Shown here: positions 1-64,000 of the stretch, piece by piece
Position numbering within the stretch: the stretch's first letter is position 1
Layout: every line of letters starts with the position of its first letter
DNA from: Pirellulales bacterium
Lineage (GTDB): Bacteria; Planctomycetota; Planctomycetia; Pirellulales; Lacipirellulaceae
Direction of reading: 5' to 3'
NCBI GenBank assembly: GCA_022448265.1
Contig: JAKVCC010000003.1
Coordinates: 124,001 to 188,000, forward strand
Length of the DNA stretch: 64,000 nt
Translations under genes and position numbers: made by a program
Notes under the pieces: model-generated
Database searches by the model: none
What the model was told of the DNA's origin: nothing
Seen by the model: only the letters and a program-made list of their open reading frames with translations

Positions 1-520
1 CGGGCACGATTTCCAGTCGCACACCGGCCTCGGTCTCCAATACCGATTCGACATCGACCGGAGCGGTCGCGATTTGGGTACTGCGCCGGCCTAACAGATG
101 CCGCACCCGCCATTCAACGGCTAGCTCGGTAAGAGATTCGGGTGTCGCCGAAGAGCAGGCGCCGTCGTCTGCAGCGAACTCAGCTCCCACAAAGTCGGCC
201 AGCTCCGCGGCTGACTTCCGGTCGAGCGCGTGGCCATCTTCGGTACTCCACCACCACACCAGCGCCCCGCAGGGCGCTTCAGGGTCGGCATGCTTTTCAT
301 GCGCTATCGAGAGCATCTTTTCCCACAAGGGGGAACCTGGCACCAGCCCCAACACCTCGGCGACCAGCATTAGGGTTGATTCGCGGCGCCAAGGTGCGCG
401 GCGGCCCGACTCGATGGCACTAACGACTGATGCCCGCTCTCGGATCAAGGAGGCGAAGCTCCGCAAACCCAGTCCAGCGCGCAAGCGATAATGGCGTAAC
501 AGCGAACCGAATGATGTCAT
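1..520 (-). CDS. XRE-family regulator, probable ImmA/IrrE-type C-terminus (partial)
   Basis: An open frame runs on the minus strand from ATG at 520 off the left edge (173 codons visible). Residues about 5-60 form a Cro/CI-type helix-turn-helix: LLRHYRLRAGLGLRSFASLI, then a recognition helix ending in SAIESGRR, the usual 'xxIExGRR' signature. Around residue 80 it has a WWWSTEDGHALD stretch. The last visible residues, PVDVESVLETEAGVRLEIVP, resemble the start of ImmA/IrrE metallopeptidase domains; the HExxH motif would lie outside the window. Such proteins usually repress their own or neighbouring genes, and some cleave a partner repressor. It is divergent from carB. A near-perfect palindrome lies about 80 bp upstream. 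The HTH is well supported; the peptidase part is inferred from a short match. Confidence 0.75.
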   Translation of the reverse strand, partial: MTSFGSLLRHYRLRAGLGLRSFASLIRERASVVSAIESGRRAPWRRESTLMLVAEVLGLVPGSPLWEKMLSIAHEKHADPEAPCGALVWWWSTEDGHALDRKSAAELADFVGAEFAADDGACSSATPESLTELAVEWRVRHLLGRRSTQIATAPVDVESVLETEAGVRLEIVP

Positions 521-597
521 CGGCGAAACCCATCCTGGGCGGTTTTGGGTCGAGCGAGAGAGGATTCGACCGGCAGACTGCCCATGATAGCCGATCT

Positions 598-616
598 GTC
601 ATACCGCGCGTATGAC
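598..616. promoter_or_regulatory. palindromic operator candidate between XRE gene and carB
   Basis: GTCATAC-cgcgc-GTATGAC is a perfect 7+7 inverted repeat with a 5-base centre in the 219-bp divergent spacer, 78-96 bp before the XRE start and about 125 bp before carB. Its size and symmetry suit a dimeric HTH regulator. That it is the site for the adjacent XRE protein is inference. Confidence 0.45.
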
Positions 617-739
617 CTGAAATGTCGGCCACTTGAAGTCCTTGCCCTGGGCGAGCTACGATGGATCGATTTTAGACTTATTGGGTGAGATCCTTAAAAG
701 CGCCCATTCCATCTCTCTACGCGATCTGAAGTCCTACAA

Positions 740-3700
740 ATGGCCCGTCGAGACGACATTCACCGTATTTTGCTGATCGGATCCGGCCCTATCGTGATCG
801 GCCAGGCATGCGAATTTGATTACTCGGGCACCCAGGCTTGCAAGGCCTTGCGGGAAGAAGGTTACGAGGTGGTGCTCGTCAATTCCAATCCCGCCACGAT
901 CATGACCGATCCCTCGACGGCCGATCGCACGTATATCGAGCCGTTGACCTGGGAAATGGTGGCCAAGGTCATCGAAGCCGAGCGGCCCGACGCGCTGTTG
1001 CCGACTTTGGGCGGCCAAACGGGGCTCACTGTGGCGATGGATTTGGCGAAACACGGGGTCCTGGAAAAATTTGGCGTGGAAATGATCGGCGCGAATGCCG
1101 ACGTCATCGACAAAGCGGAAAGCCGCGAGCGATTCAAGCAGGCGATGGACCGAATTGGTTTGGAGGTTTGCCGCGGCAAGACAATATCCACTGTGGCCGA
1201 AGGCCGGGAGTGGATCGACGAAAATGGGTTGCCCGCGGTCGTACGCCCCAGCTTCACGATGGGGGGAAGCGGTTCTGCCATCGCCCACAACCGGGACGAT
1301 TTCGATGAACTGGTGCTACGCGGTTTGGACCAGTCGCCGACCAGCGAGGTGCTGATCGAAGAATCGATTATCGGCTGGAAAGAATATGAGATGGAGGTGA
1401 TGCGCGACGCAGATGATAACGTTGTGATCATCTGCTCGATCGAGAACTTTGATCCGATGGGGGTCCATACTGGCGACTCGATCACGGTTGCCCCCGCGCA
1501 AACACTGTCGGACAAAGAGTACCAGCGAATGCGGGATGCCAGTCTGGCGATTATCCGTGAGATTGGCGTCGAGACAGGTGGCTCGAATATTCAATTTGCG
1601 ACCCATCCTGACGATGGCCGCTTGATTGTGATCGAGATGAACCCCCGGGTAAGCCGCTCCAGTGCGCTGGCATCCAAGGCGACCGGTTTTCCGATCGCCA
1701 AAATTGCTGCCAAGTTGGCCGTCGGATATCGGCTGCACGAACTGCCCAACGATATCACACGAGAGACCACTGCCTGCTTTGAACCGTCCATCGACTACGT
1801 CGTCACGAAGGTCCCGCGCTTTGCCTTCGAAAAATTTCCGGAGGCGGACAATACTCTGATGACGCAAATGAAAAGCGTCGGCGAAACGATGGCTATTGGC
1901 AGCACGTTTAAGGAGTCGTTCCAAAAAGCGCTGCGCGGACTGGAGGTGGGCGCGCATGGCTTTGGTTCTGACAGCAATGACCTGTGGGGCACCGACGAGC
2001 AGCCCGACGAAGTAGAAATTCGTGCCAAGCTGTCGCGCCCTTGTCCCGAACGGGTCTGGTATCTCCGCTATGCGATGAAAAGTGGAATGACCATGGACCA
2101 GATCCACGCACTTACCCGGATTGACCCGTGGTTTCTGGACAACTTGTTAGAAATCGTCGAGACGGAAGAAATCCTGCGTGAGTGTCGCGACTGGGAAGGC
2201 GCTCCGCCCGAGTTGCTGCGCACGGCCAAACGGTTTGGTTTTTCCGACTGCCAACTGGCCCAAATTTTCGGCACGACTGAGGACAGGGTTCGCGATCACC
2301 GAATTAAATTGGGCATTGTTGCCAACTTCAAATCGGTGGACACGTGTGCGGCGGAGTTCGAAGCGTATACGCCGTATTTTTATTCGACGTACGAAGAAGA
2401 AGACGAAGTGCCGCCGAAAGGCGGGGGGCGCGCCTCGCAAGCCGTGCCCTTGAGGCGAATTATGATTCTTGGAGGCGGCCCGAATCGAATTGGTCAGGGT
2501 ATCGAGTTCGATTATTGTTGCTGTCATGCAAGTTTTGCGCTTCGTGAACTGGGGATTGAGTCGGTGATGGTCAACTCCAACCCGGAAACGGTTAGCACTG
2601 ACTACGATACGAGTGATTTGCTTTTCTTCGAACCACTTACCGTCGAGGACGTCCTCAATATTTGCGACCGTGTCAATCCGGACGGAGTTATCATCCAGTT
2701 TGGCGGGCAGACACCGCTTAACCTGGCCCGTGCGCTGCAAGATGCCGGGGTACCGATCATCGGCACTCGTGTCGAGGCGATCGAGGGCGCGGAGGATCGC
2801 GAGAAGTTCCAGCAGCTACTTCAGCATCTGGGCCTCCGGCAGCCTCCCAGCGGCATTGCCCGTACCATGGATCAAGCGCGCCGCATTGCCGAAGAAATTG
2901 GCTATCCACTGCTGGTGCGGCCGAGTTTTGTGCTGGGCGGTCGGGCCATGGAAATATGCTATGACAAAAGTCAGCTCGAAAAATTTGTGGCTGCGGCATT
3001 CGTGGCCGCACAGGGCCAGCCCGTCCTTCTCGATCGTTTTCTGGAGGGAGCGATCGAAGTCGACCTCGATGCAGTGTGCGATGGCACCGACGTGATTGTG
3101 CCGGGCATCATGCAGCACATCGAAGAAGCCGGCGTGCACTCTGGTGACTCGGCCTGCGCGATTCCGCCGTACAGTTTACCAGGGCCGGTCATCCAGGAGA
3201 TGCGCGCCGCCGCCGTAGCTATGGCCCGAGAGTTGGGCGTCGTGGGCTTAATGAACGTCCAGTTTGCGGTGAAGTGGGAGGAAAGAGAAGGCGCAAATAG
3301 CAAGGAGGCAGTGGTGGGTGAACGCGCGCTGCGCAACACAAAATTTCCGACGGTCTACGTCCTCGAGGTGAACCCTCGCGCGAGTCGTACGGTTCCGTTT
3401 GTTGCCAAGGCGACAGGGATGCCGGTCGCAAAAATTGCTGCCAAGGTAATGGCGGGGGTTTCGCTCGCTGAGCAGGGCATTACCGAAGATCCGATTCCTC
3501 ATCACGTGTCGGTTAAGGAAAGTGTTTTTCCCTTTATAAAATTTTCTGGTGTCGACATCGTGCTTGGTCCGGAGATGCGTTCGACAGGCGAGGTGATGGG
3601 CATTAGCTCTCGGTTTAGCATGGCGTTCGCCAAAAGCCAACTCGCCGCCGGTACTGTGCTGCCAAGTTCGGGCAACGTGTTTGTGAGTGTTGCTGAGAGG

Positions 3701-4111
3701 GCCAAGAGCCAGGCTGTCGATTTGGCCCGCCGGCTACATGCGCTCGACTACCCCCTGCTTGCCACCGAAGGCACCGCCGCAGTACTCACTGAGCAAAATA
3801 TTCCCTCGCGGCCGGTGAAAAAAATTCGTGAGGGGCATCCCAATTTGATAGATTATCTTGCCGATGGCGAAGTCGCGCTGGTCATGAATACTCCGCGCGG
3901 CAAGGGTGCGCGTACCGACGAGGGCCGCATTCGCGCCGCTGCCGTGCAAGCGGGCGTGCCATGCCTCACCACGATCGAAGCAGCGACCGCAGCGGTGATG
4001 GCTATGGAAGCATTGCGCGAAGAAGACATGCAAGTGCAAGCGATACAAGATCGTTTTGTCACTACAGTTCGCTCGGCGGGCACCGCCGATCAGGACCGCG
4101 GCCAGAATTGA
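740..4111 (+). CDS. carB: carbamoyl-phosphate synthase large subunit
   Basis: It makes carbamoyl phosphate from bicarbonate, ammonia (from the CarA glutaminase) and two ATP, for pyrimidine and arginine synthesis in the cytoplasm. The 1123 residues show the family's duplicated layout: N-terminal ATP-grasp half (about 1-400; [38 protein letters not shown]), oligomerisation region (about 400-560), second ATP-grasp half (from about 575; [37 protein letters not shown]) and an MGS-like allosteric domain (about 970-1100). It is about 50 residues longer than the E. coli protein. Part of this is an insert at about residues 845-868 in the second ATP-grasp, just before the metal-binding EVNPR motif. No carA is next to it. 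ATG start; no strong ribosome-binding site seen. Confidence 0.97.
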
Positions 4112-4134
4112 TTCATTGGCACACACTGCCACAC

Positions 4135-4174
4135 TGCGCTCCTGTTCGCACCCTTGCGCTCCTGTTCCCACCTT
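4135..4174. repeat. tandem 20-bp direct repeat
   Basis: Two adjacent 20-base units, both starting TGCGCTCCTGTTC, lie just after the carB stop and match at 18 of 20 positions. They fall in a non-coding gap of about 230 bp. No function can be read from them. Confidence 0.6.
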
Positions 4175-4338
4175 TTTCTGTCTAACGGCATCGCATTCGG
4201 TCGCATGCGCCGGTTTCACCCGTTGTGGGGCGCCGCGGAAGAAAACGGCAGGCAAACCGGATAGCAGCGGGCAACGATTTCGTTCCCGGACAATCGCCCT
4301 TCTCATGGCGGACTTCGGTGCCTATCATCCGCCCCATC

Positions 4339-4770
4339 ATGGAGTGGAACTTGGGCAGCAACGTATCCGATGTGCTATCACTGGGGCCGCGCACCTCTGC
4401 CAAGCTTTTGCGGTTGGGTGTACAGAGCGTCGCACATTTGCTCGCCGCCAAGCCTCATTTGCTGAGCGTGCGCATGGCCGATGCGCGCATCACTTGGAAA
4501 ATGGTTGCATGCTGGCAGCGCGAAACGCGACTGCGGGTGGACCTGCCCGAATTAAACGCAGGCGCCGCTAGGATTCTGGCCATGGCGGAGTTTTCTAGTC
4601 CGACAAAAATCGCCCGCTCTTCGCCGACGGAACTGGTCACAGCGCTGGAGCGGCTGGATGAAGAGCAAAGAGAGTGGGCCGGTTGGGCGCCCAGCAGGAT
4701 CCCCGACTTTGGCGAGGTAAGCCGCTGGATTGCAATCGCGCAAGACAAGATCGGCCATCACGCGGCATGA
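4339..4770 (+). CDS. DUF4332-like helix-hairpin-helix protein
   Basis: A 143-residue protein of unknown function. Residues about 8-35 (VSDVLSLGPRTSAKLLRLGV followed by SVAHLLAAKP) look like the helix-hairpin-helix 'GP-x-A-x-L-x-x-x-G-V' unit of DUF4332 proteins. The following helix (ARITWKMVACWQRETRL) and the C-terminal PDFGEVSRWIAIA also fit the family layout known from planctomycetes. Such modules may bind nucleic acid, but no activity is established. The frame is open back to a GTG at 4225; I chose ATG 4339 because similarity begins at once after it and the upstream residues look non-coding. No signal peptide or membrane segment. It follows carB in the same direction after a 227-bp gap, so co-transcription is uncertain. 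Confidence 0.65.
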   Translation: MEWNLGSNVSDVLSLGPRTSAKLLRLGVQSVAHLLAAKPHLLSVRMADARITWKMVACWQRETRLRVDLPELNAGAARILAMAEFSSPTKIARSSPTELVTALERLDEEQREWAGWAPSRIPDFGEVSRWIAIAQDKIGHHAA

Positions 4771-4979
4771 TGCTAGCAGAAAGCAAAGGTGCAACCACTA
4801 CATTTTTGGTGTTGCTGCGCGCGACACACTAGCACCAGTGCCCGACTCGCCATTTGGACAAAGAGAGTTGGGGGAACTTGGCGCCGCCTGCTAGTTCCAA
4901 ATAGTGTTGGGAATAATCGCAGTGCGCGCAAGAAATGTAGTACGGATAAAAAAATTATCAGCTCCACCCCGAACCGACC

Positions 4980-5008
4980 TTGACCAAGTTTTTGGCCTAC
5001 CGTATTCT
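4980..5008 (+). promoter_or_regulatory. sigma-70 type promoter candidate
   Basis: TTGACC (4980-4985), a 17-bp spacer, then TATTCT (5003-5008). Transcription would start near 5015, about 60 bases before the first of a group of stem-loops and far from the next gene. Prediction from consensus only. Confidence 0.4.
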
Positions 5009-5071
5009 CCCCGCACCACGAACGAAACAAACACGATTTCGGATGCAAGGAAATAACAATCGGAGCCACGT

Positions 5072-5316
5072 GGTTGGGTCAGCTTTGGAATCGAAGAGTT
5101 GACCCCGGAGCGGTTGGAGCAGGCACGGAAGCCGCCCACCCGCTGCGATACACTCCCCCGGTCGCCTGCTCGACACACTTGGCGACCGACGGTACGCAAG
5201 CGCCGGAGCGCTTTCGTCCAATCGCTCCCGGAAAGGTAACAACGTCCTTTGCCCCCCTGGGACGCGTGCCTTTCTGGGAGCATTTTTTATGCGCCCAGCG
5301 GGTGGTCGGCCCAACC
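5072..5316 (+). ncRNA. candidate structured non-coding RNA
   Basis: Four stem-loops follow one another: 5076-5105 (11 pairs including wobbles, 8-base loop), 5159-5188 (CGGTCGCC/GGCGACCG), 5198-5213 (AAGCGC-cgga-GCGCTT) and 5274-5298 (CTGGGAGCAT-ttttt-ATGCGCCCAG, one mismatch). GGTTGGG at 5072-5078 could also pair with CCCAACC at 5310-5316 and close the whole element, but this competes with the first stem. A promoter-like sequence lies upstream. No terminator U-tract follows the last stem, and the motifs of RNase P RNA, tmRNA and SRP RNA are not visible. It may be a small RNA or just structured spacer; strand and ends are uncertain. Confidence 0.3.
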
Positions 5317-5321
5317 TCGCG

Positions 5322-5350
5322 TTGTTTGCTAAACCCTTGCGGCTTACAAT
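5322..5350 (+). promoter_or_regulatory. promoter candidate for kdsD-kdsC
   Basis: TTGTTT (5322-5327), 17-bp spacer, TACAAT (5345-5350). The predicted start near 5357 leaves a leader of about 120 bases before kdsD. Confidence 0.45.
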
Positions 5351-5475
5351 CAACGAGAACCAGTTTTAAAACCTATGCTTGGGTCGCAATCGTCGGGGGT
5401 CTTGCTGCCGATGAATGGTTTTGAAATCGGCTCTAGCCTGTTCATCCAGCAACGCGTGTCAAGGAAGACCAACTG

Positions 5476-6567
5476 ATGAACTCATCTACTGCTCGCCGTA
5501 CCCAATCGTCGCAGTTGCCGCTATCAGAAGGCGAAGTCCTGCAACTTGGCCGCGAAGTGATTTGCGCGGAAGCGCGGGCACTAGCGGGTCTCGTGGGGCA
5601 GCTCGATTCGAGTTTTTTCCATGCGGTGGGACTCCTTTATCGCCTGCGTGGCAACTTGATTGTTACGGGCATGGGCAAGGCGGGACTGATCGGCAATAAG
5701 CTGACCGCCACGTTTGCCTCGACCGGGACACGGGCTCATTTTTTGCACCCCGGCGAAGCAATCCATGGCGATTTAGGTCGTGTACACGTAGACGACGTCG
5801 TTCTCTTGATTTCGCAAAGTGGCGAGACGGAGGAAGTGTTGCAGCTCTTGCCTGCACTGGGCCAGATGGGTGTGCCCCTGCTGGCCATCACGGCGAGCCC
5901 GCACAGCACCTTGGGTCGCAAGGCGGATGTCACTATCGAATTGGGAAAACTGAAAGAGGCTTGCTCGCTTGGTCTGGCACCAAGTACGAGTACCACCGCG
6001 ATGCTCGCTGTTGGAGATGCGTTGGCGCTGGTTGTAAGCCGATTGAAGGGATTTGCCGCGGAGGATTTCGCACAATTTCATCCGGGTGGCTCGCTGGGAC
6101 GAGATCTTAGTCACGTAGAAGATCATATGCGGAACCTGGAGGCATGCCGCCTGACAGGGGCGGACAGGACGATTCGCCAAGTACTCGTCGACTGCACCAA
6201 GCTAGGCCGGCGGTCTGGAGCGATCATGCTCACCTATGCCGACGGCCGACTTGCCGGGCTCTTTACCGATAGCGACCTGGTACGCTTAATCGAAAGCCGC
6301 CAGGAGTCTGCCCTCGACCGCCCGGTGAGCGAAACAATGATCACCACGCCGACTACTGTATCGGTTGGGGACAAGATGAGCGTGGCCATAGAAATCTTAG
6401 CAGGTCGGAAGATTAGCGAACTGCCGGTGATCGACCCGGCTGGTAAGCCCGTGGGTCTGATCGACGTCACCGACGTTCTAAGCCTGATGCCCGAACCAAC
6501 CTTGGTCGCAGACGAGAGGCCAACGATGCGTTTGTTTCCCACAGAACGAGATAATGGCGCTGGATGA
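5476..6567 (+). CDS. kdsD: arabinose-5-phosphate isomerase (KdsD/KpsF family)
   Basis: It interconverts ribulose 5-phosphate and arabinose 5-phosphate, the first step toward Kdo, a core sugar of lipopolysaccharide. The 363 residues show a SIS sugar-isomerase domain (about 40-180: VTGMGKAGLIGNKLTATFAS, SQSGETEE, HPGEAIHGDLG and a later QFHPGGSLGRDL) and two CBS domains (about 215-270 and 280-340), the normal length and order of the family. ATG 5476 is preceded by AAGGAAG at a good distance. Its stop overlaps the kdsC start by four bases (ATGA), so the two are almost certainly translated together. The neighbouring Kdo phosphatase supports the LPS role. Confidence 0.95.
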   Translation: MNSSTARRTQSSQLPLSEGEVLQLGREVICAEARALAGLVGQLDSSFFHAVGLLYRLRGNLIVTGMGKAGLIGNKLTATFASTGTRAHFLHPGEAIHGDLGRVHVDDVVLLISQSGETEEVLQLLPALGQMGVPLLAITASPHSTLGRKADVTIELGKLKEACSLGLAPSTSTTAMLAVGDALALVVSRLKGFAAEDFAQFHPGGSLGRDLSHVEDHMRNLEACRLTGADRTIRQVLVDCTKLGRRSGAIMLTYADGRLAGLFTDSDLVRLIESRQESALDRPVSETMITTPTTVSVGDKMSVAIEILAGRKISELPVIDPAGKPVGLIDVTDVLSLMPEPTLVADERPTMRLFPTERDNGAG

Positions 6568-7085
6568 ACCTCGCCCAAAAATGTGAGCAGATCCGTTTGA
6601 TATTAACGGACGTTGACGGTGTCTTGACCGACGGGCGAGTGATCATCGACAACGAAGGCGTCGAATCCAAAGAGTTTAACATCCGCGACGGCCAGGGCAT
6701 TCGCCTCTGGCAGCAATCGGGTGGACGTTGGGGAATCATAACGGGTCGTAGCTCGCAAGTGGTGCAGATTCGGGCAGCGGAACTGGGTATCGAGATTGTC
6801 GAACAAGGGGTTGCCGACAAATGGGCTGCTGCCCAATCGATTTGCGAGCAATTGCAATTGAAGCTGTCGCAAGTTTGTTTCATCGGCGATGACTTGCCTG
6901 ATTGGCCCGTCATCAAACAAGCCGGTCTGGGTGTCGCTGTCGCCGACGCTGCCGAAGAGCTCCGCCAAGATGCCGATTACGTCACGAGCCAACGTGGAGG
7001 CGATGGTGCCGTCCGCGAAGTGGTCGAAGTCCTGCTAAAAAACACCAACCGCTGGAAATCCGTCCTGGACCATTATGCAGTGTGA
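6564..7085 (+). CDS. kdsC: 3-deoxy-D-manno-octulosonate 8-phosphate phosphatase
   Basis: A small HAD-family phosphatase that removes phosphate from Kdo-8-phosphate to give free Kdo. The 173 residues match the family's size (no cap domain). Motif I is LTDVDGVLTDG (catalytic D16 and D18), motif II lies in GIITGRSS, and motif III/IV is GDDLPDWPVIKQAGLGVAVADA. It overlaps kdsD by 4 bases. The Kdo-8-P synthase and CMP-Kdo synthetase genes are not in the window. Confidence 0.95.
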   Translation: MNLAQKCEQIRLILTDVDGVLTDGRVIIDNEGVESKEFNIRDGQGIRLWQQSGGRWGIITGRSSQVVQIRAAELGIEIVEQGVADKWAAAQSICEQLQLKLSQVCFIGDDLPDWPVIKQAGLGVAVADAAEELRQDADYVTSQRGGDGAVREVVEVLLKNTNRWKSVLDHYAV

Positions 7086-7248
7086 TTCGCATGAGCAGAG
7101 GGAGCCGCAGATGTGTGCCGTTAAACCTGCAATTATGGGATTGGTAGTCGTGGTCGGGTCGTTGTTTGCCGACTGACTATCGGCTGCATCCACTTACCAA
7201 CTGCATGACCGCAGATTTCCTATTCTTTTTTAACCTTTCCGTTTCTGC

Positions 7249-10191
7249 ATGCTCACCCGCCTCACACACGCCGCGATTGCATTTGCCGTGACCGCGGTGA
7301 CCTACCAGGCCTACGTCCTGCTGGCAGTACCACTGCTGGAACCGCCGCCTGTCACTAGGGTGCAGGCCCAGTTGCCGACTGACCTGCCTGACGGCCGCGC
7401 CACACCAATTCCTCACAAGTACCGGGAAGTGTTGTCAGCCTATTTTCCTCCGGGGCATTGGACGCTTGCCAACCCGCCCAAAACCTTTGAAGTTGGCAAG
7501 GCAATGATTGTGCTGGACGACTACCGTCCCAGCGACGACGGTCTGGTACGTGTCAATAAATGCGCCTTGATATTTTTCCCTCATCACCGCCTGCGCGGAG
7601 AGCCTGCACCTCGCAATGCAGTGGTCCTGGAAGCCTCTCATGGTGCAGAGTTGCAGATGGACGAGAGCTTTCGCCCTGGTTTCGGCGGCTTCGGACGCTT
7701 CCAGTTTGGAAGGCTTTTGGGCCAGATCACGGTCCGCAGCCAGATGCAGGAGCCAGGCCCCGAGGACGATTTGCTGCTTACGACACGCGACGTCTATATG
7801 ACCGAAGATCTCATCCGCACCAACTCCAACGTGCACATGCGGGTTGGTCCCCATGAAGGACGGGGGCGCGTGATGGAGATTCGCCTTATTGCTGTCGAGC
7901 AGGGTAACTCGGCGGGCGACCGTTTGAATTTGGGCGGAATCGACTCCATCGAGATACTCTACGATGTTCAAGCACAGCTAACGTCTGATTCCACTCGGTT
8001 GGTGGGAGGTGGCGTCTCGAACGAGGCGGTCCGCGTGCACGTGACAAGCAAAGGTCGGTTCCGCTTCCAAGTTGCCGACAACAAGGCTTCGTTTCAGACA
8101 AACGTGCAAGTTTCGCAGGTGCACGCTGGTGGGGTGCAAGACCAGTTGCACTGCAATGAGCTGACCTTATTTCTTGCCAGGGCCCCAGAAAATATGGCGG
8201 TGTCGCCAATCAAGTTGCAGCCCGGGTCGATTATGGCGCTCGGAACAGCTTCGGAGCCAGCCGTTTTGGATGCCCCGTCGCAACAGGCGACTGCCCGGGG
8301 TGAAAGGATGTGGCTGGAAGCTGGGTCGGGGCGCATCACTATTGATGGTAACGACGAGGTGGTGCTGACCCACCAGGGCAGCGAAATTCATGCCCCAATG
8401 GTGAGCTACCAACCTCCGCCACCCGATTCGCGGCGCCGTGTGGGCACGCTCCGCGCAGCGGGCAGTGGTTGGATTAGCATTCGCAGCGGTGATTCACCTT
8501 CGGCACAACCTTTGAAGTTGCGCTGGATCAAAGAGTTACGGCTAGAGCGGCGCGACGGGCATCCAATACTCGCTTTGCTCGGGCGACCTCGACTGGAAAT
8601 GATTGGCGTTGGCCGATTTTGGGCAGATCGTTTGGAATTGGGTTTGCGCGAAAGGGTACCCGACGGGTCGGAAGACGATTTGCTTCCCAGTGATATTGTC
8701 GTGGACCGGGTCGTGGCGACAGGGGATATCGCCATGGAATCGGCACAACTGCGCGGACAAATCGCCAACCAATTGGAAGTACTCGTCGAATACGCCCCAA
8801 ATAACTTGATATTGGCCAGCCCCCATGGCGAGGGCGCGGGTCCCCGCCAACGTAGGGGCGGTCGTCCTACTGCTGAGCGCGGCAAGTCCTATCAGATCGA
8901 CGGCCATCGGCTGCAAGCCGTTGTTACGGTTCGCAATCGACGGCCAGAGGTGACGAGCATCGCCGTGGATGGCCGCGTCAAATTTCGCGAGACGCTTTCT
9001 GCGCAGGATGAATCGGAGCGGCCGTGGGAAGTGCTGGCAAATTCGTTACGCGTGAAGAATGCCGACACTCTGGCATCCCAATTTGAGGTGGAGGGAAATC
9101 CCGCCACGGTGCGTGTGGGGGGGCGGTTGCTGCAAGCCGAGCGGATGCAGTTCAACCGTGGCACAAGTCGCGCATGGATCCAGGGCTCCGGTGTCATGGA
9201 CCTGCCGGTCGATCGCGATTTGAGTGGCCGGCCCCTGACTGCCCCACAAATGACGACAATCCGGTGGCAGCGGGAAATGGAATTCGACAAAGATCAGCTT
9301 ACATTTTCTGGTGGCGTCGAGGTGGAGTCGGCCGAGGGCTTACTGCAAACCGAACAGCTCACGGCCCGTTTTAGCGCGCCAGTGGGCTTTGACGGTGCAG
9401 TAACGCCCCGACCTGTCGAACTAACCCAGTTGGAATGTTCGGGTGGCACGTTTGCCCGATTCAGTCAACGGGACGCCGGCGGGCTAACGTCGATGCAGAT
9501 GGGTCACCTGAGCGAATCGCTGGTCGTTAACCAGCAAACCGGCAAGATTGCCGGCGTCGGCCGTGGCTGGATGGAATCGGTGCATTTGTCTAGCGGCGCA
9601 GCAGGTTTGTTGGGTGAGGCCGCTAGGCCGGCGGAGCGAGGCCAGCAACTTCGATTCCTGCGAGTCGACTTTATGCGTGGCGTTGAGGGAAATCTGAAGC
9701 GGCGCCAGATGGCAGTTGTTGGCGAAGTGGAGGCGGTCTACGGGCCCGTCGATTCCTGGGAACAGAAATTGAAGCAAACCTTGCGGGGACCTCCCGAGCC
9801 TGATACCACGTGGATCAATGCCGAGCGGCTGAGCGTGGCGGAAAGCCCTCTGGTACGCATGCAATCAACAACGGGTATAGGTCCGCTCGAACTTTCCGCT
9901 GCGGAGAACGTGACGATTGAAGGCCGCATGGGAGAGCGAGGTCGTTTCGCCACGCATTCCGCACGAGCCAGCTACGACCAGCTTAAAACGCAGCTCGTCC
10001 TGCAGGGTGATGGGCGTCAGCCAGCGACGATAACACTCCAGGAGTATGCCGGAGCACCTGTCCATGAGCAGGTAGCTAAGACGATAATGTACAATCATCG
10101 CACCGAAGCGATGCAAGTTGTAGGTTTTGTAGGCGGGGGCTGGAAACAGTTCGACATTGGACAGAAGGCTCGCGGCGAACAATCCCGCTGA
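7249..10191 (+). CDS. large membrane-anchored protein, possible OstA/Lpt-like LPS export factor
   Basis: A 980-residue protein I do not recognise with certainty. One hydrophobic N-terminal segment (about residues 8-30) suggests a membrane anchor or uncleaved signal, with the rest outside the inner membrane. The body looks rich in beta-strands. At about residues 600-720 it has stretches such as VRVGGRLLQAERMQFN and LTFSGGVEVESAEGLLQTEQLTARF, which read like the repeated strands of OstA/LptA-type domains. It starts 163 bp after kdsC in the same direction, where other bacteria often carry lptC and lptA. An LPS-transport role is therefore plausible but rests on context and loose pattern. ATG 7249 has no clear ribosome-binding site. 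Confidence 0.5.
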   Translation: MLTRLTHAAIAFAVTAVTYQAYVLLAVPLLEPPPVTRVQAQLPTDLPDGRATPIPHKYREVLSAYFPPGHWTLANPPKTFEVGKAMIVLDDYRPSDDGLVRVNKCALIFFPHHRLRGEPAPRNAVVLEASHGAELQMDESFRPGFGGFGRFQFGRLLGQITVRSQMQEPGPEDDLLLTTRDVYMTEDLIRTNSNVHMRVGPHEGRGRVMEIRLIAVEQGNSAGDRLNLGGIDSIEILYDVQAQLTSDSTRLVGGGVSNEAVRVHVTSKGRFRFQVADNKASFQTNVQVSQVHAGGVQDQLHCNELTLFLARAPENMAVSPIKLQPGSIMALGTASEPAVLDAPSQQATARGERMWLEAGSGRITIDGNDEVVLTHQGSEIHAPMVSYQPPPPDSRRRVGTLRAAGSGWISIRSGDSPSAQPLKLRWIKELRLERRDGHPILALLGRPRLEMIGVGRFWADRLELGLRERVPDGSEDDLLPSDIVVDRVVATGDIAMESAQLRGQIANQLEVLVEYAPNNLILASPHGEGAGPRQRRGGRPTAERGKSYQIDGHRLQAVVTVRNRRPEVTSIAVDGRVKFRETLSAQDESERPWEVLANSLRVKNADTLASQFEVEGNPATVRVGGRLLQAERMQFNRGTSRAWIQGSGVMDLPVDRDLSGRPLTAPQMTTIRWQREMEFDKDQLTFSGGVEVESAEGLLQTEQLTARFSAPVGFDGAVTPRPVELTQLECSGGTFARFSQRDAGGLTSMQMGHLSESLVVNQQTGKIAGVGRGWMESVHLSSGAAGLLGEAARPAERGQQLRFLRVDFMRGVEGNLKRRQMAVVGEVEAVYGPVDSWEQKLKQTLRGPPEPDTTWINAERLSVAESPLVRMQSTTGIGPLELSAAENVTIEGRMGERGRFATHSARASYDQLKTQLVLQGDGRQPATITLQEYAGAPVHEQVAKTIMYNHRTEAMQVVGFVGGGWKQFDIGQKARGEQSR

Positions 10192-10220
10192 GCGGCTGCG
10201 CGTGGCCATGCGAAGTATCG

Positions 10221-11030
10221 TTACGTAGGGTTACCCACTCTCAGCCGTTCCTGCTCCAAGCCGTCTATCAAAAAATCGATCGCCTGTTGGGCCATGTGCT
10301 CGACATAATCCCACGTGTGACCGCCCGCCGAGGTTTCCAGGTCACACTCGTGTGGTACGCCCAGTGCATCGAGCTTCATCCGCAGGCGGTCGGCCGAGTT
10401 GTACCACCTTGAGTCCATCGGATCACAGCAGAACCATTGATGCCGGGGCCAGTTGAGCGGATGAATGTGCAGCGTCGCAGTATCCTGTCGAGCATCCTCG
10501 GCATCGCGATACATTTGGGACAAGCCGGCATCGGCCTCTTCGATACAAATCTGAAAATCGATCGCCGGAAAAAATGCGGCCACCACCGGAAATGTGTTCG
10601 GATACTTGTACGCCAACCGTAGTGCCCCCTGGCCGCCCATGCTGGCTCCCAAGAGGGCCAGTTGAGGTGGTTTGCACTGCCACCGCTGCTCGACGAAAGG
10701 CAGCATCTTGGTGAGGAGGTACTGCTCCGCTGTGATCTGGTCGTCGAAATCAGCGCAAATTCGATCCGCCCACCAGCTTTGTTTCACCAAAGGGGCAATG
10801 ATTCGCAAGCCATGACGGGCGAAGTGCTCCATGATCCGCGGCCGAGCGGCCGGTGTGCCCTGATAGCGGTCGTGCATATAGAGCACAACATATTCATGCG
10901 GGGACCGGATAGGCGGCTCATAGACCTGGCACGGGTGACCTGCAACGTCGACTTCCGTCCACTTGCCCGAGTCGTTAGATCCGGAATTATTCGGGGTTTG
11001 GCCCGCCGTGGTGGATTGGTCTTTTGCCAT
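10221..11030 (-). CDS. alpha/beta-hydrolase esterase (esterase D-like)
   Basis: A 269-residue putative serine esterase. The nucleophile is Ser130 in GASMGGQGAL; a likely acid lies in CCDPMDSRWY and the likely catalytic histidine in SAGGHTWDYVEHM. HDRYQGTPAARP near residue 53 would form the oxyanion region. The layout matches the esterase D/S-formylglutathione hydrolase group, but the substrate cannot be told. No signal peptide, so cytoplasmic. I chose ATG 11030; an in-frame GTG at 11054 would add 8 residues. It converges on the 980-residue gene, ending 29 bp away, and diverges from the glycosyltransferase. Confidence 0.85.
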   Translation of the reverse strand: MAKDQSTTAGQTPNNSGSNDSGKWTEVDVAGHPCQVYEPPIRSPHEYVVLYMHDRYQGTPAARPRIMEHFARHGLRIIAPLVKQSWWADRICADFDDQITAEQYLLTKMLPFVEQRWQCKPPQLALLGASMGGQGALRLAYKYPNTFPVVAAFFPAIDFQICIEEADAGLSQMYRDAEDARQDTATLHIHPLNWPRHQWFCCDPMDSRWYNSADRLRMKLDALGVPHECDLETSAGGHTWDYVEHMAQQAIDFLIDGLEQERLRVGNPT

Positions 11031-11214
11031 TGATTTTCTACGGCTGCAACGCACACACGGGACGGTTAACGTGTTGGCAGTGGGTCATTTTGGGTTGGCC
11101 AGATGTGGCCTTGGTCATTTATTCTATGGTGAAGGCAAACCGCCCCACTGCGAGAATGTTTGCTTTTCCGATATAGTTTAGACCCGTTGTTGTCTCCCCG
11201 CCATGAGCTAGCCG

Positions 11215-12288
11215 GTGAAGATCCTTCACGTGATTGCCCGCCTTGACGGTTACGGCATAGCCGTCCAGCTAAGAATGCTGGTCGATCGCCAGCGGGCCGA
11301 AGGGCACCAGGTTGAGGTGCTGGCCCTGGATGCCGAGCAAGCCGTTCTGAGAGCCTGGCGCGAGCAGGATATCGATTGCCGCACCCTCGATCGTCGCTGG
11401 CAATTCGATCCGTTTACTGCCTGGAAGTTGGCGAGGATTCTGCGGCGGCCCAGTCATGGTGTACTCCATGTTTGGGACCAGGAGGCCCTGGACTATGTTG
11501 GGGCCGTTCGGCCGGCTTCTATTTCTCGTGCCGTGGGGCAACCCATCATTGCAACTTTGTGGCATCCGGCCGAGAGAGCCCGGGGTGCCGCCGGCTTCGG
11601 CCGAGCGGCACCACATTGCCTTGTCGCCCCAATCCCTTGTTCCTTTGCCACGCACGTGATCCCACCCGGCATTCTGGCGGCGGGTGGGAGCCGCTGCAGC
11701 CGAGAGCAGTTTCTGGCCCAGCAGCATTTGCCGGGCGATGCCCAACTGATCGCGTTGGCCGGTCGATTGACCCGGGAAAAACGGATCGAAGAAGCGATCT
11801 GGCATTTCGAGCTCGTGCGGACCCTCAAGAAGCAGGCGCACTTGCTGATCATCGGCGACGGCCCAGAGCGGCCGCGATGGGAACGCTTTGCCCGCCTGGC
11901 ATCTGAGTCAAGCGCCATTCGTTTTCTCGGCTACCGTCCCGATGTTCGCTGGTTGCTCTCCCATATCGATGTGTTTTGGTACGCCGGGGAAGACGACCCG
12001 GTGTCGCTGGTGCCAAGCCTGGATGCCATGGCTGCCCAGGTTCCCGTCGTAGTCAGCGACAGCCCAACGAGCCGCACGGTTGTAGAGGAAAACCAAAGTG
12101 GGTATTTGGTGCCACTCGGCGATCGGGCCGGCTGGGCGCGGCGCACATTGGGACTCTTGGAGAACAAGGCCTTGGCATCCCACATAGGAGCGGCTGGCGC
12201 AGGAACAATTGCGGATCGGTATTCAGTTAACGCGATGATCGACGCCTACGCGTCCCTTTATCGACAGTTGCCCGCTCCCACCAAATGA
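11215..12288 (+). CDS. GT4-family glycosyltransferase
   Basis: A 357-residue GT-B enzyme. The N-terminal half begins MKILHVIARLDGYGIAVQL (acceptor side). The C-terminal half carries the usual GT4 donor-binding elements: ALAGRLTREKRIEEAI, HLLIIGDGPERP, IRFLGYRPDV and SLDAMAAQVPVVVSDS. The EX7E motif typical of GT4 is degenerate: Asp replaces the second Glu and the first is not conserved, so activity may be altered. The start is GTG 11215. Donor and acceptor sugars are unknown. It lies 117 bp before glgC in the same direction, which hints at carbohydrate or surface polymer metabolism but does not prove a link. Confidence 0.85.
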   Translation: MKILHVIARLDGYGIAVQLRMLVDRQRAEGHQVEVLALDAEQAVLRAWREQDIDCRTLDRRWQFDPFTAWKLARILRRPSHGVLHVWDQEALDYVGAVRPASISRAVGQPIIATLWHPAERARGAAGFGRAAPHCLVAPIPCSFATHVIPPGILAAGGSRCSREQFLAQQHLPGDAQLIALAGRLTREKRIEEAIWHFELVRTLKKQAHLLIIGDGPERPRWERFARLASESSAIRFLGYRPDVRWLLSHIDVFWYAGEDDPVSLVPSLDAMAAQVPVVVSDSPTSRTVVEENQSGYLVPLGDRAGWARRTLGLLENKALASHIGAAGAGTIADRYSVNAMIDAYASLYRQLPAPTK

Positions 12289-12405
12289 GAGCTCAAATTC
12301 CCAGAAATACTGTAGGCTCGATCTGTGCAAACCACTAGAATCACGCACGCATACTCATATTTTCGGTAACTTCTCGGACGCGTCCCACAGGCAGGCTAAA
12401 ACACA

Positions 12406-13644
12406 ATGAAAAACGTCCTAGCCGTAGTCTTGGCAGGTGGCAAGGGATCGCGGCTCGAACCGTTGACCCGGGATAGGGCCAAACCGGCCGTTCCATTCGG
12501 GGGGATCTACCGTATCGTCGATTTTACACTGTCGAATTGCATCAATAGTGGTATCCGCAGGATGCTGTTGCTCACGCAGTACAAGGGGATGAGTCTTGAT
12601 CGTCACGTCTCCAATGGCTGGCGGCATCTGTTGTGTCGTGAGCTGAACGAATTTATCGATACGGTACCGCCCCAACAGCGGATCGACGAACAGTGGTACC
12701 AGGGTACGGCCGACGCGGTCTATCAGAATATTTACACTTTGGAAAAAGAGCGGCCCGACTATGTCGTCATCTTGGCTGGCGACCATATATACAAGATGGA
12801 CTATAGCAAGATGGTTGATTTTCATAGGGAGAAGAATGCGGAGCTCACGGTTGCTGCGCTGAAAGTCGATGTTGAAGAAGCCCGTTCGTTTGGGGTGATG
12901 GAAACCGATGCCGAAAACCGCATCGTTGGCTTCGCAGAAAAACCCACTTCGCCCAAAACGATACCTGGCAATCAAAAGCAATGCTTGGCGTCGATGGGTA
13001 TCTATGTTTTTAACGCGCACTTTCTTTTCGACCAACTGTGTCAGGACGCCACGCTTTCCGGTAGCGCACACGATTTTGGACGGGACATTATTCCTTCGAT
13101 TATCGACGACCATCGACTTATGGCGTTTCCGTTTAAGGACGAGAACAGCAAGCACGACGCCTACTGGCGCGATGTGGGGACGCTGGATGCCTACTACGAT
13201 GCCAACATCGAGCTCACGGGCATCAATCCATTGCTCAATTTGTACGACGATTATTGGCCCGTACGCACGTATCAGCCGAATTTGCCGCCCCCCAAATTCG
13301 TTTTCAACGAAGACTCCGGTCGCCGCGGCGCCGCCCACGACAGTATCATTGCTCCTGGAGCCATCATCTCCGGCGGAAAAATCACGGGCAGCGTCATCGG
13401 GCCCAAAGTGCGTGTGGAAGAGCGTGCTAAGGTTGCTGACTCGATCCTCTTCCATGGTGTCCGTGTGGGAGCCGGAGCCACGCTCCGCAAGGCAATTGTG
13501 GACAAGAATGTCTCTATTCCAGCTGGAGCAGAGGTGGGAGTCGATCTTGACCGGGATTGCCGTCGCGGCTTTACCGTGACCGAAGGCGGGGTGGTCGTCG
13601 TACCAGCGCTGGAGGGTGCGGAGGACTTGTTTGCCCGCGAGTAA
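12406..13644 (+). CDS. glgC: glucose-1-phosphate adenylyltransferase
   Basis: It makes ADP-glucose from ATP and glucose 1-phosphate, the regulated step of bacterial glycogen synthesis. The 412 residues match the family length. The nucleotide-binding loop is VLAGGKGSRLEPLTRDRAKPAVPFGG (about 8-33); substrate motifs GTADAVYQN and AGDHIYKMDY and the FAEKP loop follow. The last 120 residues are a left-handed beta-helix with hexapeptide character. ATG 12406 directly precedes the conserved start. It converges on the secreted-protein gene, with only 19 bp between the stops. Confidence 0.96.
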   Translation: MKNVLAVVLAGGKGSRLEPLTRDRAKPAVPFGGIYRIVDFTLSNCINSGIRRMLLLTQYKGMSLDRHVSNGWRHLLCRELNEFIDTVPPQQRIDEQWYQGTADAVYQNIYTLEKERPDYVVILAGDHIYKMDYSKMVDFHREKNAELTVAALKVDVEEARSFGVMETDAENRIVGFAEKPTSPKTIPGNQKQCLASMGIYVFNAHFLFDQLCQDATLSGSAHDFGRDIIPSIIDDHRLMAFPFKDENSKHDAYWRDVGTLDAYYDANIELTGINPLLNLYDDYWPVRTYQPNLPPPKFVFNEDSGRRGAAHDSIIAPGAIISGGKITGSVIGPKVRVEERAKVADSILFHGVRVGAGATLRKAIVDKNVSIPAGAEVGVDLDRDCRRGFTVTEGGVVVVPALEGAEDLFARE

Positions 13645-13663
13645 CGAGAATCGCGCTGACCCC

Positions 13664-15025
13664 TTAACGCAAAATCGACGTCTTGCTTTTGGCGGCCGTC
13701 TGTTCCGATTCGGGGGGTATCAATTCCAACGACTCGACGAGCTGACGATCGCTGTCGTTGAATTGCTGGAGCATCGATTGCTCCACGGTGACCGCAAGCG
13801 AAACCCGCGGTAGTCCGTCGGCGGCGATCAGGTAGTAACGCCACTCGATGGGCACGCCCTGGACTTCGCCCATAGCGATCACGCCCAAACATCCATAGCC
13901 CTGGGCGGTGGCCCAATGGGTCGAAGCGACCACTGTTTCCAGGCTCTCGCCCAGCGAATCGCGCACGTCGCGTTCGAATTGGTCGAGGCTAGTCGCTCGG
14001 CCCTGGGAACGGGCGGGCAAGGCAGTTAGGTTGCAGTGTGCCACCAGGTCGCCGTCTTTCATGTAGCGGAGCGATAACAGTTCGCTTTGCTCACCCGTGA
14101 CGTACCAGGCTTTGTCGTGCGTGAAGCGATAGCCCTTGGTTCCCGCGTCAAACAACAAGTCCCGGCCGACCGGCAGCGACTGATTCGCTGCGAGTCGGGC
14201 CTGATCGTCGGTGATCGTTGGAGTATCGCTAATATCTTGGAGGGTGATTGAAATTTTCGCGACGATGTCCAGGCCAGGCACGATTTCGCTGGCCGTTCGA
14301 AGCTCTTTGATTGCCAGATTGAACTTCGCAATTCGTTTTTCCCCCAGGTCAAAAAGATAGGCACCACGGAGTTCCATCTCGGTGGGTGCTCCATCCATTG
14401 TGCCGTGTACCGTGCCGGCAAGGCGGAGTTGGACCCCGTTGTGGTCCGCACCGGCGACCACGCTTGCCACCTCGCAGGCGGCGACGTGATCCAGGCCCAA
14501 CAGCGGACCGATCGCAGTGATCGGGTGGTCCCAGGTTTCGCCCTCGGCGACCGCGCGGTCTGGCAACAATCGCTGGAGGGCCAGAGTATTGCCTACCGTA
14601 TTGAGCAGATCATACTGCTGTCGCGACAATGGTCTTTCCGTGCCGTTTAGCGCACTCCGATTGTCGTGCACTTCCGCGATCACCCGCTGCGCACTGGCAG
14701 ATAGCGCCCGCCGCTCGCCGCCGTCCCCGACTTGAATATCGGCTGTGGCGTTTTGGTAGCAGCGTAACGATCGCGCCGTGCCGCTAGCTGACCAAGCTAG
14801 CAATCGCTCCTCGTAGCACAGCTCGCCGCGGACCGAGAGCGGCAGCTTCTCCGGTGTTTCGGCATCGCGGATTGATAGATCGCCGCCGACCCGTAGCTTG
14901 ACCAAGGCGACCCAGGAGTCGCCAGCAGCCAGATCAGGGGCGAGCAGGAAACCCGGCTCGTCAGCGGTCACTGCTAGGCACGTGGTCGCCGACCAGACAA
15001 AGAGACACAAGAGCAGTAATCGCAT
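13664..15025 (-). CDS. secreted protein of unknown function
   Basis: A 453-residue protein not matched to a named family. It begins with a clear signal peptide (MRLLLLCLFVWSATTCLAV, cleavage likely near AVTADE). The mature part is mostly polar, with no membrane segment, no catalytic motif I can name and few cysteines. Internal phrases such as LPDRAVAEGETWDHP and ATSLDQFERDVRDSL resemble planctomycete exported proteins of unknown role. It is divergent from the sigma-factor gene across 558 bp. Confidence 0.75.
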   Translation of the reverse strand: MRLLLLCLFVWSATTCLAVTADEPGFLLAPDLAAGDSWVALVKLRVGGDLSIRDAETPEKLPLSVRGELCYEERLLAWSASGTARSLRCYQNATADIQVGDGGERRALSASAQRVIAEVHDNRSALNGTERPLSRQQYDLLNTVGNTLALQRLLPDRAVAEGETWDHPITAIGPLLGLDHVAACEVASVVAGADHNGVQLRLAGTVHGTMDGAPTEMELRGAYLFDLGEKRIAKFNLAIKELRTASEIVPGLDIVAKISITLQDISDTPTITDDQARLAANQSLPVGRDLLFDAGTKGYRFTHDKAWYVTGEQSELLSLRYMKDGDLVAHCNLTALPARSQGRATSLDQFERDVRDSLGESLETVVASTHWATAQGYGCLGVIAMGEVQGVPIEWRYYLIAADGLPRVSLAVTVEQSMLQQFNDSDRQLVESLELIPPESEQTAAKSKTSILR

Positions 15026-15583
15026 AGGTTTAGGTCCTTAACGCGGGCTAGTAGGCTGCGCTTCGCCTAGCCGTTGCGCCGCGCACGGGCACACCCAGGG
15101 CGGTCATCGTCTTTCCGGGTGTCGGTCAGTTTGGCCGAAAGTCGCGGGCCTAAGAGGTTACCGAAGTTGCCCAGGACCCCAAACTGCGAATCTGAACGGC
15201 GGAGGTGTGCAAAGATAGCGAAAAATACCAAGAATTTACCTAAGTCATTTTGCAAAAACGTTTTACGGCACGTTCATCCGGTCTGGCGCACCACTGCTAG
15301 GTCGCTTAGGACGAACTTTCTCTCGACCCGCCAGCACTAATCTGCGTACAACCATTAGCCTTCAGTGGGCTAGCGTGGCTAGCGTGGGAAGGCAGAGCCG
15401 ACTGAAGGGGCGGCCGAAACCTTGGGCACAATTTTTTTAACGGTCCGAGTAGCCGCTTGGCGCCGCGATTCGGAGTGGGGGAAATAGCACCAGCAAGGCC
15501 TGCCGAACACGTGGGCGAAATGAGTCGAACGGAACGGGGCGCAAACTCACAACAGAGTGGCATACTCTGAGAAGGGGTGGACC
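15026..15583. other. 558-bp divergent intergenic region
   Basis: It lies between the secreted-protein gene and the sigma factor. I see no coding frame with protein-like character. It contains short GGCTAGCGT direct repeats at about 15370-15390 and a T7 tract at about 15432. GAAGGGGTGG just before 15584 is the ribosome-binding site of the sigma factor. Confidence 0.5.
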
Positions 15584-17248
15584 ATGCACACAGAATACCG
15601 CAATCCAGTGATTCGTTGGCTCGGGGAGCGACAATGCCATCAGGCCTCCAGTGAGGCGCTGCTCAAGCAACTGGAGGCGACCGAGTCGGTAATCGCTGGT
15701 TTGGAGCCGAACAAGAGTTACGCGGCCGCGAAAATAGTATCGGAAATTGTGGGTGAGTCGTTGCCGGAAGCCGGCAATCGAAAAATTCCCGCTGCCGATT
15801 TGCAACACGATCTACGTTTGCTTATCGAAGACCTGTCAGACATTGCCAGTCTTAGCGCCGATGCGGTTGGCGAGCAGGTGTTTACCGTTGAGCAATTGGC
15901 CCGGCAGTTCAACGTTTCGACTAAGACAATCTCGCGCTGGCGGGCAATAGGGCTCGTGAGCCGTCGCCTCGTTTTTGACGGTCGTAAACGGGTAGGTTTT
16001 TTGCGGAGCAGTGTCGACCGCTTTGTGAAGAACAATTCCGATCGCGTCCAGCGTGGGTCGCGTTTCAGCCAGTTGACTGAACAGCAGCGGCAGGACTATG
16101 TGGATCGGGCCAGACAAATGGCACATGCAGGGGGTGGCCAGGCCGAGATCGCGCGGCAATTGGCTGAGCGTACAGGCCGTAGTGTCGAAACGATCCGCAC
16201 CGCCCTTCGTTTGCACGATCTGGAAAACCCCGACAAGGCAGTCTTTCCAGCCGGCGGCGGGCCGCTGACCGACCTGCAAAAAACCAACATCTTCCGTGCC
16301 TACTGCCGTGGGACCTCGGTCGAGAAGCTGTGCGGTGACTACAATCGAACCAAAACCACCGTCTACCGTGTGATCAATGAGATGCGCGCTGAGCGGATTG
16401 CCGATCTGCCTCTCGACTACATGGAAAACCCTCGATTTTCGCGTAAAGGAGCAGAAAAAACCTGCCTGGGCCCCTTGCCCAGGAGTGGTTCGGTGCCCCG
16501 GAAGCCAAAGCGTCCGACTGGGCTACCGCCCTATCTGGCCAGCCTGTACGAAATCCGACTACTGACCAAGGAGCAGGAGCAGCACCTGTTCCGCGCGTAC
16601 AATTTCCTTAAATTCCAGGCTGCGCGGCTGCGTGAACAGCTCGACTTGGAGAATCCCAAGTCGTCGCTGATGGACGAGATCGAGCGGCTCTACGCACAAA
16701 TCGTAGATACCAAGAACAAGATTGCCCGCTGCAATTTGAGGCTGGTCGTATCCATCGCCAAACGGCACGTGTCGCCCGACCAAAACTTTTTCGAGTTGGT
16801 CAGCGACGGCAATCTCTCGCTACTCCGTGCGATCGAAAAGTTTGACTTTGCCCTTGGGAACAAGTTTAGCACGTACGCAAGCTGGGCAATTATGAAGAAT
16901 TATGCGCGCACCATACCCGGGGAATACCGGTTGCGGGATCGTTTTCGCACGAGTCACGACGAGGTTTTCGATCTTACCCAGGAACATCGCGGGAACCCAG
17001 TGGTGGAGGAGGCGCGGCAGCAGGACCGCGTCGCCAAGATCCAGCGAGTCTTGCAGCAGCTGGACGACCGCGAGCGGCAAATCATCGTGGGGCGGTTTGG
17101 CCTGGATCATTCGCGAGAGCCGCGGACCTTGAAAGAGGTTGGGGCGGAGCTGGGTGTGACTAAGGAGCGCATCCGGCAGATTGAAGCCCGTGCCCTCCAT
17201 AAGCTCCGCGTAGCAGCCCAAGAGCAGCAGATTGCCCTGGATCTCTAG
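15584..17248 (+). CDS. sigma-70 family factor with long HTH-rich N-terminal region
   Basis: A 554-residue RNA polymerase sigma factor. Region 2 spans about 375-445 (ARCNLRLVVSIAKRH, DGNLSLLRAIEKFDFALGNK, FSTYASWAIMKNYAR). Region 4 spans about 485-545 (LDDRERQIIVGRFGL, LKEVGAELGVTKERIRQIE). Only about 40 residues lie between them, so region 3 seems reduced or absent. The first 320 residues are unlike standard sigma factors. They hold a MerR/excisionase-like helix-turn-helix (about 99-148, FTVEQLARQFNVSTKTISRW), a second HTH-like segment (about 185-211) and a third (about 243-271). ATG 15584 follows GAAGGGGTGG; a GTG at 15557 is less likely. Target promoters are unknown. It is followed by the tRNA-tuf promoter. 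Confidence 0.9.
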   Translation: MHTEYRNPVIRWLGERQCHQASSEALLKQLEATESVIAGLEPNKSYAAAKIVSEIVGESLPEAGNRKIPAADLQHDLRLLIEDLSDIASLSADAVGEQVFTVEQLARQFNVSTKTISRWRAIGLVSRRLVFDGRKRVGFLRSSVDRFVKNNSDRVQRGSRFSQLTEQQRQDYVDRARQMAHAGGGQAEIARQLAERTGRSVETIRTALRLHDLENPDKAVFPAGGGPLTDLQKTNIFRAYCRGTSVEKLCGDYNRTKTTVYRVINEMRAERIADLPLDYMENPRFSRKGAEKTCLGPLPRSGSVPRKPKRPTGLPPYLASLYEIRLLTKEQEQHLFRAYNFLKFQAARLREQLDLENPKSSLMDEIERLYAQIVDTKNKIARCNLRLVVSIAKRHVSPDQNFFELVSDGNLSLLRAIEKFDFALGNKFSTYASWAIMKNYARTIPGEYRLRDRFRTSHDEVFDLTQEHRGNPVVEEARQQDRVAKIQRVLQQLDDRERQIIVGRFGLDHSREPRTLKEVGAELGVTKERIRQIEARALHKLRVAAQEQQIALDL

Positions 17249-17423
17249 CGCGCTGCCACCGCTGCCGGCGACAGAAAGCCCCCACACCCCCTATGCTGGC
17301 CAAGGCCACGCAATCCGCCCCCTGGTGGCCCTCGCCCGCGACGAAAACCGGGCCGCCTGGGGCGCCCGTGACCGGGCAGTCCGCTGGGGCCTTTTTTGGC
17401 CCGAAATTCGCAGGCTTTCCGCC

Positions 17424-17451
17424 TTGTCACTCTTCAGGACATAGCTATATT
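17424..17451 (+). promoter_or_regulatory. promoter of the tRNA-tuf cluster
   Basis: TTGTCA (17424-17429), 16-bp spacer, TATATT (17446-17451). Start of transcription near 17458 would be about 24 bases before the first tRNA. Good match to the sigma-70 consensus and correct position. Confidence 0.65.
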
Positions 17452-17481
17452 AGTTGATTCGCACGAGTTTACCCTGCCCAG

Positions 17482-17554
17482 GCTAGCGTAGCTCAATTGG
17501 CAGAGCAGCTGATTTGTAATCAGCAGGTTGTGGGTTCAATTCCCTCCGCTAGCT
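17482..17554 (+). tRNA. tRNA-Thr (anticodon TGT)
   Basis: Cloverleaf of 73 bases. Acceptor GCTAGCG pairs with CGCTAGC; the anticodon stem GCTGA/TCAGC holds loop TTTGTAA with anticodon TGT, reading ACA. The T-loop is TTCAATT, with one T-T mismatch in the T-stem. The 3' CCA is not encoded. Confidence 0.93.
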
Positions 17555-17698
17555 CTCGCCAGGGGCCGTCTAGCTGGGTTCGTGAGTCTGGGGCAACTCG
17601 TCGAGGCAAGTACGAACAGGCGGTATGCAGGTCGGTTTGATCGACACATTTACGAGTCAACTGACGTAATCCGATTGACGCAATCTGGTTGTGCTGAC

Positions 17699-17780
17699 GG
17701 GGGGTTACCGAAGCGGTCAAACGGGGCAGACTGTAAATCTGCTGGCTCTGCCTTCGCAGGTTCGAATCCTGCACCCCCCA
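17699..17780 (+). tRNA. tRNA-Tyr (anticodon GTA)
   Basis: 82 bases with the long variable arm expected for bacterial tRNA-Tyr. Acceptor GGGGGGT pairs with ACCCCCC; the anticodon stem GCAGA/TCTGC holds loop CTGTAAA with anticodon GTA. T-arm GCAGG-TTCGAAT-CCTGC. CCA is not encoded. Confidence 0.95.
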
Positions 17781-17807
17781 TTAATTGAATTGCGGTTTTG
17801 GGATTTT

Positions 17808-17850
17808 GGATTGCGGATTGGAGTAAAGGACGATGGCCAATCCGCAATCC
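17808..17850. repeat. 14-bp inverted repeat in tRNA spacer
   Basis: GGATTGCGGATTGG and CCAATCCGCAATCC are perfect inverted copies around a 15-base loop, between tRNA-Tyr and tRNA-Gly. Degenerate ACAATCC words follow. In the co-transcript this would be a strong hairpin, possibly a processing signal. Confidence 0.7.
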
Positions 17851-17876
17851 ACAATCCACAATCCGAAATTCAGCAG

Positions 17877-17947
17877 GCGGGTGTAGCTCAATGGTAGAGC
17901 AACAGCCTTCCAAGCTGATGACGAGGGTTCGATTCCCTTCACCCGCT
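17877..17947 (+). tRNA. tRNA-Gly (anticodon TCC)
   Basis: 71 bases. Acceptor GCGGGTG pairs with CACCCGC; the anticodon stem CAGC/GCTG region holds CTTCCAA with anticodon TCC, reading GGA. T-loop TTCGATT. CCA is not encoded. Confidence 0.94.
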
Positions 17948-17986
17948 TTAAGAGGCGAATCGCTGTTGGCTACTGGTTGCTTGTTG

Positions 17987-18067
17987 GCGATTGGTAGCTG
18001 CAGGTTGGCGGTTGGTGGCGGAGGTATTGAAGAAAAGATTTTTTGTCGACAGCCGGTGGCCAATCGC
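17987..18067. repeat. inverted repeat in second tRNA spacer
   Basis: GCGATTGG (17987-17994) and CCAATCGC (18060-18067) bracket the spacer between tRNA-Gly and tRNA-Thr. It is also filled with degenerate GGTTGGC words. The element parallels the one in the Tyr-Gly spacer. Confidence 0.5.
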
Positions 18068-18071
18068 ATCC

Positions 18072-18143
<72 letters not shown>

Positions 18144-18268
18144 CTCAGAATCCACTGGTCAATACATGATTCAGCTAATACATACGGCTAATACGCAACG
18201 CTCGGATAATTGACAATTCCATTTTTGTCACAGAAACACACGTCCCCAAGACAAGGTTAGGGAGAAAA

Positions 18269-19468
18269 ATGGCTAAGGATACATTTGAACGCTCAAAGCC
18301 GCACGTCAACGTGGGCACAATCGGCCACATCGATCACGGTAAAACCACAACCACCGGAGCGATTCTGGCGGTCCAGTCAACCAAGGGGCTGGCTCAGGCT
18401 AAGTCCTATGCCGACATCGCTAAGGGCGGTACGGTTCGTGACGAAACCAAGACCGTCACAATTGCCGTCGCGCACGTCGAATACGAAAGCGAGAAGCGGC
18501 ACTATGCTCACATCGACTGCCCGGGTCACGCCGACTTCATCAAAAATATGATTACTGGGGCCGCACAGATGGACGGCGCCATTCTGGTGGTGTCGGCTGC
18601 AGACGGCCCCATGCCTCAGACGCGTGAACATATCTTGCTTGCTCGGCAAGTGGGTGTTCCCCGGATCGTGGTATTCATGAACAAGTGCGACCTCGTCGAC
18701 GACGAAGAGCTGCTCGAGCTGGTCGAGTTGGAAATCCGCGAGTTGCTTTCGCTATACGGTTTTCCCGGCGATGAGGTGCCGCTGGTGCGAGGCAACGCCA
18801 AGGCGGCGATCGAAACTCCCGAGGACGAAGCGTCGGCGAAGTGCATCGGCGAGTTGATGGAGGCTATAGATGCTTACATTCCCGAGCCGGTTCGCGAAAA
18901 TGACAAGCCATTCTTGATGGCCGTTGAAGACGTCTTCTCGATCGAAGGCCGTGGAACTGTTGCGACCGGACGTATCGAGCGTGGCGTAGTGAAAGTCGGT
19001 GAAGAGGTTGAGATCATCGGTCTGACCGATGCACCTACAAAGACGACATGCACTGGTGTGGAAGCCTTCAACAAGACCATGGACGAGGGTTTTGCCGGCG
19101 ACAATGTTGGTTGTCTGTTGCGAGGTGTTAAGCGCGAAGATATCCAGCGAGGTCAAGTGCTTGCGAAGCCTGGGAGCATCACCCCGCACACCAAGTTTGA
19201 GGCTGAAGTTTATGTTTTGAGTAAGGAAGAGGGCGGGCGGCACACGCCATTTTTCAGTGGCTATCGTCCGCAGTTCTACTTCCGAACCACCGATGTGACT
19301 GGCACGGCCAACTTGGTCGGCGATGCGGAAATGTGTATGCCCGGTGACAACGCGCGTTTGTCCGTCGAGTTGATGAAGCCCATTGCCATGGATGACGGAG
19401 TGCGATTCGCGATTCGCGAGGGCGGAAAAACGGTTGGCTCGGGAGTTGTGACTAAAATTGTTGAGTAG
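18269..19468 (+). CDS. tuf: elongation factor Tu
   Basis: The GTPase that carries aminoacyl-tRNA to the ribosome. The 399 residues contain all G motifs: GHIDHGKTT (G1), DCPGHADF (G3) and NKCD (G4); [16 protein letters not shown] and the effector-region [17 protein letters not shown] are also present. Domains II and III follow ([20 protein letters not shown], then [21 protein letters not shown]). Length is normal. ATG 18269 is preceded by TAGGGAGAAAA, a good ribosome-binding site. It lies 125 bp after tRNA-Thr with no promoter that I can see, so it is probably co-transcribed with the tRNAs. Confidence 0.98.
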
Positions 19469-19655
19469 AAACCCGATTCAATCCACCCCCGGAGATTGGC
19501 GGCAAGATTCCTAGAGTCGGGCTCCGAATCAGGTTTTGAAACCGGGGGGCCGGTTAGTAGTAAATAGTCGGATGGCGAACTAGGCCCAGGTTGCTGGGGC
19601 AAAGAGTCGGATGACGAAAGCCAACTTTTGTCGTTCGGGAGTTCGTCATTCCCTT

Positions 19656-19731
19656 AGGGGCGTAGCTCAATTGGCAGAGCACTGGTCTCCAAAACCAGGG
19701 GTTGTGAGTTCGAGTCCCACCGCCCCTGCCA
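19656..19731 (+). tRNA. tRNA-Trp (anticodon CCA), 3' CCA encoded
   Basis: Acceptor AGGGGCG pairs with CGCCCCT; the anticodon stem CTGGT/ACCAG holds loop CTCCAAA with anticodon CCA. T-loop TTCGAGT. Unlike the four upstream tRNAs, the discriminator G19728 is followed by an encoded CCA. It sits between tuf and secE, a common place for trpT in bacteria. Confidence 0.95.
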
Positions 19732-19885
19732 TATAAAGTAATGTCGATTAGTTCCCGAAATGACGTCGGGCTAAATGTTTTGTGTTTCGTGGCGCAGGCG
19801 TTGAAATCGCCCCACTGTCACACGCGTTGTGCGGTGAGACGGTTGTTGGGGCTGGCGATAGGATTCGGCGTGAAAGGCGATCACG

Positions 19886-20281
19886 GTGGCTGAGTTAATT
19901 GCAGGAATGTTTAACGGTTCGAGTTACAAGCGAACTCAAGGCAAGGTTGCCCGGCAGCTAACCCTTGCCGCCATGGCAGTTGCCGTGGCGGTCGGGGCCT
20001 GGAAGCTTAGTAGCACGAGCGGCGACGGGGGTGTCTGGCAATACGTGATTCCGCTACTCGTCTTAACGTTTGGCTGGTGGGCCAGTTGGCGCGTAGTAAA
20101 TATTCCACGCTTTGCCGATTTTTTGATTTCGGTAGAGGCTGAAATGAATAAGGTTTCCTGGCCCGGCCGGACGGAGTTGTGGCGGGCATCCACTGTGGTG
20201 ATCATCGTGATTTTCTTTCTGGCGGGGCTGCTGCTCATATACGACTTGATATTAAAGTCTTTTTTTAGTTGGGTGTTTTAG
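19886..20281 (+). CDS. secE: preprotein translocase subunit SecE
   Basis: A small membrane subunit that clamps SecY in the Sec translocon. The 131 residues hold three hydrophobic segments: about 25-43, 52-70 and 103-128. The last is preceded by the conserved cytoplasmic helix EMNKVSWPGRTELWRAS, which identifies SecE. The start is GTG 19886 with AAAGG upstream. The position before nusG is the usual one. Its partner secY lies at 48022 in the same window. Confidence 0.93.
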   Translation: MAELIAGMFNGSSYKRTQGKVARQLTLAAMAVAVAVGAWKLSSTSGDGGVWQYVIPLLVLTFGWWASWRVVNIPRFADFLISVEAEMNKVSWPGRTELWRASTVVIIVIFFLAGLLLIYDLILKSFFSWVF

Positions 20282-20381
20282 GTTCGAGGGGGCCCGGATC
20301 TAAGGATTGTTTTGACACGGATGGGTTTTCACTTGGTGCGGCTACATGCGACAAGCCAGCGCGTAGATTAAGGACGCTCCC

Positions 20382-21227
20382 GTGAGCGATGAGCCAAACA
20401 AATTGGCAAATGAATTGACTGCACAACCGGAAAGTCCCGCAGCCGCCCAGGAGCTGCCCGCTTCGGGCTCGGAGCCTGGGGCTGATTTGGAAGCTGCTTT
20501 TGGCGCGGCCCCGGCGGCGAGCGAAGAAGGTGTAGATTTGGAAACCAAGCCGGACCTAACCGATGAGCGAAACGTGGAATCGGGTGTGGCTACAGGCGAC
20601 GGGCCAGGCGACGGGCCAGACGACGACAATGCCAGCGGTCCAGGCGCGCAGGGTGGAGATGCCAGCAAGTCCGCCGAGGAGCCGGACGACGAGATTAAAA
20701 TGGATTGGTACATCCTCAAGGTCCAAAGCAATCGCGAGAAATCGATCACTGCCGCCTTGAAGAGAAAGATTGCGATCGAGGGGCTCGATGAATTCTTTGG
20801 CGACGTCGTCGTGCCTATGGAGAAGGTCACGGAGTTCAAAGGCGGCAAGAAGAAAATCGTTGAGCGGAAGTTGTATCCGGGTTACATCGTGGTTCACATG
20901 CACATTAACGACGACACGTGGTTTGCCGTACGAGAGACGTCGGGCATTGGGGATTTTACCGGTTCTGGCGGTAAGCCGACTCCGATGCTGCCCCACGAAG
21001 TCGCGCGCATTATCCATACGGAAGAAGAAGTCGAGGAAGAAGCTCCCAAGCTCAATATTAGCTTCATGCTGGGAGATCGGGTGAAAGTCAAGGAGGGAAC
21101 TTTTGAAAGCTTCGAAGGCGAAGTCAGTAGCATCGACCAGCAAAGTGGTCGAGTCACCGTGATGATCAATATTTTTGGCCGCAGCACGCCAGTCGAACTT
21201 GAGTACTGGCAAGCAGAACAGCTATAG
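20382..21227 (+). CDS. nusG: transcription factor NusG with acidic N-terminal extension
   Basis: NusG binds RNA polymerase, speeds elongation, and links it to Rho or the ribosome. The NGN domain begins at about residue 107 ([14 protein letters not shown], then [11 protein letters not shown]). The KOW domain closes the protein ([23 protein letters not shown]). The first 105 residues are low-complexity and rich in Glu, Asp, Ala, Pro and Gly, with no known domain. The total of 281 is about 100 more than usual. The GTG at 20382 has AAGGAC upstream; an in-frame ATG at 20700 would give a standard NusG but lacks a well-placed ribosome-binding site. Confidence 0.93.
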
Positions 21228-21238
21228 CGAAATTAAAC

Positions 21239-21664
21239 ATGGCAAAACAGCTCACTGGATCCGCTAAGTTTCAGATTCCTGGTGGCCAGGCGACACCCGC
21301 CCCCCCGGTCGGAACGGCACTCGGAAAATTCGGTGTCAACTTGGGGCAGTTTGTACAGGCGTTTAACGACAAAACTAAAGATGCGGCCGGCATGATGATC
21401 CCGGTTGTTGTGAACGTGTACAACGACCGATCGTTTGATTTTATTACTAAGAGCCCGCCCGCGGCAGTACTCCTGAAGAAGTCAGCAGGTATTGCTAAGG
21501 GGTCGGGAGTACCGAATAAGACCAAGGTGGGCAAGGTGACTCGAGCCCAGCTTGAAGACATAGCCAACACCAAGATGAACGACTTGAATGCCCGTGATAT
21601 GGAGCACGCGGTGCGCATGATTGCTGGCACCGCGCGCAGCATGGGCCTTGAAGTCGAGGGTTGA
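21239..21664 (+). CDS. rplK: 50S ribosomal protein L11
   Basis: Binds 23S rRNA at the GTPase-associated centre. 141 residues, the normal length. The N-terminal domain has the proline-rich linker sequence [20 protein letters not shown]; the C-terminal rRNA-binding part has [22 protein letters not shown]. It begins 11 bp after nusG, so the two are one transcription unit. Confidence 0.97.
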
Positions 21665-21902
21665 AGGTTGACCGAGTGGTATCGCCGACCCTTCGGGATG
21701 CCGCCTTGAGTCCTGGCACATGCGACGCACCAACTTGGGGCTCAACTTGATCTCAATGGATGCAGCCCGAGGACGTGAACGACAAGTTGTTCCCAGTTGA
21801 AATGCCAGAAATCAAATTGGATCAGAATAGCTTTAATTTAATTTTATTATAAGCACCTTGGCGTAGACCACGCCGTGGATTGTGAGAATTGCGAAGACGC
21901 CC

Positions 21903-22580
21903 ATGCCCAAACTTGCCAAACGAATTAAGAAGTCGTTGGAAACGCGACCTGCATCGCCGCTACCCTTGGCTGAGGCAGTCGATGTTTTGAAGCAATTTGA
22001 AGCTGTGAAGTTTGATCAGTCCGTTGATATTGCCATGCGGCTTGGCGTTGACCACACACAGGCCGATCAAATTGTCCGCGGTTCTATTGTGTTGCCGCAT
22101 GGCATTGGTAAAGAGCAGCGCGTGGCTGTTTTTGCCAAGGGCCCGATGGCGGATGCCGCCAAAGAAGCCGGAGCCGACTTCGTTGGCGACGACGATCTGG
22201 CCAAAAAGATCCTCGGTGGGTGGACGGACTTCGACGTATGTATCGCGGCCCCCGACATGATGAAGGTCGTTGGGCCTTTGGGGCGGGTGCTTGGGCCGCG
22301 TGGTCTGATGCCCTCACCTCGAGCTGGCACCGTTACGCCGGAAGTCGTAAAAACCATTGGTGAGTACAAGGCCGGGAAGGTTGAGTTCCGCAACGACAAA
22401 GGCGGCAACATCCATGCCACTGTAGGAAAGCTGAGCTTTAAGGCGCCCCAGCTTGTTGAGAACATCCAAACGTTTATTGACCTTGTCGTCGGCATGAAGC
22501 CGGCCGCCGTTAAAGGGACTTACCTCAAGTCTTCCCACATCAGTGCAGCCATGAGTCCCAGCATAAAACTTGCCATGTAA
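21903..22580 (+). CDS. rplA: 50S ribosomal protein L1
   Basis: Forms the L1 stalk that moves E-site tRNA, and in many bacteria represses its own operon. 225 residues from ATG 21903, normal length. Diagnostic motifs are [41 protein letters not shown] and [19 protein letters not shown]. An in-frame GTG at 21882 would add seven residues not seen in the family. The 238-bp gap after rplK is longer than usual and AT-rich near 21830-21850, but no convincing promoter could be placed. Confidence 0.96.
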
Positions 22581-22648
22581 CATTATGGCAAGGCGGCCGG
22601 CCGAAAGCAGCTGCGAACGAGTTACGAAACGGTGTCCATTCCTGATAT

Positions 22649-22680
22649 TTTGCCCCTGAATACTGTCCCAGTATTGCAAA
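22649..22680 (+). promoter_or_regulatory. rplJ leader hairpin, candidate L10 autoregulatory site
   Basis: TTTGC, a 5-base one-sided bulge, AATACT, loop GTCCC, AGTATT, GCAAA: an 11-bp stem with an asymmetric bulge, 40 bases before rplJ. In other bacteria the L10-L12 complex binds a bulged, kinked stem in this leader. The match in position and form is seen; the binding is inferred. Confidence 0.45.
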
Positions 22681-22719
22681 CACCATTCTGCCAGAAAAGT
22701 TTTTAATATAGCGAGTGCC

Positions 22720-23235
22720 ATGAGCAAGTACCTCAAGAATCTGATGACCGAGGAACTCAAGAATCGACTTGCCGATGTTGAAGGCGCCCTCGTTGTCAAC
22801 GTGATTGGCATGGAAGCCAATGCCACGGTAGGGCTCAGGAAGGAACTTCGAGAAAAGAACATTCAATTGATCGTCGTCAAAAATAGCCTGGCGCGGCGCG
22901 CTACCGAGGGAACGGCCTTGGCGCCTGCCTTCGAGGGATCGCAGGGAACGCAAGCTGTTGTTTGGGGCGGCGAGGACGTGGTGTCGCTAGCCAAGGAAGT
23001 TATGCGGCTGGCAAAGGATAGTCAGTACGAGCCCTTTGGTGCCAGGGGCGGTGTGATGGATGGCGCAAAATTGTCGGCACAAGAAGTGGAGGCGGTCAGC
23101 AAATGGCCTAGCCGCCAGGAGCAATTGAGCTTGTTGGTCGGACAGATCTTGGGTCCAGGAGCCACGTTGTCTGCTCAGTTGCTTGGCCCTGGCGGGTTGC
23201 TGACCAGCCAGGTTGAAAAGAAGGCCAAAGAGTAA
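22720..23235 (+). CDS. rplJ: 50S ribosomal protein L10
   Basis: Base of the L7/L12 stalk. 171 residues, normal length. The N-terminal rRNA-binding domain shows ALVVNVIGMEANATVGLRKELREKNIQLIVVKNSLARRA. The C-terminal helix that carries L12 dimers (LLGPGGLLTSQVEKKAKE region) is present. It is followed by rplL after 108 bp. Confidence 0.95.
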   Translation: MSKYLKNLMTEELKNRLADVEGALVVNVIGMEANATVGLRKELREKNIQLIVVKNSLARRATEGTALAPAFEGSQGTQAVVWGGEDVVSLAKEVMRLAKDSQYEPFGARGGVMDGAKLSAQEVEAVSKWPSRQEQLSLLVGQILGPGATLSAQLLGPGGLLTSQVEKKAKE

Positions 23236-23343
23236 ATCTTAAGTCAGAATCCGTCCAATATTTTTTGAAATAAACCTGTTGCCATCGGCGGTGCATTGGG
23301 GTCCGCCTGTGGTCAAGTTCAGCGAGAAAGGGAGCAACAGATT

Positions 23344-23751
23344 ATGAGTGATGCAGCAGTCGCGGAATTTTCCGCCAGCACGAAAGAGTTGGGTGACAAA
23401 ATCGTCACCCTGACGCTCAAGGAAGCTAAGGAGCTAAGCGATTATCTTAAAGACGAGCATGGTATTGAGCCGGCTGCCGGCGGCGGAGCGGTCGTCATGG
23501 CTCCTTCGGGTGACGGTGGCGGGGCTGCGGCCGAGGAGCAGACGGAGTTCAACGTGGTGCTTGAATCCTTTGGTGGTAATAAGATTGCCGTGATCAAGGT
23601 TGTGCGCAGTGCAACAGGCTTGGCGCTCAAAGAGGCCAAGAATCTGGTCGAGGGCGCACCCGGCAATGTCAAGGAAGCTATTTCCAAGGAAGACGCCGAT
23701 AAGCTTAAAGCCGAGCTTGAAGAGGCCGGAGCAACCGTCACGGTCAAGTAG
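23344..23751 (+). CDS. rplL: 50S ribosomal protein L7/L12
   Basis: Multi-copy acidic stalk protein that recruits translational GTPases. 135 residues from ATG 23344, which has GAGAAAGGGAG upstream; the longer frame from 23296 adds residues not seen in the family. The order is N-terminal dimerisation helices ([12 protein letters not shown]), a flexible Gly/Ala-rich hinge ([13 protein letters not shown]), then the C-terminal domain ([27 protein letters not shown]). Confidence 0.97.
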
Positions 23752-23854
23752 TTAAACCCGTTAGGCAGTTTTCGCCGGTATTTTCCGCCCTGGCAGAAAA
23801 TTCCTTGCGGATAACTGGCTTAGCGTGTATTCGATTCCGGCGGCCAATATGTTG

Positions 23855-23890
23855 GGGTGTGGGAGTAAATTCTAGGTTTTCGCCACACCC
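23855..23890 (+). promoter_or_regulatory. hairpin in the rplL-rpoB spacer
   Basis: GGGTGTGG (23855-23862) pairs perfectly with CCACACCC (23883-23890) across a 20-base loop, in the 283-bp spacer before rpoB. In enterobacteria this spacer holds an attenuator and RNase III site, so a similar balancing role is plausible. There is no U-tract, so it is not a classical terminator. Confidence 0.4.
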
Positions 23891-24034
23891 AGATTAAACG
23901 TGGGAAGTCCAGTTTCCTTGCATTTTCATTGATTTACGGTCGACGTTTCGTCCTTCGCTCCCGGTCGTTCCGCAGGATCGGCGAGAGCGTGAAACGTTAG
24001 CCTCCTACCTCGTGAGATCGGAGCAGCACGCCCT

Positions 24035-27000
24035 ATGGCAGTCACGGCTCAGCGACGTTTGTTAACGAAAGAAGTTCGATCATTTGGTACTGGTAGGGTC
24101 GGGCACCAGGTTCCAGATCTGACAGAGATACAGACGGAAAGGTACGAGCGTTTTCTTCAGTACAACGGCTCGAACAACTTGAAGCGGAAGGTCGCGGGTC
24201 TAGAGGGTGTCCTCCAGGAGATCTTCCCGATCGAGAGTTACGACAAGACGATCCGGCTAGAGTATCTCCGGTATGAGCTGGGCAAGCCTCGCTACGAACC
24301 CGACGAATGCCGCCAATTGCGATTGACTTACGGTAGACCGTTCCGAATTTGGTTGCGGCTGGTGAAAGATCAGCTGGTCGAAGAGGAAGTCTATCTGGGC
24401 GACTTGCCGGTCATGCTCGGCGGGGGCGAATTTATCATTAACGGTGCGGAGCGCGTCGTTGTCAGCCAGTTGCACCGCAGCCCTGGAATTGATTTTGTTT
24501 CGGAAGTCGAAGCAGGTGAGCGGCGGATGCACAGTTGCCGCGTCATTCCTGAGCGTGGCAGTTGGATTGAACTCAACACGACCAAAAAAGATAGCATTAC
24601 GGTCCGTATCGATCAAAGCGGCAAGTTTTCAGCGATTACCCTGCTTCGCGCCATGAGTCCTCAAATGGGACTGGACGCGCAGGTCATGCGCACGTTTTAC
24701 GATGTCTCGAAAACCAAAGTCTCCGATGGCCGGAGTGCGGCCAAGATTGAGGGTAAGGTTGCTGTGGACGATGTCGTTTATCCCGTGGGCAGCGAACGTG
24801 CTGGCGAAATCATCATCGAAGCAGGCCAGTGTATCACCAAGAATATCGCCGAAGTGATTTGTACGTCGGCTGTAAAAACTATCGAAGTGATGGACTTGCC
24901 CAAGACGCCGCACCTGCTGAATGCTCTCGCAGATGATAACACGTCGAGCCATGAGGAGGCGTTGCTGCGGATCTACCAGCGTTTGCGTCCTGGCAACCCG
25001 CCCCAACTGGAAAAAGCGCGCACGCTGTTTACGGAAAAATTCTTTGATTCTAATCGTTACCGCCTCGGTCATGTCGGCCGGTTCCGCATGAACCGCAAGT
25101 TGGGACTGGAAGTCTCGGAAAACGAAATGGTGCTGCGTCCGGAGGATTTGGTGTCTTCGATCAAGTATCTCCTGAACCTGGTTGCCGGTGAGCCTGGTGC
25201 GGAGGTTGACGACATTGACCATCTAGGCAATCGGCGGTTGCGGACCATCGATGAATTGGCATGCGATGAAATCCGCAAGGGCTTCTTGAAACTCCGCCGT
25301 ACGGTCCAGGAGCGGATGAGCCTCAAAGATGCCGACGACATGACGCCTCGTAGTTTGATCAATCCCAAGAGCATCTCGGCGGCGATCGAGTTTTTCTTCG
25401 GGCGCGGTGAGCTTTCGCAGGTGGTAGACCAGACCAATCCGCTTTCGATGCTTACGCACGAACGCCGACTGTCGGCACTGGGGCCCGGTGGATTGAACCG
25501 CAAGCGGGCCGGTTTTGAAGTGCGCGATGTACACATTTCTCATTACGGTCGGATTTGTCCGATTGAAACTCCGGAAGGCACCAACATCGGGCTGATATCT
25601 AGCCTGGCTATGTACGCTTCGGTGGATGATTACGGATTTCTGGTAACACCCTACCGCAAGGTAAAGGGAGGCCAGCTTACGGAGGAAGTTGTGTGGTTGC
25701 GCGCCGATCAGGAGTCGGAAGCGTATGTTGCCTCAGCCGACGTGCCCGTGAAAAACAATCGAATCGCCGACAATACAGTCGTCGCTCGCTATAAGGCAGA
25801 CTTCGAGTTAGTGCCCGCAGACAAAATTGAATATACCGATGTTGCACCGAGCCAAATGATTGGAGTTTCAGCCGGTCTGATCCCCTTCCTGGAGCACGAC
25901 GACGCCAACCGCGCTTTGATGGGTTCCAACATGCAGCGTCAAGCGGTTCCGCTGTTGGTGGCCGAGCCACCGGTTGTAGGGACGGGCCTAGAGACCGATG
26001 TTGCGCGCCATTCGGGATTGTTGGTTCGAGCGGGCCATAAGGGCACGGTCACTTACGCTGACTCAAATCGGATTGAAGTTGGGCCTGAAGTGCATCATCT
26101 ACGCAAGTTTGTTGGCCTCAATGAGCGAACCTGTCAAAACCAAAAGCCGCTGGTAAAGCCCGGGGACAAGGTGGAAAAGGGTGACATCCTGGCTGACGGA
26201 GCTGCTACCTACCAGGGCGAACTCGCTTTGGGGCGGAATGTGTTGGTCGCCTTCATGTCTTTTGAGGGCTACAACTTCGAAGACGCGATCATCATCAGCG
26301 AGGAGTTGGTGCATAACGACACCTACACGTCGATTCACATCGAAGAATTCGATGTGGAGATCCGCGAGACCAAGCTGGGTCGCGAGGAGTTTACCCGCGA
26401 CATTCCGAACGTTAGCGAAAAAGCGCTGCGCAATCTCGACGAGAGCGGAATCGTGCAGATTGGCACTTACGTCACACCGGGCGACATTTTGGTCGGCAAG
26501 GTTTCGCCAAAGTCCAAAACGGAGTTGACTCCCGAAGAGAAGCTTTTGCACGCGATCTTCGGCCGTGCCGGAGAAGACGTCAAGAACGATTCACTTGAAG
26601 TGTCTTCTGGCATTGAGGGAATCGTGATCGACACGCAAAAGTTTTCGCGTCGCATGAGTTTGAGTGAAGATGATCGCAAGCTCTTCGAAAAATCCTTGAA
26701 GGATGCAGAAAAAGAGGGCAACGAGACAATTGCTGTTGCCTTTACGGCAATGGTGATCGACCTCGAGAAGATTCTGCAAAAAAAACTTGTCGACGAAGAC
26801 GGAAGCGAATTGGTTCACAACCAGGATCCGCAGTACATCGCGGATCGCGCGGCCATGTTCCGACTCGATTCGCTGGAGGTTCGCAGTCCACAGCGACAAA
26901 AGGATGTCGAAAAGAGCTATCGAACCCTTTGGCCGGCCGTGGAGGAGGCGATCGACCAGAGAGACCGGAGGCTCAACTCGATGAAGCGGGGCGATGAACT

Positions 27001-27748
27001 CCGCAGTGGTGTATTACAAATGGTCAAAGTCTACATCGCCACCAAGCGGGTCATCTCCGTCGGTGACAAGATGGCGGGCCGGCATGGAAATAAAGGCGTC
27101 ATTTCCAAGATTCTTCCCATTGCCGACATGCCTTTCCTGTCTGACGGTACGCCTGTGCAAATCATGCTCAATCCGTTGGGTGTGCCGAGTCGTATGAATG
27201 TTGGCCAAATTCTGGAAACGCATCTTGGCTGGGCCGGAGCCAAATTAGGCTTTCGGGCTATCACGCCAGTATTCGATGGAGCGACCGAAGAGCAGATCAA
27301 CGAGGCACTCGATACGGCCGGCTTGCCGCGGCACGGCAAGGCGAAGCTGCTGGATGGTCGCACAGGCGAGCAGTTTGAGCAGGAGACAACCGTCGGCTAC
27401 ATCTACATGCTCAAGCTACATCACTTGGTGGATGACAAAGTGCATGCTCGCAGCACGGGTCCTTATTCGCTCATTACACAACAGCCGCTGGGAGGCAAGG
27501 CCCGTTTCGGCGGCCAACGGTTTGGTGAAATGGAAGTCTGGGCGCTGGAAGCCTATGGCGCAGCCTACATTTTGCAGGAACTCTTGACAGTGAAGAGTGA
27601 CGACGTGGAAGGCCGTACGAAGATCTACGAATCAATGGTCAAGGGTGAAAACACGCTGCAAGCCGGCACGCCCGCAAGCTTCGATGTGCTCACCAACGAG
27701 ATTCGAGGCCTAGGGCTGAATATGCAACTGGAGAAACGCCAGCTTTAG
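24035..27748 (+). CDS. rpoB: RNA polymerase subunit beta
   Basis: 1237 residues, compact for the family, with no large lineage insert obvious to me. Diagnostic motifs: [65 protein letters not shown] and the C-terminal [27 protein letters not shown]. The rifampicin-binding cluster ([24 protein letters not shown]) keeps the residues matching Asp516, Ser522, His526 and Ser531 of E. coli, but has Thr at the position of Asn518. ATG 24035 follows GGAG. Confidence 0.98.
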
Positions 27749-27907
27749 ATAGTAATCGCGCAATTCATAATGGACAGCTAGAGATTACCGCAATACGTAT
27801 AGAAAGATTATGAGGCCTCAGCGCCTCAGCGCACGACTTCTTCGCTTGAGTGCTTTAGGCGAATGAGGTTTTGGGCAATTTGCAATCAAATGTTTCGAGG
27901 AGCATTT

Positions 27908-30900
27908 ATGAGCGTTCTTGAAGGTTCGAATTACGATCGCGTCAACGACTACGGGTCGGTCAAAATCAGCTTGGCGCGACCGCACGATATTCGCAGTTGG
28001 TCGTTTGGCGAAGTGAAAAAACCAGAAACGATCAATTATCGAACCTACCGTCCCGAAAAAGATGGTCTGTTTTGCGAGCGCATTTTCGGTCCAGAAAAGG
28101 ACTGGGAATGTTCGTGCGGCAAATACCGGGGAATGAAGTATAAGGGCATGATTTGCGATCGATGTGGCGTGAAGGTGACCCACAGTCGGGTTCGGCGCAA
28201 GCGCATGGGCCATATTGAGTTGGCGGCTCCGATTGTCCATATCTGGTTTTTCAAGGCGATGCCAAGTCGCTTGGGTAGCCTGCTCGCCATGAAGACCACG
28301 AGCCTGGAAAAAGTCATTTATTTCCAGGATTATGTGGTCGTGGATCCGGGCGACACGCCACTCGAAGCGCAGCAATTGCTCACTGAAGAGGAGTACCGTG
28401 CCGCTCGCGAACAGTATGGCGAAGCGTTCGAAGCAGACATAGGTGCCGCTGCCATTCGGAAACTGCTGGGCAGTTTGGATTTGGTAAAGCTATCAGAGCA
28501 ATTACGCCAGGAGCTCAAAGAAACTGGTTCCAAGCAGAAGGCGAAAGACCTGATTGGCCGCCTCAAGACCGTGGAAGCTATCCGCGATTCGGACAATAAG
28601 CCCGAATGGATGGTGCTGGACGTGATTCCAGTGATTCCTCCGGATTTGCGTCCGCTGGTGCTTTTGGACAGTGGTAATTTTGCCACGAGCGATTTGAACG
28701 ATCTCTACCGCCGCATCATCAATCGCAACAACCGATTGAAGAAGCTCGTGGACCTCAATGCGCCCGACGTGATTATCCGCAATGAAAAGCGGATGCTGCA
28801 GCAATCGGTAGACGCACTTTTCGACAACAACCGCTGCAAGCGCCCGGTGCTGGGCAGTAGCAATCGCCCCCTGAAGTCGCTGACCGACATGATCAAGGGC
28901 AAGCAAGGCCGGTTCCGCGAGAATCTTCTAGGCAAGCGAGTCGACTATTCCGCGCGCAGCGTGATCGTGGTGGGCCCGCGACTGCGGCTGCATCAGTGTG
29001 GCCTCCCCAAAAAAATTGCGCTCGAATTGTACCAGCCATTTATTATCAGGCGGCTGAAAGAGCTGGGGCATGCCGACACAATTAAGTCGGCCAAAAAAAT
29101 GCTGGAGCGCAAAGACGAGGAGGTTTGGGACATTCTCGAAGAGGTGATTACAAACCATCCCGTACTCCTCAACCGGGCGCCGACGTTGCATCGCATGGGG
29201 ATTCAAGCTTTTGAACCGACCCTGGTTGAAGGCAACGCGATTACGCTGCATCCGCTCGTATGCAAGGGCTTCAATGCCGACTTCGATGGCGACCAGATGG
29301 CCGTGCACCTTCCGTTGTCGATCGAAGCGCAAGTGGAAGCACACACGTTGATGATGAGTACGCACAACATCTTCAGCCCATCCAACGGGGCGCCGATTAT
29401 TAGCCCTTCGCAAGACGTGGTGATGGGTAGTTATTACCTCACCATGAATGTGCCCGAGTCGAAGGGCAACGATATGGCGTTTAGCTCGTTGGAGGAAGTC
29501 GAAACTGCCTACGCGGCTGGTAAAGTTGGCACGCATGCACGCATCAAGGTCCGCTTGCCAAGTGGCCGGTCTTTGCGGGAGGAGATGGGCAATGGGAGCG
29601 CCTATGGCGATCGGATTGATACGACCGTCGGCCGTGTCATTTTCAACAAGATTTTGCCCCAAGGTATGCCATTCTACAACATAGCGCTCCGTTCCAGTGA
29701 GTTGGCACAGGTCATCTCCGACTGTTACGAATTCATCGGCCGTCGTGCCACGATCGAACTCTTAGACGACATGAACCAGCTTGGTTTTAGGCAGGCGACG
29801 CTCAGTGGATTGTCGTTCGGTACCGATGACCTGATTACGCCAGATACGAAGGGCAAGATCATCGAGGATGCCGACAAGACCGTCATGAAGTTCAACAAGC
29901 TGTTCCAGCGAGGTGTTATTACCGAGGTGGAGCGGTACAACCAGATTCTTGACGCGTGGACGCACGCTCGCGAACAGATTACTGCCGAGATGATGGTTGG
30001 CTTGGAAAATGATTATCGCACGGGGGGGTATGTCAATCCGATTTACCTGATGGCGCACTCTGGTGCTCGGGGTGGTGTTGAGCAAATGCGGCAGCTCGGC
30101 GGTATGCGAGGCTTGATGGCCAAACCGTCTGGAAAAATCATAGAGACGCCGATCAAAGCCAACTTCCGTGAGGGACTGACCGTACTGGAATATTTCAGTA
30201 GTACGCATGGTGCCCGCAAAGGCTTGGCAGACACGGCTCTTAAGACGGCCGACTCGGGTTACCTAACGCGCAAGCTAGCGGACGTCGCGCAGAATGTGGT
30301 GATCACTCGTGACGACTGCGGCACGACGCAGGGCATTACCAAAGGGATTATCTACCGCGGCGAGAAGGTCGAGGTGAGTCTAGCTGACTCCATCAAGGGC
30401 CGCGTTAGCCGGACGAACATCGTCAATCCCATTACTGATCAGATCATTGTTGGTGAAAACGAGATGATCAACTCCGACATCGCTCGCAAGATCGAGGAGT
30501 TGGGCCTGGAGAAAATCCAGGTGCGGAGCCCAATGACCTGCGATGCACCGCTTGGCATTTGCCGCAATTGTTATGGCATGGACCTTTCAACCGGTTCTCT
30601 GGTGGAGGAAGGCATGGCGGTGGGCATCATTGCAGCGCAGAGCATTGGTGAGCCAGGTACGCAGTTGACGATGCGTACTTTTCATATTGGTGGCGTGGGC
30701 CAACGTGACGTGGAAGATAGTGATATCAAGACCAAGAAAGATGGAATTGCCAAGTTCGCCCGTTTGAAGGTCGTGCGGAATAGCGCGGGAAACTTGGTTG
30801 TCCTGGCCCGCAATGGTGAGATTTCACTCGTGGATGATCGCGGTCGGGAAGTCGAGAAATATGAGATTCCAGCCGGTGCAACGCTGCGTGTTGAAGAGAA

Positions 30901-32410
30901 CGACCAAGTCAAGGCGGGTGATATGATTTGCGAATGGGATCCGCACAGCATTCCCATCTTGGCTGAGACGGGTGGTAAGATTCGCTTTGAAGATTTGGTG
31001 GATGGCGAAACGGTTCGGAGTGAAGTCGATCCAAGCGGAAAAACGCGCTACGTGGTCACTGAGCACAAGGGCGAGTTGCATCCGCAAGTCGTCGTCGAAG
31101 ACCCGTCGGACGGTAAGATTCTTGACTTCTACTACATGCCGGAGCGGGCTCACCTGGAAGTCTCTGAAGGTGAGGTTATTACCCCGGGGGCGCTGGTGGC
31201 CAAGACGCCACGTGAGGCTTCTGGTACGCAGGACATCACCGGTGGCCTACCTCGCGTGACCGAAATCTTTGAGGCGCGCAAACCCAAAGATCCGGCGGTC
31301 ATCGCTGAGATTGATGGTGTTGTCGATATTTTGGGAGAGAAAAAGCGCGGCAAAAGGTCCATTATCGTTCGCAGTGAAACGGGTATCGAGCGTGAACATC
31401 TGGTAACTCACAGCAAGCATTTGCGTGTCCACGCCAGCGACAGCGTGCGAGCTGGCGAGGCGCTGGTCGATGGCCCGCTTGTGCCTCACGATATTTTGCG
31501 GATCTCGGGCGAAGAAGCGGTGCAGCAGTACCTCACCCGAGAGATCCAGAATGTTTATCGCAGCCAGCGAGTGGAGATCAACGATAAGCACATCGAAATC
31601 ATCGTTTCGCAAATGTTGTGCAAAGTGCGGGTTGAATCGCCTGGCGATACCGATTTGTTGCCTGGTAGCGTGATTGACAAGTTCGACTTCCGCTTGGCCA
31701 ACGGAAATCTGACACAATGCTTACGGATTACCCATCCAGGTGATAGTGAGTTCGTGAAAGGTGCCATTGTGCCGAAGAAGGTTCTGGAACAGGCCAACGC
31801 CCAAATCGAGGCGCTCGGTGGTGAAATCGCCAAAGGGACTAAGCCCAAGATGGCTACCGCCAGTACCCAACTGCTGGGTATCACCAAGGCTTCGGTTCAA
31901 AGCTCGAGTTTTATCTCCGCCGCGAGTTTCCAGGAGACGACCAAGGTGCTTACCGAGGCCGCGTTGGCGGGCCGTACCGATTATCTGGTTGGCTTGAAAG
32001 AAAATGTGATCTTGGGTCACCTGATCCCTGCGGGTACCGGTTTCCACTCCATTCAGGAGTCGGAGGTGCGCATCTACCCGGAGGCCCTGGAAGAGTTGGC
32101 TGCAGAAAAAGAGCGAGTGTTAGAGCGGTCGTTCCCGCTGCTGGAGTCTGCCTTGCAAACTGGGCACGATGCAGCGTCCGCCAGCAATGGCGAAGAGGGT
32201 GTCTCGGTCGCGAGGGAGCCAGCCGCTGAGGTTCCCACCACCTTGGATGCACTGATGGGTACCGGGGGCGATGGCGCGGGGGAAGTGGGGGATGTACCCC
32301 TTAGCGAGAGTTTGCCTGCCGATTCATCACTGGACTCGCCGCCGTCGTTGGGCCACGAAGACCCCCGGCTGCCTCCGGAAGAAGAACTAGGTGAAAACTT
32401 GCCCATCTGA
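27908..32410 (+). CDS. rpoC: RNA polymerase subunit beta'
   Basis: 1500 residues from ATG 27908, which follows GAGGAG; an earlier in-frame start at 27863 lacks such a site. Motifs: zinc finger [20 protein letters not shown] near the N-terminus, catalytic [17 protein letters not shown], a second zinc site including [11 protein letters not shown], trigger-loop region with FHIGG, and the C-terminal [16 protein letters not shown]. The last 75 or so residues are an acidic, Pro/Ser-rich low-complexity tail not seen in E. coli. It lies 159 bp after rpoB. Confidence 0.98.
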
Positions 32411-32481
32411 ATGAAGGGGCTATTCAGGCAATGGCATGCCTGGGATGGGGCCAGTGGGACTTGGGCGTGGGCAAGGCCGCA

Positions 32482-32509
32482 TTGACACAGGCACGACGTG
32501 GGGTAAATT
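32482..32509 (+). promoter_or_regulatory. promoter candidate of the str operon
   Basis: TTGACA (32482-32487, perfect -35), 16-bp spacer, TAAATT (32504-32509). The leader to rpsL would be about 175 bases. Downstream, ATAGGGCG (about 32634) can pair with CGCCCCTAT (about 32652) shortly before the rpsL ribosome-binding site. Confidence 0.6.
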
Positions 32510-32690
32510 GACGGGTCCGCCGCAGTTAGGTGGAGTCGTGCGGAGCCCCAGCTAACGAAACTAGGTAAAGGCGATAAAGCAGCAGCTGCGGCACACTAGC
32601 TCCGGGGCGACCCTCAGGTAAATCCAGCAAGGCATAGGGCGAGAGTATAGAACGCCCCTATAGCGACAGTAGGAGACACGAGAGATTTAG

Positions 32691-33059
32691 ATGCCAACCA
32701 TCAACCAACTCGTCAAAAAGAACCGCAAGAAGAAGCGCAAATTCAGCAAATCCCCCGTGCTGAATCAGTGCCCTCAGAAGCGAGGTGTGTGTTTGCAGGT
32801 TCGTACAATGACGCCGAAGAAGCCCAACTCAGCGCTACGCAAGATTACGCGAGTGCGTCTTTCCAATGGCAAGGAAGTCACCGTCTACATCCCTGGCGAA
32901 GGGCATACGCTCCAAGAGCACAGTATTGTGCTGGTTCGGGGCGGTCGTGTGCGTGACCTTCCTGGTGTCCGCTACCAGGTCGTCCGTGGAGCCCTTGATA
33001 GTTTAGGGGTTGAAGGTCGCAAGCAGTCGCGTAGTCGCTACGGTGCTAAGAAAAGTTGA
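32691..33059 (+). CDS. rpsL: 30S ribosomal protein S12
   Basis: Decoding-centre protein of 122 residues. Motifs: [35 protein letters not shown] (with the lysines tied to streptomycin response) and [20 protein letters not shown]. Length is normal. ATG 32691 follows AGGAGA. First gene of the str operon. Confidence 0.98.
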
Positions 33060-33214
33060 TCCGCACGTCAAGCCGAAAAGTTAAACTGCAGAGTTAAACC
33101 CCAGTGGCCCAAGCAAAGGGTGTGGCGAGCAAGGATCGAGTGTTCGCTTCACCCCGTTTCTCCAAAGCCTAAATATCAGATCCACGATCCTTCAATTCTA
33201 ACCCCTCAATTTCT

Positions 33215-33685
33215 ATGGGCCGCATTACTGCAAGTAGTAAGCAACTCAAACCGGATCCTCAGTGCGGTTCGCTACTGGCGAGCAAGTTCATCAATTGCCT
33301 GATGAATGACGGCAAGAAAAGCGTCGCGCAGCGGGTGTTCTACGACTGCCTCGACATCATTAAGGAACGTCTCCCGGACGAAGAGCCGATCGACGTTTTT
33401 ACCCAGGCCGTCGAAAATGTAAAGCCGGCCATTGAGGTGCGTTCCAAGCGTGTGGGTGGTGCTGCCTACCAAGTTCCTATGCAGGTCAACCGCATCCGCC
33501 AGCAGTCGTTGGCATTTCGCTGGATTATGATAGCGGTCAAAGAGAAAAAGGGTCGGCCCACATCGCTGAAGCTGGCTGACGAGCTTGTGGCTGCCTACAA
33601 GCGCGAAGGTGCCGCAATGACGCGACGCGAAAATGTCCACCGGATGGCTGACGCGAATAAGGCCTTTGCGCATTTCGCGTGGTAG
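33215..33685 (+). CDS. rpsG: 30S ribosomal protein S7
   Basis: Assembles the head of the 30S subunit. 156 residues, normal length. Motifs: [41 protein letters not shown] and [27 protein letters not shown]. The 155-bp gap after rpsL is wider than usual. The ATG has no obvious Shine-Dalgarno sequence. Confidence 0.97.
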
Positions 33686-33691
33686 CAGAGG

Positions 33692-33757
33692 AAAAGGGCC
33701 AGCAGCCAGAATTTGGGGTTTTTGCCGAAATCCCAACCCCTGGCTCCTGGCCTTTTT
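33692..33757 (+). terminator. strong terminator-like hairpin between rpsG and fusA
   Basis: AAAAGGGCCAG-c-AGCCAG (from 33692) pairs with CTGGCT-c-CTGGCCTTTTT (to 33757): about 18 pairs counting the A-T and G-T extension, one C-C mismatch, then T5 as part of the stem. The 30-base loop can form a small inner stem (TTGGG/CCCAA). It begins 6 bp after the rpsG stop and ends 36 bp before fusA. Its form fits an intrinsic terminator working in both directions, which here would attenuate fusA. Confidence 0.6.
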
Positions 33758-33793
33758 CATGCGCTTGGCCGAAAGCCTATAGCCAATACCCCC

Positions 33794-35917
33794 ATGCCCA
33801 CTGAACTCACCAATCTCCGCAACATTGGCATTATTGCCCACATCGATGCCGGAAAGACGACGGTTACCGAGCGGATGCTGTACGTCAGTGGCACGAAGCA
33901 TCGGGCGGGTGAAGTCGATCGCGGCACTACCACGACCGACGACGATGCCGAAGAAGCGGAGCGGGGCATAACCATTTATTCGGCCTGTGTCGCATTTCAC
34001 TGGGACGGTGTTCAAATCAATCTTATTGACACCCCCGGCCATGTGGACTTTACGGCCGAGGTGGAGCGCAGCTTGCGCGTCCTAGATGGGGCAGTCGTTG
34101 TGTTTAGTGCTCGAGAAGGGGTCGAAGCCCAAAGCGAAACGGTTTGGAGGCAAGCGAACAAGTACCACGTTGCACGCATCGCATATATCAACAAACTTGA
34201 TCGGGAGGGGGCCGACTTTAATGCGGTGATCCAGGAAATGCGAACGCGGCTGGATGCCAATCCAGTGGCGTTGCAGATTCCCGTTGGCCAAGGTCCCGCT
34301 CATATCGACAACCCGTTTTGCGGCGTCATTGATTTGATAGGCGAGCAGGTCCTGAGTTTTCCAGGGGGAAAAGAAGGTCGCGAGGTAGTTGCTCAGCCGA
34401 TCCCTGAGGAGTTGGCTGACAACGCAGCCTTGTGGCGCGAGCAGATGATCAGCGAGCTTTCCGAGTACAGCGACGAGCTGTTGGAATTTGCGCTGGCGGA
34501 AGAGCCTATTCCCATCGAGCTCATTCATCGGGTGCTGCGCGAAGCGACAGTTCTGCAGCAGATTCAGCCCGTGCTTTGCGGATCGGCCTTGCATGGCATG
34601 GGCGTGCAGCCGTTGTTGGACGCTGTCGTAGCCTATCTGCCCAACCCGCTGGAAAAACCGCCCGTGGTGGGCTTTGATTCTTGCGGCAAGGGGTCTTCGG
34701 GCAAGGGTTCCAAAAATCGGAAACACGCGCAAAGTGTACCGGTTGAAGTTTGTCGTGAACCAGATCCCAAGGCCCCGTTCTGCGGCTTGGTTTTCAAAAT
34801 CTTGCCCTATAAGACGGGCGACCTTTCCTGGGTTCGGATCTATTCGGGTACGCTCAAGGGTAATAGTCGCGTGCTGAATCCGACTCGTGACAAAAAAGAA
34901 AACATTGCTCAACTGTGGCAAATTCATGCCAGCAAGAAGGAGGAGCAGCGCATGTCGGCCCAAGCGGGCGACATCGTAGGCGTGATCGGCTTACGCGACT
35001 CGGTTACCGGCGACACCCTTTGCGATGCCAGCGATCCGGTGGTGCTGGAAGCCATTGAATTTCCAGAGACGGTCATTTCGATGGCAATAGAGCCGGAAAG
35101 TACGTCTGGCAGGAAAAAACTTGCCAGTGCGCTGGAGATGCTCCGCAAGCAGGATCCCACCTTTACCGCCACGGAGAATGAAGAAACAGGGCAAACACTC
35201 ATCAGCGGGATGGGCGAGTTGCATCTGGAGGTGATCCAGCACCGCTTGGAGCGGGACTTCAACCTCAATGTGAAGGTACACAATCCGCGCGTAAGCTACC
35301 GCGAAACGATAAAGAATGCCGTAGAAGTTACCGGCGAGTGCAATCGTCAGATCAACGGAGTACAGCATTCAGCCAAGGTGTTGTTGCGTGTCGAACCCTT
35401 CGACACGCGCGGTGGTGGCGTAGTGATCGGCAATTCGCTCGACCACGGTCTACCGAACACAATGCTCATGACAGTGCTCGAGGAGCTAGAGGTGGCAGGG
35501 CAGGGCGGCGGTGTCCTGGGCTACCCCTTAATGCGTATCAAAGCAACACTACTGTCGGGAGAGATGCACGAAATCGACTCCACTGAAATTGCATTTCGCA
35601 CAGCCGCCAGTTTGGCCCTCGACACCGGCTTGCGCAAAGCGGGCACGGTGCTCCTCGAGCCCATTATGCAATTGGAAATCAGCACCCCCGACGAACATGT
35701 CGGCGATCTGGTTGGCGATCTGCAGCAGCGCCGAGCCATCATCCACCAGACCCAAAGTCGGGGAAGCCTTACGGTACTTCACGCCGACGCGCCGCTCGCC
35801 GAGTTGTTTGGCTACTCCAGCGCCATGCGGAGCCTTAGCCAAGGCCGAGCGAGTTGCTCGATGACTCCCAGTACCTACTCAGCGGCACCAGATGACGTGA
35901 TGCGGAAGTTTTTGTAG
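33794..35917 (+). CDS. fusA: elongation factor G (divergent type)
   Basis: Translocation GTPase of 707 residues from ATG 33794; longer frames start inside the preceding hairpin. G motifs: AHIDAGKTT, RGITI, DTPGHVDF, NKLD and GSA. Later motifs include GMGELHLEVIQHRLERDF. It departs from ordinary EF-G in the switch I region (GEVDRGTTTTDDDAEEAERG), in domain II (YKTGDLSWVRIYSG) and in a Gly/Lys/Ser-rich insert at about residues 293-315. This pattern resembles the EF-G subfamily shared by spirochaetes, planctomycetes and deltaproteobacteria (spdEFG). Its str-operon place suggests it is the working EF-G, but other copies may exist. No tuf follows it. Confidence 0.93.
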   Translation: MPTELTNLRNIGIIAHIDAGKTTVTERMLYVSGTKHRAGEVDRGTTTTDDDAEEAERGITIYSACVAFHWDGVQINLIDTPGHVDFTAEVERSLRVLDGAVVVFSAREGVEAQSETVWRQANKYHVARIAYINKLDREGADFNAVIQEMRTRLDANPVALQIPVGQGPAHIDNPFCGVIDLIGEQVLSFPGGKEGREVVAQPIPEELADNAALWREQMISELSEYSDELLEFALAEEPIPIELIHRVLREATVLQQIQPVLCGSALHGMGVQPLLDAVVAYLPNPLEKPPVVGFDSCGKGSSGKGSKNRKHAQSVPVEVCREPDPKAPFCGLVFKILPYKTGDLSWVRIYSGTLKGNSRVLNPTRDKKENIAQLWQIHASKKEEQRMSAQAGDIVGVIGLRDSVTGDTLCDASDPVVLEAIEFPETVISMAIEPESTSGRKKLASALEMLRKQDPTFTATENEETGQTLISGMGELHLEVIQHRLERDFNLNVKVHNPRVSYRETIKNAVEVTGECNRQINGVQHSAKVLLRVEPFDTRGGGVVIGNSLDHGLPNTMLMTVLEELEVAGQGGGVLGYPLMRIKATLLSGEMHEIDSTEIAFRTAASLALDTGLRKAGTVLLEPIMQLEISTPDEHVGDLVGDLQQRRAIIHQTQSRGSLTVLHADAPLAELFGYSSAMRSLSQGRASCSMTPSTYSAAPDDVMRKFL

Positions 35918-36054
35918 AGGCGTAACTAAGCTGACAGCACTTTCGTCCATGATAGCGCCGTGATAGTAGCGAGACGAGGGGTCTGCATGGGGCTCACAGA
36001 AAACCTAGCCCTGGCCTAGCTGGATCATCGGCCGATCATTGGCACAGCGCAGGA

Positions 36055-36828
36055 TTACATATTAAGTTCGATCGTCACCGGCGCGTGGTCGCTGACGGCG
36101 AGTCCAGCCTGGCGATGGGTTCTCGAGTGGCAAAATTGCAGCCTGGCGGCAGAGTTAGCCAACATGTAGTCGATCCGCCAGCCCCGGTCTAGTTCGCGGG
36201 CACGGCCCCGATTGGACCACCAGGAGTAGGGGCCATCAATGTCGCCGACATCCTGACGTACCAAGTCGTGCCAGCCCGATTTGAGAAGCCGGCCAAACCA
36301 CTGCCGCTCATGGGGCAAGAATCCCGAGTTCTGCGAGTTTCCTTGGGCATAAAAGATGTCTTGTTCGGTATGTGCAATATTGAGGTCGCCGCCCAGAATC
36401 GAGGGCCCTGTGCGCTTGAGTTGTCGGGTGGCCCAGGGCCTGAAGCGGCGCATCCAGCGCTCTTTTTCGACCTGTCGTTCGGGACTGCTGGAGCCCGACG
36501 GCAAATAGGCACTGGCCACGTGCAGTTTGCCAACGCGAACAAGCGTCAAACGCCCTTCGGGGTCTGGATCGGTTGGGCCAAGCCCCGTGTGGAGGAGCTG
36601 GGATCTTTGGCGGGTCCACACGGCAGTGCCGGCGTATCCTTTTTTTTGGGCCGGATTCCAGTGTACCACCCAGCCCTCCGGCTCCGCCCATGGCTTGGGG
36701 AGCTGCTCGGGCATGGCTCGGACTTCTTGGAGCAACAGGATATCCGGGCGGATCGACGCCAACTCCTCGGCAAACCCCTTACGCAAAGCCGCGCGGAGTC
36801 CGTTGACATTCCAGGTGGTGATTCGCAT
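36055..36828 (-). CDS. xthA: exodeoxyribonuclease III / AP endonuclease
   Basis: DNA-repair nuclease of the exonuclease III family that cuts at abasic sites. 257 residues, normal length. Motifs: MRITTWNVNGLRAALRKG, LLLQEVRAMP (metal-binding Glu), GGDLNIAHTEQDIF (catalytic Asp and Asn), WRIDYMLAN and the C-terminal VSDHAPVTIEL (Asp-His pair). It lies on the opposite strand between the str and S10 operons, so it is transcribed against its neighbours and is probably a separate unit. Confidence 0.95.
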   Translation of the reverse strand: MRITTWNVNGLRAALRKGFAEELASIRPDILLLQEVRAMPEQLPKPWAEPEGWVVHWNPAQKKGYAGTAVWTRQRSQLLHTGLGPTDPDPEGRLTLVRVGKLHVASAYLPSGSSSPERQVEKERWMRRFRPWATRQLKRTGPSILGGDLNIAHTEQDIFYAQGNSQNSGFLPHERQWFGRLLKSGWHDLVRQDVGDIDGPYSWWSNRGRARELDRGWRIDYMLANSAARLQFCHSRTHRQAGLAVSDHAPVTIELNM

Positions 36829-36978
36829 CTTTTCGAAGACTCCGGCAGGTGTAGCGCCTGTGGCCCCTCAAGGAATGTAGCAGGCCACTCGCTGTAGGTA
36901 GCATAACGGCAGACTGAGCCCCGCCGCAAAGCCAGGCCCCCGCCGGCCCAATTATTTTCGCTGCGAACCCCTCAGCCA

Positions 36979-37007
36979 TTGACGCCACACGCAGATCGCC
37001 TTAAAAT
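36979..37007 (+). promoter_or_regulatory. promoter of the S10 operon
   Basis: TTGACG (36979-36984), 17-bp spacer, TAAAAT (37002-37007): one mismatch in each hexamer and ideal spacing. It would start transcription near 37014, about 93 bases before rpsJ. Confidence 0.7.
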
Positions 37008-37036
37008 CTGCGATTCGCCACTATTTTTCGTGGCGA
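36990..37036. promoter_or_regulatory. inverted repeats over the S10 promoter and leader
   Basis: CGCAGAT-9-ATCTGCG (36990-37012) spans the -10 hexamer, as an operator would. Directly after the predicted start, TCGCCAC-8-GTGGCGA (37015-37036) forms a leader hairpin with a U-rich loop. A wider pair, AGATCGCC (36993-37000) with GGCGATCT (37041-37048), overlaps both and would be exclusive of them. The arrangement suits control of the operon by repression or leader RNA folding; the regulator is unknown. Confidence 0.5.
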
Positions 37037-37106
37037 TTACGGCGATCTTTGAAACTTGGGTTCCAAGCGAGTAGTTAGGTTCCATTGGAGCAAACGGGGA
37101 GTTCAT

Positions 37107-37430
37107 GTGCCTGCGTCGAAGGAAGTAATTCGTATTCGGATGGAGGCGTACGACCACTCGGTCTTGGACCAGAGTGCCGCCGATATTATTGATACGGCGA
37201 AGCGGACCAATTCCGTTGTGCACGGCCCCATTCCCTTGCCGACACGCATCGAGCGATACACAGTGTTGTCAGGGCCTCATGTCGACAAGAAAGCGCGTCA
37301 ACAATTCGAAATTCGTACCCATAAACGGCTAATCGACATCGTCCAGGCCACGGCCAAAACGATCGAGGCGCTCAATAAGCTGAGTTTGCCTGCAGGGGTC
37401 GATATTAAAATAAAAGCCACCGCTGGTTAG
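37107..37430 (+). CDS. rpsJ: 30S ribosomal protein S10
   Basis: 107 residues; also the NusB partner in antitermination. Motifs: [57 protein letters not shown] placed the start at GTG 37107 because GGGGAG lies at the right distance and the family begins there; a TTG at 37056 would add an odd 17 residues. First gene of the S10-spc-alpha run. Confidence 0.95.
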
Positions 37431-37673
37431 TTTGAGTCGTAATCGTGTGGTGATGTCGGACATTTTTGTCATGCCATGATTTGGGGCGGACAGAATTCCT
37501 GGCAAGACATAATTGAATCGTGTCGCGTCGAACCCTGTTTGGCGCTATTTGGTTTTAACACAATATCCAGTTCTAAGAGCGTTCGGTAAATTTGCTATGC
37601 AACGGAAGTTGCGTGGGTAAGCTTCGCAGTGGCGGATGTCTCCCGCGTTAACGAGATTAGCTATCGCAAACGG

Positions 37674-37693
37674 TCGGCGAGTCGAATCGCCGA
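37674..37693 (+). promoter_or_regulatory. hairpin upstream of rplC
   Basis: TCGGCGA-gtcgaa-TCGCCGA is a perfect 7-bp stem with a 6-base loop, ending 26 bases before the rplC start in an unusually long (289 bp) rpsJ-rplC spacer. It could affect rplC translation; no T-tract follows, so it is not a terminator. Confidence 0.35.
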
Positions 37694-37719
37694 AATCAGT
37701 CGTCGAAGGGTTGTAGGTA

Positions 37720-38508
37720 ATGGCTAGTAAAAGCAATGCCAGTGGCCAAAGTGGTGAAACACCAGGCGGGCCAAGCCATGTTGTCGGGATTCTGGGTCGC
37801 AAGGTAGGCATGACTCAGGTCTACGACGAGGCGGGCCAAGCGCTTCCCGTAACAGTGGTTGCTGCCGGCCCATGCGACGTGCTGCAAGTTCGTACCGCCC
37901 ATCGCGATGGCTATGATGCTGTTCAGCTAGGCTATCTCGACAAGCCCCGCCGTCTCGCCAGCCGTGCGCAGCGAGGCCAAGTTGCCAAGCTCGATGGCAA
38001 GCGGAGCAAGAAGCGGGCCGCTGCCGGGATTGAGCCTGTGCCCAAGGCCGGTTGTGAGCCGAAGCGATTTGTGCGGGAGATTCGCCCGCCCGACCCGGGG
38101 TTGACGGTTGGCTCCCAGGTAACGGTCGAGGCATTTGAGAGTGTCGTCGCGGTCGATGTGATCGCTACAAGCAAGGGGCGTGGCTTTTCGGGAGCCATGA
38201 AGCGACACAATTTTTCGGGACAGCGCGCGTCACACGGCGTGAAAAAGTGCCACCGTCATATGGGTGGCACCGGTTGCAGTGCCTATCCGGGCCGATTGTT
38301 CAAGGGCATCCGGATGCCGGGTCAATACGGTGCGAAGCGTTGTACGGTTCGCAATCAGATGTTGGTTCGGATTGACTCGGAAGAAAACCTGCTGATCATC
38401 GGCGGTGCGATTCCCGGGCCGAATGGCGGCTATGTCGTGGTGCAGCAAGCGAACAAGCTGGGGAGTGGAGTCCGGAAGCCTAAAGAAAAATCGAACGACA
38501 AGAAGTAA
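37720..38508 (+). CDS. rplC: 50S ribosomal protein L3
   Basis: Early-assembly protein near the peptidyl-transferase centre. 262 residues, about 50 more than E. coli, mainly an N-terminal Ser/Gly-rich stretch and a Lys-rich C-terminus. Motifs: ILGRKVGMTQVYDEAGQALPVTVV, SKGRGFSGAMKRHNFSGQRASHG and HMGGTGCSAYPGRLFKG. GAAGGG lies upstream of ATG 37720. Confidence 0.96.
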   Translation: MASKSNASGQSGETPGGPSHVVGILGRKVGMTQVYDEAGQALPVTVVAAGPCDVLQVRTAHRDGYDAVQLGYLDKPRRLASRAQRGQVAKLDGKRSKKRAAAGIEPVPKAGCEPKRFVREIRPPDPGLTVGSQVTVEAFESVVAVDVIATSKGRGFSGAMKRHNFSGQRASHGVKKCHRHMGGTGCSAYPGRLFKGIRMPGQYGAKRCTVRNQMLVRIDSEENLLIIGGAIPGPNGGYVVVQQANKLGSGVRKPKEKSNDKK

Positions 38509-38561
38509 AGACAAGGTCTGATCCAAATCCGGCAGGCCGGCGCATACGCCTTGAGAAAAAA

Positions 38562-39221
38562 ATGCCAAAACTAACGGTCCACGACGCGAAGGGGAAAAAG
38601 GTTGGCACCTATACCATCGAGCCAGCAGATCTAGCTCCGCGCATCAACAAGCAGCTCTTGCACGATGCGGTTGTGATGTACCAGGCCAACAGGCGTCAGG
38701 GATCGCATCAGACCAAGTCGCGCTCACAAGTTTCTGGTACAACCAAGAAGATGTACCGGCAAAAGGGCACGGGCAATGCTCGAGCCGGTTCTAAGCGGAG
38801 CGGCATACGTTGTGGCGGTGGGCACATTCATGCTATTCGTAATCGCGACTACTCCTACGCACTTCCCCGCAAGGCGCTGCAATTGGCGGCGCGGATGGCA
38901 ATTGCCTCCAAGATTCGCGATAACGAATTGACGCTGATCGATAAGCTCGATTTCGACAAGCCGAAAACCAAGGAGATGGCTGGTATTTTGCAGCAATTGG
39001 GCTGTGATGGTGAGTCGTTGCTGATTGCGACGGCAGGAAACACGCCAAATGTCTACAAGAGTGCCCGCAACATCCATCAGGTGTCCGTGTCGTCGGCTGC
39101 GGAGTTGAATGCATTGACTGTGCTGTCCTCGCGTCGATTGTTGATTACTCCAGAGTCGTTGGACGAAATCAAAGAGCGTGCATCGTCAGCCCGAACATGT
39201 TCTCGTGGAGCGGGCAAGTAA
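38562..39221 (+). CDS. rplD: 50S ribosomal protein L4
   Basis: Exit-tunnel protein that in E. coli also represses the S10 operon. 219 residues. The tunnel loop is recognisable: RQGSHQTKSRSQVSGTTKK and YRQKGTGNARAGSKRSGIRCGGG. SYALPRKALQLAARMAIASK and LTVLSSRRLLITPESL follow. It lies 53 bp after rplC. Confidence 0.96.
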   Translation: MPKLTVHDAKGKKVGTYTIEPADLAPRINKQLLHDAVVMYQANRRQGSHQTKSRSQVSGTTKKMYRQKGTGNARAGSKRSGIRCGGGHIHAIRNRDYSYALPRKALQLAARMAIASKIRDNELTLIDKLDFDKPKTKEMAGILQQLGCDGESLLIATAGNTPNVYKSARNIHQVSVSSAAELNALTVLSSRRLLITPESLDEIKERASSARTCSRGAGK

Positions 39222-39234
39222 AGCCTGAATCGTC

Positions 39235-39549
39235 ATGCCTCGGCACATACCACAAAAGACGAGCGTCCAACTTGAGCCGCACCAAGTGATTATCAAGCCC
39301 TTGTTGTCGGAAAAGGGAATTCACCGCTCGACGCGCTGCAATGCTTACGCCTTTCAAGTCAGTTGCTTGGCCACCAAAACAGATGTACATCGCGCCGTTG
39401 AAGAGTTGTTTGATGTGAAGGTAGAAAAAGTACGCACGCAGAATCGGCGGGGAAAGCCGCGCCGTACCAAGATGCGATTTGGCTATACGCAGAGTTGGAA
39501 GAAGGCGATCGTGACGCTGGATCCCGAGCACCATATTGAGTTGTTTTAG
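39235..39549 (+). CDS. rplW: 50S ribosomal protein L23
   Basis: Docking site for trigger factor and SRP at the tunnel exit. 104 residues. Motifs: HQVIIKPLLSEKGIHRSTRCNAYAFQV, VEELFDVKVEKVRTQNRRGKPRRT. It starts 13 bp after rplD, so translation is probably coupled. Confidence 0.95.
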   Translation: MPRHIPQKTSVQLEPHQVIIKPLLSEKGIHRSTRCNAYAFQVSCLATKTDVHRAVEELFDVKVEKVRTQNRRGKPRRTKMRFGYTQSWKKAIVTLDPEHHIELF

Positions 39550-39692
39550 AAGTGAAGCGAGTTTTTCGAGTTGTGAGGCGAGAGTTCCATTGCTCTCGGT
39601 AAGCGACTCCAATTTAGAAAGGCGAGAGTTGTGAGTTTTGACCCGCGAGCTTAGCTGCTCGCACATCAGAACTCGCGCCGCGCAACGGACCC

Positions 39693-40556
39693 ATGGGTAT
39701 TCGAAAGTACAAACCGGTGACGCCTGGTCGGCGCGATGCGACGGTGAGCGATTTCGCGGAACTTACACCAGGGGCCAAGGTGGAGAAGTCGTTGTTGCGC
39801 CCGATTGTCAAAACGGGGGGGCGTAATAACCAGGGGAAGATAACCGTTCGCCATCGAGGCGGTGGCCACAAGCGGCGCCTGCGATTGATCGATTTTCGCC
39901 GCAATAAAGACGGCATTCCTGCCACAGTCGATTCGATACAGTACGATCCTAATCGGTCGGCGCGGATTGCACTGCTTCACTATGCCGATGGCGAGAAGCG
40001 TTACATCGTGGCTCCTGATGGGCTCAAGAAGGGTGATGTGGTGCAAAGTGGCGCCGAGGCGCCGGCAAAGCTAGGCAATTGCTTGCCGCTGGCCAAGATG
40101 CCCTTGGGGACGACGGTTTTTAACATTGAAATGCGGGAAGGGCGGGGAGGAGTGCTTTGCCGGAGTGCCGGTACCAGTGCAACCTTAATGGCCCGAGAGG
40201 CGGATTGGGCACAAATTTCCCTGCCCAGTGGCGAAATCCGACGCATACCCTCTGCGTGTCGTGCCACAGTGGGGCGCGCGAGCAATGTCGATCATGGCGC
40301 TGTGGTGCTGGGTAAAGCTGGACGTAAGCGTTGGTTGGGGCGCCGGCCTCATGTCCGCGGTACGGCGATGAATCCTGTCGATCATCCACATGGAGGCGGT
40401 GAGGGTCGCACGAAGGGCGGCCGCCATCCAGTCAGTCCCGAGGGGAAGAGTGCCAAGGGCGGCGCCACGCGCCAGCGGCGTAAGGCATCGAACAAGGCGA
40501 TCGTTCGACGTCGTCGCAGTAAGCGTTATGGACAATTGAAGCTAGTCAAGAAATAA
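39693..40556 (+). CDS. rplB: 50S ribosomal protein L2
   Basis: Central rRNA-binding protein needed for peptidyl transfer. 287 residues, slightly longer than usual. Motifs: [41 protein letters not shown], and the conserved C-terminal histidine loop in [18 protein letters not shown]. The 143-bp spacer before it holds direct repeats of GGCGAGAGTT. No Shine-Dalgarno is visible before the ATG. Confidence 0.97.
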
Positions 40557-40626
40557 GAGTCCCGTCGACTGTTGGCTCAAGCCGAAAGCCGATCCCCCCA
40601 AGCCAAAAAACTGAAAGCCATACCCT

Positions 40627-40893
40627 ATGGGACGCTCACTAAAAAAAGGGCCGTACGTCGACCCCAAGCTGTATACCAAAGTCGAAAGGCAAAACGAAAC
40701 GGGTTACAAGGATCCGATTACAACCTGGGCCCGCGCCTGCACCATTGTTCCTGAGTTTGTTGGTCATACTTTTATGGTCCACAATGGCAAAGCGCACCTC
40801 AAGGTCTTTGTCACCGAAGACATGGTAGGGCACAAGCTGGGCGAGTTTTCGCCTACGCGAAACTTTCGCGGCCACGGCGGTAAGGGAAAGTAG
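40627..40893 (+). CDS. rpsS: 30S ribosomal protein S19
   Basis: Head protein of the 30S subunit, contacting the A-site finger and S13. 88 residues, normal length. Motifs: [38 protein letters not shown] and [24 protein letters not shown]. No clear Shine-Dalgarno; the 70-bp spacer is a run of AAGCC-like words. Confidence 0.96.
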
Positions 40894-40997
40894 CATAGTC
40901 CCAAGTAGTGATTCACTTAACTTCCCCAAAACGCAATTGGATTTTGGCAGCCGGCATTTACTAACTGGAAACTTAAACCTCACACCTCGCAACTCAA

Positions 40998-41324
40998 ATG
41001 GCCTATTCCGCTACGCATCGACATGCCCGCATCAGTGCGACCAAAGTTCGGCCGATCGCCGACTTGATTCGTGGCGAGAAGGTTGATGATGCCCTGGCAA
41101 TTTTGCGATATCAACCGCAGCGCGGCGCGCGTATGTTAGAAAAAGTGCTGAAAAGCGCCTTGGGTAATGCCGAAGACCAAAGGGCTCCTAACTTGGCTGG
41201 ATTGCGGGTGGTCGATGCGCGTGTCGATGGAGGGCCAATGTTTAAGCGTGTTCGGCCTCGCGCCCGGGGGATGGCACACATTATCAAGAAGCGTTTTTCC
41301 CACATTATAGTTTCGATCGAATAG
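40998..41324 (+). CDS. rplV: 50S ribosomal protein L22
   Basis: Tunnel protein of 108 residues. Motifs: RHARISATKVRPIADLIRGEKVDDALAIL, LEKVLKSALGNAED, and the beta-hairpin that lines the tunnel with FKRVRPRARGMAHIIKKRFSHI. It starts 104 bp after rpsS without a clear ribosome-binding site. Confidence 0.96.
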   Translation: MAYSATHRHARISATKVRPIADLIRGEKVDDALAILRYQPQRGARMLEKVLKSALGNAEDQRAPNLAGLRVVDARVDGGPMFKRVRPRARGMAHIIKKRFSHIIVSIE

Positions 41325-41433
41325 GAGTTGGTTCCAGGTTATCGAACAATTGGAAGCTCGGCTTGGGGTGGAAGGACAAGTTCTTCTGCCTGGCGCCGAC
41401 AGCCGCCAGTTGATAGCCGGCAGCCTCATTACG

Positions 41434-42129
41434 ATGGGTCAAAAAGTCAATCCTATTGGTTTCCGAACGGGCATTATGCTTGGCTGGAAGAGCCGCTGGT
41501 ATGCTCCCAAGAAAGAGTTTGCGGAGCTGTTGGTCGAAGACCAGAAGATTCGGAAATACGCACATACAAAATATAAGTTTGCTGGCATTGCTAAGGTAGA
41601 AATTGAGCGTACGCGAGACGAAGTCAAGGTCATTCTGTTTGCTGCTAGGCCTGGCGTGATTATTGGTCGCAAAGGTCAGGAAGTCGAGCAACTGCAGGAC
41701 GAATTGCAATCGCTGGTTGGACGTCGGATCAACATTAAGATTGAGGAGATTTCCAATCCGAATCTGCAGGCACAGTTGGTGGCGGAAGATGTCGCAGAGC
41801 AATTGTCCAAGCGCTCTAGTTTTCGCCGCACGATGAAACGCTCCATGGAGCAATGTATGGAGGCGGGGGCCAAGGGGATTAAGATCCAATTGGCCGGACG
41901 TCTGGGCGGTTCCGAAATGGCTCGCCGCGAAAAACAAATAACTGGATCGATTCCGCTAAGCACATTGCGCGCGAAAATTGACTACGGTTTTGTGGAGGCC
42001 AAGACTGCCCAGGGGCACCTCGGCGTCCAGGTTTGGATCAATCAAGGTATGTACGAGGACGAGATCGATGGCGCTGATGCCCAAGAGGGTCAAGCACAGA
42101 AAAAGCCAAAGAGGTCGTATAAGAGGTAA
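41434..42129 (+). CDS. rpsC: 30S ribosomal protein S3
   Basis: mRNA-entry helicase protein of 231 residues from ATG 41434 (MGQKVNPIGFRTGIMLGWKSRW). An upstream in-frame start at 41350 adds residues foreign to the family. The KH domain includes ARPGVIIGRKGQEVEQL; the C-terminal domain has AGAKGIKIQLAGRLGGSEMARREK and TAQGHLGVQVWI. The tail after this is short, acidic then basic (EDEIDGADAQEG, KKPKRSYKR). Its last 62 bases overlap the start of rplP in another frame. Confidence 0.96.
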   Translation: MGQKVNPIGFRTGIMLGWKSRWYAPKKEFAELLVEDQKIRKYAHTKYKFAGIAKVEIERTRDEVKVILFAARPGVIIGRKGQEVEQLQDELQSLVGRRINIKIEEISNPNLQAQLVAEDVAEQLSKRSSFRRTMKRSMEQCMEAGAKGIKIQLAGRLGGSEMARREKQITGSIPLSTLRAKIDYGFVEAKTAQGHLGVQVWINQGMYEDEIDGADAQEGQAQKKPKRSYKR

Positions 42130-42478
42130 CGCGACCCGCGGCAATCGTGTCGTCTTTGGCGACTTTGGATTGCAGGCCTTGGAGGGCGGGTGGATCAGTG
42201 CCGCAACGATCGAGGCAGGGCGAATTGCCGCGCAGCAGCACATTCGCGGCGAAGGAAGGCTTTATATCCGCATGTTTCCGCACAAGTCGATTACATCGAT
42301 CCCGTTGGAAACACGGATGGGTAAAGGCAAGGGGGAACCTGATTACTGGGCGGCAACTGTTCGTCCCGGAACGATTTTGTACGAACTGGCCGGCGTAACC
42401 GAAGAGCAGGCGAAGATTTGCTTTGCACGCCTCGCCCACAAGATGCCGGTTGGAGTTCGATTGGTTAAACGAAAGTAA
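42068..42478 (+). CDS. rplP: 50S ribosomal protein L16
   Basis: Binds near the A site and organises helix 38. 137 residues, normal length, if started at ATG 42068 (MALMPKRVKHRK); ATG 42077 is the alternative. Motifs: RGRIRGNATRGNRVVFGDFGLQALEGGWI, RIAAQQHIRGEGRLYIRMFPHKS and TRMGKGKGEPDYWAATVRPG. Either start lies inside rpsC, an overlap of 53-62 bases that is long for ribosomal genes. No other start would keep the conserved N-terminus. Confidence 0.93.
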   Translation: MALMPKRVKHRKSQRGRIRGNATRGNRVVFGDFGLQALEGGWISAATIEAGRIAAQQHIRGEGRLYIRMFPHKSITSIPLETRMGKGKGEPDYWAATVRPGTILYELAGVTEEQAKICFARLAHKMPVGVRLVKRK

Positions 42479-42517
42479 GGTTGGCCATCGGAGATGGCCG
42501 TAAGCGGAATTGATAGC

Positions 42518-42730
42518 ATGACAAAAGCAGCCGAGTTGCGTGAAATGAGCGACGAGCAATTGCAGCTTACACTCAAAGAGGCAGCCGAGAATTTGTTCCG
42601 TTTTCATATCCAAGCCCAGACGGATCGTTTGGATGCCCCCAGCGAGTTGCGCAGGCAACGGAGGCTTGTGGCACGAGTAAAGACAATCCAGACAGAACGG
42701 TCAAAAGAGGCCGCGACAGCAGATGTGTAA
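42518..42730 (+). CDS. rpmC: 50S ribosomal protein L29
   Basis: Small helical-hairpin protein beside L23 at the tunnel exit. 70 residues from ATG 42518: MTKAAELREMSDEQLQLTLKE, ENLFRFHIQAQTDRLDAPSELRRQRRLVARVKTI (shown in two parts of the hairpin). AGCGGA lies upstream; the ATG at 42494 is eight codons earlier and less likely. Follows rplP after 39 bp. Confidence 0.92.
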   Translation: MTKAAELREMSDEQLQLTLKEAAENLFRFHIQAQTDRLDAPSELRRQRRLVARVKTIQTERSKEAATADV

Positions 42731-42876
42731 CGGGCGATCGGCTATTTGCCATGTAGGGTCGTCCGTTAGAGGAGTGGCGCAGTGCCTGGTAGCTCGGGCG
42801 GAAGCCCGACGCTTGAACTTTGAAGCCTGAAGCTTGTTTTTGAAACTCGCAATCCGAAACACGAAACCTCGGTACC

Positions 42877-43191
42877 ATGCCCAAAAAACAACTTATTGGC
42901 ATTGTGGCCAGTGACAAGATGGACAAGTCGCGTCGCGTGGAAATCGATCGCTTGGTGAAGCACACCAAGTATGGAAAGTACATTAAACGCCGGACCGTGT
43001 GCCATGTCCATGATGAGAACAACGTGTCGCACGTTGGCGACACTGTGGAGATCGTCGAGTGCCCGCCGCGATCCAAGACCAAACGTTGGGACTTAATCCG
43101 CGTGGTTTCCAAGAGCCGGCTGGTTGATATTGCCGCAATGCGGGCCGCTGCCAAGGAGGAACCGGCCAGCGAAACTGAGGTAAAAGACTGA
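42877..43191 (+). CDS. rpsQ: 30S ribosomal protein S17
   Basis: Primary 16S-binding protein, OB fold. 104 residues, with a longer C-terminal tail than E. coli (84). Motifs: [33 protein letters not shown] (start of the fold) and [22 protein letters not shown]. The 146-bp spacer before it is filled with GAAAC and GAAGC words and has no Shine-Dalgarno. Confidence 0.94.
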
Positions 43192-43274
43192 TCGCATCGC
43201 GCGAACACGGCTAACTGCATTGCAGTAGTGAGAGTGGAGCAACAAAGAGCACCTAATAGGCTTGAGGCAGGACG

Positions 43275-43643
43275 ATGATTCAAATGCAAAGCCGCTTGGC
43301 GGTAGCCGATAACACGGGTGCTAAGGAAGTGATGTGCATCAAGGTATTGGGCGGTAGCCATCGTCGATTTGCACGGGTTGGTGACATTATTGTATGTAGT
43401 GTCAAGAGCGTGATACCGGGCAGCGAGGTAAAGAAAAAAGCTGTGGTTCGCGGCGTGATCGTGCGGGTCAAGGCTCCCACGCGGCGATCGGATGGCAGCT
43501 ATGTTCGGTTTGATACGAATGCGATCGTGCTGATCGACAAGGACAACAATCCGCGTGGCACTCGCATTTTTGGTGCGGTTGCCCGCGAGTTGCGGGAACG
43601 GAAGTTTATGAAAATCGTTAGCTTGGCTAACGAGGTCGTATAA
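43275..43643 (+). CDS. rplN: 50S ribosomal protein L14
   Basis: Interface protein, binding site of RsfS and contact of L19. 122 residues, normal length. Motifs: [28 protein letters not shown] and [40 protein letters not shown] precedes the ATG. Confidence 0.97.
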
Positions 43644-43792
43644 GGAGAATGACGAAACACCAATAGCATATGAGTGTGGGCAGTCCGGCGCGATCTCAGG
43701 CGAGGTCGTCCGAATGTCGAAGCTTCCGCTTTTGCATTTTGATTTAACGCACGCCAGTCATGTGTTGTTTGTTTAGAGTTATTTGCACAGCC

Positions 43793-44140
43793 ATGCTAAT
43801 TCGCACAGGGGATACTGTTGAAGTTATCGCGGGCGCTGATCAGGGTACCAAGAGCCGTGTTATTCAGGTTGATCGGGAGAATCGCAAGGCTTTGGTGGAG
43901 AACGTCAACCGGGTTTACAAACACGTAAAACGCAGCCAGAAGCATCCGCAGGGCGGTCGATTGAGCAAAGAAATGCCGATTCAGCTTTCCAATGTGATGT
44001 ACATCTGCGAGTCGTGCGGTGTGCGATCTAGGTTGGGTGCTCGTTTTACAGATGAAGGCGCCAAAGAGCGATATTGTAAGAAATGTAGCGCGAGCGCTGG
44101 CGAGATCGCCCCGGCCCGCGCGGCGCGCGCAAACAAATAA
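43793..44140 (+). CDS. rplX: 50S ribosomal protein L24 with zinc-ribbon C-terminus
   Basis: Assembly initiator with a KOW motif (RTGDTVEVIAGADQGTKSRVI). 115 residues from ATG 43793; an earlier in-frame start adds unlikely residues. The C-terminal part has CESCG and, 20 residues on, CKKC, a four-cysteine zinc ribbon found in some bacterial L24 proteins and absent from E. coli. The 149-bp spacer before it shows no promoter or ribosome-binding site that I could place. Confidence 0.93.
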   Translation: MLIRTGDTVEVIAGADQGTKSRVIQVDRENRKALVENVNRVYKHVKRSQKHPQGGRLSKEMPIQLSNVMYICESCGVRSRLGARFTDEGAKERYCKKCSASAGEIAPARAARANK

Positions 44141-44251
44141 AGGAAAGGCTGGGGGGGGTATTGTGCCGCAGGGAGTCGGCCACGAACGCCCCGCTCGTCC
44201 GGTCCAGAAGATATCCGACAGCTGAAAGCGAAAGTGAAAGCCTAAATCACG

Positions 44252-44809
44252 ATGACGCCTCGACTCAAAGAACGTTACGAAAAAGAAATATTGCCCCAGT
44301 TGGCTGAGAAGCTTGGGCGCAAGAATTACTTGTCGCTACCGAAGCTAGAAAAGATAGTGGTTAGTATGGGCGTGGGCAGTGCGATTGCTGACAAAAAGCA
44401 CATGGAAGACGCGACTGCGGCGCTGGCAGAGATCACTGGCCAAAAGCCCACGATATGCAAGGCTCGAAAATCAGTTGCGAATTTTAAGTTGCGCGCTGGG
44501 TTAGCAATCGGCTGCAAAGTGACCCTTCGTGGCGAAAGAATGTATGAGTTCTTGGACCGTTTGATTTCGATGGCCCTGCCGCGTGTGCGTGATTTTCGCG
44601 GTTTGAATCCGAGGGCATTTGACCGTCGGGGGAATTACAGCCTGGGGCTCAATGAGCAGTTGGTATTCCCGGAATTGAATCCAGATAAGTACAGTCGTGT
44701 GCAAGGGATGAATATTGCAGTTTGCTGTTCTGGCGATTCGGACGACGAGTCGCGGGAATTGTTGCGTGGCCTTGGCATGCCGTTTCGTTCAGAGGATTCC
44801 GAGAAGTAG
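44252..44809 (+). CDS. rplE: 50S ribosomal protein L5
   Basis: 5S rRNA-binding protein that touches P-site tRNA. 185 residues, normal length. Motifs: LPKLEKIVVSMGVG, TGQKPTICKARKSVANFKLRAGLAIGCKVTLRG and RRGNYSLGLNEQLVFPEL. Starts 111 bp after rplX. Confidence 0.96.
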   Translation: MTPRLKERYEKEILPQLAEKLGRKNYLSLPKLEKIVVSMGVGSAIADKKHMEDATAALAEITGQKPTICKARKSVANFKLRAGLAIGCKVTLRGERMYEFLDRLISMALPRVRDFRGLNPRAFDRRGNYSLGLNEQLVFPELNPDKYSRVQGMNIAVCCSGDSDDESRELLRGLGMPFRSEDSEK

Positions 44810-45031
44810 TTCAAGGGTCGTCGGGGGTAAATGTAGCAGTAGGGACGCCTAACAGACCCAACAGCAGAAGAGTTAATAGGTCGCAGCTCAAAAGACACAT
44901 GGGGACGGAAAATCGCTAATTGCTAACGTCAATATTTGAAGCGTTACGAGGTTGTTTAGTTGAAAATCCGAAACCAAAAAAGAGACTTCCATTTTAGCGG
45001 TGGTCGTTAATCGAAAGGATGAACCGGTCAG

Positions 45032-45217
45032 GTGGCTAGCAAATCAAAAATTGCGAAGGCGGCAAAAAAGCCGAAGTACTCGACTCGGCAGGAGTCGCGA
45101 TGCCAGATTTGTGGGCGGCCGCGGGCGGTCTACCGAAAGTTCGGTATTTGCCGGATATGTTTTCGCAGCCTGGCCGACAAGGGCCTAATTCCGGGTGTTA
45201 AGAAAGCCAGTTGGTAA
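45032..45217 (+). CDS. rpsN: 30S ribosomal protein S14, zinc-binding type
   Basis: 61 residues, the short zinc form. Two CxxC pairs (CQIC and CRIC) lie in [26 protein letters not shown], followed by the usual [11 protein letters not shown] end. GTG start at 45032 ([15 protein letters not shown]). The 222-bp gap before it shows no other gene. Confidence 0.95.
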
Positions 45218-45351
45218 TGAAGGAAGGCCGAGCGGCAAAAAGCAGCAGCTGGCGAAATAATAGATGACGAAACTGATTGCTTTGGCAATCGGGCTTCGGC
45301 GTGTGTCATAAAAACAAGTTGAATGAGAACCCTATTGGAAATCGTATTGCC

Positions 45352-45753
45352 ATGATGACCGACCCCATCGCCGACATGCTTACCCGCATCCGAAATGCGG
45401 TCCGTGTGGAACGGCCGATCGTCGAAATGCCGCACTCGAAGGTAAAGCGGGGTGTGGCGGAAGTGCTCAAGCGCGAGGGCTACATTTGGGATTGGCGCGA
45501 GGAAAAGGCCGACGGGTGTCCCGGCAAACGCCTCTGTATCGATCTCAAGTACGGCCCTAACGGAGAGCGCGTGATAAGGCATATCAAGCGGGTGAGCAAG
45601 CCGGGCTGCCGTGTTTATGGTCGAGCTAATGCGTTGCGCCCGATTCTCAATGGTTTGGGAATCTCGATTATCAGTAGCAGCCGTGGGGTTATCAGCGACC
45701 GTGAAGCGCGGCAGAAGAAATTGGGTGGTGAAGTCTTGTGTGAATTGTGGTAG
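45352..45753 (+). CDS. rpsH: 30S ribosomal protein S8
   Basis: Central-domain assembly protein; in E. coli it represses the spc operon. 133 residues from ATG 45352 (a second ATG follows at once). Motifs: MTDPIADMLTRIRNAVRVERPIVEMPHSK and the C-terminal ISIISSSRGVISDREARQKKLGGEVLCELW. An in-frame start at 45277 is rejected as non-homologous. Confidence 0.96.
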   Translation: MMTDPIADMLTRIRNAVRVERPIVEMPHSKVKRGVAEVLKREGYIWDWREEKADGCPGKRLCIDLKYGPNGERVIRHIKRVSKPGCRVYGRANALRPILNGLGISIISSSRGVISDREARQKKLGGEVLCELW

Positions 45754-45849
45754 GCGGCAGTCGGCACGAAGGGCCGATGGTATGGAGTGAAGGCCAAGGC
45801 CAAAAGCCTAAGTACTAAATCTCAAATCCCTAAGTTTGAATTCCAGCAC

Positions 45850-46392
45850 ATGTCCCGTATCGGTAAAAAACCAATTGCGATTCCTGCAGGGGTTAAAGTT
45901 GCCATTGCCAACCAGGAAGTTTCGGTGGAAGGCAAGTTGGGGAAGATTGTATGGAGCCACCGCCCTGAGTTGAAGGTGGCCGTGGACGAGGACGCCAAGA
46001 TGGTCGTAGTAACGCGCAATGGGGAGGATCGCACGAGCCGGGCCCTCCATGGGCTAACGCGAGCGCTCATCCAAAACATGGTGACTGGCGTCTCGGAAGG
46101 GTACGAGAAAAGGCTGGAAATTCACGGTGTGGGCTACTTGGGGGCTATTCAGGGTAATATGCTGCAGCTCCGGGTGGGCTTTGCAAATGAAATACAAAAA
46201 ACGATCCCGGCGGGCGTTGAAGTCACTTGCCCCGACCAGACCCATGTAGTTATCAAGGGCATCGATAAGCAAAAGGTTGGCCAGTTTGCCGCGGAAGTAC
46301 GAGCCGTCCGCAAGCCGGAGCCTTATAAGGGTAAAGGAATTCACTACGCAGGCGAGCAAGTTCGCCGTAAGGCAGGTAAGGCGGCGAAGTAG
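45850..46392 (+). CDS. rplF: 50S ribosomal protein L6
   Basis: Two-domain protein near the sarcin-ricin loop. 180 residues from ATG 45850 (MSRIGKKPIAIPAGVKV). Motifs: SRALHGLTRALIQNMVTGVSEGYEKRLEIHGVGY and KPEPYKGKGIHYAGEQVRRKAGKAAK at the end. The frame upstream to 45787 is spacer. Confidence 0.96.
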   Translation: MSRIGKKPIAIPAGVKVAIANQEVSVEGKLGKIVWSHRPELKVAVDEDAKMVVVTRNGEDRTSRALHGLTRALIQNMVTGVSEGYEKRLEIHGVGYLGAIQGNMLQLRVGFANEIQKTIPAGVEVTCPDQTHVVIKGIDKQKVGQFAAEVRAVRKPEPYKGKGIHYAGEQVRRKAGKAAK

Positions 46393-46558
46393 TCCGCTAG
46401 GTTTAGTATGGCCGTTTTGGGCCGCTGCAAGTTATTGGTCACTGCAAGCCATTGGCCACAGGGTTTTTTGGCCGCCTGAAACAGAGGCGCTGGGGTTGGC
46501 GGGTGAGCCAACCGCGGGCAAGACGGGCCGTGCAATCGTTTGCTGAGAGAATTGAACC

Positions 46559-46927
46559 ATGGATCACAACAAGGCACTTGGAAAGCAGCGCCGGCGGCGT
46601 TGCTTTCGTGTTCGAAAACGTTTGCGTGGCACGGCGGAGCGTCCGCGCTTATGTATCACGCGTAGCCATCGGAATATCTTAGCGCAAGTAATCGACGACA
46701 TTTCAGGTACGACGATCGCCAGTGCGTCAACACGCGACAAGGCGTTGGCCAAAAAAGTAAAGTATGGTGGTAACGCCGGTGCGGCCGAGCTGGTTGGTCA
46801 AACGATCGCCCAGCGGGCAACCAAAGCAGGTGTCGGCCAGGTGAGCTTTGACCGAGGCAGTAGTAAATATCATGGGCGTGTCGCGGCGCTTGCCAATGCG
46901 GCACGCGAGGCGGGATTGCAGTTTTGA
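46559..46927 (+). CDS. rplR: 50S ribosomal protein L18
   Basis: 5S rRNA-binding protein. 122 residues. Motifs: CFRVRKRLRGTAERPRLCITRSHRNILAQVIDD and VSFDRGSSKYHGRVAALANAAREAGLQF at the C-terminus. Length is normal. Starts 166 bp after rplF. Confidence 0.96.
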   Translation: MDHNKALGKQRRRRCFRVRKRLRGTAERPRLCITRSHRNILAQVIDDISGTTIASASTRDKALAKKVKYGGNAGAAELVGQTIAQRATKAGVGQVSFDRGSSKYHGRVAALANAAREAGLQF

Positions 46928-46990
46928 TGGAGTGCGAGCTTCAGCACTTATTACCTCCCCCAGTATTACCTCACATAAGGCAGAGTTATT

Positions 46991-47512
46991 GTGTCTACGG
47001 GTACTCGAAGTAAGCGGCGCGGCAAGAAGTCCGATGAAAAGCGCGGCGGCGAATTCGCCGAAAGAGTCGTTAAGATCAAGCGCTGCGCAGCGGTGGTGAA
47101 GGGCGGTCGCCGATTCAGTTTTGCGGCATTGGTCGTCGTTGGGGATGGCAAGGGCAAAGTTGGTTGGGGCTATGGGAAGGCCAACGAAGTGCCGCCCAGC
47201 GTTGAAAAAGCTGTCAAGGAAGGAACCCGGAGCATGATGACTGTCCCACTGGTCGAATCCTCCATTCCGCACCAAGTGATTGGGCACTACAGTGCAGCGC
47301 AGGTCGTGTTGGTGCCCGCCACACCAGGTACCGGAATCATTGCTGGGGCTGCCGTGCGTGCCGTGTGCGAGACAGCAGGAATTCAGGATATTTTGACCAA
47401 GAGCTTTGGATCTAATAATCCGGTTACTTTAGTCAAAGCCACTTTTGCCGCCCTGGAACAGTTGCGGCCTAAATTAGATGTCGAACGGCTTCGCGGAGTG
47501 ACGCTGCCATGA
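46991..47512 (+). CDS. rpsE: 30S ribosomal protein S5
   Basis: Accuracy and mRNA-entry protein. 173 residues from GTG 46991. Motifs: [52 protein letters not shown] and [18 protein letters not shown]. Its stop overlaps the rplO start (ATGA), so rpmD (L30), normally between them, is absent here. Confidence 0.96.
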
Positions 47513-48009
47513 TTCTTAATGATGTTCATCGGGGAATTACCCGTCACAAGAAACGTCGGCGTTTAGGCCGGGGAATCGGCTCGGGACAAGGCAAAACGGC
47601 TGGTCGCGGCCACAAGGGCCAGAGGTCCCGTGCAGGTTCGTCTAGCCACCCGACTTTTCAAGGTGGTACCATGCCGCTTGTCCGGCGCGTCCCGAAACGA
47701 GGCTTTAACAACCGCTGGCGCAAGACGCTTGCGGTTGTCAACGTCGGGCAGATCGAGGCGGCCTTTGAGGTAGGCGAGGAAGTAACGATGGAGGCGCTTG
47801 CAGCGAAGAATTTGGCGAAAGGCCGCTACGACCTGCTGAAGGTGCTAGGGGAGGGCGAGTTCAGCAAGAAGATCACGGTATCGGCACATCGATTCAGTAA
47901 GACCGCGATCGAAAAAATCGAAAAGGCCGGCGGGAAAGTCGTCATATTGCCCGGAAAAACGACGGTCACGCAGAAAAATCATGAGAAGACGCAATCCACG
48001 TCGTCGTAA
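47509..48009 (+). CDS. rplO: 50S ribosomal protein L15
   Basis: Late-assembly protein. 166 residues, about 20 more than E. coli, from a Lys/Thr-rich C-terminus. Motifs: [48 protein letters not shown] and an end with [12 protein letters not shown]. Overlaps rpsE by four bases and is followed by secY after 12 bp. Confidence 0.96.
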
Positions 48010-48021
48010 GGATGCTGACCT

Positions 48022-49419
48022 ATGTGGGAAAAGATTCGTGTTGTCTGGCAGATTCCTGAGCTGCGACGAAAAATCTTGCTGACCCTCGGTCTGCTCGCCA
48101 TCTACCGGCTCGGTTTTCAGATAGCGCTACCCATCGTTGATATCGATCGGGTGGATGCAGCGGCGGGACAGACCGGCGGTATGGCCGATGTTTTGCAAGC
48201 GGTTGCCATTTTTAGTGCCAGTCAACTCAATCAGGTCACGATTTTCGGCTTGGGGATTATGCCCTATATTTCGGCCTCGATTATTTTCCAACTGCTGGGC
48301 AGCGTTTATCCGCCCCTGGAAGCATTGCAGAAAGAAGGGGAATCTGGGCGGAAAAAAATCAATGAATTGACCCGCTATGCTACCGTGGTGATTTGCTTGA
48401 TCCAAAGTTGGATCTACATCAAAAGCTATGTGATTCCCTCGGGGTTTGTCGACTCGGTCTACCTCGATCCGGCCACCGGCGGTTTGAGTTTGGGCTGGTG
48501 GTTCGTGGCAATTTTGACGATGACCGCTGGTACGGTTTTTCTGATGTGGATCGGCGAGCAAATCGACGAATACGGCATTGGCAATGGAATCAGCCTTTTG
48601 ATCATGGCTGGTATTTTGGCTGCGATGCCCGGAGCTGGGTACGATTTACTGAAGCAGGCTACGTTGGCGCTTGGCGGTGGGCCGGGTGGCAAGTTGGGCG
48701 TAGAAAAGTTGCTGCTGCTGGCCGCCATGTTTGTGGCCGTCGTGGTAGGGGTTGTCTATATCACCCTGGGCCAGCGACGGATTCCCATGCAAAGCGCCAA
48801 GCACGTACGAGGCCGTAAGGTTTATGGTGGCACGCGCCAGTATTTGCCCCTCAAAGTGAATCAGGCCGGCGTGATGCCGATTATTTTTGCGAGCAGCCTG
48901 CTGATGCTGCCGTCCATCTTTTTTGCACAGTTGGCCAACGTCCGCTGGGAGAAAGGTGGATTTTGGGAATCATTTTTCAGCTGGGCAGACACAATGTTTT
49001 CTATGAATTCCTTCGGCTATGTGCTTTGCTATGTGGGAATGATTTATTTCTTCTGTTTCTTTTGGACTGCAATCACGTTCAATCCCAAAGACGTTTCAGA
49101 AAACCTTAAGAACTACGGCTCCTTTATTCCAGGCTATCGGCCTGGAAAACGGACTGCCGACTATCTGGAAAAGGTGATGTTCCGTATCACCTACGTAGGC
49201 GCTGGCTTCTTGGCGTTGGTGGCAATTATTCCGGCAATTATTTCAGGTTCCATAGGCGTTTCGCCCGTGGTGGCCAGTTTTTATGGTGGCACCGGACTCC
49301 TCATTGCTGTTAGCGTTGCGTTCGATCTAGTGCAGAAAATCGACAGCCATCTGGTGATGCGAAACTATTCTGGATTGTTGGAGAAATCGTCGAGCACTTC
49401 GGGTGGGGCGGGCATTTGA
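48022..49419 (+). CDS. secY: preprotein translocase subunit SecY
   Basis: The channel of the Sec translocon in the inner membrane. 465 residues with about ten membrane segments. Motifs: RLGFQIALPIVDIDRV, FGLGIMPYISASIIFQLL (TM2), GIGNGISLLIMAGIL, GGTRQYLPLKVNQAGVMPIIFA and FIPGYRPGKRTADYLEKV. ATG 48022 follows AAGGATG. Works with the SecE at 19886. Confidence 0.97.
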   Translation: MWEKIRVVWQIPELRRKILLTLGLLAIYRLGFQIALPIVDIDRVDAAAGQTGGMADVLQAVAIFSASQLNQVTIFGLGIMPYISASIIFQLLGSVYPPLEALQKEGESGRKKINELTRYATVVICLIQSWIYIKSYVIPSGFVDSVYLDPATGGLSLGWWFVAILTMTAGTVFLMWIGEQIDEYGIGNGISLLIMAGILAAMPGAGYDLLKQATLALGGGPGGKLGVEKLLLLAAMFVAVVVGVVYITLGQRRIPMQSAKHVRGRKVYGGTRQYLPLKVNQAGVMPIIFASSLLMLPSIFFAQLANVRWEKGGFWESFFSWADTMFSMNSFGYVLCYVGMIYFFCFFWTAITFNPKDVSENLKNYGSFIPGYRPGKRTADYLEKVMFRITYVGAGFLALVAIIPAIISGSIGVSPVVASFYGGTGLLIAVSVAFDLVQKIDSHLVMRNYSGLLEKSSSTSGGAGI

Positions 49420-49462
49420 ACGGAAGGCCTCGGTGTGGGCATCGTTAAGGCAGAAGGGTGTC

Positions 49463-50023
49463 ATGCGAATTGTTGTGATTGGTCCGCCCGGCGCTGGAAA
49501 GGGGACACAGGCCGCTCGTTTGGCGGAGCATTTACAGATTCCAACTCTCTCCACCGGCGACATGCTGCGAGATGCGTGTAAGCGGAAAACCGTCGTGGGA
49601 AAACAGGCGGCGCAGTACATGGAATCGGGGCGTCTGGTGCCTGACGAAGTGGCTGAAAAGATTGTCTTGGATAGGCTCGGCGAACCTGACTGTCGGGCCG
49701 GCTATATTTTGGATGGTTTTCCTCGTACCGTACCGCAGGCGGTCAACCTGGATTTGTGGCTTGAGGAGCGTGCGCAGTCCTTGACTGTGGCGATCGAGAT
49801 CCAAGTTCCTGAAGAAGAATTGCTCAAAAGACTGGATGCCCGTGGCCGCCAGGACGACAACAGCGAAAGTGTCCGTACTCGGCTGCAAGAATATGACAGG
49901 CTGACTTGCCCTCTGTTGGACTATTACCGGGAGCGCAGGCTGCTCCAAGTTATCAAGGGCGTGGGTACTACTGACCATGTGTATTCATCGCTGCAAAAAA
50001 CTATCGAGGGCGTGAGGCCTTAG
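49463..50023 (+). CDS. adk: adenylate kinase, short form
   Basis: Interconverts ATP + AMP and 2 ADP. 186 residues from ATG 49463, after AGAAGGG; the frame open to 49403 overlaps secY and is not used. P-loop GPPGAGKGTQAARLAEHL, STGDMLRDACKR (AMP site), GYILDGFPRTVPQA. The large LID is replaced by a short loop (ARGRQDDNSESVRTRLQEY), so it is the short type without a zinc LID. Confidence 0.96.
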   Translation: MRIVVIGPPGAGKGTQAARLAEHLQIPTLSTGDMLRDACKRKTVVGKQAAQYMESGRLVPDEVAEKIVLDRLGEPDCRAGYILDGFPRTVPQAVNLDLWLEERAQSLTVAIEIQVPEEELLKRLDARGRQDDNSESVRTRLQEYDRLTCPLLDYYRERRLLQVIKGVGTTDHVYSSLQKTIEGVRP

Positions 50024-50180
50024 CGTATGGATCGGCTTCGCCTGGGGAGATCAGGGAAGTAGCGAGGTTGTGTGCGTAGTGGTGTATTTAGTCGTTCGCA
50101 ACACTTCCAGGCAACGCAAGCAGATGAATGAGTTTCAAGCGGAGGCACAGAGGCAGAAGAGTTTTTCACACCAATTCTTT

Positions 50181-50200
50181 GCGGCAGCATTTTTTGCCGC
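50181..50200. promoter_or_regulatory. hairpin between adk and map
   Basis: GCGGCA-8-TGCCGC, a perfect 6-bp stem with a T-rich loop in the 236-bp spacer. GACGTTTTG follows, which is too weak for a confident terminator. Confidence 0.3.
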
Positions 50201-50259
50201 GACGTTTTGACCTTGTTTCACCAGGCTGAAATTTTCCGTTCACACGAATCTCGATTGGC

Positions 50260-51093
50260 ATGAAGCGCGATAGAAACCACCGTATTGAACTGAAGTCTAA
50301 GCGAGAGATTGGCCTGATGCGCCAAGCGGGGCTGGCTGTGTGGCAGGCACACGCCATAGCGAAAAAAATGATGCGCCCTGGCATAGCAACTGTGGAAATT
50401 GATCGAGCGGTCGAAGCGTATTTCAGCAAGCGGGGCGCCGAGCCGCTATTCAAGGACTATCCCAATTCGGTGCAGGGGAAGCCCGCCTTTCCGGCGGTTA
50501 CCTGTATGTCGGTCAACGACGCGGTTGTTCATGGGATTCCCGATGAGCGTCCACTGGTGGAGGGCGACATTGTTAGTATTGATACAGGGTGTCGGCTAAA
50601 CGGTTGGTGCGGTGATGCGGCTCTTACCCACGCCATCGGTACGGTGAATCCCGAGATCCAGAAATTGCTGGATGTGACCCAGGGCGTCCTGGCACTGGCC
50701 ATCGAGTTGCTCGCCAGCAAGGGCCGCTGGAGCCAGGTGGCAGACGAAATGGCTCAGTACGTGTTGGACGCGGGATTTTCGACGGTTGAATGTTTTGTGG
50801 GTCACGGCATTGGCCGCGAGATGCACGAGGATCCCCAGGTGCCAAATTTCCGCGGGCAGTCGCTTAGTGGAAGCAGCGATTTTGCCATCGAGGAGGGGCT
50901 GGTGATAGCGATCGAACCGATGGTCAATGCGGGTAGTAAGCGAGTGAAGATGTGCCGAGACCAGTGGACACAGGTAACCGCCGACGGCAAGTGCAGCGCC
51001 CATTTTGAGCACACCGTGGCAATCACCGAAAATGGGCCCGTGGCCTTGACTGCTGCCCCCAGCGAGGACGAAGCCGCACAGTTGCCCCAATAG
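50260..51093 (+). CDS. map: methionine aminopeptidase type I
   Basis: Removes the N-terminal methionine from new proteins. 277 residues. The five metal ligands are visible: Asp in SIDTGC, Asp in CGDAALTHA, His in VGHGIGREMHEDP, Glu in AIEPMV and Glu in HFEHTVAI. Also PAFPAVTCMSVNDAVVHGIP. Length is about 20 above E. coli, mostly at the C-terminus (PSEDEAAQLPQ). No infA lies between it and rpmJ. Confidence 0.97.
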   Translation: MKRDRNHRIELKSKREIGLMRQAGLAVWQAHAIAKKMMRPGIATVEIDRAVEAYFSKRGAEPLFKDYPNSVQGKPAFPAVTCMSVNDAVVHGIPDERPLVEGDIVSIDTGCRLNGWCGDAALTHAIGTVNPEIQKLLDVTQGVLALAIELLASKGRWSQVADEMAQYVLDAGFSTVECFVGHGIGREMHEDPQVPNFRGQSLSGSSDFAIEEGLVIAIEPMVNAGSKRVKMCRDQWTQVTADGKCSAHFEHTVAITENGPVALTAAPSEDEAAQLPQ

Positions 51094-51171
51094 GGATTTG
51101 GTCGATCCGATAGAAGGGTCGGTAGAGACGCAGCGAGAGCAAGAAAACAGCCTCTATCTTGACTGAAGGGC

Positions 51172-51201
51172 TTGAAGCAGGGGTTGCCAACAGGCTATAT
51201 T
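51172..51201 (+). promoter_or_regulatory. promoter candidate before rpmJ
   Basis: TTGAAG (51172-51177), 18-bp spacer, TATATT (51196-51201), about 43 bp before rpmJ. It would give the alpha operon (rpmJ to rplQ) its own transcription start. Confidence 0.5.
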
Positions 51202-51243
51202 GATATGTTTCGCCACTGGGAGTCGCCCTGATCGGGAGATGGG

Positions 51244-51357
51244 ATGAAGGTCCGAGCCAGCGTAAAAAAAATGTGTGATAAATGCCAAGTGGTTCGCCGC
51301 CGCGGCGTGGTGTACATCGTGTGCAGCAACCCTCGGCACAAGCAGCGACAGGGTTGA
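51244..51357 (+). CDS. rpmJ: 50S ribosomal protein L36
   Basis: Smallest 50S protein, 37 residues: [14 protein letters not shown], then a basic stretch, then [14 protein letters not shown]. The zinc ligands Cys11, Cys14, Cys27 and His32 are all present, so it is the zinc-binding form. GATGGG (51237-51242) lies too close to the ATG to count as a clear ribosome-binding site. Its place after map and before rpsM is standard. Confidence 0.96.
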
Positions 51358-51421
51358 TTGGGGATTGGGTTGAGCAGCCGCAATCTGTTAACAGCCCGGC
51401 CGATTTTGGAGTTAATGTAAA

Positions 51422-51805
51422 ATGCCCCGTTTGTTAGGTGTTGATATTCCGCCCGATCGTCCGGCCGCGGTTTCGCTAACCTACCTGTATGGCGTTGGTC
51501 CGCGGATCGCCCGCGAACTTTGCCATAAGGCCGGGATTAACCCGCAGGTACGCGCGCGGGACCTGGGCGAGGACGAAGTAGCGCGGCTGGCGGCCTTGCT
51601 CGACAAGGACTACGTTGTCGAAGGGCAGTTGCGTCGCCAGACGAGTCAGAATATCTCGCGTTTGCGAGATATTGCTTGTTACCGTGGCTTGCGGCATCGT
51701 CGCGGCTTGCCGGTTCGCGGGCAGAGGACCAAGACCAATGCGCGGACGCGCAAGGGGCCGAAGAAGACTGTCGCCGGAAAGAAGGGCGTTAAGGATTTGC
51801 GGTAG
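51422..51805 (+). CDS. rpsM: 30S ribosomal protein S13
   Basis: Head protein bridging to the 50S subunit. 127 residues. Motifs: [68 protein letters not shown] at the C-terminus. Start ATG 51422 has no clear Shine-Dalgarno. Confidence 0.96.
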
Positions 51806-51913
51806 AGGGGTCATGGCTCGCGCGATGGGTGTGGGCTGGGGGCGTGGGCTGGCGGATACATTTTTCCAGCAATTCAGCATCATCGCGGCATTTTTTTGGG
51901 AGTGATATTCGAA

Positions 51914-52309
51914 GTGGCCAAGGCAGTAAAATCCAAGAAAAAAAACAAGACAGTGCGTCGGAACGTGACCGTTGCCGTTGCCCATATTACTGCAACCTTC
52001 AGCAACACCCAAGTTACGATTACCGATACCAAGGGCGACACCTTGTGCTGGGCAAGCGCCGGCACGTGCGGTTTTAAGGGAAGCCGGAAGAGCACGCCCT
52101 TCGCTGGGCAGAGTGCCGCGCAGCAGGTGGCGGAAAAAGCACGAAAATTTGGTGTTAAGGATGTCCAAGTCCAGGTCAAAGGTCCCGGGAGTGGGCGCGA
52201 AAGTGCCATCACGGCCCTGGAAGCTGCTGGGCTGAAGGTGAAGTCTATCGAGGATGTAACACCGTTGCCGCACAACGGCTGCCGGCCGCGGAAAAAGCGA
52301 CGTGTTTAA
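51914..52309 (+). CDS. rpsK: 30S ribosomal protein S11
   Basis: Platform protein near the mRNA exit. 131 residues from GTG 51914 ([22 protein letters not shown]). TTG 51896 and GTG 51902 in the same frame would add residues unlike the family. Motifs: [41 protein letters not shown] and [18 protein letters not shown], ending [18 protein letters not shown]. Confidence 0.94.
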
Positions 52310-52445
52310 TGAACGCCCAGTTGAATGGCAGAGAGCCGTGTTGGCTGTCGGTTGCTTGCGAGTGGGGCCAAGCTGTTTGCTTTCCCCTGCTCAATTGCAA
52401 TTTTAAAGTTTTCTCCGTAAGAATCGTCAGTCAATAGATAAGATT

Positions 52446-53054
52446 ATGGCTCATTACACGGGTCCTCGAGCACGCATCAACCGTCGGCTAGGTGCTGCAA
52501 TATTTGAAAACGCCGGCGCGACCCGCGCGGCGGAGAGGAAGCCGAATCCGCCCGGCATGTCGGTTCGTCCGCGCAAGCTATCGACGTATGGCGAGGCGAT
52601 GCGCGAGAAGCAAAAAATCAAGTACTATTACGGTCTGGGGGAACGGCAGCTTCGCAAGCTTTTTCAAAAGGCGAAGCGCGCCACCGGAAATACAGGTGAA
52701 AACCTGTTGTTGTTGTGTGAAATGCGGCTGGATAGCGTCGTCCGCTTGGCCGGTTTTTCCAAAACGCGGTCCCAGGCCCGACAGGGTGTAGGCCATGGTC
52801 ATTTTCTGGTTAATGGCGTAAGGACTGACATCGCCTCATATCAGGTCCGTGTCGGAGACGTTATTCATGTAAAGCGGCGTGGCAATCTGTCGGACGTCTA
52901 TCGTGGCTATCTGGAAAACGCAGATGGACAAGTAGCGGACTGGCTTACAGTAGATCCCGCCCAACAGGAAATCATCGTTAGTCGATTGCCGGCGAAGGAA
53001 GACGTGACATTGCCCGTTGATATTGGCATGGTTGTGGAACTCCTGTCGCGTTAA
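52446..53054 (+). CDS. rpsD: 30S ribosomal protein S4
   Basis: Primary 16S-binding protein; in E. coli it represses the alpha operon. 202 residues. Motifs: TGPRARINRRLGA, QKIKYYYGLGERQLRKLFQKA, and the S4 domain (RLDSVVRLAGFSKTRSQARQGVGHGHFLVNG). The N-terminal cysteines of zinc-type S4 are missing, so it is the zinc-free form. Confidence 0.96.
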   Translation: MAHYTGPRARINRRLGAAIFENAGATRAAERKPNPPGMSVRPRKLSTYGEAMREKQKIKYYYGLGERQLRKLFQKAKRATGNTGENLLLLCEMRLDSVVRLAGFSKTRSQARQGVGHGHFLVNGVRTDIASYQVRVGDVIHVKRRGNLSDVYRGYLENADGQVADWLTVDPAQQEIIVSRLPAKEDVTLPVDIGMVVELLSR

Positions 53055-53260
53055 TACTTTCGCCGTGCATTACAAACCAGCCTTCCGCGGCAAAACCATC
53101 CCTAAAATCCGAACCTTGCTGGAAGTGCTGAAACACTGGGCCAACCCCTGCCTCAGCCAAGCAGGTTGATCGCGATAGTACCGTTAGGATTGCATCGCTT
53201 CTATATACGACACCGTAAAACACACCCACTAATAGCTACCACCGGGAGTGGAGGATTCTC

Positions 53261-54256
53261 ATGCATGTTCGATGGCGTGGACTTGAATTGCCGAGTCAAG
53301 TGACTTGCGATACATCTACTTTGACTGACCGTTACGGTCAGTTCGTTGCCGAGCCATTTGAGCGCGGGTTTGGGACGACTATAGGTAACGGCCTGCGCCG
53401 GATCTTGCTGTCCAGCTTGGAAGGAAGTGCCGTTACGCAGATCAAGGTCCATAACGCGCTTCACGAATTTACGACGATTGAAGGTGTCTTGGAAGATATC
53501 ACCGACATCGTCCTGAATATCAAGTCGTTGGTCGTAAAGAACCATAGCGATTCGACCAAGGTTTTGCGCGTCGAGCGCACAACTGCCGGGGTCGTTACCG
53601 CAGCTGATATTGAAACCGATGAATCGGTCGAGGTGATCAACCAGGATTTGGTTATTGCGACACTTACGGAAGACGTGCAGTTTGTCATCGAGATGGTCGT
53701 CGAAAATGGCCGAGGCTATGTGCCGGCGACAGAGCATGGCGCCAATATTCAAGAAGTTGGCATCATTCCAATCGACGCCGTCTTCAGTCCAGTAACGCGC
53801 GTTCGGTACTCTATTGATGAGACCCGTGTTGGGCAAAAAACAAACTACGACAAGCTTACGCTCGAGGTCCAAACGGATGGATCTATCAACCCTGAAATGG
53901 CCCTGGTGGAGTCGGCAAAGATACTGCGCAAGCATCTCACGCCGTTTGTCCAGTACACCGAATTGGGGCCCCAGGTCCACGCCGCTTCGCGCGGCAGCTC
54001 CATGAGCGGCGCTGACAGCGCTTTGGAAGCGAAGATGAACATGAGTATTTCGGAGCTCAACCTATCCGTTCGCGCTGGAAATTGTCTGGAAACAGAAAGC
54101 ATTATGCAGGTTCGCGATTTGGTGACACGCACCGAAGATCAATTGCTGGAGGTTCGCAATTTCGGCGAAACCACTTTGGCAGAAGTCCAAATGAAATTAC
54201 GCGAGTTGGGGCTGCACTTGGGCATGAGGGTGCCTAGTCCCGCCGCAAACGTCTAA
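53261..54256 (+). CDS. rpoA: RNA polymerase subunit alpha
   Basis: 331 residues, normal length. N-terminal assembly domain: GRYGQF-like region, [32 protein letters not shown] and [21 protein letters not shown]-terminal domain that binds UP elements and activators: [46 protein letters not shown] (two parts of the HhH fold). ATG 53261 follows GGAGTGGAGGA. It starts 206 bp after rpsD. Confidence 0.97.
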
Positions 54257-54270
54257 AAGGCTTACGAATT

Positions 54271-54975
54271 ATGAGGCACCGTAGAAAAGGCCGGACACTG
54301 GGCCGCAATCCAAGTCATCAGAGGGCGCTGATGCGGAGCTTGGCGAGCGCCTTGTTGTTGACCGAGCGTGATGCTGAGTTTGATGAGAATCAGCCTAAGG
54401 TTAAGGGCCGTATTATTACGACGGTGCCCAAGGCGAAGGAAGTCCGTCCTTTAGTGGAAAAGTGTGTGACGATTGCCCGCCGTGCTTTGGCAGCACGCGA
54501 AGCCGCCGCGGAACATGAAACTTCGGCAGATCGCGGCAGTCAGGAGTGGAAGGCGTGGCGTGCGAGCGATGCGTGGCAGGCATGGAGCCAAGCCATTGCT
54601 CCGGACGTCGCGGCGCGGCGCCGTTGTTTAAAATTGATTGGAGACAAGCAGGCTGTGCGCATATTGTTTGACGAGGTTGCCCCGCGGTTTGCCGATCGGG
54701 CGGGTGGCTATACGCGCATCGTACGTTTGCCCAAGCCTCGCTTGGGTGACGCCGGCATGCAGGCGATCCTGGAGTTTGTCGGAGTACGCGATCGAGTTGC
54801 TGAAAAGAGCCAAAAACCTTCCTTCGACGATTTAGAAGTGAAAGAGGATCAAGCGGACGGAGTTGATGTGGAAGGGGCAGATGAAGGTGTCGGGGAGGAA
54901 CAATTGGCTGGTGATTCATCGGCCGAAGGGGCAGCGGCCGAAGGGGCAGCGCCCGACGAGGATGCTGAAAAATAG
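54271..54975 (+). CDS. rplQ: 50S ribosomal protein L17 with inserts and acidic tail
   Basis: L17 core is clear: MRHRRKGRTLGRNPSHQRALMRSLASALL, TTVPKAKEVRPLVEKCVTIAR and FADRAGGYTRIVRLPKPRLGD. At 234 residues it is nearly twice E. coli's 127. The extra length is a roughly 14-residue insert at about 32-46, a roughly 35-residue Ala/Trp-rich insert at about 76-115, and an acidic Ala/Glu/Asp tail from about 180. Starts 15 bp after rpoA. Confidence 0.93.
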   Translation: MRHRRKGRTLGRNPSHQRALMRSLASALLLTERDAEFDENQPKVKGRIITTVPKAKEVRPLVEKCVTIARRALAAREAAAEHETSADRGSQEWKAWRASDAWQAWSQAIAPDVAARRRCLKLIGDKQAVRILFDEVAPRFADRAGGYTRIVRLPKPRLGDAGMQAILEFVGVRDRVAEKSQKPSFDDLEVKEDQADGVDVEGADEGVGEEQLAGDSSAEGAAAEGAAPDEDAEK

Positions 54976-55046
54976 CACCCGTGCTTCAACTGCGGCGGCT
55001 CCAGTAGGCGCATTGAAATCGGTGGCAAACCCTCTTGGCAAGAGCG

Positions 55047-55622
55047 ATGGAGAGTCACGGATTTGACTTCACTGCGGCAATGCGCCGCTTATGTGCAGAT
55101 ATGATCGCCCGTTTGGCAGAGTTGCAGCACATTGATCTGGGTCGTGTTGCGATGAGTCTTAGCCAGACCCGCAAGTCCGTCGCTTACGGCCTATACGCTT
55201 CCCTTACCCCGCTCCGTTTTGAAGGTGGTGCTCTCCAAAAAGAGCTTCGCGGCCGCCATTACGGGGTTGATCCTATGCGGGATGACAGTGGTCGGGAATA
55301 TCTCTACATCTTGAGCTTTTACTTGCCCCGTTTTGCCAACACCACTTGGGAAGAAAAGCTTTCCACCGTGCTCCATGAGCTTTGGCACATTAGCCCTGAA
55401 TTCAATGGCGATTTGCGTCGTCACGAGGGACGTTGCTATGCCCACGGTCGCTCCCAGCGGGAGTACGATGCCCGCATGGATCGGCTGGCCCAAAAATGGC
55501 TTGCATTAGGGCCTCCCGAGCCGCTTTACGACTTCCTCTTAAAGAGTTTTGAGGAATTGGTAGCAGAGCATGGCACCGTCAAGGGCACCCATTGGCAAAC
55601 GCCGAAGCTGGTCCAGATGTAG
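55047..55622 (+). CDS. phage-type putative metallopeptidase
   Basis: 191 residues. It contains LHELWHISPEFNGDLRRHEGRCYAHG: the HExxH zinc motif is HELWH at 110-114, and His126 is a likely third ligand. The same 'HExxHI-P-FNG-LR-H' layout is known from the putative phage metallopeptidase family (PhageMetallopep). No signal peptide or membrane segment, so likely cytoplasmic. Substrate and role are unknown. The frame opens at TTG 55035; ATG 55047 is preferred. It follows rplQ by 71 bp in the same direction and may be read with the alpha operon. Confidence 0.7.
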   Translation: MESHGFDFTAAMRRLCADMIARLAELQHIDLGRVAMSLSQTRKSVAYGLYASLTPLRFEGGALQKELRGRHYGVDPMRDDSGREYLYILSFYLPRFANTTWEEKLSTVLHELWHISPEFNGDLRRHEGRCYAHGRSQREYDARMDRLAQKWLALGPPEPLYDFLLKSFEELVAEHGTVKGTHWQTPKLVQM

Positions 55623-55754
55623 GGGCGGATCTCTGCTAGCAGCGATCGAACCCATTGACGCAGACGCAGGTCGCAACTACCGTTCGCACTCTTCTTATTC
55701 TTCCCTTCCTATTGCGTGATAGCTCTGGGTCACCTGGCGAACAACACATCCGGT

Positions 55755-56645
55755 ATGCGCGTACGCCAAACATTCCGACAATTCATTTTTAGGGCCGCTG
55801 CGATTCAGTCGGCAATTGGGGTGTTGCTCGCGTCGCCTGGTTGTAGCCCGCTGATCTTATCGCGGCAACTGAACGAGCCGCATTCGTTTTTGAAACCTGT
55901 CGAAACATCTCCGGAGAGCGTCACTCTGGAAATCTTTCAAGTGCGGTTGCCGGCCGGAGATCCCCATCTGGCAGAACAGTTGTGGCGCAGTGTTGACGAG
56001 TTGCGATTGCAGGTAGATACGCGGCACGAACTTATTCGCAACGGTTTTAGGGCAGGGATAGTTGGCGGCACCTTGCCAGATGGGTTGGCTGCCCACATGG
56101 ATCTCCAAAGCCAGCAGCCAGAGGTGTCGCCTGAGCGGATAGTTACTGGCCAAAATGCCGACCCCACAGTGACGCGTCGTGTCGTGCAACTCAATCGCAA
56201 GGATGCTGCTGCCATCCACACTGCTGATTTGCAGCAGCGCGTTCACGTTCTGTTAAGCGAAGACGGAGGCATTCGCGGGAACACCTACGAGCAGGCAGAG
56301 GCTGTTTACTCGTTGCGAGCTGAGGCTATTGCAGGTCAGCGAATCGCCGTGGAACTGGTGCCGGAATTGCACCATGGCGAATTGAGGCCTCGTTACGTGG
56401 GGGGAGACCTGGGAATGTTTCTGATGTCTCAGTCACGCAAACGCAATACGTTTGACGGCCTGACGATGCACGCCCGACTCGCCCCAGGCGAGATGCTGCT
56501 GGTGAGTTGTTTGCACGACGCCTCCGGAAGTTTGGGCCACGCCTTCCACGCCCAAGATGATTTGGGACCCTCAGAATACAAGCTGGTGCTGATCCGCTTG
56601 CTCCAGGCTCCCTGCAGCGAGATCCTGGCAGCTGTGGAGCGCTAG
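55755..56645 (+). CDS. secreted protein of unknown function, possible lipoprotein
   Basis: 296 residues. The N-terminus has a basic start (MRVRQTFRQFIFR), a hydrophobic core (AAAIQSAIGVLLAS) and SPGCSPLIL. Cys near residue 30 could be a lipidation site, but the lipobox is poor (Pro at -2). The rest has no motif I recognise. An upstream GTG at 55716 in frame is less likely. It is in the same direction as the aldolase gene. Confidence 0.65.
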   Translation: MRVRQTFRQFIFRAAAIQSAIGVLLASPGCSPLILSRQLNEPHSFLKPVETSPESVTLEIFQVRLPAGDPHLAEQLWRSVDELRLQVDTRHELIRNGFRAGIVGGTLPDGLAAHMDLQSQQPEVSPERIVTGQNADPTVTRRVVQLNRKDAAAIHTADLQQRVHVLLSEDGGIRGNTYEQAEAVYSLRAEAIAGQRIAVELVPELHHGELRPRYVGGDLGMFLMSQSRKRNTFDGLTMHARLAPGEMLLVSCLHDASGSLGHAFHAQDDLGPSEYKLVLIRLLQAPCSEILAAVER

Positions 56646-56829
56646 TCCGTATTTCTCAGCACGATTTTGCTGCGAGTTGGCGATTTGTTTGCCCGCAGGA
56701 CCGGTGTGCCTGCGGAATTCGCTTCCTTGACAAATTGCACCCCTGCTGAGGGCCTTCTAAAATTGCTACAATGGGTTTCGTCAACCATTCGTTAAACGAA
56801 GAAGCAAAAGTATTTGAGGAGTACAAGTT

Positions 56830-57873
56830 ATGCCATTGGTACCCATGCGTTTGTTACTCGACCATGCCGCTGAAAACGACTACGGATTGGCCGCCTTCAA
56901 CGTCAATAATATGGAGCAGATACAGGCGATTATGGAAGCTGCTCAAGAGACCGAATCTCCGGTCATCGTGCAGGCAAGCCGAGGTGCGCGGTCGTACTCC
57001 CAAGATAACTATTTGCGCCACTTGATGCTTGCCGCTGCTGAGCTCTATCCGAGTATCCCCATCGTCATGCACCAAGACCATGGCAACAGCCCCGAGACGT
57101 GCAAGAGCGCTATCGAGAATGGTTTTACGAGCGTCATGATGGACGGCTCGCTGGAAGCCGATGGGAAGACGCCCGCAGATTACGATTACAACTCGCAGGT
57201 CACCAAAGACGTCGTGGAACTTGCGCACGCCAAGGGTGTGTCGGTGGAGGGCGAGCTGGGCTGTTTGGGTTCGCTAGAGAGTGGTGAAGGCGAACAAGAG
57301 GACGGTCATGGAGCTGTCGGGCAGCTTTCGCACGACCAACTCCTGACTGACCCCGACGAAGCAGAGCGTTTTGTCGCCGAAACTAATGTAGATGCGCTGG
57401 CCGTGGCGATCGGTACGAGCCACGGCGCTTACAAGTTTTCCAATCAGCCAACTGGTGACGTCTTGGCCATGGATCGCATCGAAGAGATTCATCGCCGTCT
57501 TCCCAATTGCCACCTAGTGATGCATGGTAGCAGTAGCGTGCCACAGTATTTGCAAGACATTATTAACGAGTTTGGCGGCAACCTGAAGCAGACTTGGGGT
57601 GTACCAGTGGAAGAAATCCAGCGCGGCATCAAGCACGGTGTCCGCAAAATCAACGTCGATACCGACAATCGGCTGGCCATTACAGGTGCCATCCGCAAGG
57701 TGTTTGCCCAGACACCCGATAAGTTTGATCCGCGAGACTACTTGAAGCCGGCCCGTGCGGCCATGAAAGAGGTGTGCGTTGCCCGCATGGTTGCTTTCGG
57801 TCAGGCTGGCCAGGCGCCGAAGGTCAAGTGCGAGTCGATCGACAAGTTCGCGAGCTTCTACGCAGCTGTGTAG
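56830..57873 (+). CDS. fba: fructose-bisphosphate aldolase class II
   Basis: Zinc enzyme of glycolysis and gluconeogenesis that splits fructose 1,6-bisphosphate. 347 residues, normal for the longer class II form. Motifs: [28 protein letters not shown] (zinc His, catalytic Asp), [38 protein letters not shown] (zinc His), [10 protein letters not shown] (zinc His) and [17 protein letters not shown] 56830 follows GAGGAG. A terminator-like hairpin lies after the gene. Confidence 0.96.
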
Positions 57874-57963
57874 CACAGCCAAAATGGCCGCGGGGGAGAA
57901 ATCCTGGATGTGGCGAATGCTGCCGCCTGCTTCTGGTTGAACATTTTTGGTGTCAGCTTTGTG

Positions 57964-58025
57964 ACGGGCCTCGTTGCAGGGATACCGATTAGGTTCCAGT
58001 TTGGTTCGAACTGGGCCCGTTTTTC
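57964..58025 (+). terminator. terminator of fba
   Basis: ACGGGCC (57964-57970) pairs with GGCCCGT (58014-58020), followed by T4 running on from the stem. An inner CCAGTT/AACTGG stem sits just before the closing strand. It lies 90 bp after fba and before the end of the convergent antiporter gene. Confidence 0.55.
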
Positions 58026-58079
58026 ATCCGTGAGCGGGCCCAATCACCAGGAAGACGCTAGCGTTGAAAGGCATTTTCT

Positions 58080-59882
58080 CTATACCGGATCAATTAGCGC
58101 GATCAGCTTTTGTCCGGGGCGCGGCGCCATTTCCTTCTCATCAGTGGCGATGAGCAAGCTGCCTGTGTCGTTGAGGCAGAAAAGGACTAGGGCCGACTCA
58201 CCATATTGAGCAAGAAAGTCGTCATAAGTAAAATCGCTGCTCAGCCATGTTTTCTTGATAGTCGCACCTGCTGCAAATCGATCTTCGAGTTGCTCAATGG
58301 TTACGGGCCGATCAAATAGCGTGCGGCCGTGGCGATAGGCGGTGACCGTTTCTGTTCGCTCGCTAGACGATTCGACTGCGGCGACCTGATAGACTTCGGC
58401 GTGGCCAAAACGCTCCGCAAAACCCATGGCGGCCAGCGTATTGACTTCGTCATTGGGTGTCATGGCGAGTATACGGCCAATGCCTCCCAGGTCAGTTTCT
58501 TCTTGTACGAATTCGCTGCCGACGCTGGCGTAAGCCATCGGGAGACCTGCCATCCGCGCCGCGGCATTGTTGCGCGGATTGGTATCGACCAGTAAGACCG
58601 TGAGACCCTCCTCCTGCAATGCGGTCGCGATCTCGCGTACGGCTCGCGTTGCGCCGGCAAATAAAACGCCTTGTGGATTCTCGCCAGACAGGCCCAGCAG
58701 GCGCGCCAGCGGGGCCAAGGTGAGGCCATAAACGGTCACCGTAGCAATGATGACCAGAAACGTCGTCAATTCAAAACGGCCTGCTTCACTGGCGAGCGGA
58801 TGGTCGGCACCTAGCGCGCGTCCGATCTCCAAGGCAAATAGCGAGCTGACGGCGGCCGCCACAATGCCGCGCGGGTGCATCCACGCTAAAAAGGCGCGCT
58901 CCCGCCAGCTTAAGTCAGCGCCAAACGTAGCCACGAATATAGAGACCGGGCGCACCACAAAAATAAGTAACGCCACGAAAAATAAACTTCGCCACCCGAG
59001 CGTTGCAAAGGTGGCCATGGTAATGTCTAGCCGCGAGGCCAGCACAATGAAAAGTGTCGAGATCAACAAGACACGCAGGTTTTCCTTAAACTCCACCACG
59101 TGGCGGATGGCTACCGTGCGCTGGTTGGCCAGCATCACGCCCAAGAGGGTCACGGTGACCAGCCCCGATTCGGCCTGCAAATAGTTGGACAGTGCGAAGA
59201 GCAGGATCACGTAGGCTAGTACGATCGGATTCTGCAAATAGTCTGGCACCCAATAGCGACGGAGCATTTGCAGTAGTAGTAGTGCACTAAGGCCGCTTAG
59301 TACCAAGCTGTAGCACAAGGTCAGTCCCAAGCTGGTTATCGACTCACTCACAATATTTCCGTGCGTTTGATGCAGCACCAGTTCGAAGACGAACGCCGCC
59401 AGCACGGCACCGATTGGATCGTTGACGATCCCTTCCCATTTGGAGAGCGACCCTATGCGGCGGACGGGCTGCACATGGCGCAGCAGCGGTAAGATTACCG
59501 TCGGACCGCTTACCGTGAGCAGCGCTCCCAATAAGATCGACATTTGCAGGGAGAATTCCGCGATGGTAAAAGCGAACCAAGACGTCAGAAGCCAAGTTGT
59601 TACCAGCCCGATCGAAACCAGTCGCACCACGGCCACTCGGGTGCCTTGGATTTCGCGGAAGTTCAGGCTGAGCCCGCCTTCAAAAAGAATGATGCCTACC
59701 GAAAGCGACACCATGGCGAAAAACATATCCTCGTGGAGACCGGATTCGCCCTTGGTGAATTGCCCCAGGCCAATACCGAACAGCAGGAGTAATACGATCG
59801 CCGGCAAGCGAAATCGCCAAGCTATCCATTGGGCGAGAATGCCCAAGGCTAGTACGCCAGAAAAATAGAGCGGATAGTCCAT
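58080..59882 (-). CDS. cation/proton antiporter (CPA1 type) with TrkA-N-like domain
   Basis: 600 residues. The first 400 hold about 12 membrane segments with CPA1 features: LSVGIILFEGGLSLNF, LLTVSGPTVILPLLRH and WEGIVNDPIGAVLAAF. This last has the ND pair expected for Na+/H+ exchange; MHPRGIVAAAVSSLFAL follows. From about 405 a cytosolic part resembles TrkA-N (VLFAGATRAVREIATALQEEG, LLVDTNPRNNAAARMAG), but its GxGxxG dinucleotide motif is degenerate. Likely exports Na+ or K+ in exchange for H+. Convergent with fba. Confidence 0.9.
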   Translation of the reverse strand: MDYPLYFSGVLALGILAQWIAWRFRLPAIVLLLLFGIGLGQFTKGESGLHEDMFFAMVSLSVGIILFEGGLSLNFREIQGTRVAVVRLVSIGLVTTWLLTSWFAFTIAEFSLQMSILLGALLTVSGPTVILPLLRHVQPVRRIGSLSKWEGIVNDPIGAVLAAFVFELVLHQTHGNIVSESITSLGLTLCYSLVLSGLSALLLLQMLRRYWVPDYLQNPIVLAYVILLFALSNYLQAESGLVTVTLLGVMLANQRTVAIRHVVEFKENLRVLLISTLFIVLASRLDITMATFATLGWRSLFFVALLIFVVRPVSIFVATFGADLSWRERAFLAWMHPRGIVAAAVSSLFALEIGRALGADHPLASEAGRFELTTFLVIIATVTVYGLTLAPLARLLGLSGENPQGVLFAGATRAVREIATALQEEGLTVLLVDTNPRNNAAARMAGLPMAYASVGSEFVQEETDLGGIGRILAMTPNDEVNTLAAMGFAERFGHAEVYQVAAVESSSERTETVTAYRHGRTLFDRPVTIEQLEDRFAAGATIKKTWLSSDFTYDDFLAQYGESALVLFCLNDTGSLLIATDEKEMAPRPGQKLIALIDPV

Positions 59883-60137
59883 TGTCTTCCTGAGGGGCCC
59901 ATCTCTCTAGGTGTCTTGGGTGCCTTTTTCCGAATTTCGAGCGCCTGCTAGCCCAAGAGTCGACCCATGGGGATCCGCGCCGCGCGCTTCGCCAGGGCAG
60001 CCGATCCTATTCTATGCCAAGCTATCACCGCAAAAAAACTCCCAAAAACGTCCAACTTGCGAAACTTGCTTCCTCCGCCGGAGTTAGATTGATAGATGCC
60101 GTTCGAATTTGCTACCTATATTCCCGAGGATCACGCC

Positions 60138-60833
60138 ATGCGCTGCCTTCCATCCACACTCGTATTGCTGCTATCGGTTTTTCTGACAGGGTCGGCCTGG
60201 GCCGGGGAAGACTTAGGCGACCAGAGCGAACGTCGGGGCCGAAAAGGGGAATTGCGACAGAAGATACTGGATAAGTTTGACGCCGATGGTGACGGTCGGC
60301 TTAATGAAGACGAGAGGGCTGCGGCCCGCAAGGAAATGCAGGCTCGTAGAGGTGGAGAAGAGCGCGGAGGTGAAAAATCGCGCAGGAGTCGAGAAGGGCG
60401 GCGAGAAAGAGGCGCGTTTGACGGGCCACAAGAAAGGGGTCCCGAGGAGCGCCGTAGGCCGAATGACCAAGGACTGGAAGGTCGGGGTGGTCCTGGAGGC
60501 CGGCGTCCGCCGAGTCCCGAGAAAATGTTTGACCGGTTTGATGCCAACGAGGACGGTCAACTCAGCCGCGGCGAATTCAGGAAGCTGGCCGAGGCAGAGC
60601 GCCGAATGCGCGATCGCATGAGGGGCGGCCCATCCGCTAGAGATTTTGGCAATCGCGGACCGGATGGTGATCGTGGATTCCGCGGCGAACGGGGGCCCAA
60701 AGGCGATCGAGGCTCCTTTGGTCCCAGAGGCGGCGACGGGCAGCGATTTAAACGGTCCGAGCGTCCTCAGCAGCCGCCGCTCGAGTTCGACTCCGCAGGC
60801 GAGGGGGCACCCACCGAAGCCCCTTCAACTTAG
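60138..60833 (+). CDS. secreted EF-hand protein with collagen-like repeat
   Basis: 231 residues. Signal peptide 1-22 (LVLLLSVFLTGSAWA). Two full 12-residue EF-hand loops: 48-59 (DADGDGRLNEDE) and 135-146 (DANEDGQLSRGE), with Ca2+-ligand positions filled. Between them is an Arg/Glu/Gly-rich disordered region. Residues 171-203 form 11 unbroken Gly-X-Y triplets, a collagen-like segment. Start ATG 60138 follows GAGGA; the frame upstream to 60096 is ignored. A calcium-dependent surface or matrix protein is likely, with unknown partner. Confidence 0.85.
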   Translation: MRCLPSTLVLLLSVFLTGSAWAGEDLGDQSERRGRKGELRQKILDKFDADGDGRLNEDERAAARKEMQARRGGEERGGEKSRRSREGRRERGAFDGPQERGPEERRRPNDQGLEGRGGPGGRRPPSPEKMFDRFDANEDGQLSRGEFRKLAEAERRMRDRMRGGPSARDFGNRGPDGDRGFRGERGPKGDRGSFGPRGGDGQRFKRSERPQQPPLEFDSAGEGAPTEAPST

Positions 60834-61327
60834 AGCCTGCCTCAGAACGGTCTGTGGGACAGCCGTATCACAGCCCCCTGGGAAGCCCCGAGCCTTTCTA
60901 ATAAGCACCCCGCGGCCTTCCCAGGGCTTGCTACGGCTTGCCGTAGAAAACTGATTACTAGCTGGTCCCGCTAGCTAGGGCGAAGCTTCGCCAAAAATAA
61001 CGAGCGTCCAGTTATCACCGATGTCCCGTGCGATGTATGCCCCCAGCTGCCGCACGGGGCCGGTGTGTTTGTTGGATCTCTGATTTTGGATTTTGTGAAT
61101 CTCAGAGTTAGCCTGGCCGCCGGGGCGCGTTGCAGGAGGTTCTCAACTCGCATCTCGCTGTGTAGGCAGCACAGCATGCAGCACCTGTATCGCTTGTAGG
61201 CCCTGTCCCGACTCGCCTTTCCGCACTGGAAAAAGTTGCCGCCGGGTGGGCCTCTATATTATACTGCAATAGCAGCGTTTTCTTTCCACCTGCCACCGGT
61301 CCACCGGTTGACCCGCCGAGATTCCGC
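60834..61327. other. 494-bp intergenic region with clustered palindromes
   Basis: No gene is seen. Four inverted repeats lie within 117 bp: CCCTGGGAAG/CTTCCCAGGG (60876-60926), CTACGG-cttg-CCGTAG (60931-60946), CTAGC/GCTAG (60958-60974) and the palindrome GGCGAAGCTTCGCC (60979-60992). None has a following U-tract. A promoter candidate lies at 61236-61264. Confidence 0.55.
61236..61264 (+). promoter_or_regulatory. promoter candidate for the 61328 gene
   Basis: TTGCCG (61236-61241), 17-bp spacer, TTATAC (61259-61264), 64 bp before the gene. Consensus match only. Confidence 0.4.
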
Positions 61328-62302
61328 ATGCGGCTGATATCACTGCTCTATTTTAACTGCTGGTCCCTGGCGATCGTGCTCGTGCTGTTCGCCATTGGGA
61401 GTGCGCGCGCTGAAGACCTCCTCGACTCAGCGGGCCCCCAGTTTGCGCCCGGGGTGCTGACCACGATTCCGCCCGACTTAGATCGGGCCGACACGCTTAG
61501 CGTACACGACATGATCGAGGTGCGCGCCAATGCCGACCTCCAGCGTGAACCCTTCACTACAACCGAAAGCCGAACGCTGTACGAAATGGCCAAATCGGTT
61601 CACTTTCGTCGCGATATTTGGTGCTTGGAGCTGGCGTTCAAGCCGCTGCGGATGACGCATGTCGACCTTCCCCGCGCGAGCGGCAAGGTCGAGCGGAAGC
61701 TGATTTGGTACATGGTCTATCGCGTTCGCAATTCAGGTGTGGGCCTGGGGCCGGAGCAGCAAGATGACGGTACTTTTAAAACGGCTCATCGGGCCCACGA
61801 CCCACTGCGCTTCGTGCCTCAGTTTTTGCTGATGAGCCAGGATCGCGATCGCCAGGGCGAACGAATAGGCAAGACCTACCTCGATCGCATCCTCCCAGCG
61901 GCGATCGAGACGATTCGCCGACGGGAACTGCCCAGCGGCCGGCTACTGAGCAGTGTGCAAATGAGTGAGGCCGTGTTGGGCCTCGAAGGGAGTCGGGCTG
62001 TGGGCGGAGCGTGGGGAGTGGCGACCTGGGTCGACATAGATCCGGAAATCGATTTTTTCTCGGTCCTGGTTGGCGGATTGACCAATGCCAACCAGTGGCA
62101 GGACCCTCCCGGGCAGTTCAGGCTGGGCGACCCACCGGGCAACGGCCGTCGGCTATCGCACAAAAAACTCCAGCTCAACTTCTGGCGGCCGGGCGATACA
62201 TATGCCGAGAACGAGCAGGAAATCCGCTATGGCCCAGCGCCTGGCAAGGCCCATTTGTATGGATCGGGCGAAGGCGTTGCCTATCAGTGGGTTTACCGGT
62301 AG
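61328..62302 (+). CDS. secreted protein of unknown function
   Basis: 324 residues with a signal peptide (LLYFNCWSLAIVLVLFAIGSARAED; cleavage likely after ARA). No catalytic motif seen. The middle section (FRRDIWCLELAFKPLRM, KLIWYMVYRVRNSG) and the end (LHLYGSGEG-type, AYQWVYR) look like a globular beta-rich domain. I know of no named family. It precedes rpmA by 89 bp in the same direction. Confidence 0.7.
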   Translation: MRLISLLYFNCWSLAIVLVLFAIGSARAEDLLDSAGPQFAPGVLTTIPPDLDRADTLSVHDMIEVRANADLQREPFTTTESRTLYEMAKSVHFRRDIWCLELAFKPLRMTHVDLPRASGKVERKLIWYMVYRVRNSGVGLGPEQQDDGTFKTAHRAHDPLRFVPQFLLMSQDRDRQGERIGKTYLDRILPAAIETIRRRELPSGRLLSSVQMSEAVLGLEGSRAVGGAWGVATWVDIDPEIDFFSVLVGGLTNANQWQDPPGQFRLGDPPGNGRRLSHKKLQLNFWRPGDTYAENEQEIRYGPAPGKAHLYGSGEGVAYQWVYR

Positions 62303-62391
62303 AATCGACAGGCTCAAACGTATCGCGGCGGCTCCTGCCCCTCGAATCTTGTCCTCAAACCTTCCCCCGATCATAGCCAGGGCTCATAACA

Positions 62392-62640
62392 ATGGCTCAC
62401 AAAAAAGGACAAGGCTCCAGCCGTAACGGTCGCGATTCCAATGCCCAACGCCGTGGAGTAAAGAAGTTTGGTGGCGAAAAGGTCATCGCCGGTAACATTC
62501 TCATTCGGCAGGTTGGCAACAAGTACCACCCCGGCAAGGGCGTCGGGCAAGGTAAAGACTATACGCTTTTCGCGATTATCGATGGCCAGGTTAGTTTCGA
62601 TCGCAAGGGCCGTCGTGTTAACATAACACCTGTGGCTTAG
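62392..62640 (+). CDS. rpmA: 50S ribosomal protein L27
   Basis: Its N-terminus reaches the peptidyl-transferase centre. 82 residues. Motifs: [58 protein letters not shown]. The N-terminus lacks a Firmicute-type cleaved extension. L21 (rplU), its usual partner, is not upstream in this window. A strong terminator follows. Confidence 0.96.
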
Positions 62641-62674
62641 CCGGCCTCAATTGCTTTAAGATAAATACGAGCAG

Positions 62675-62703
62675 GGGATGCGCCGCGGGGTGCATCCCTT
62701 TTT
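62675..62703 (+). terminator. intrinsic terminator after rpmA
   Basis: GGGATGCGCC-gcgg-GGTGCATCCC followed by TTTTTC: a 10-bp stem with one G-T pair, a four-base loop and T5. Textbook form, 35 bp after rpmA. Confidence 0.9.
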
Positions 62704-62805
62704 CATTTTCATCATGGATGATGAGATACCCCGTGACGAAGAAGTAGGGCCTGATTGGGTCCATCGTTGTTCGTTCTTTTGTGCTGGTCGTTCCACCTTC
62801 TCGCC

Positions 62806-63807
62806 ATGTTTACCGACCGTGTTACTGTGAAAGTAGAGTCCGGCAAGGGCGGTGACGGGTGCCGCAGCTTCCGCCGCGAAAAGTTCGTGCCCCGGGGCGG
62901 GCCTGACGGTGGGGATGGAGGTGCGGGCGGAAGTGTCGTTGTCGTGGCCGAGGCAGGTGTCGACAGCCTTGCGGCCCTGGTGCATCGCAAGCACTGGCGG
63001 GCCCAATCTGGCACGGCGGGAACGGGGAGCAATCGGCACGGGGCCAAGGCTGAGAACATTACGATTCGCGTACCGCCCGGCACGGTCGTCGTCGATGCCC
63101 AGCGAGATTTTGTGCTGAAGGACTTGGCGGCTCCCGGTGACACAGTCGTTGTGGCCCATGGTGGAACGGGTGGCAAAGGTAACGCACGCTTCAAGTCATC
63201 GACCAACCAGGCACCGCGTGAGTTTACGCGAGGCACGGTGGGCCAGCAGCGGCAGGTGTCGTTCGAGCTGAAGGTAATTGCCGACGTGGGCTTGCTCGGC
63301 AAACCGAATGCTGGCAAGAGTACGCTACTCAGTCGCGTGTCGCGGGCACGTCCGGAAGTTGCCGACTACCCGTTTACAACCAAGAGACCAAACCTGGGCA
63401 TCGTACAGGTCGACATCGATCGCAGCATGGTGATGGCCGATATTCCGGGTTTGATCGAGGGGGCCCATGCGGGCGCCGGATTGGGGCACGAGTTCCTGCG
63501 CCACGTGGAGCGCACTCGAGTGCTGGTGCATTTGGTGGAGCCACTGCCTAGCGACGGCAGCGACCCCGCGCAAAACTACCGGGCGATCCGAGAGGAGTTG
63601 CAGCTCTACGATGTTGATCTGGCGGACCGGCCCGAGATTATCGCCGTCAGCAAAGCCGAGTTGCCCGGCGCTGCTGCGGTGGGCGAGCAATTGGCAGCTG
63701 ATACCCACGGTGAGGTGCTGCTGTTTTCTTCCGTTACCGGCGCGGGGATCAAAGAGCTAGTTCACCGCATATATTCGCTGCTAGTTTCCGAGCGACAGCT
63801 ATTATGA
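62806..63807 (+). CDS. obg: GTPase Obg (ribosome assembly)
   Basis: Essential GTPase of late 50S assembly and stress response. 333 residues from ATG 62806 (MFTDRVTVKVESGKGGDGCRSF); the longer frame to 62755 is rejected. The Gly-rich Obg fold is 1-155; the G domain has GLLGKPNAGKSTLLSRVSRA (G1), YPFTTKRPNLGIV (G2), DIPGLIEGAHAGAGLGHEFLRH (G3) and SKAE-type G4. It has no C-terminal OCT domain. Its stop overlaps the next start (ATGA). Confidence 0.95.
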   Translation: MFTDRVTVKVESGKGGDGCRSFRREKFVPRGGPDGGDGGAGGSVVVVAEAGVDSLAALVHRKHWRAQSGTAGTGSNRHGAKAENITIRVPPGTVVVDAQRDFVLKDLAAPGDTVVVAHGGTGGKGNARFKSSTNQAPREFTRGTVGQQRQVSFELKVIADVGLLGKPNAGKSTLLSRVSRARPEVADYPFTTKRPNLGIVQVDIDRSMVMADIPGLIEGAHAGAGLGHEFLRHVERTRVLVHLVEPLPSDGSDPAQNYRAIREELQLYDVDLADRPEIIAVSKAELPGAAAVGEQLAADTHGEVLLFSSVTGAGIKELVHRIYSLLVSERQLL

Positions 63808-64000
63808 GCCCGAGTGCAGAGAGTGGATTGGTAGCGATTGATGTAGGGAGTAGCCGCATAAAACTCGGTTGGTTCCCGCCGCCCACCGCCTGCACCTCGG
63901 AAGGCCTCACGGACGGATTACCCATTACCACTCTGCGCTTACCGCAGCCCGAAGCCACCCTCGCGCTTACGCATCGCAAGGCGGACCCTGGCGACTTGAT
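63804..64000 (+). CDS. coaX: probable type III pantothenate kinase (partial)
   Basis: The first 65 codons before the right edge. VAIDVGSSRIKLGWF (about 10-24) fits the phosphate-binding start of ASKHA-fold type III pantothenate kinases, which make 4'-phosphopantothenate for CoA synthesis. The family's usual Asn after DxG is Ser here. It overlaps obg by four bases, so it is in the same operon. Only a fragment is seen, so the family call is moderate. Confidence 0.6.
   Translation, partial: MSPSAESGLVAIDVGSSRIKLGWFPPPTACTSEGLTDGLPITTLRLPQPEATLALTHRKADPGDL

Follow-up and report, generated by a model that had tools for sequence, protein, structure and literature searches.

Sequence upstream of promoters is usually read for sigma factors by separate activators; a sigma factor that carries its own DNA-reading array, if true, would select promoters in a new way, one polypeptide doing the work of both activator and sigma elsewhere. 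Among the described sigma factors, the primary sigmas use a tryptophan dyad, a glutamine and a threonine of region 2.3-2.4 at the -10 element, and ECF sigmas are without region 3. Planctomycetes have an unusual cell biology, and little is known about their transcription control. In the available part of an essential-gene study of P. limnophila, the sigma factor mentioned is the housekeeping sigma (PMC10632474), and the available text of another study places R. baltica RB12251, a protein of 567 aa and pI 9.4, among the genes whose expression falls under heat, cold and salt (PMC2754498). Judged by the size and charge given in that text, RB12251 may be an orthologue of the protein discussed here, referred to as HTH-sigma. 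No description of the HTH-sigma family was found in the open-access literature.

The protein is encoded in the window, i.e., the whole stretch of 64,000 nucleotides that was analysed, and is laid out as follows:

15584..17248, + strand: sigma factor gene, 554 aa, ATG to TAG, frame unbroken
15584..15877, + strand: residues 1-98, helical/beta N-terminal domain, acidic (pI 4.8), model helices 8-88
15878..16039, + strand: HTH1, residues 99-152, winged HTH, excisionase/MerR-like, recognition stretch STKTISRWR
16073..16225, + strand: HTH2, residues 164-214, from AlphaFold helices, weaker by sequence
16259..16414, + strand: HTH3, residues 226-277, HTH_23/Mor-like, from profiles and structural alignment
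16517..16708, + strand: residues 312-375, putative region 1.2-like segment and lead-in to region 2, from structural alignment
16709..16924, + strand: sigma region 2, residues 376-447, from Pfam, altered in 2.3-2.4 (FSTYASWAIMKNYAR)
16925..17035, + strand: short linker replacing region 3, residues 448-484, from landmark distance, pLDDT < 50 at 447-469
17036..17221, + strand: sigma region 4, residues 485-546, from Pfam

An alternative in-frame GTG start at 15557 would add nine residues; in most relatives the gene has an ATG at the corresponding position. AlphaFold models reached a mean pLDDT of 83.9 at full length (76 sequences) and 84.6 for residues 1-313 (63 sequences), with a pTM of only 0.46 and 0.54, respectively, so that the placing of the HTH domains relative to each other is poorly determined.

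The protein is almost certainly a member of the sigma-70 family with three HTH domains. Regions 2 and 4 are as clear as the original prediction, made from the sequence letters, had described them: Pfam finds Sigma70_r2 (PF04542) at 382-436 (E 2.9e-11, 43.4 bits vs. a cut-off of 24) and Sigma70_r4 (PF04545) at 489-542 (E 8.4e-20, 70.5 bits vs. 24.1), and both, along with HTH_23 and HTH_17, are matched at E <= 0.01 in 76/76 alignment members, the window protein included. The near absence of region 3, which had also been claimed, was confirmed by landmark distances. The FSTYA motif and the region-4 recognition helix are separated by 98 residues in 114 class sequences out of 124 (by 97 in another, with nine unparsed; the set was not de-duplicated and counts some genomes twice), leaving no room for region 3 in comparison to the 156 residues between the same landmarks in the RpoD-like protein of the same genome, where Pfam finds Sigma70_r3. 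Residues 312-447 of the model superpose on regions 1.2-2 of sigma-A/sigma-70 chains (rmsd 2.9-3.6 over 128-137 residues), and the factor is therefore not simply an ECF sigma with an extension. Within this stretch, residues 312-375 look like region 1.2 and the lead-in to region 2 in the predicted structure; the Pfam region 1.2 model is not among the best 25 of the 32 matches listed for the protein.

Region 2 reads FSTY[AS][ST]WA[IV][MVI][KR]N[FY]AR[TS]IP in the 115 parsed class sequences, and the three RpoD-like proteins of the same genome read F[SC]TYATWWIRQAITRA[IV]ADQ and include WWIRQAIT. The WW dyad has become WA in 115/115 parsed sequences, the glutamine K (114) or R (1), and the threonine A (115); as these residues of primary sigmas are all replaced, HTH-sigma is expected to recognise another -10 sequence. 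The region-4 recognition helix remains close to that of primary sigmas, with VTKERIRQIEA vs. VTRERIRQIEA of SigA. The genome encodes three RpoD-like sigmas with the WW dyad (560, 636 and 544 aa) and one 323-aa sigma, and Sigma70_r3 was found by Pfam in both RpoD-like paralogues scanned. Given these separate RpoD-like sigmas, with region 3 in the two scanned, HTH-sigma is not the housekeeping factor, an identity that its missing region 3, its changed -10 residues and its RpoD score below the curated cut-off (TIGR02393, 136.8 vs. 354 bits) also speak against. Identity with MzaA, the sigma-like protein of a defence system, was rejected as well (134 bits vs. a cut-off of 800; the matched stretch is region 2 with its lead-in).

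About 320 N-terminal residues had been predicted to hold a MerR/excisionase-like HTH and two further HTH-like segments, and three HTHs are indeed seen when profiles and AlphaFold are combined, the model of residues 1-313 placing the predicted folds at 99-152, ~164-214 and ~226-277. HTH1 is modelled with helices 102-109 and 113-122, a wing at 127-140 and a helix at 141-150, i.e., an HTH with a beta-hairpin wing, which is the excisionase-type winged HTH fold; HTH2 is modelled with helices 166-181, 186-197 and 201-214, and HTH3 with helices 230-241, 246-253 and 257-274. Pfam recognizes HTH_23 at 230-275 (E 5.9e-11, 42.3 bits vs. a cut-off of 24.6), Mor (PF08765) over HTH3 (30.1 vs. 24.9 bits) and HTH_36 at 88-120 (31.3 vs. 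25 bits), and HTH_28 also exceeds its cut-off. MerR and HTH_17 match residues 100-151 below their Pfam cut-offs, with the curated MerR cut-off not reached by HTH1 (MerR 20.3 vs. 28.2 bits; MerR_1 20.1 vs. 21.6), and PHROG 66 (excisionase) matches residues 9-172 (E 1.5e-9). The assignment of HTH2 comes mainly from the AlphaFold model and is accordingly a predicted one.

Structural comparison of the N-terminal model by VIA, in which most rows concern residues 164-277 and few concern HTH1, aligned HTH1 (98-152) with 7lwr_A, a viral DNA-packaging DNA-binding domain that we take to be lambda gpNu1 (Z 7.2, rmsd 2.6, 53 residues), and HTH3 (225-277) with numerous HTHs, among them sigma-4 domains, KorA and Mu C (Z 6.5-8.1 and, for the most part, rmsd 0.8-3.0); Z values of this kind denote a common fold, not kinship. 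Foldseek returned nothing at E <= 1e-3 for the N-terminal model, its match of HTH1 to 7lwr having a probability of 0.94, a target TM-score of 0.76 and an E of 1.0. For the full-length model both programs list sigma chains. HTH1 is strongly basic (pI 12) and is the best conserved domain of the N-terminus, its recognition stretch STKT[IV]xRWR being present in 121 of the 124 class sequences, a set that was not de-duplicated. HTH1, at least, probably binds DNA.

The N-terminal HTHs could instead restrain the sigma or contact a protein partner, in the manner of region 1.1 or of the regulatory extensions of ECF sigmas. Regulatory extensions on sigmas are known, as described in the available text of PMC8999054, residues 1-98 are acidic, and the HTHs similar to HTH3 include sigma-4-like ones that bind proteins as well, e.g., the sigma-like domain of PhyR; nevertheless, it is the basic HTH1 with its predicted DNA-recognition stretch that is best conserved, and three consecutive HTHs are hard to explain without DNA, making an inhibitory or adaptor role rather unlikely. 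DNA reading by the array is the preferred interpretation. The hybrid of activator and sigma originally proposed thus holds in its architecture, which is kept across the class, and in the support found for its HTH folds, and DNA binding by the N-terminus and recruitment of polymerase are the parts that we infer.

In a family search across planctomycetes, 244 of the 248 class genomes had a match to the N-terminus at E <= 0.001 (219 of 222 good ones, and 130/130 genera), which shows that the combination is not a stray fusion. There is one match in 230 class genomes, among them the window's own, and two to four in 14. The four misses consist of two assemblies with more than 1400 contigs, one genome that is 68% complete, and G437 (99% complete), in whose genus other members match weakly. 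A profile search of the phylum, in which absences are soft because the best seven candidates per genome were scored, found the N-terminus in at least 57 of 294 genomes; 50 had E < 1e-20, 29 of these outside the class. Relatives include Bythopirellula, Lacipirellula, Adhaeretor, Botrimarina and Aeoliella, and N-terminal identity to the window protein is 40-75% in 13 class members and 29-31% in five outsiders.

Such HTHs do occur in phage proteins, as the PHROG excisionase and late-activator matches illustrate, and the protein could in principle be a degenerate or ordinary old fusion of a sigma with a transposase-like HTH that has no special role. This is highly improbable in view of its presence throughout the class, the length of 551-578 residues in 75 complete copies among 80 Pirellulales loci, and the lack of an internal stop in any listed N-terminus match of the class search. 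A plasmid or viral origin was likewise rejected, as the N-terminus has no match in plasmids and one viral contig shares only residues 97-119. In a genome of another class (G270:C3:289306-290148, - strand), the relative lies within an open frame of 968 residues vs. the usual 555, possibly a further fusion. Two large genomes of one family, G408 and G436, have three and four N-terminus matches, which may be paralogues or may come from foreign contigs, given 6% and 8% contamination.

The gene has the following neighbours:

13664..15025, - strand: divergent neighbour, signal-peptide-like protein of 453 aa, no Pfam match
17482..19468, + strand: downstream context of tRNA-Thr, Tyr, Gly and Thr, tuf, then tRNA-Trp, secE, nusG, rplK and rplA

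Of 80 Pirellulales loci, 74 have a match to the divergent neighbour upstream of the sigma gene and on the other strand, three of the six remaining loci holding less than 0.8 kb of upstream sequence; no match to it lay in the 1.5 kb preceding the sigma gene in the one other order compared. It could be a co-regulated target. Downstream, tuf lies within 3.5 kb of the sigma gene in 29 of the 52 loci with that much sequence. An imperfect inverted repeat at 17784-17874, between tRNA-Tyr and tRNA-Gly, looks like a small repeat element; the weak microRNA matches that it gives on either strand stay well under the Rfam gathering scores.

Alignment of the family's upstream regions revealed a conserved promoter-like element and, closer to the gene, a leader RNA hairpin:

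15311..15352, + strand: conserved promoter-like element, from aligned upstream regions, its CGTA ending 235 bases before the ATG
15313..15318, + strand: GAACTT block of the element
15323..15328, + strand: TCGACC block
~15335..15340, + strand: CACTAA block
15345..15352, + strand: CGTACAAC block
15508..15543, + strand: leader hairpin in a degenerate copy; intact, covarying copies occur in many Pirellulales relatives

Family members share GAACTTTCT[AC]TCGACC followed at a fixed distance by CGTACAAC. GAAC-N26..30-CGTA occurs upstream in 77 of 128 distinct relatives (138 sequences before de-duplication) vs. about four in Markov controls: in 24/33 and 39/71 of two Pirellulales-dominated sets and in 14/15 of the other order. 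By the same pattern test it is absent from 51 of the 128, including 9/9 from other classes. A stricter pattern is found in 23/33, 36/71, 12/15 and, for the other classes, 0/9, and in these 71 matches the CGTA ends a median of 243 bases (range 78-409) before the start codon. GAACTT-N26-CGTA is seen 41 times vs. a maximum of two at any spacing in 20 shuffles. In one relative, L045, the promoter core is duplicated in tandem at ~1130-1210, upstream of the sigma gene (GACCCAATTCCGTCTTACTGCGTACAA twice).

The GAAC and CGTC/CGTA blocks are, we assume, of an ECF-like kind. From its sequence the element may be read as a -35 GAACTT, a spacer of 16-17 bases and a -10 of CGTC or CACT/GACT, with CGTA near the start; TCGACC-N18-TACAAC, also present in the family, would be an alternative, primary-like promoter. 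In the other order the block is TTCGCATGCGAACTTTTT-N-CGTC-N-CGTA, and a palindrome, TTCGCATGCGAA, often overlaps the element, being recognisable over GAAC in 8/15. It is not present at the window copy and was seen in that one order only.

Strong matches to the element were found at the sigma gene only. A promoter profile was built from 28 of 32 sequences, picked by.AAC-N28-CGTA with CGACC preferred, so that those columns are conserved partly by choice; L041, L077, L090 and L091, with no element at N28 spacing, were dropped. All 24 of its matches at E < 1e-3 lie at the sigma gene (23 of 30 family genomes, best 150 candidates per genome), where matches are expected of a profile made from sigma-gene promoters, the news being that no other strong site was found in these 30 genomes. 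These searches gave no target besides the sigma's own gene; as they scored the best 100-150 candidates per genome, they may miss weaker sites. The window's own genome has one match to the element pattern at up to three mismatches. Across 22 genomes of the other order, 11/11 matches to TTCGCATGCGAACTTTTT at up to one mismatch are at the sigma gene, and two-mismatch matches to the palindrome number six at the sigma gene and ten elsewhere vs. four for a backward control. A further cis-site pattern, of too rigid a spacing, matched in 2 of 14 genomes.

A self-regulating DNA-binding protein would be expected to leave such a trace, a site retained at a single gene among relatives so far apart; a single conserved site could also stem from another regulator. 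HTH-sigma might also repress its own promoter, with its sigma half serving separate genes and an ECF or housekeeping sigma driving the promoter, the latter through TCGACC-N18-TACAAC. The palindrome over the -35-like GAACTT in one order is in a classic repressor position, the strong element matches are confined to the sigma gene, and a region-4 helix so near that of SigA does not obviously favour GAACTT. Self-repression is still unlikely, as relatives without a conserved TCGACC retain GAAC and CGTA at the conserved spacing, and scanning the gene's upstream region for consensus sites gave none of the sigma-70 type. Recognition of its own promoter by the sigma is the reading slightly favoured by these sequence patterns.

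The leader hairpin has the layout stem1-GGGCG-loop-CGC-ANGGAACA-CC-stem1' and mostly ends 26-56 bases before the ATG. It is found in 52 of the 104 sequences of the two Pirellulales-dominated sets vs. ~0.35 in controls, and by the same pattern test in 0/15 of the other order and 0/9 of other classes; a looser pattern matches 60 of 128 upstream regions vs. 5 of 128 when reversed. Thirty-six of these 60 leaders were aligned; 18 of one set were left out, as were six others (L072, L080, L099, L110, L120 and L143) that are near-copies, oddly placed or weak. Two-sided changes occupy 77 cells vs. 31.8 +- 5.4 in shuffled alignments (0/500 as high), the covariation score is 0.359 vs. 0.152 (0/500), and eight of the nine stem-1 pairs show a two-sided change; the total of nine hairpin pairs with such a change was reached by 49/500 shuffles. 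Paired cells make up 81% vs. 31-44% when the sequences are slid, a percentage that leans towards the outer stem as this was chosen from single sequences and then counted. RNAalifold alone gives only a 3-bp inner stem for the alignment.

A covariance model of the leader, run on 57 genomes of the order, has all of its 16 best hits (E <= 3.9e-4) before the sigma gene; some hit at E <= 1 occurs in 43 of the 57, and 21 of 30 loci are at the sigma gene. The hits elsewhere (e.g., L197, E 5e-4) are weak and were taken as chance. The window's own copy has no Rfam match at E up to 1. All 36 aligned leaders carry CANGGA, which recalls the CsrA site consensus; the GGA of the loop varies. CsrA genes were matched in 59/59 class genomes, 2 to 17 times each and six times in the window's genome; CsrA as the regulator of the leader is a guess.

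Taken together, the odds appear about even that HTH-sigma is an alternative sigma specific to its lineage, equipped with an integral DNA-binding array and recognising its own promoter at the least, as judged from sequence conservation and predicted structure. In the proposed mechanism, the region 1.2-like, region 2 and region 4 parts would hold core RNA polymerase and open promoters, with regions 2 and 4 reading the -10 and -35 elements. The array, one excisionase/MerR-like winged HTH and two simpler HTHs in front of the sigma part, would read a site overlapping or abutting the -35 region and thereby tether or position the holoenzyme. The sigma's own gene, at least, would be under such control (autoregulation), and in Pirellulales the leader hairpin close to the ribosome-binding site may add translational control. 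That the array and the sigma parts act together on one promoter is a tentative proposal. Equally tentative is the suggestion that the sigma is its own activator, in which case the array would read an operator at the -35 edge, regions 2 and 4 an ECF-like promoter, and the level of the protein would be set by self-recognition at a dedicated promoter and by the new leader RNA; autoregulation would then be positive in sign.

Present in nearly every sampled genome of the class, HTH-sigma with such an array would be a strong candidate for a planctomycete global regulator, an idea that can be put to direct test now that the promoter-like element and leader hairpin are mapped. Its parts are of known kinds, and what is without description in the open-access literature is their combination and the conservation of that combination across the class, along with the promoter-like element and the leader RNA. 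HTH-sigma and MzaA are alike in regions 2 and 4, the HTH part not being in the matched stretch shown. The excisionase/MerR-type winged HTHs (7lwr, PHROG 66) share the fold of HTH1; however, HTH1 sits in a sigma factor, is below the Pfam MerR cut-off, and its Foldseek E is only 1.0. The late activators Mor and C of phage Mu (PF08765) resemble HTH3, with Mu C at Z 6.9 and rmsd 2.1, but only the HTH is shared, Mor and C being separate activators and not parts of a sigma. Compared to RpoD/SigA (group 1), the region 1.2-like segment and regions 2 and 4 align and the region-4 recognition helix is almost identical, whereas HTH-sigma is without region 3, has ~310 extra residues with three HTHs, and carries FSTYASWAIMKN in region 2.3-2.4 where the RpoD-like proteins of its own genome carry F[SC]TYATWWIRQAIT. 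The ECF (group 4) sigmas are similar to HTH-sigma in lacking region 3; HTH-sigma differs from them in keeping the region 1.2-like segment, and its extension, N-terminal, ~310 residues long and HTH-rich, is unlike the ECF extensions described in the available text of PMC8999054.
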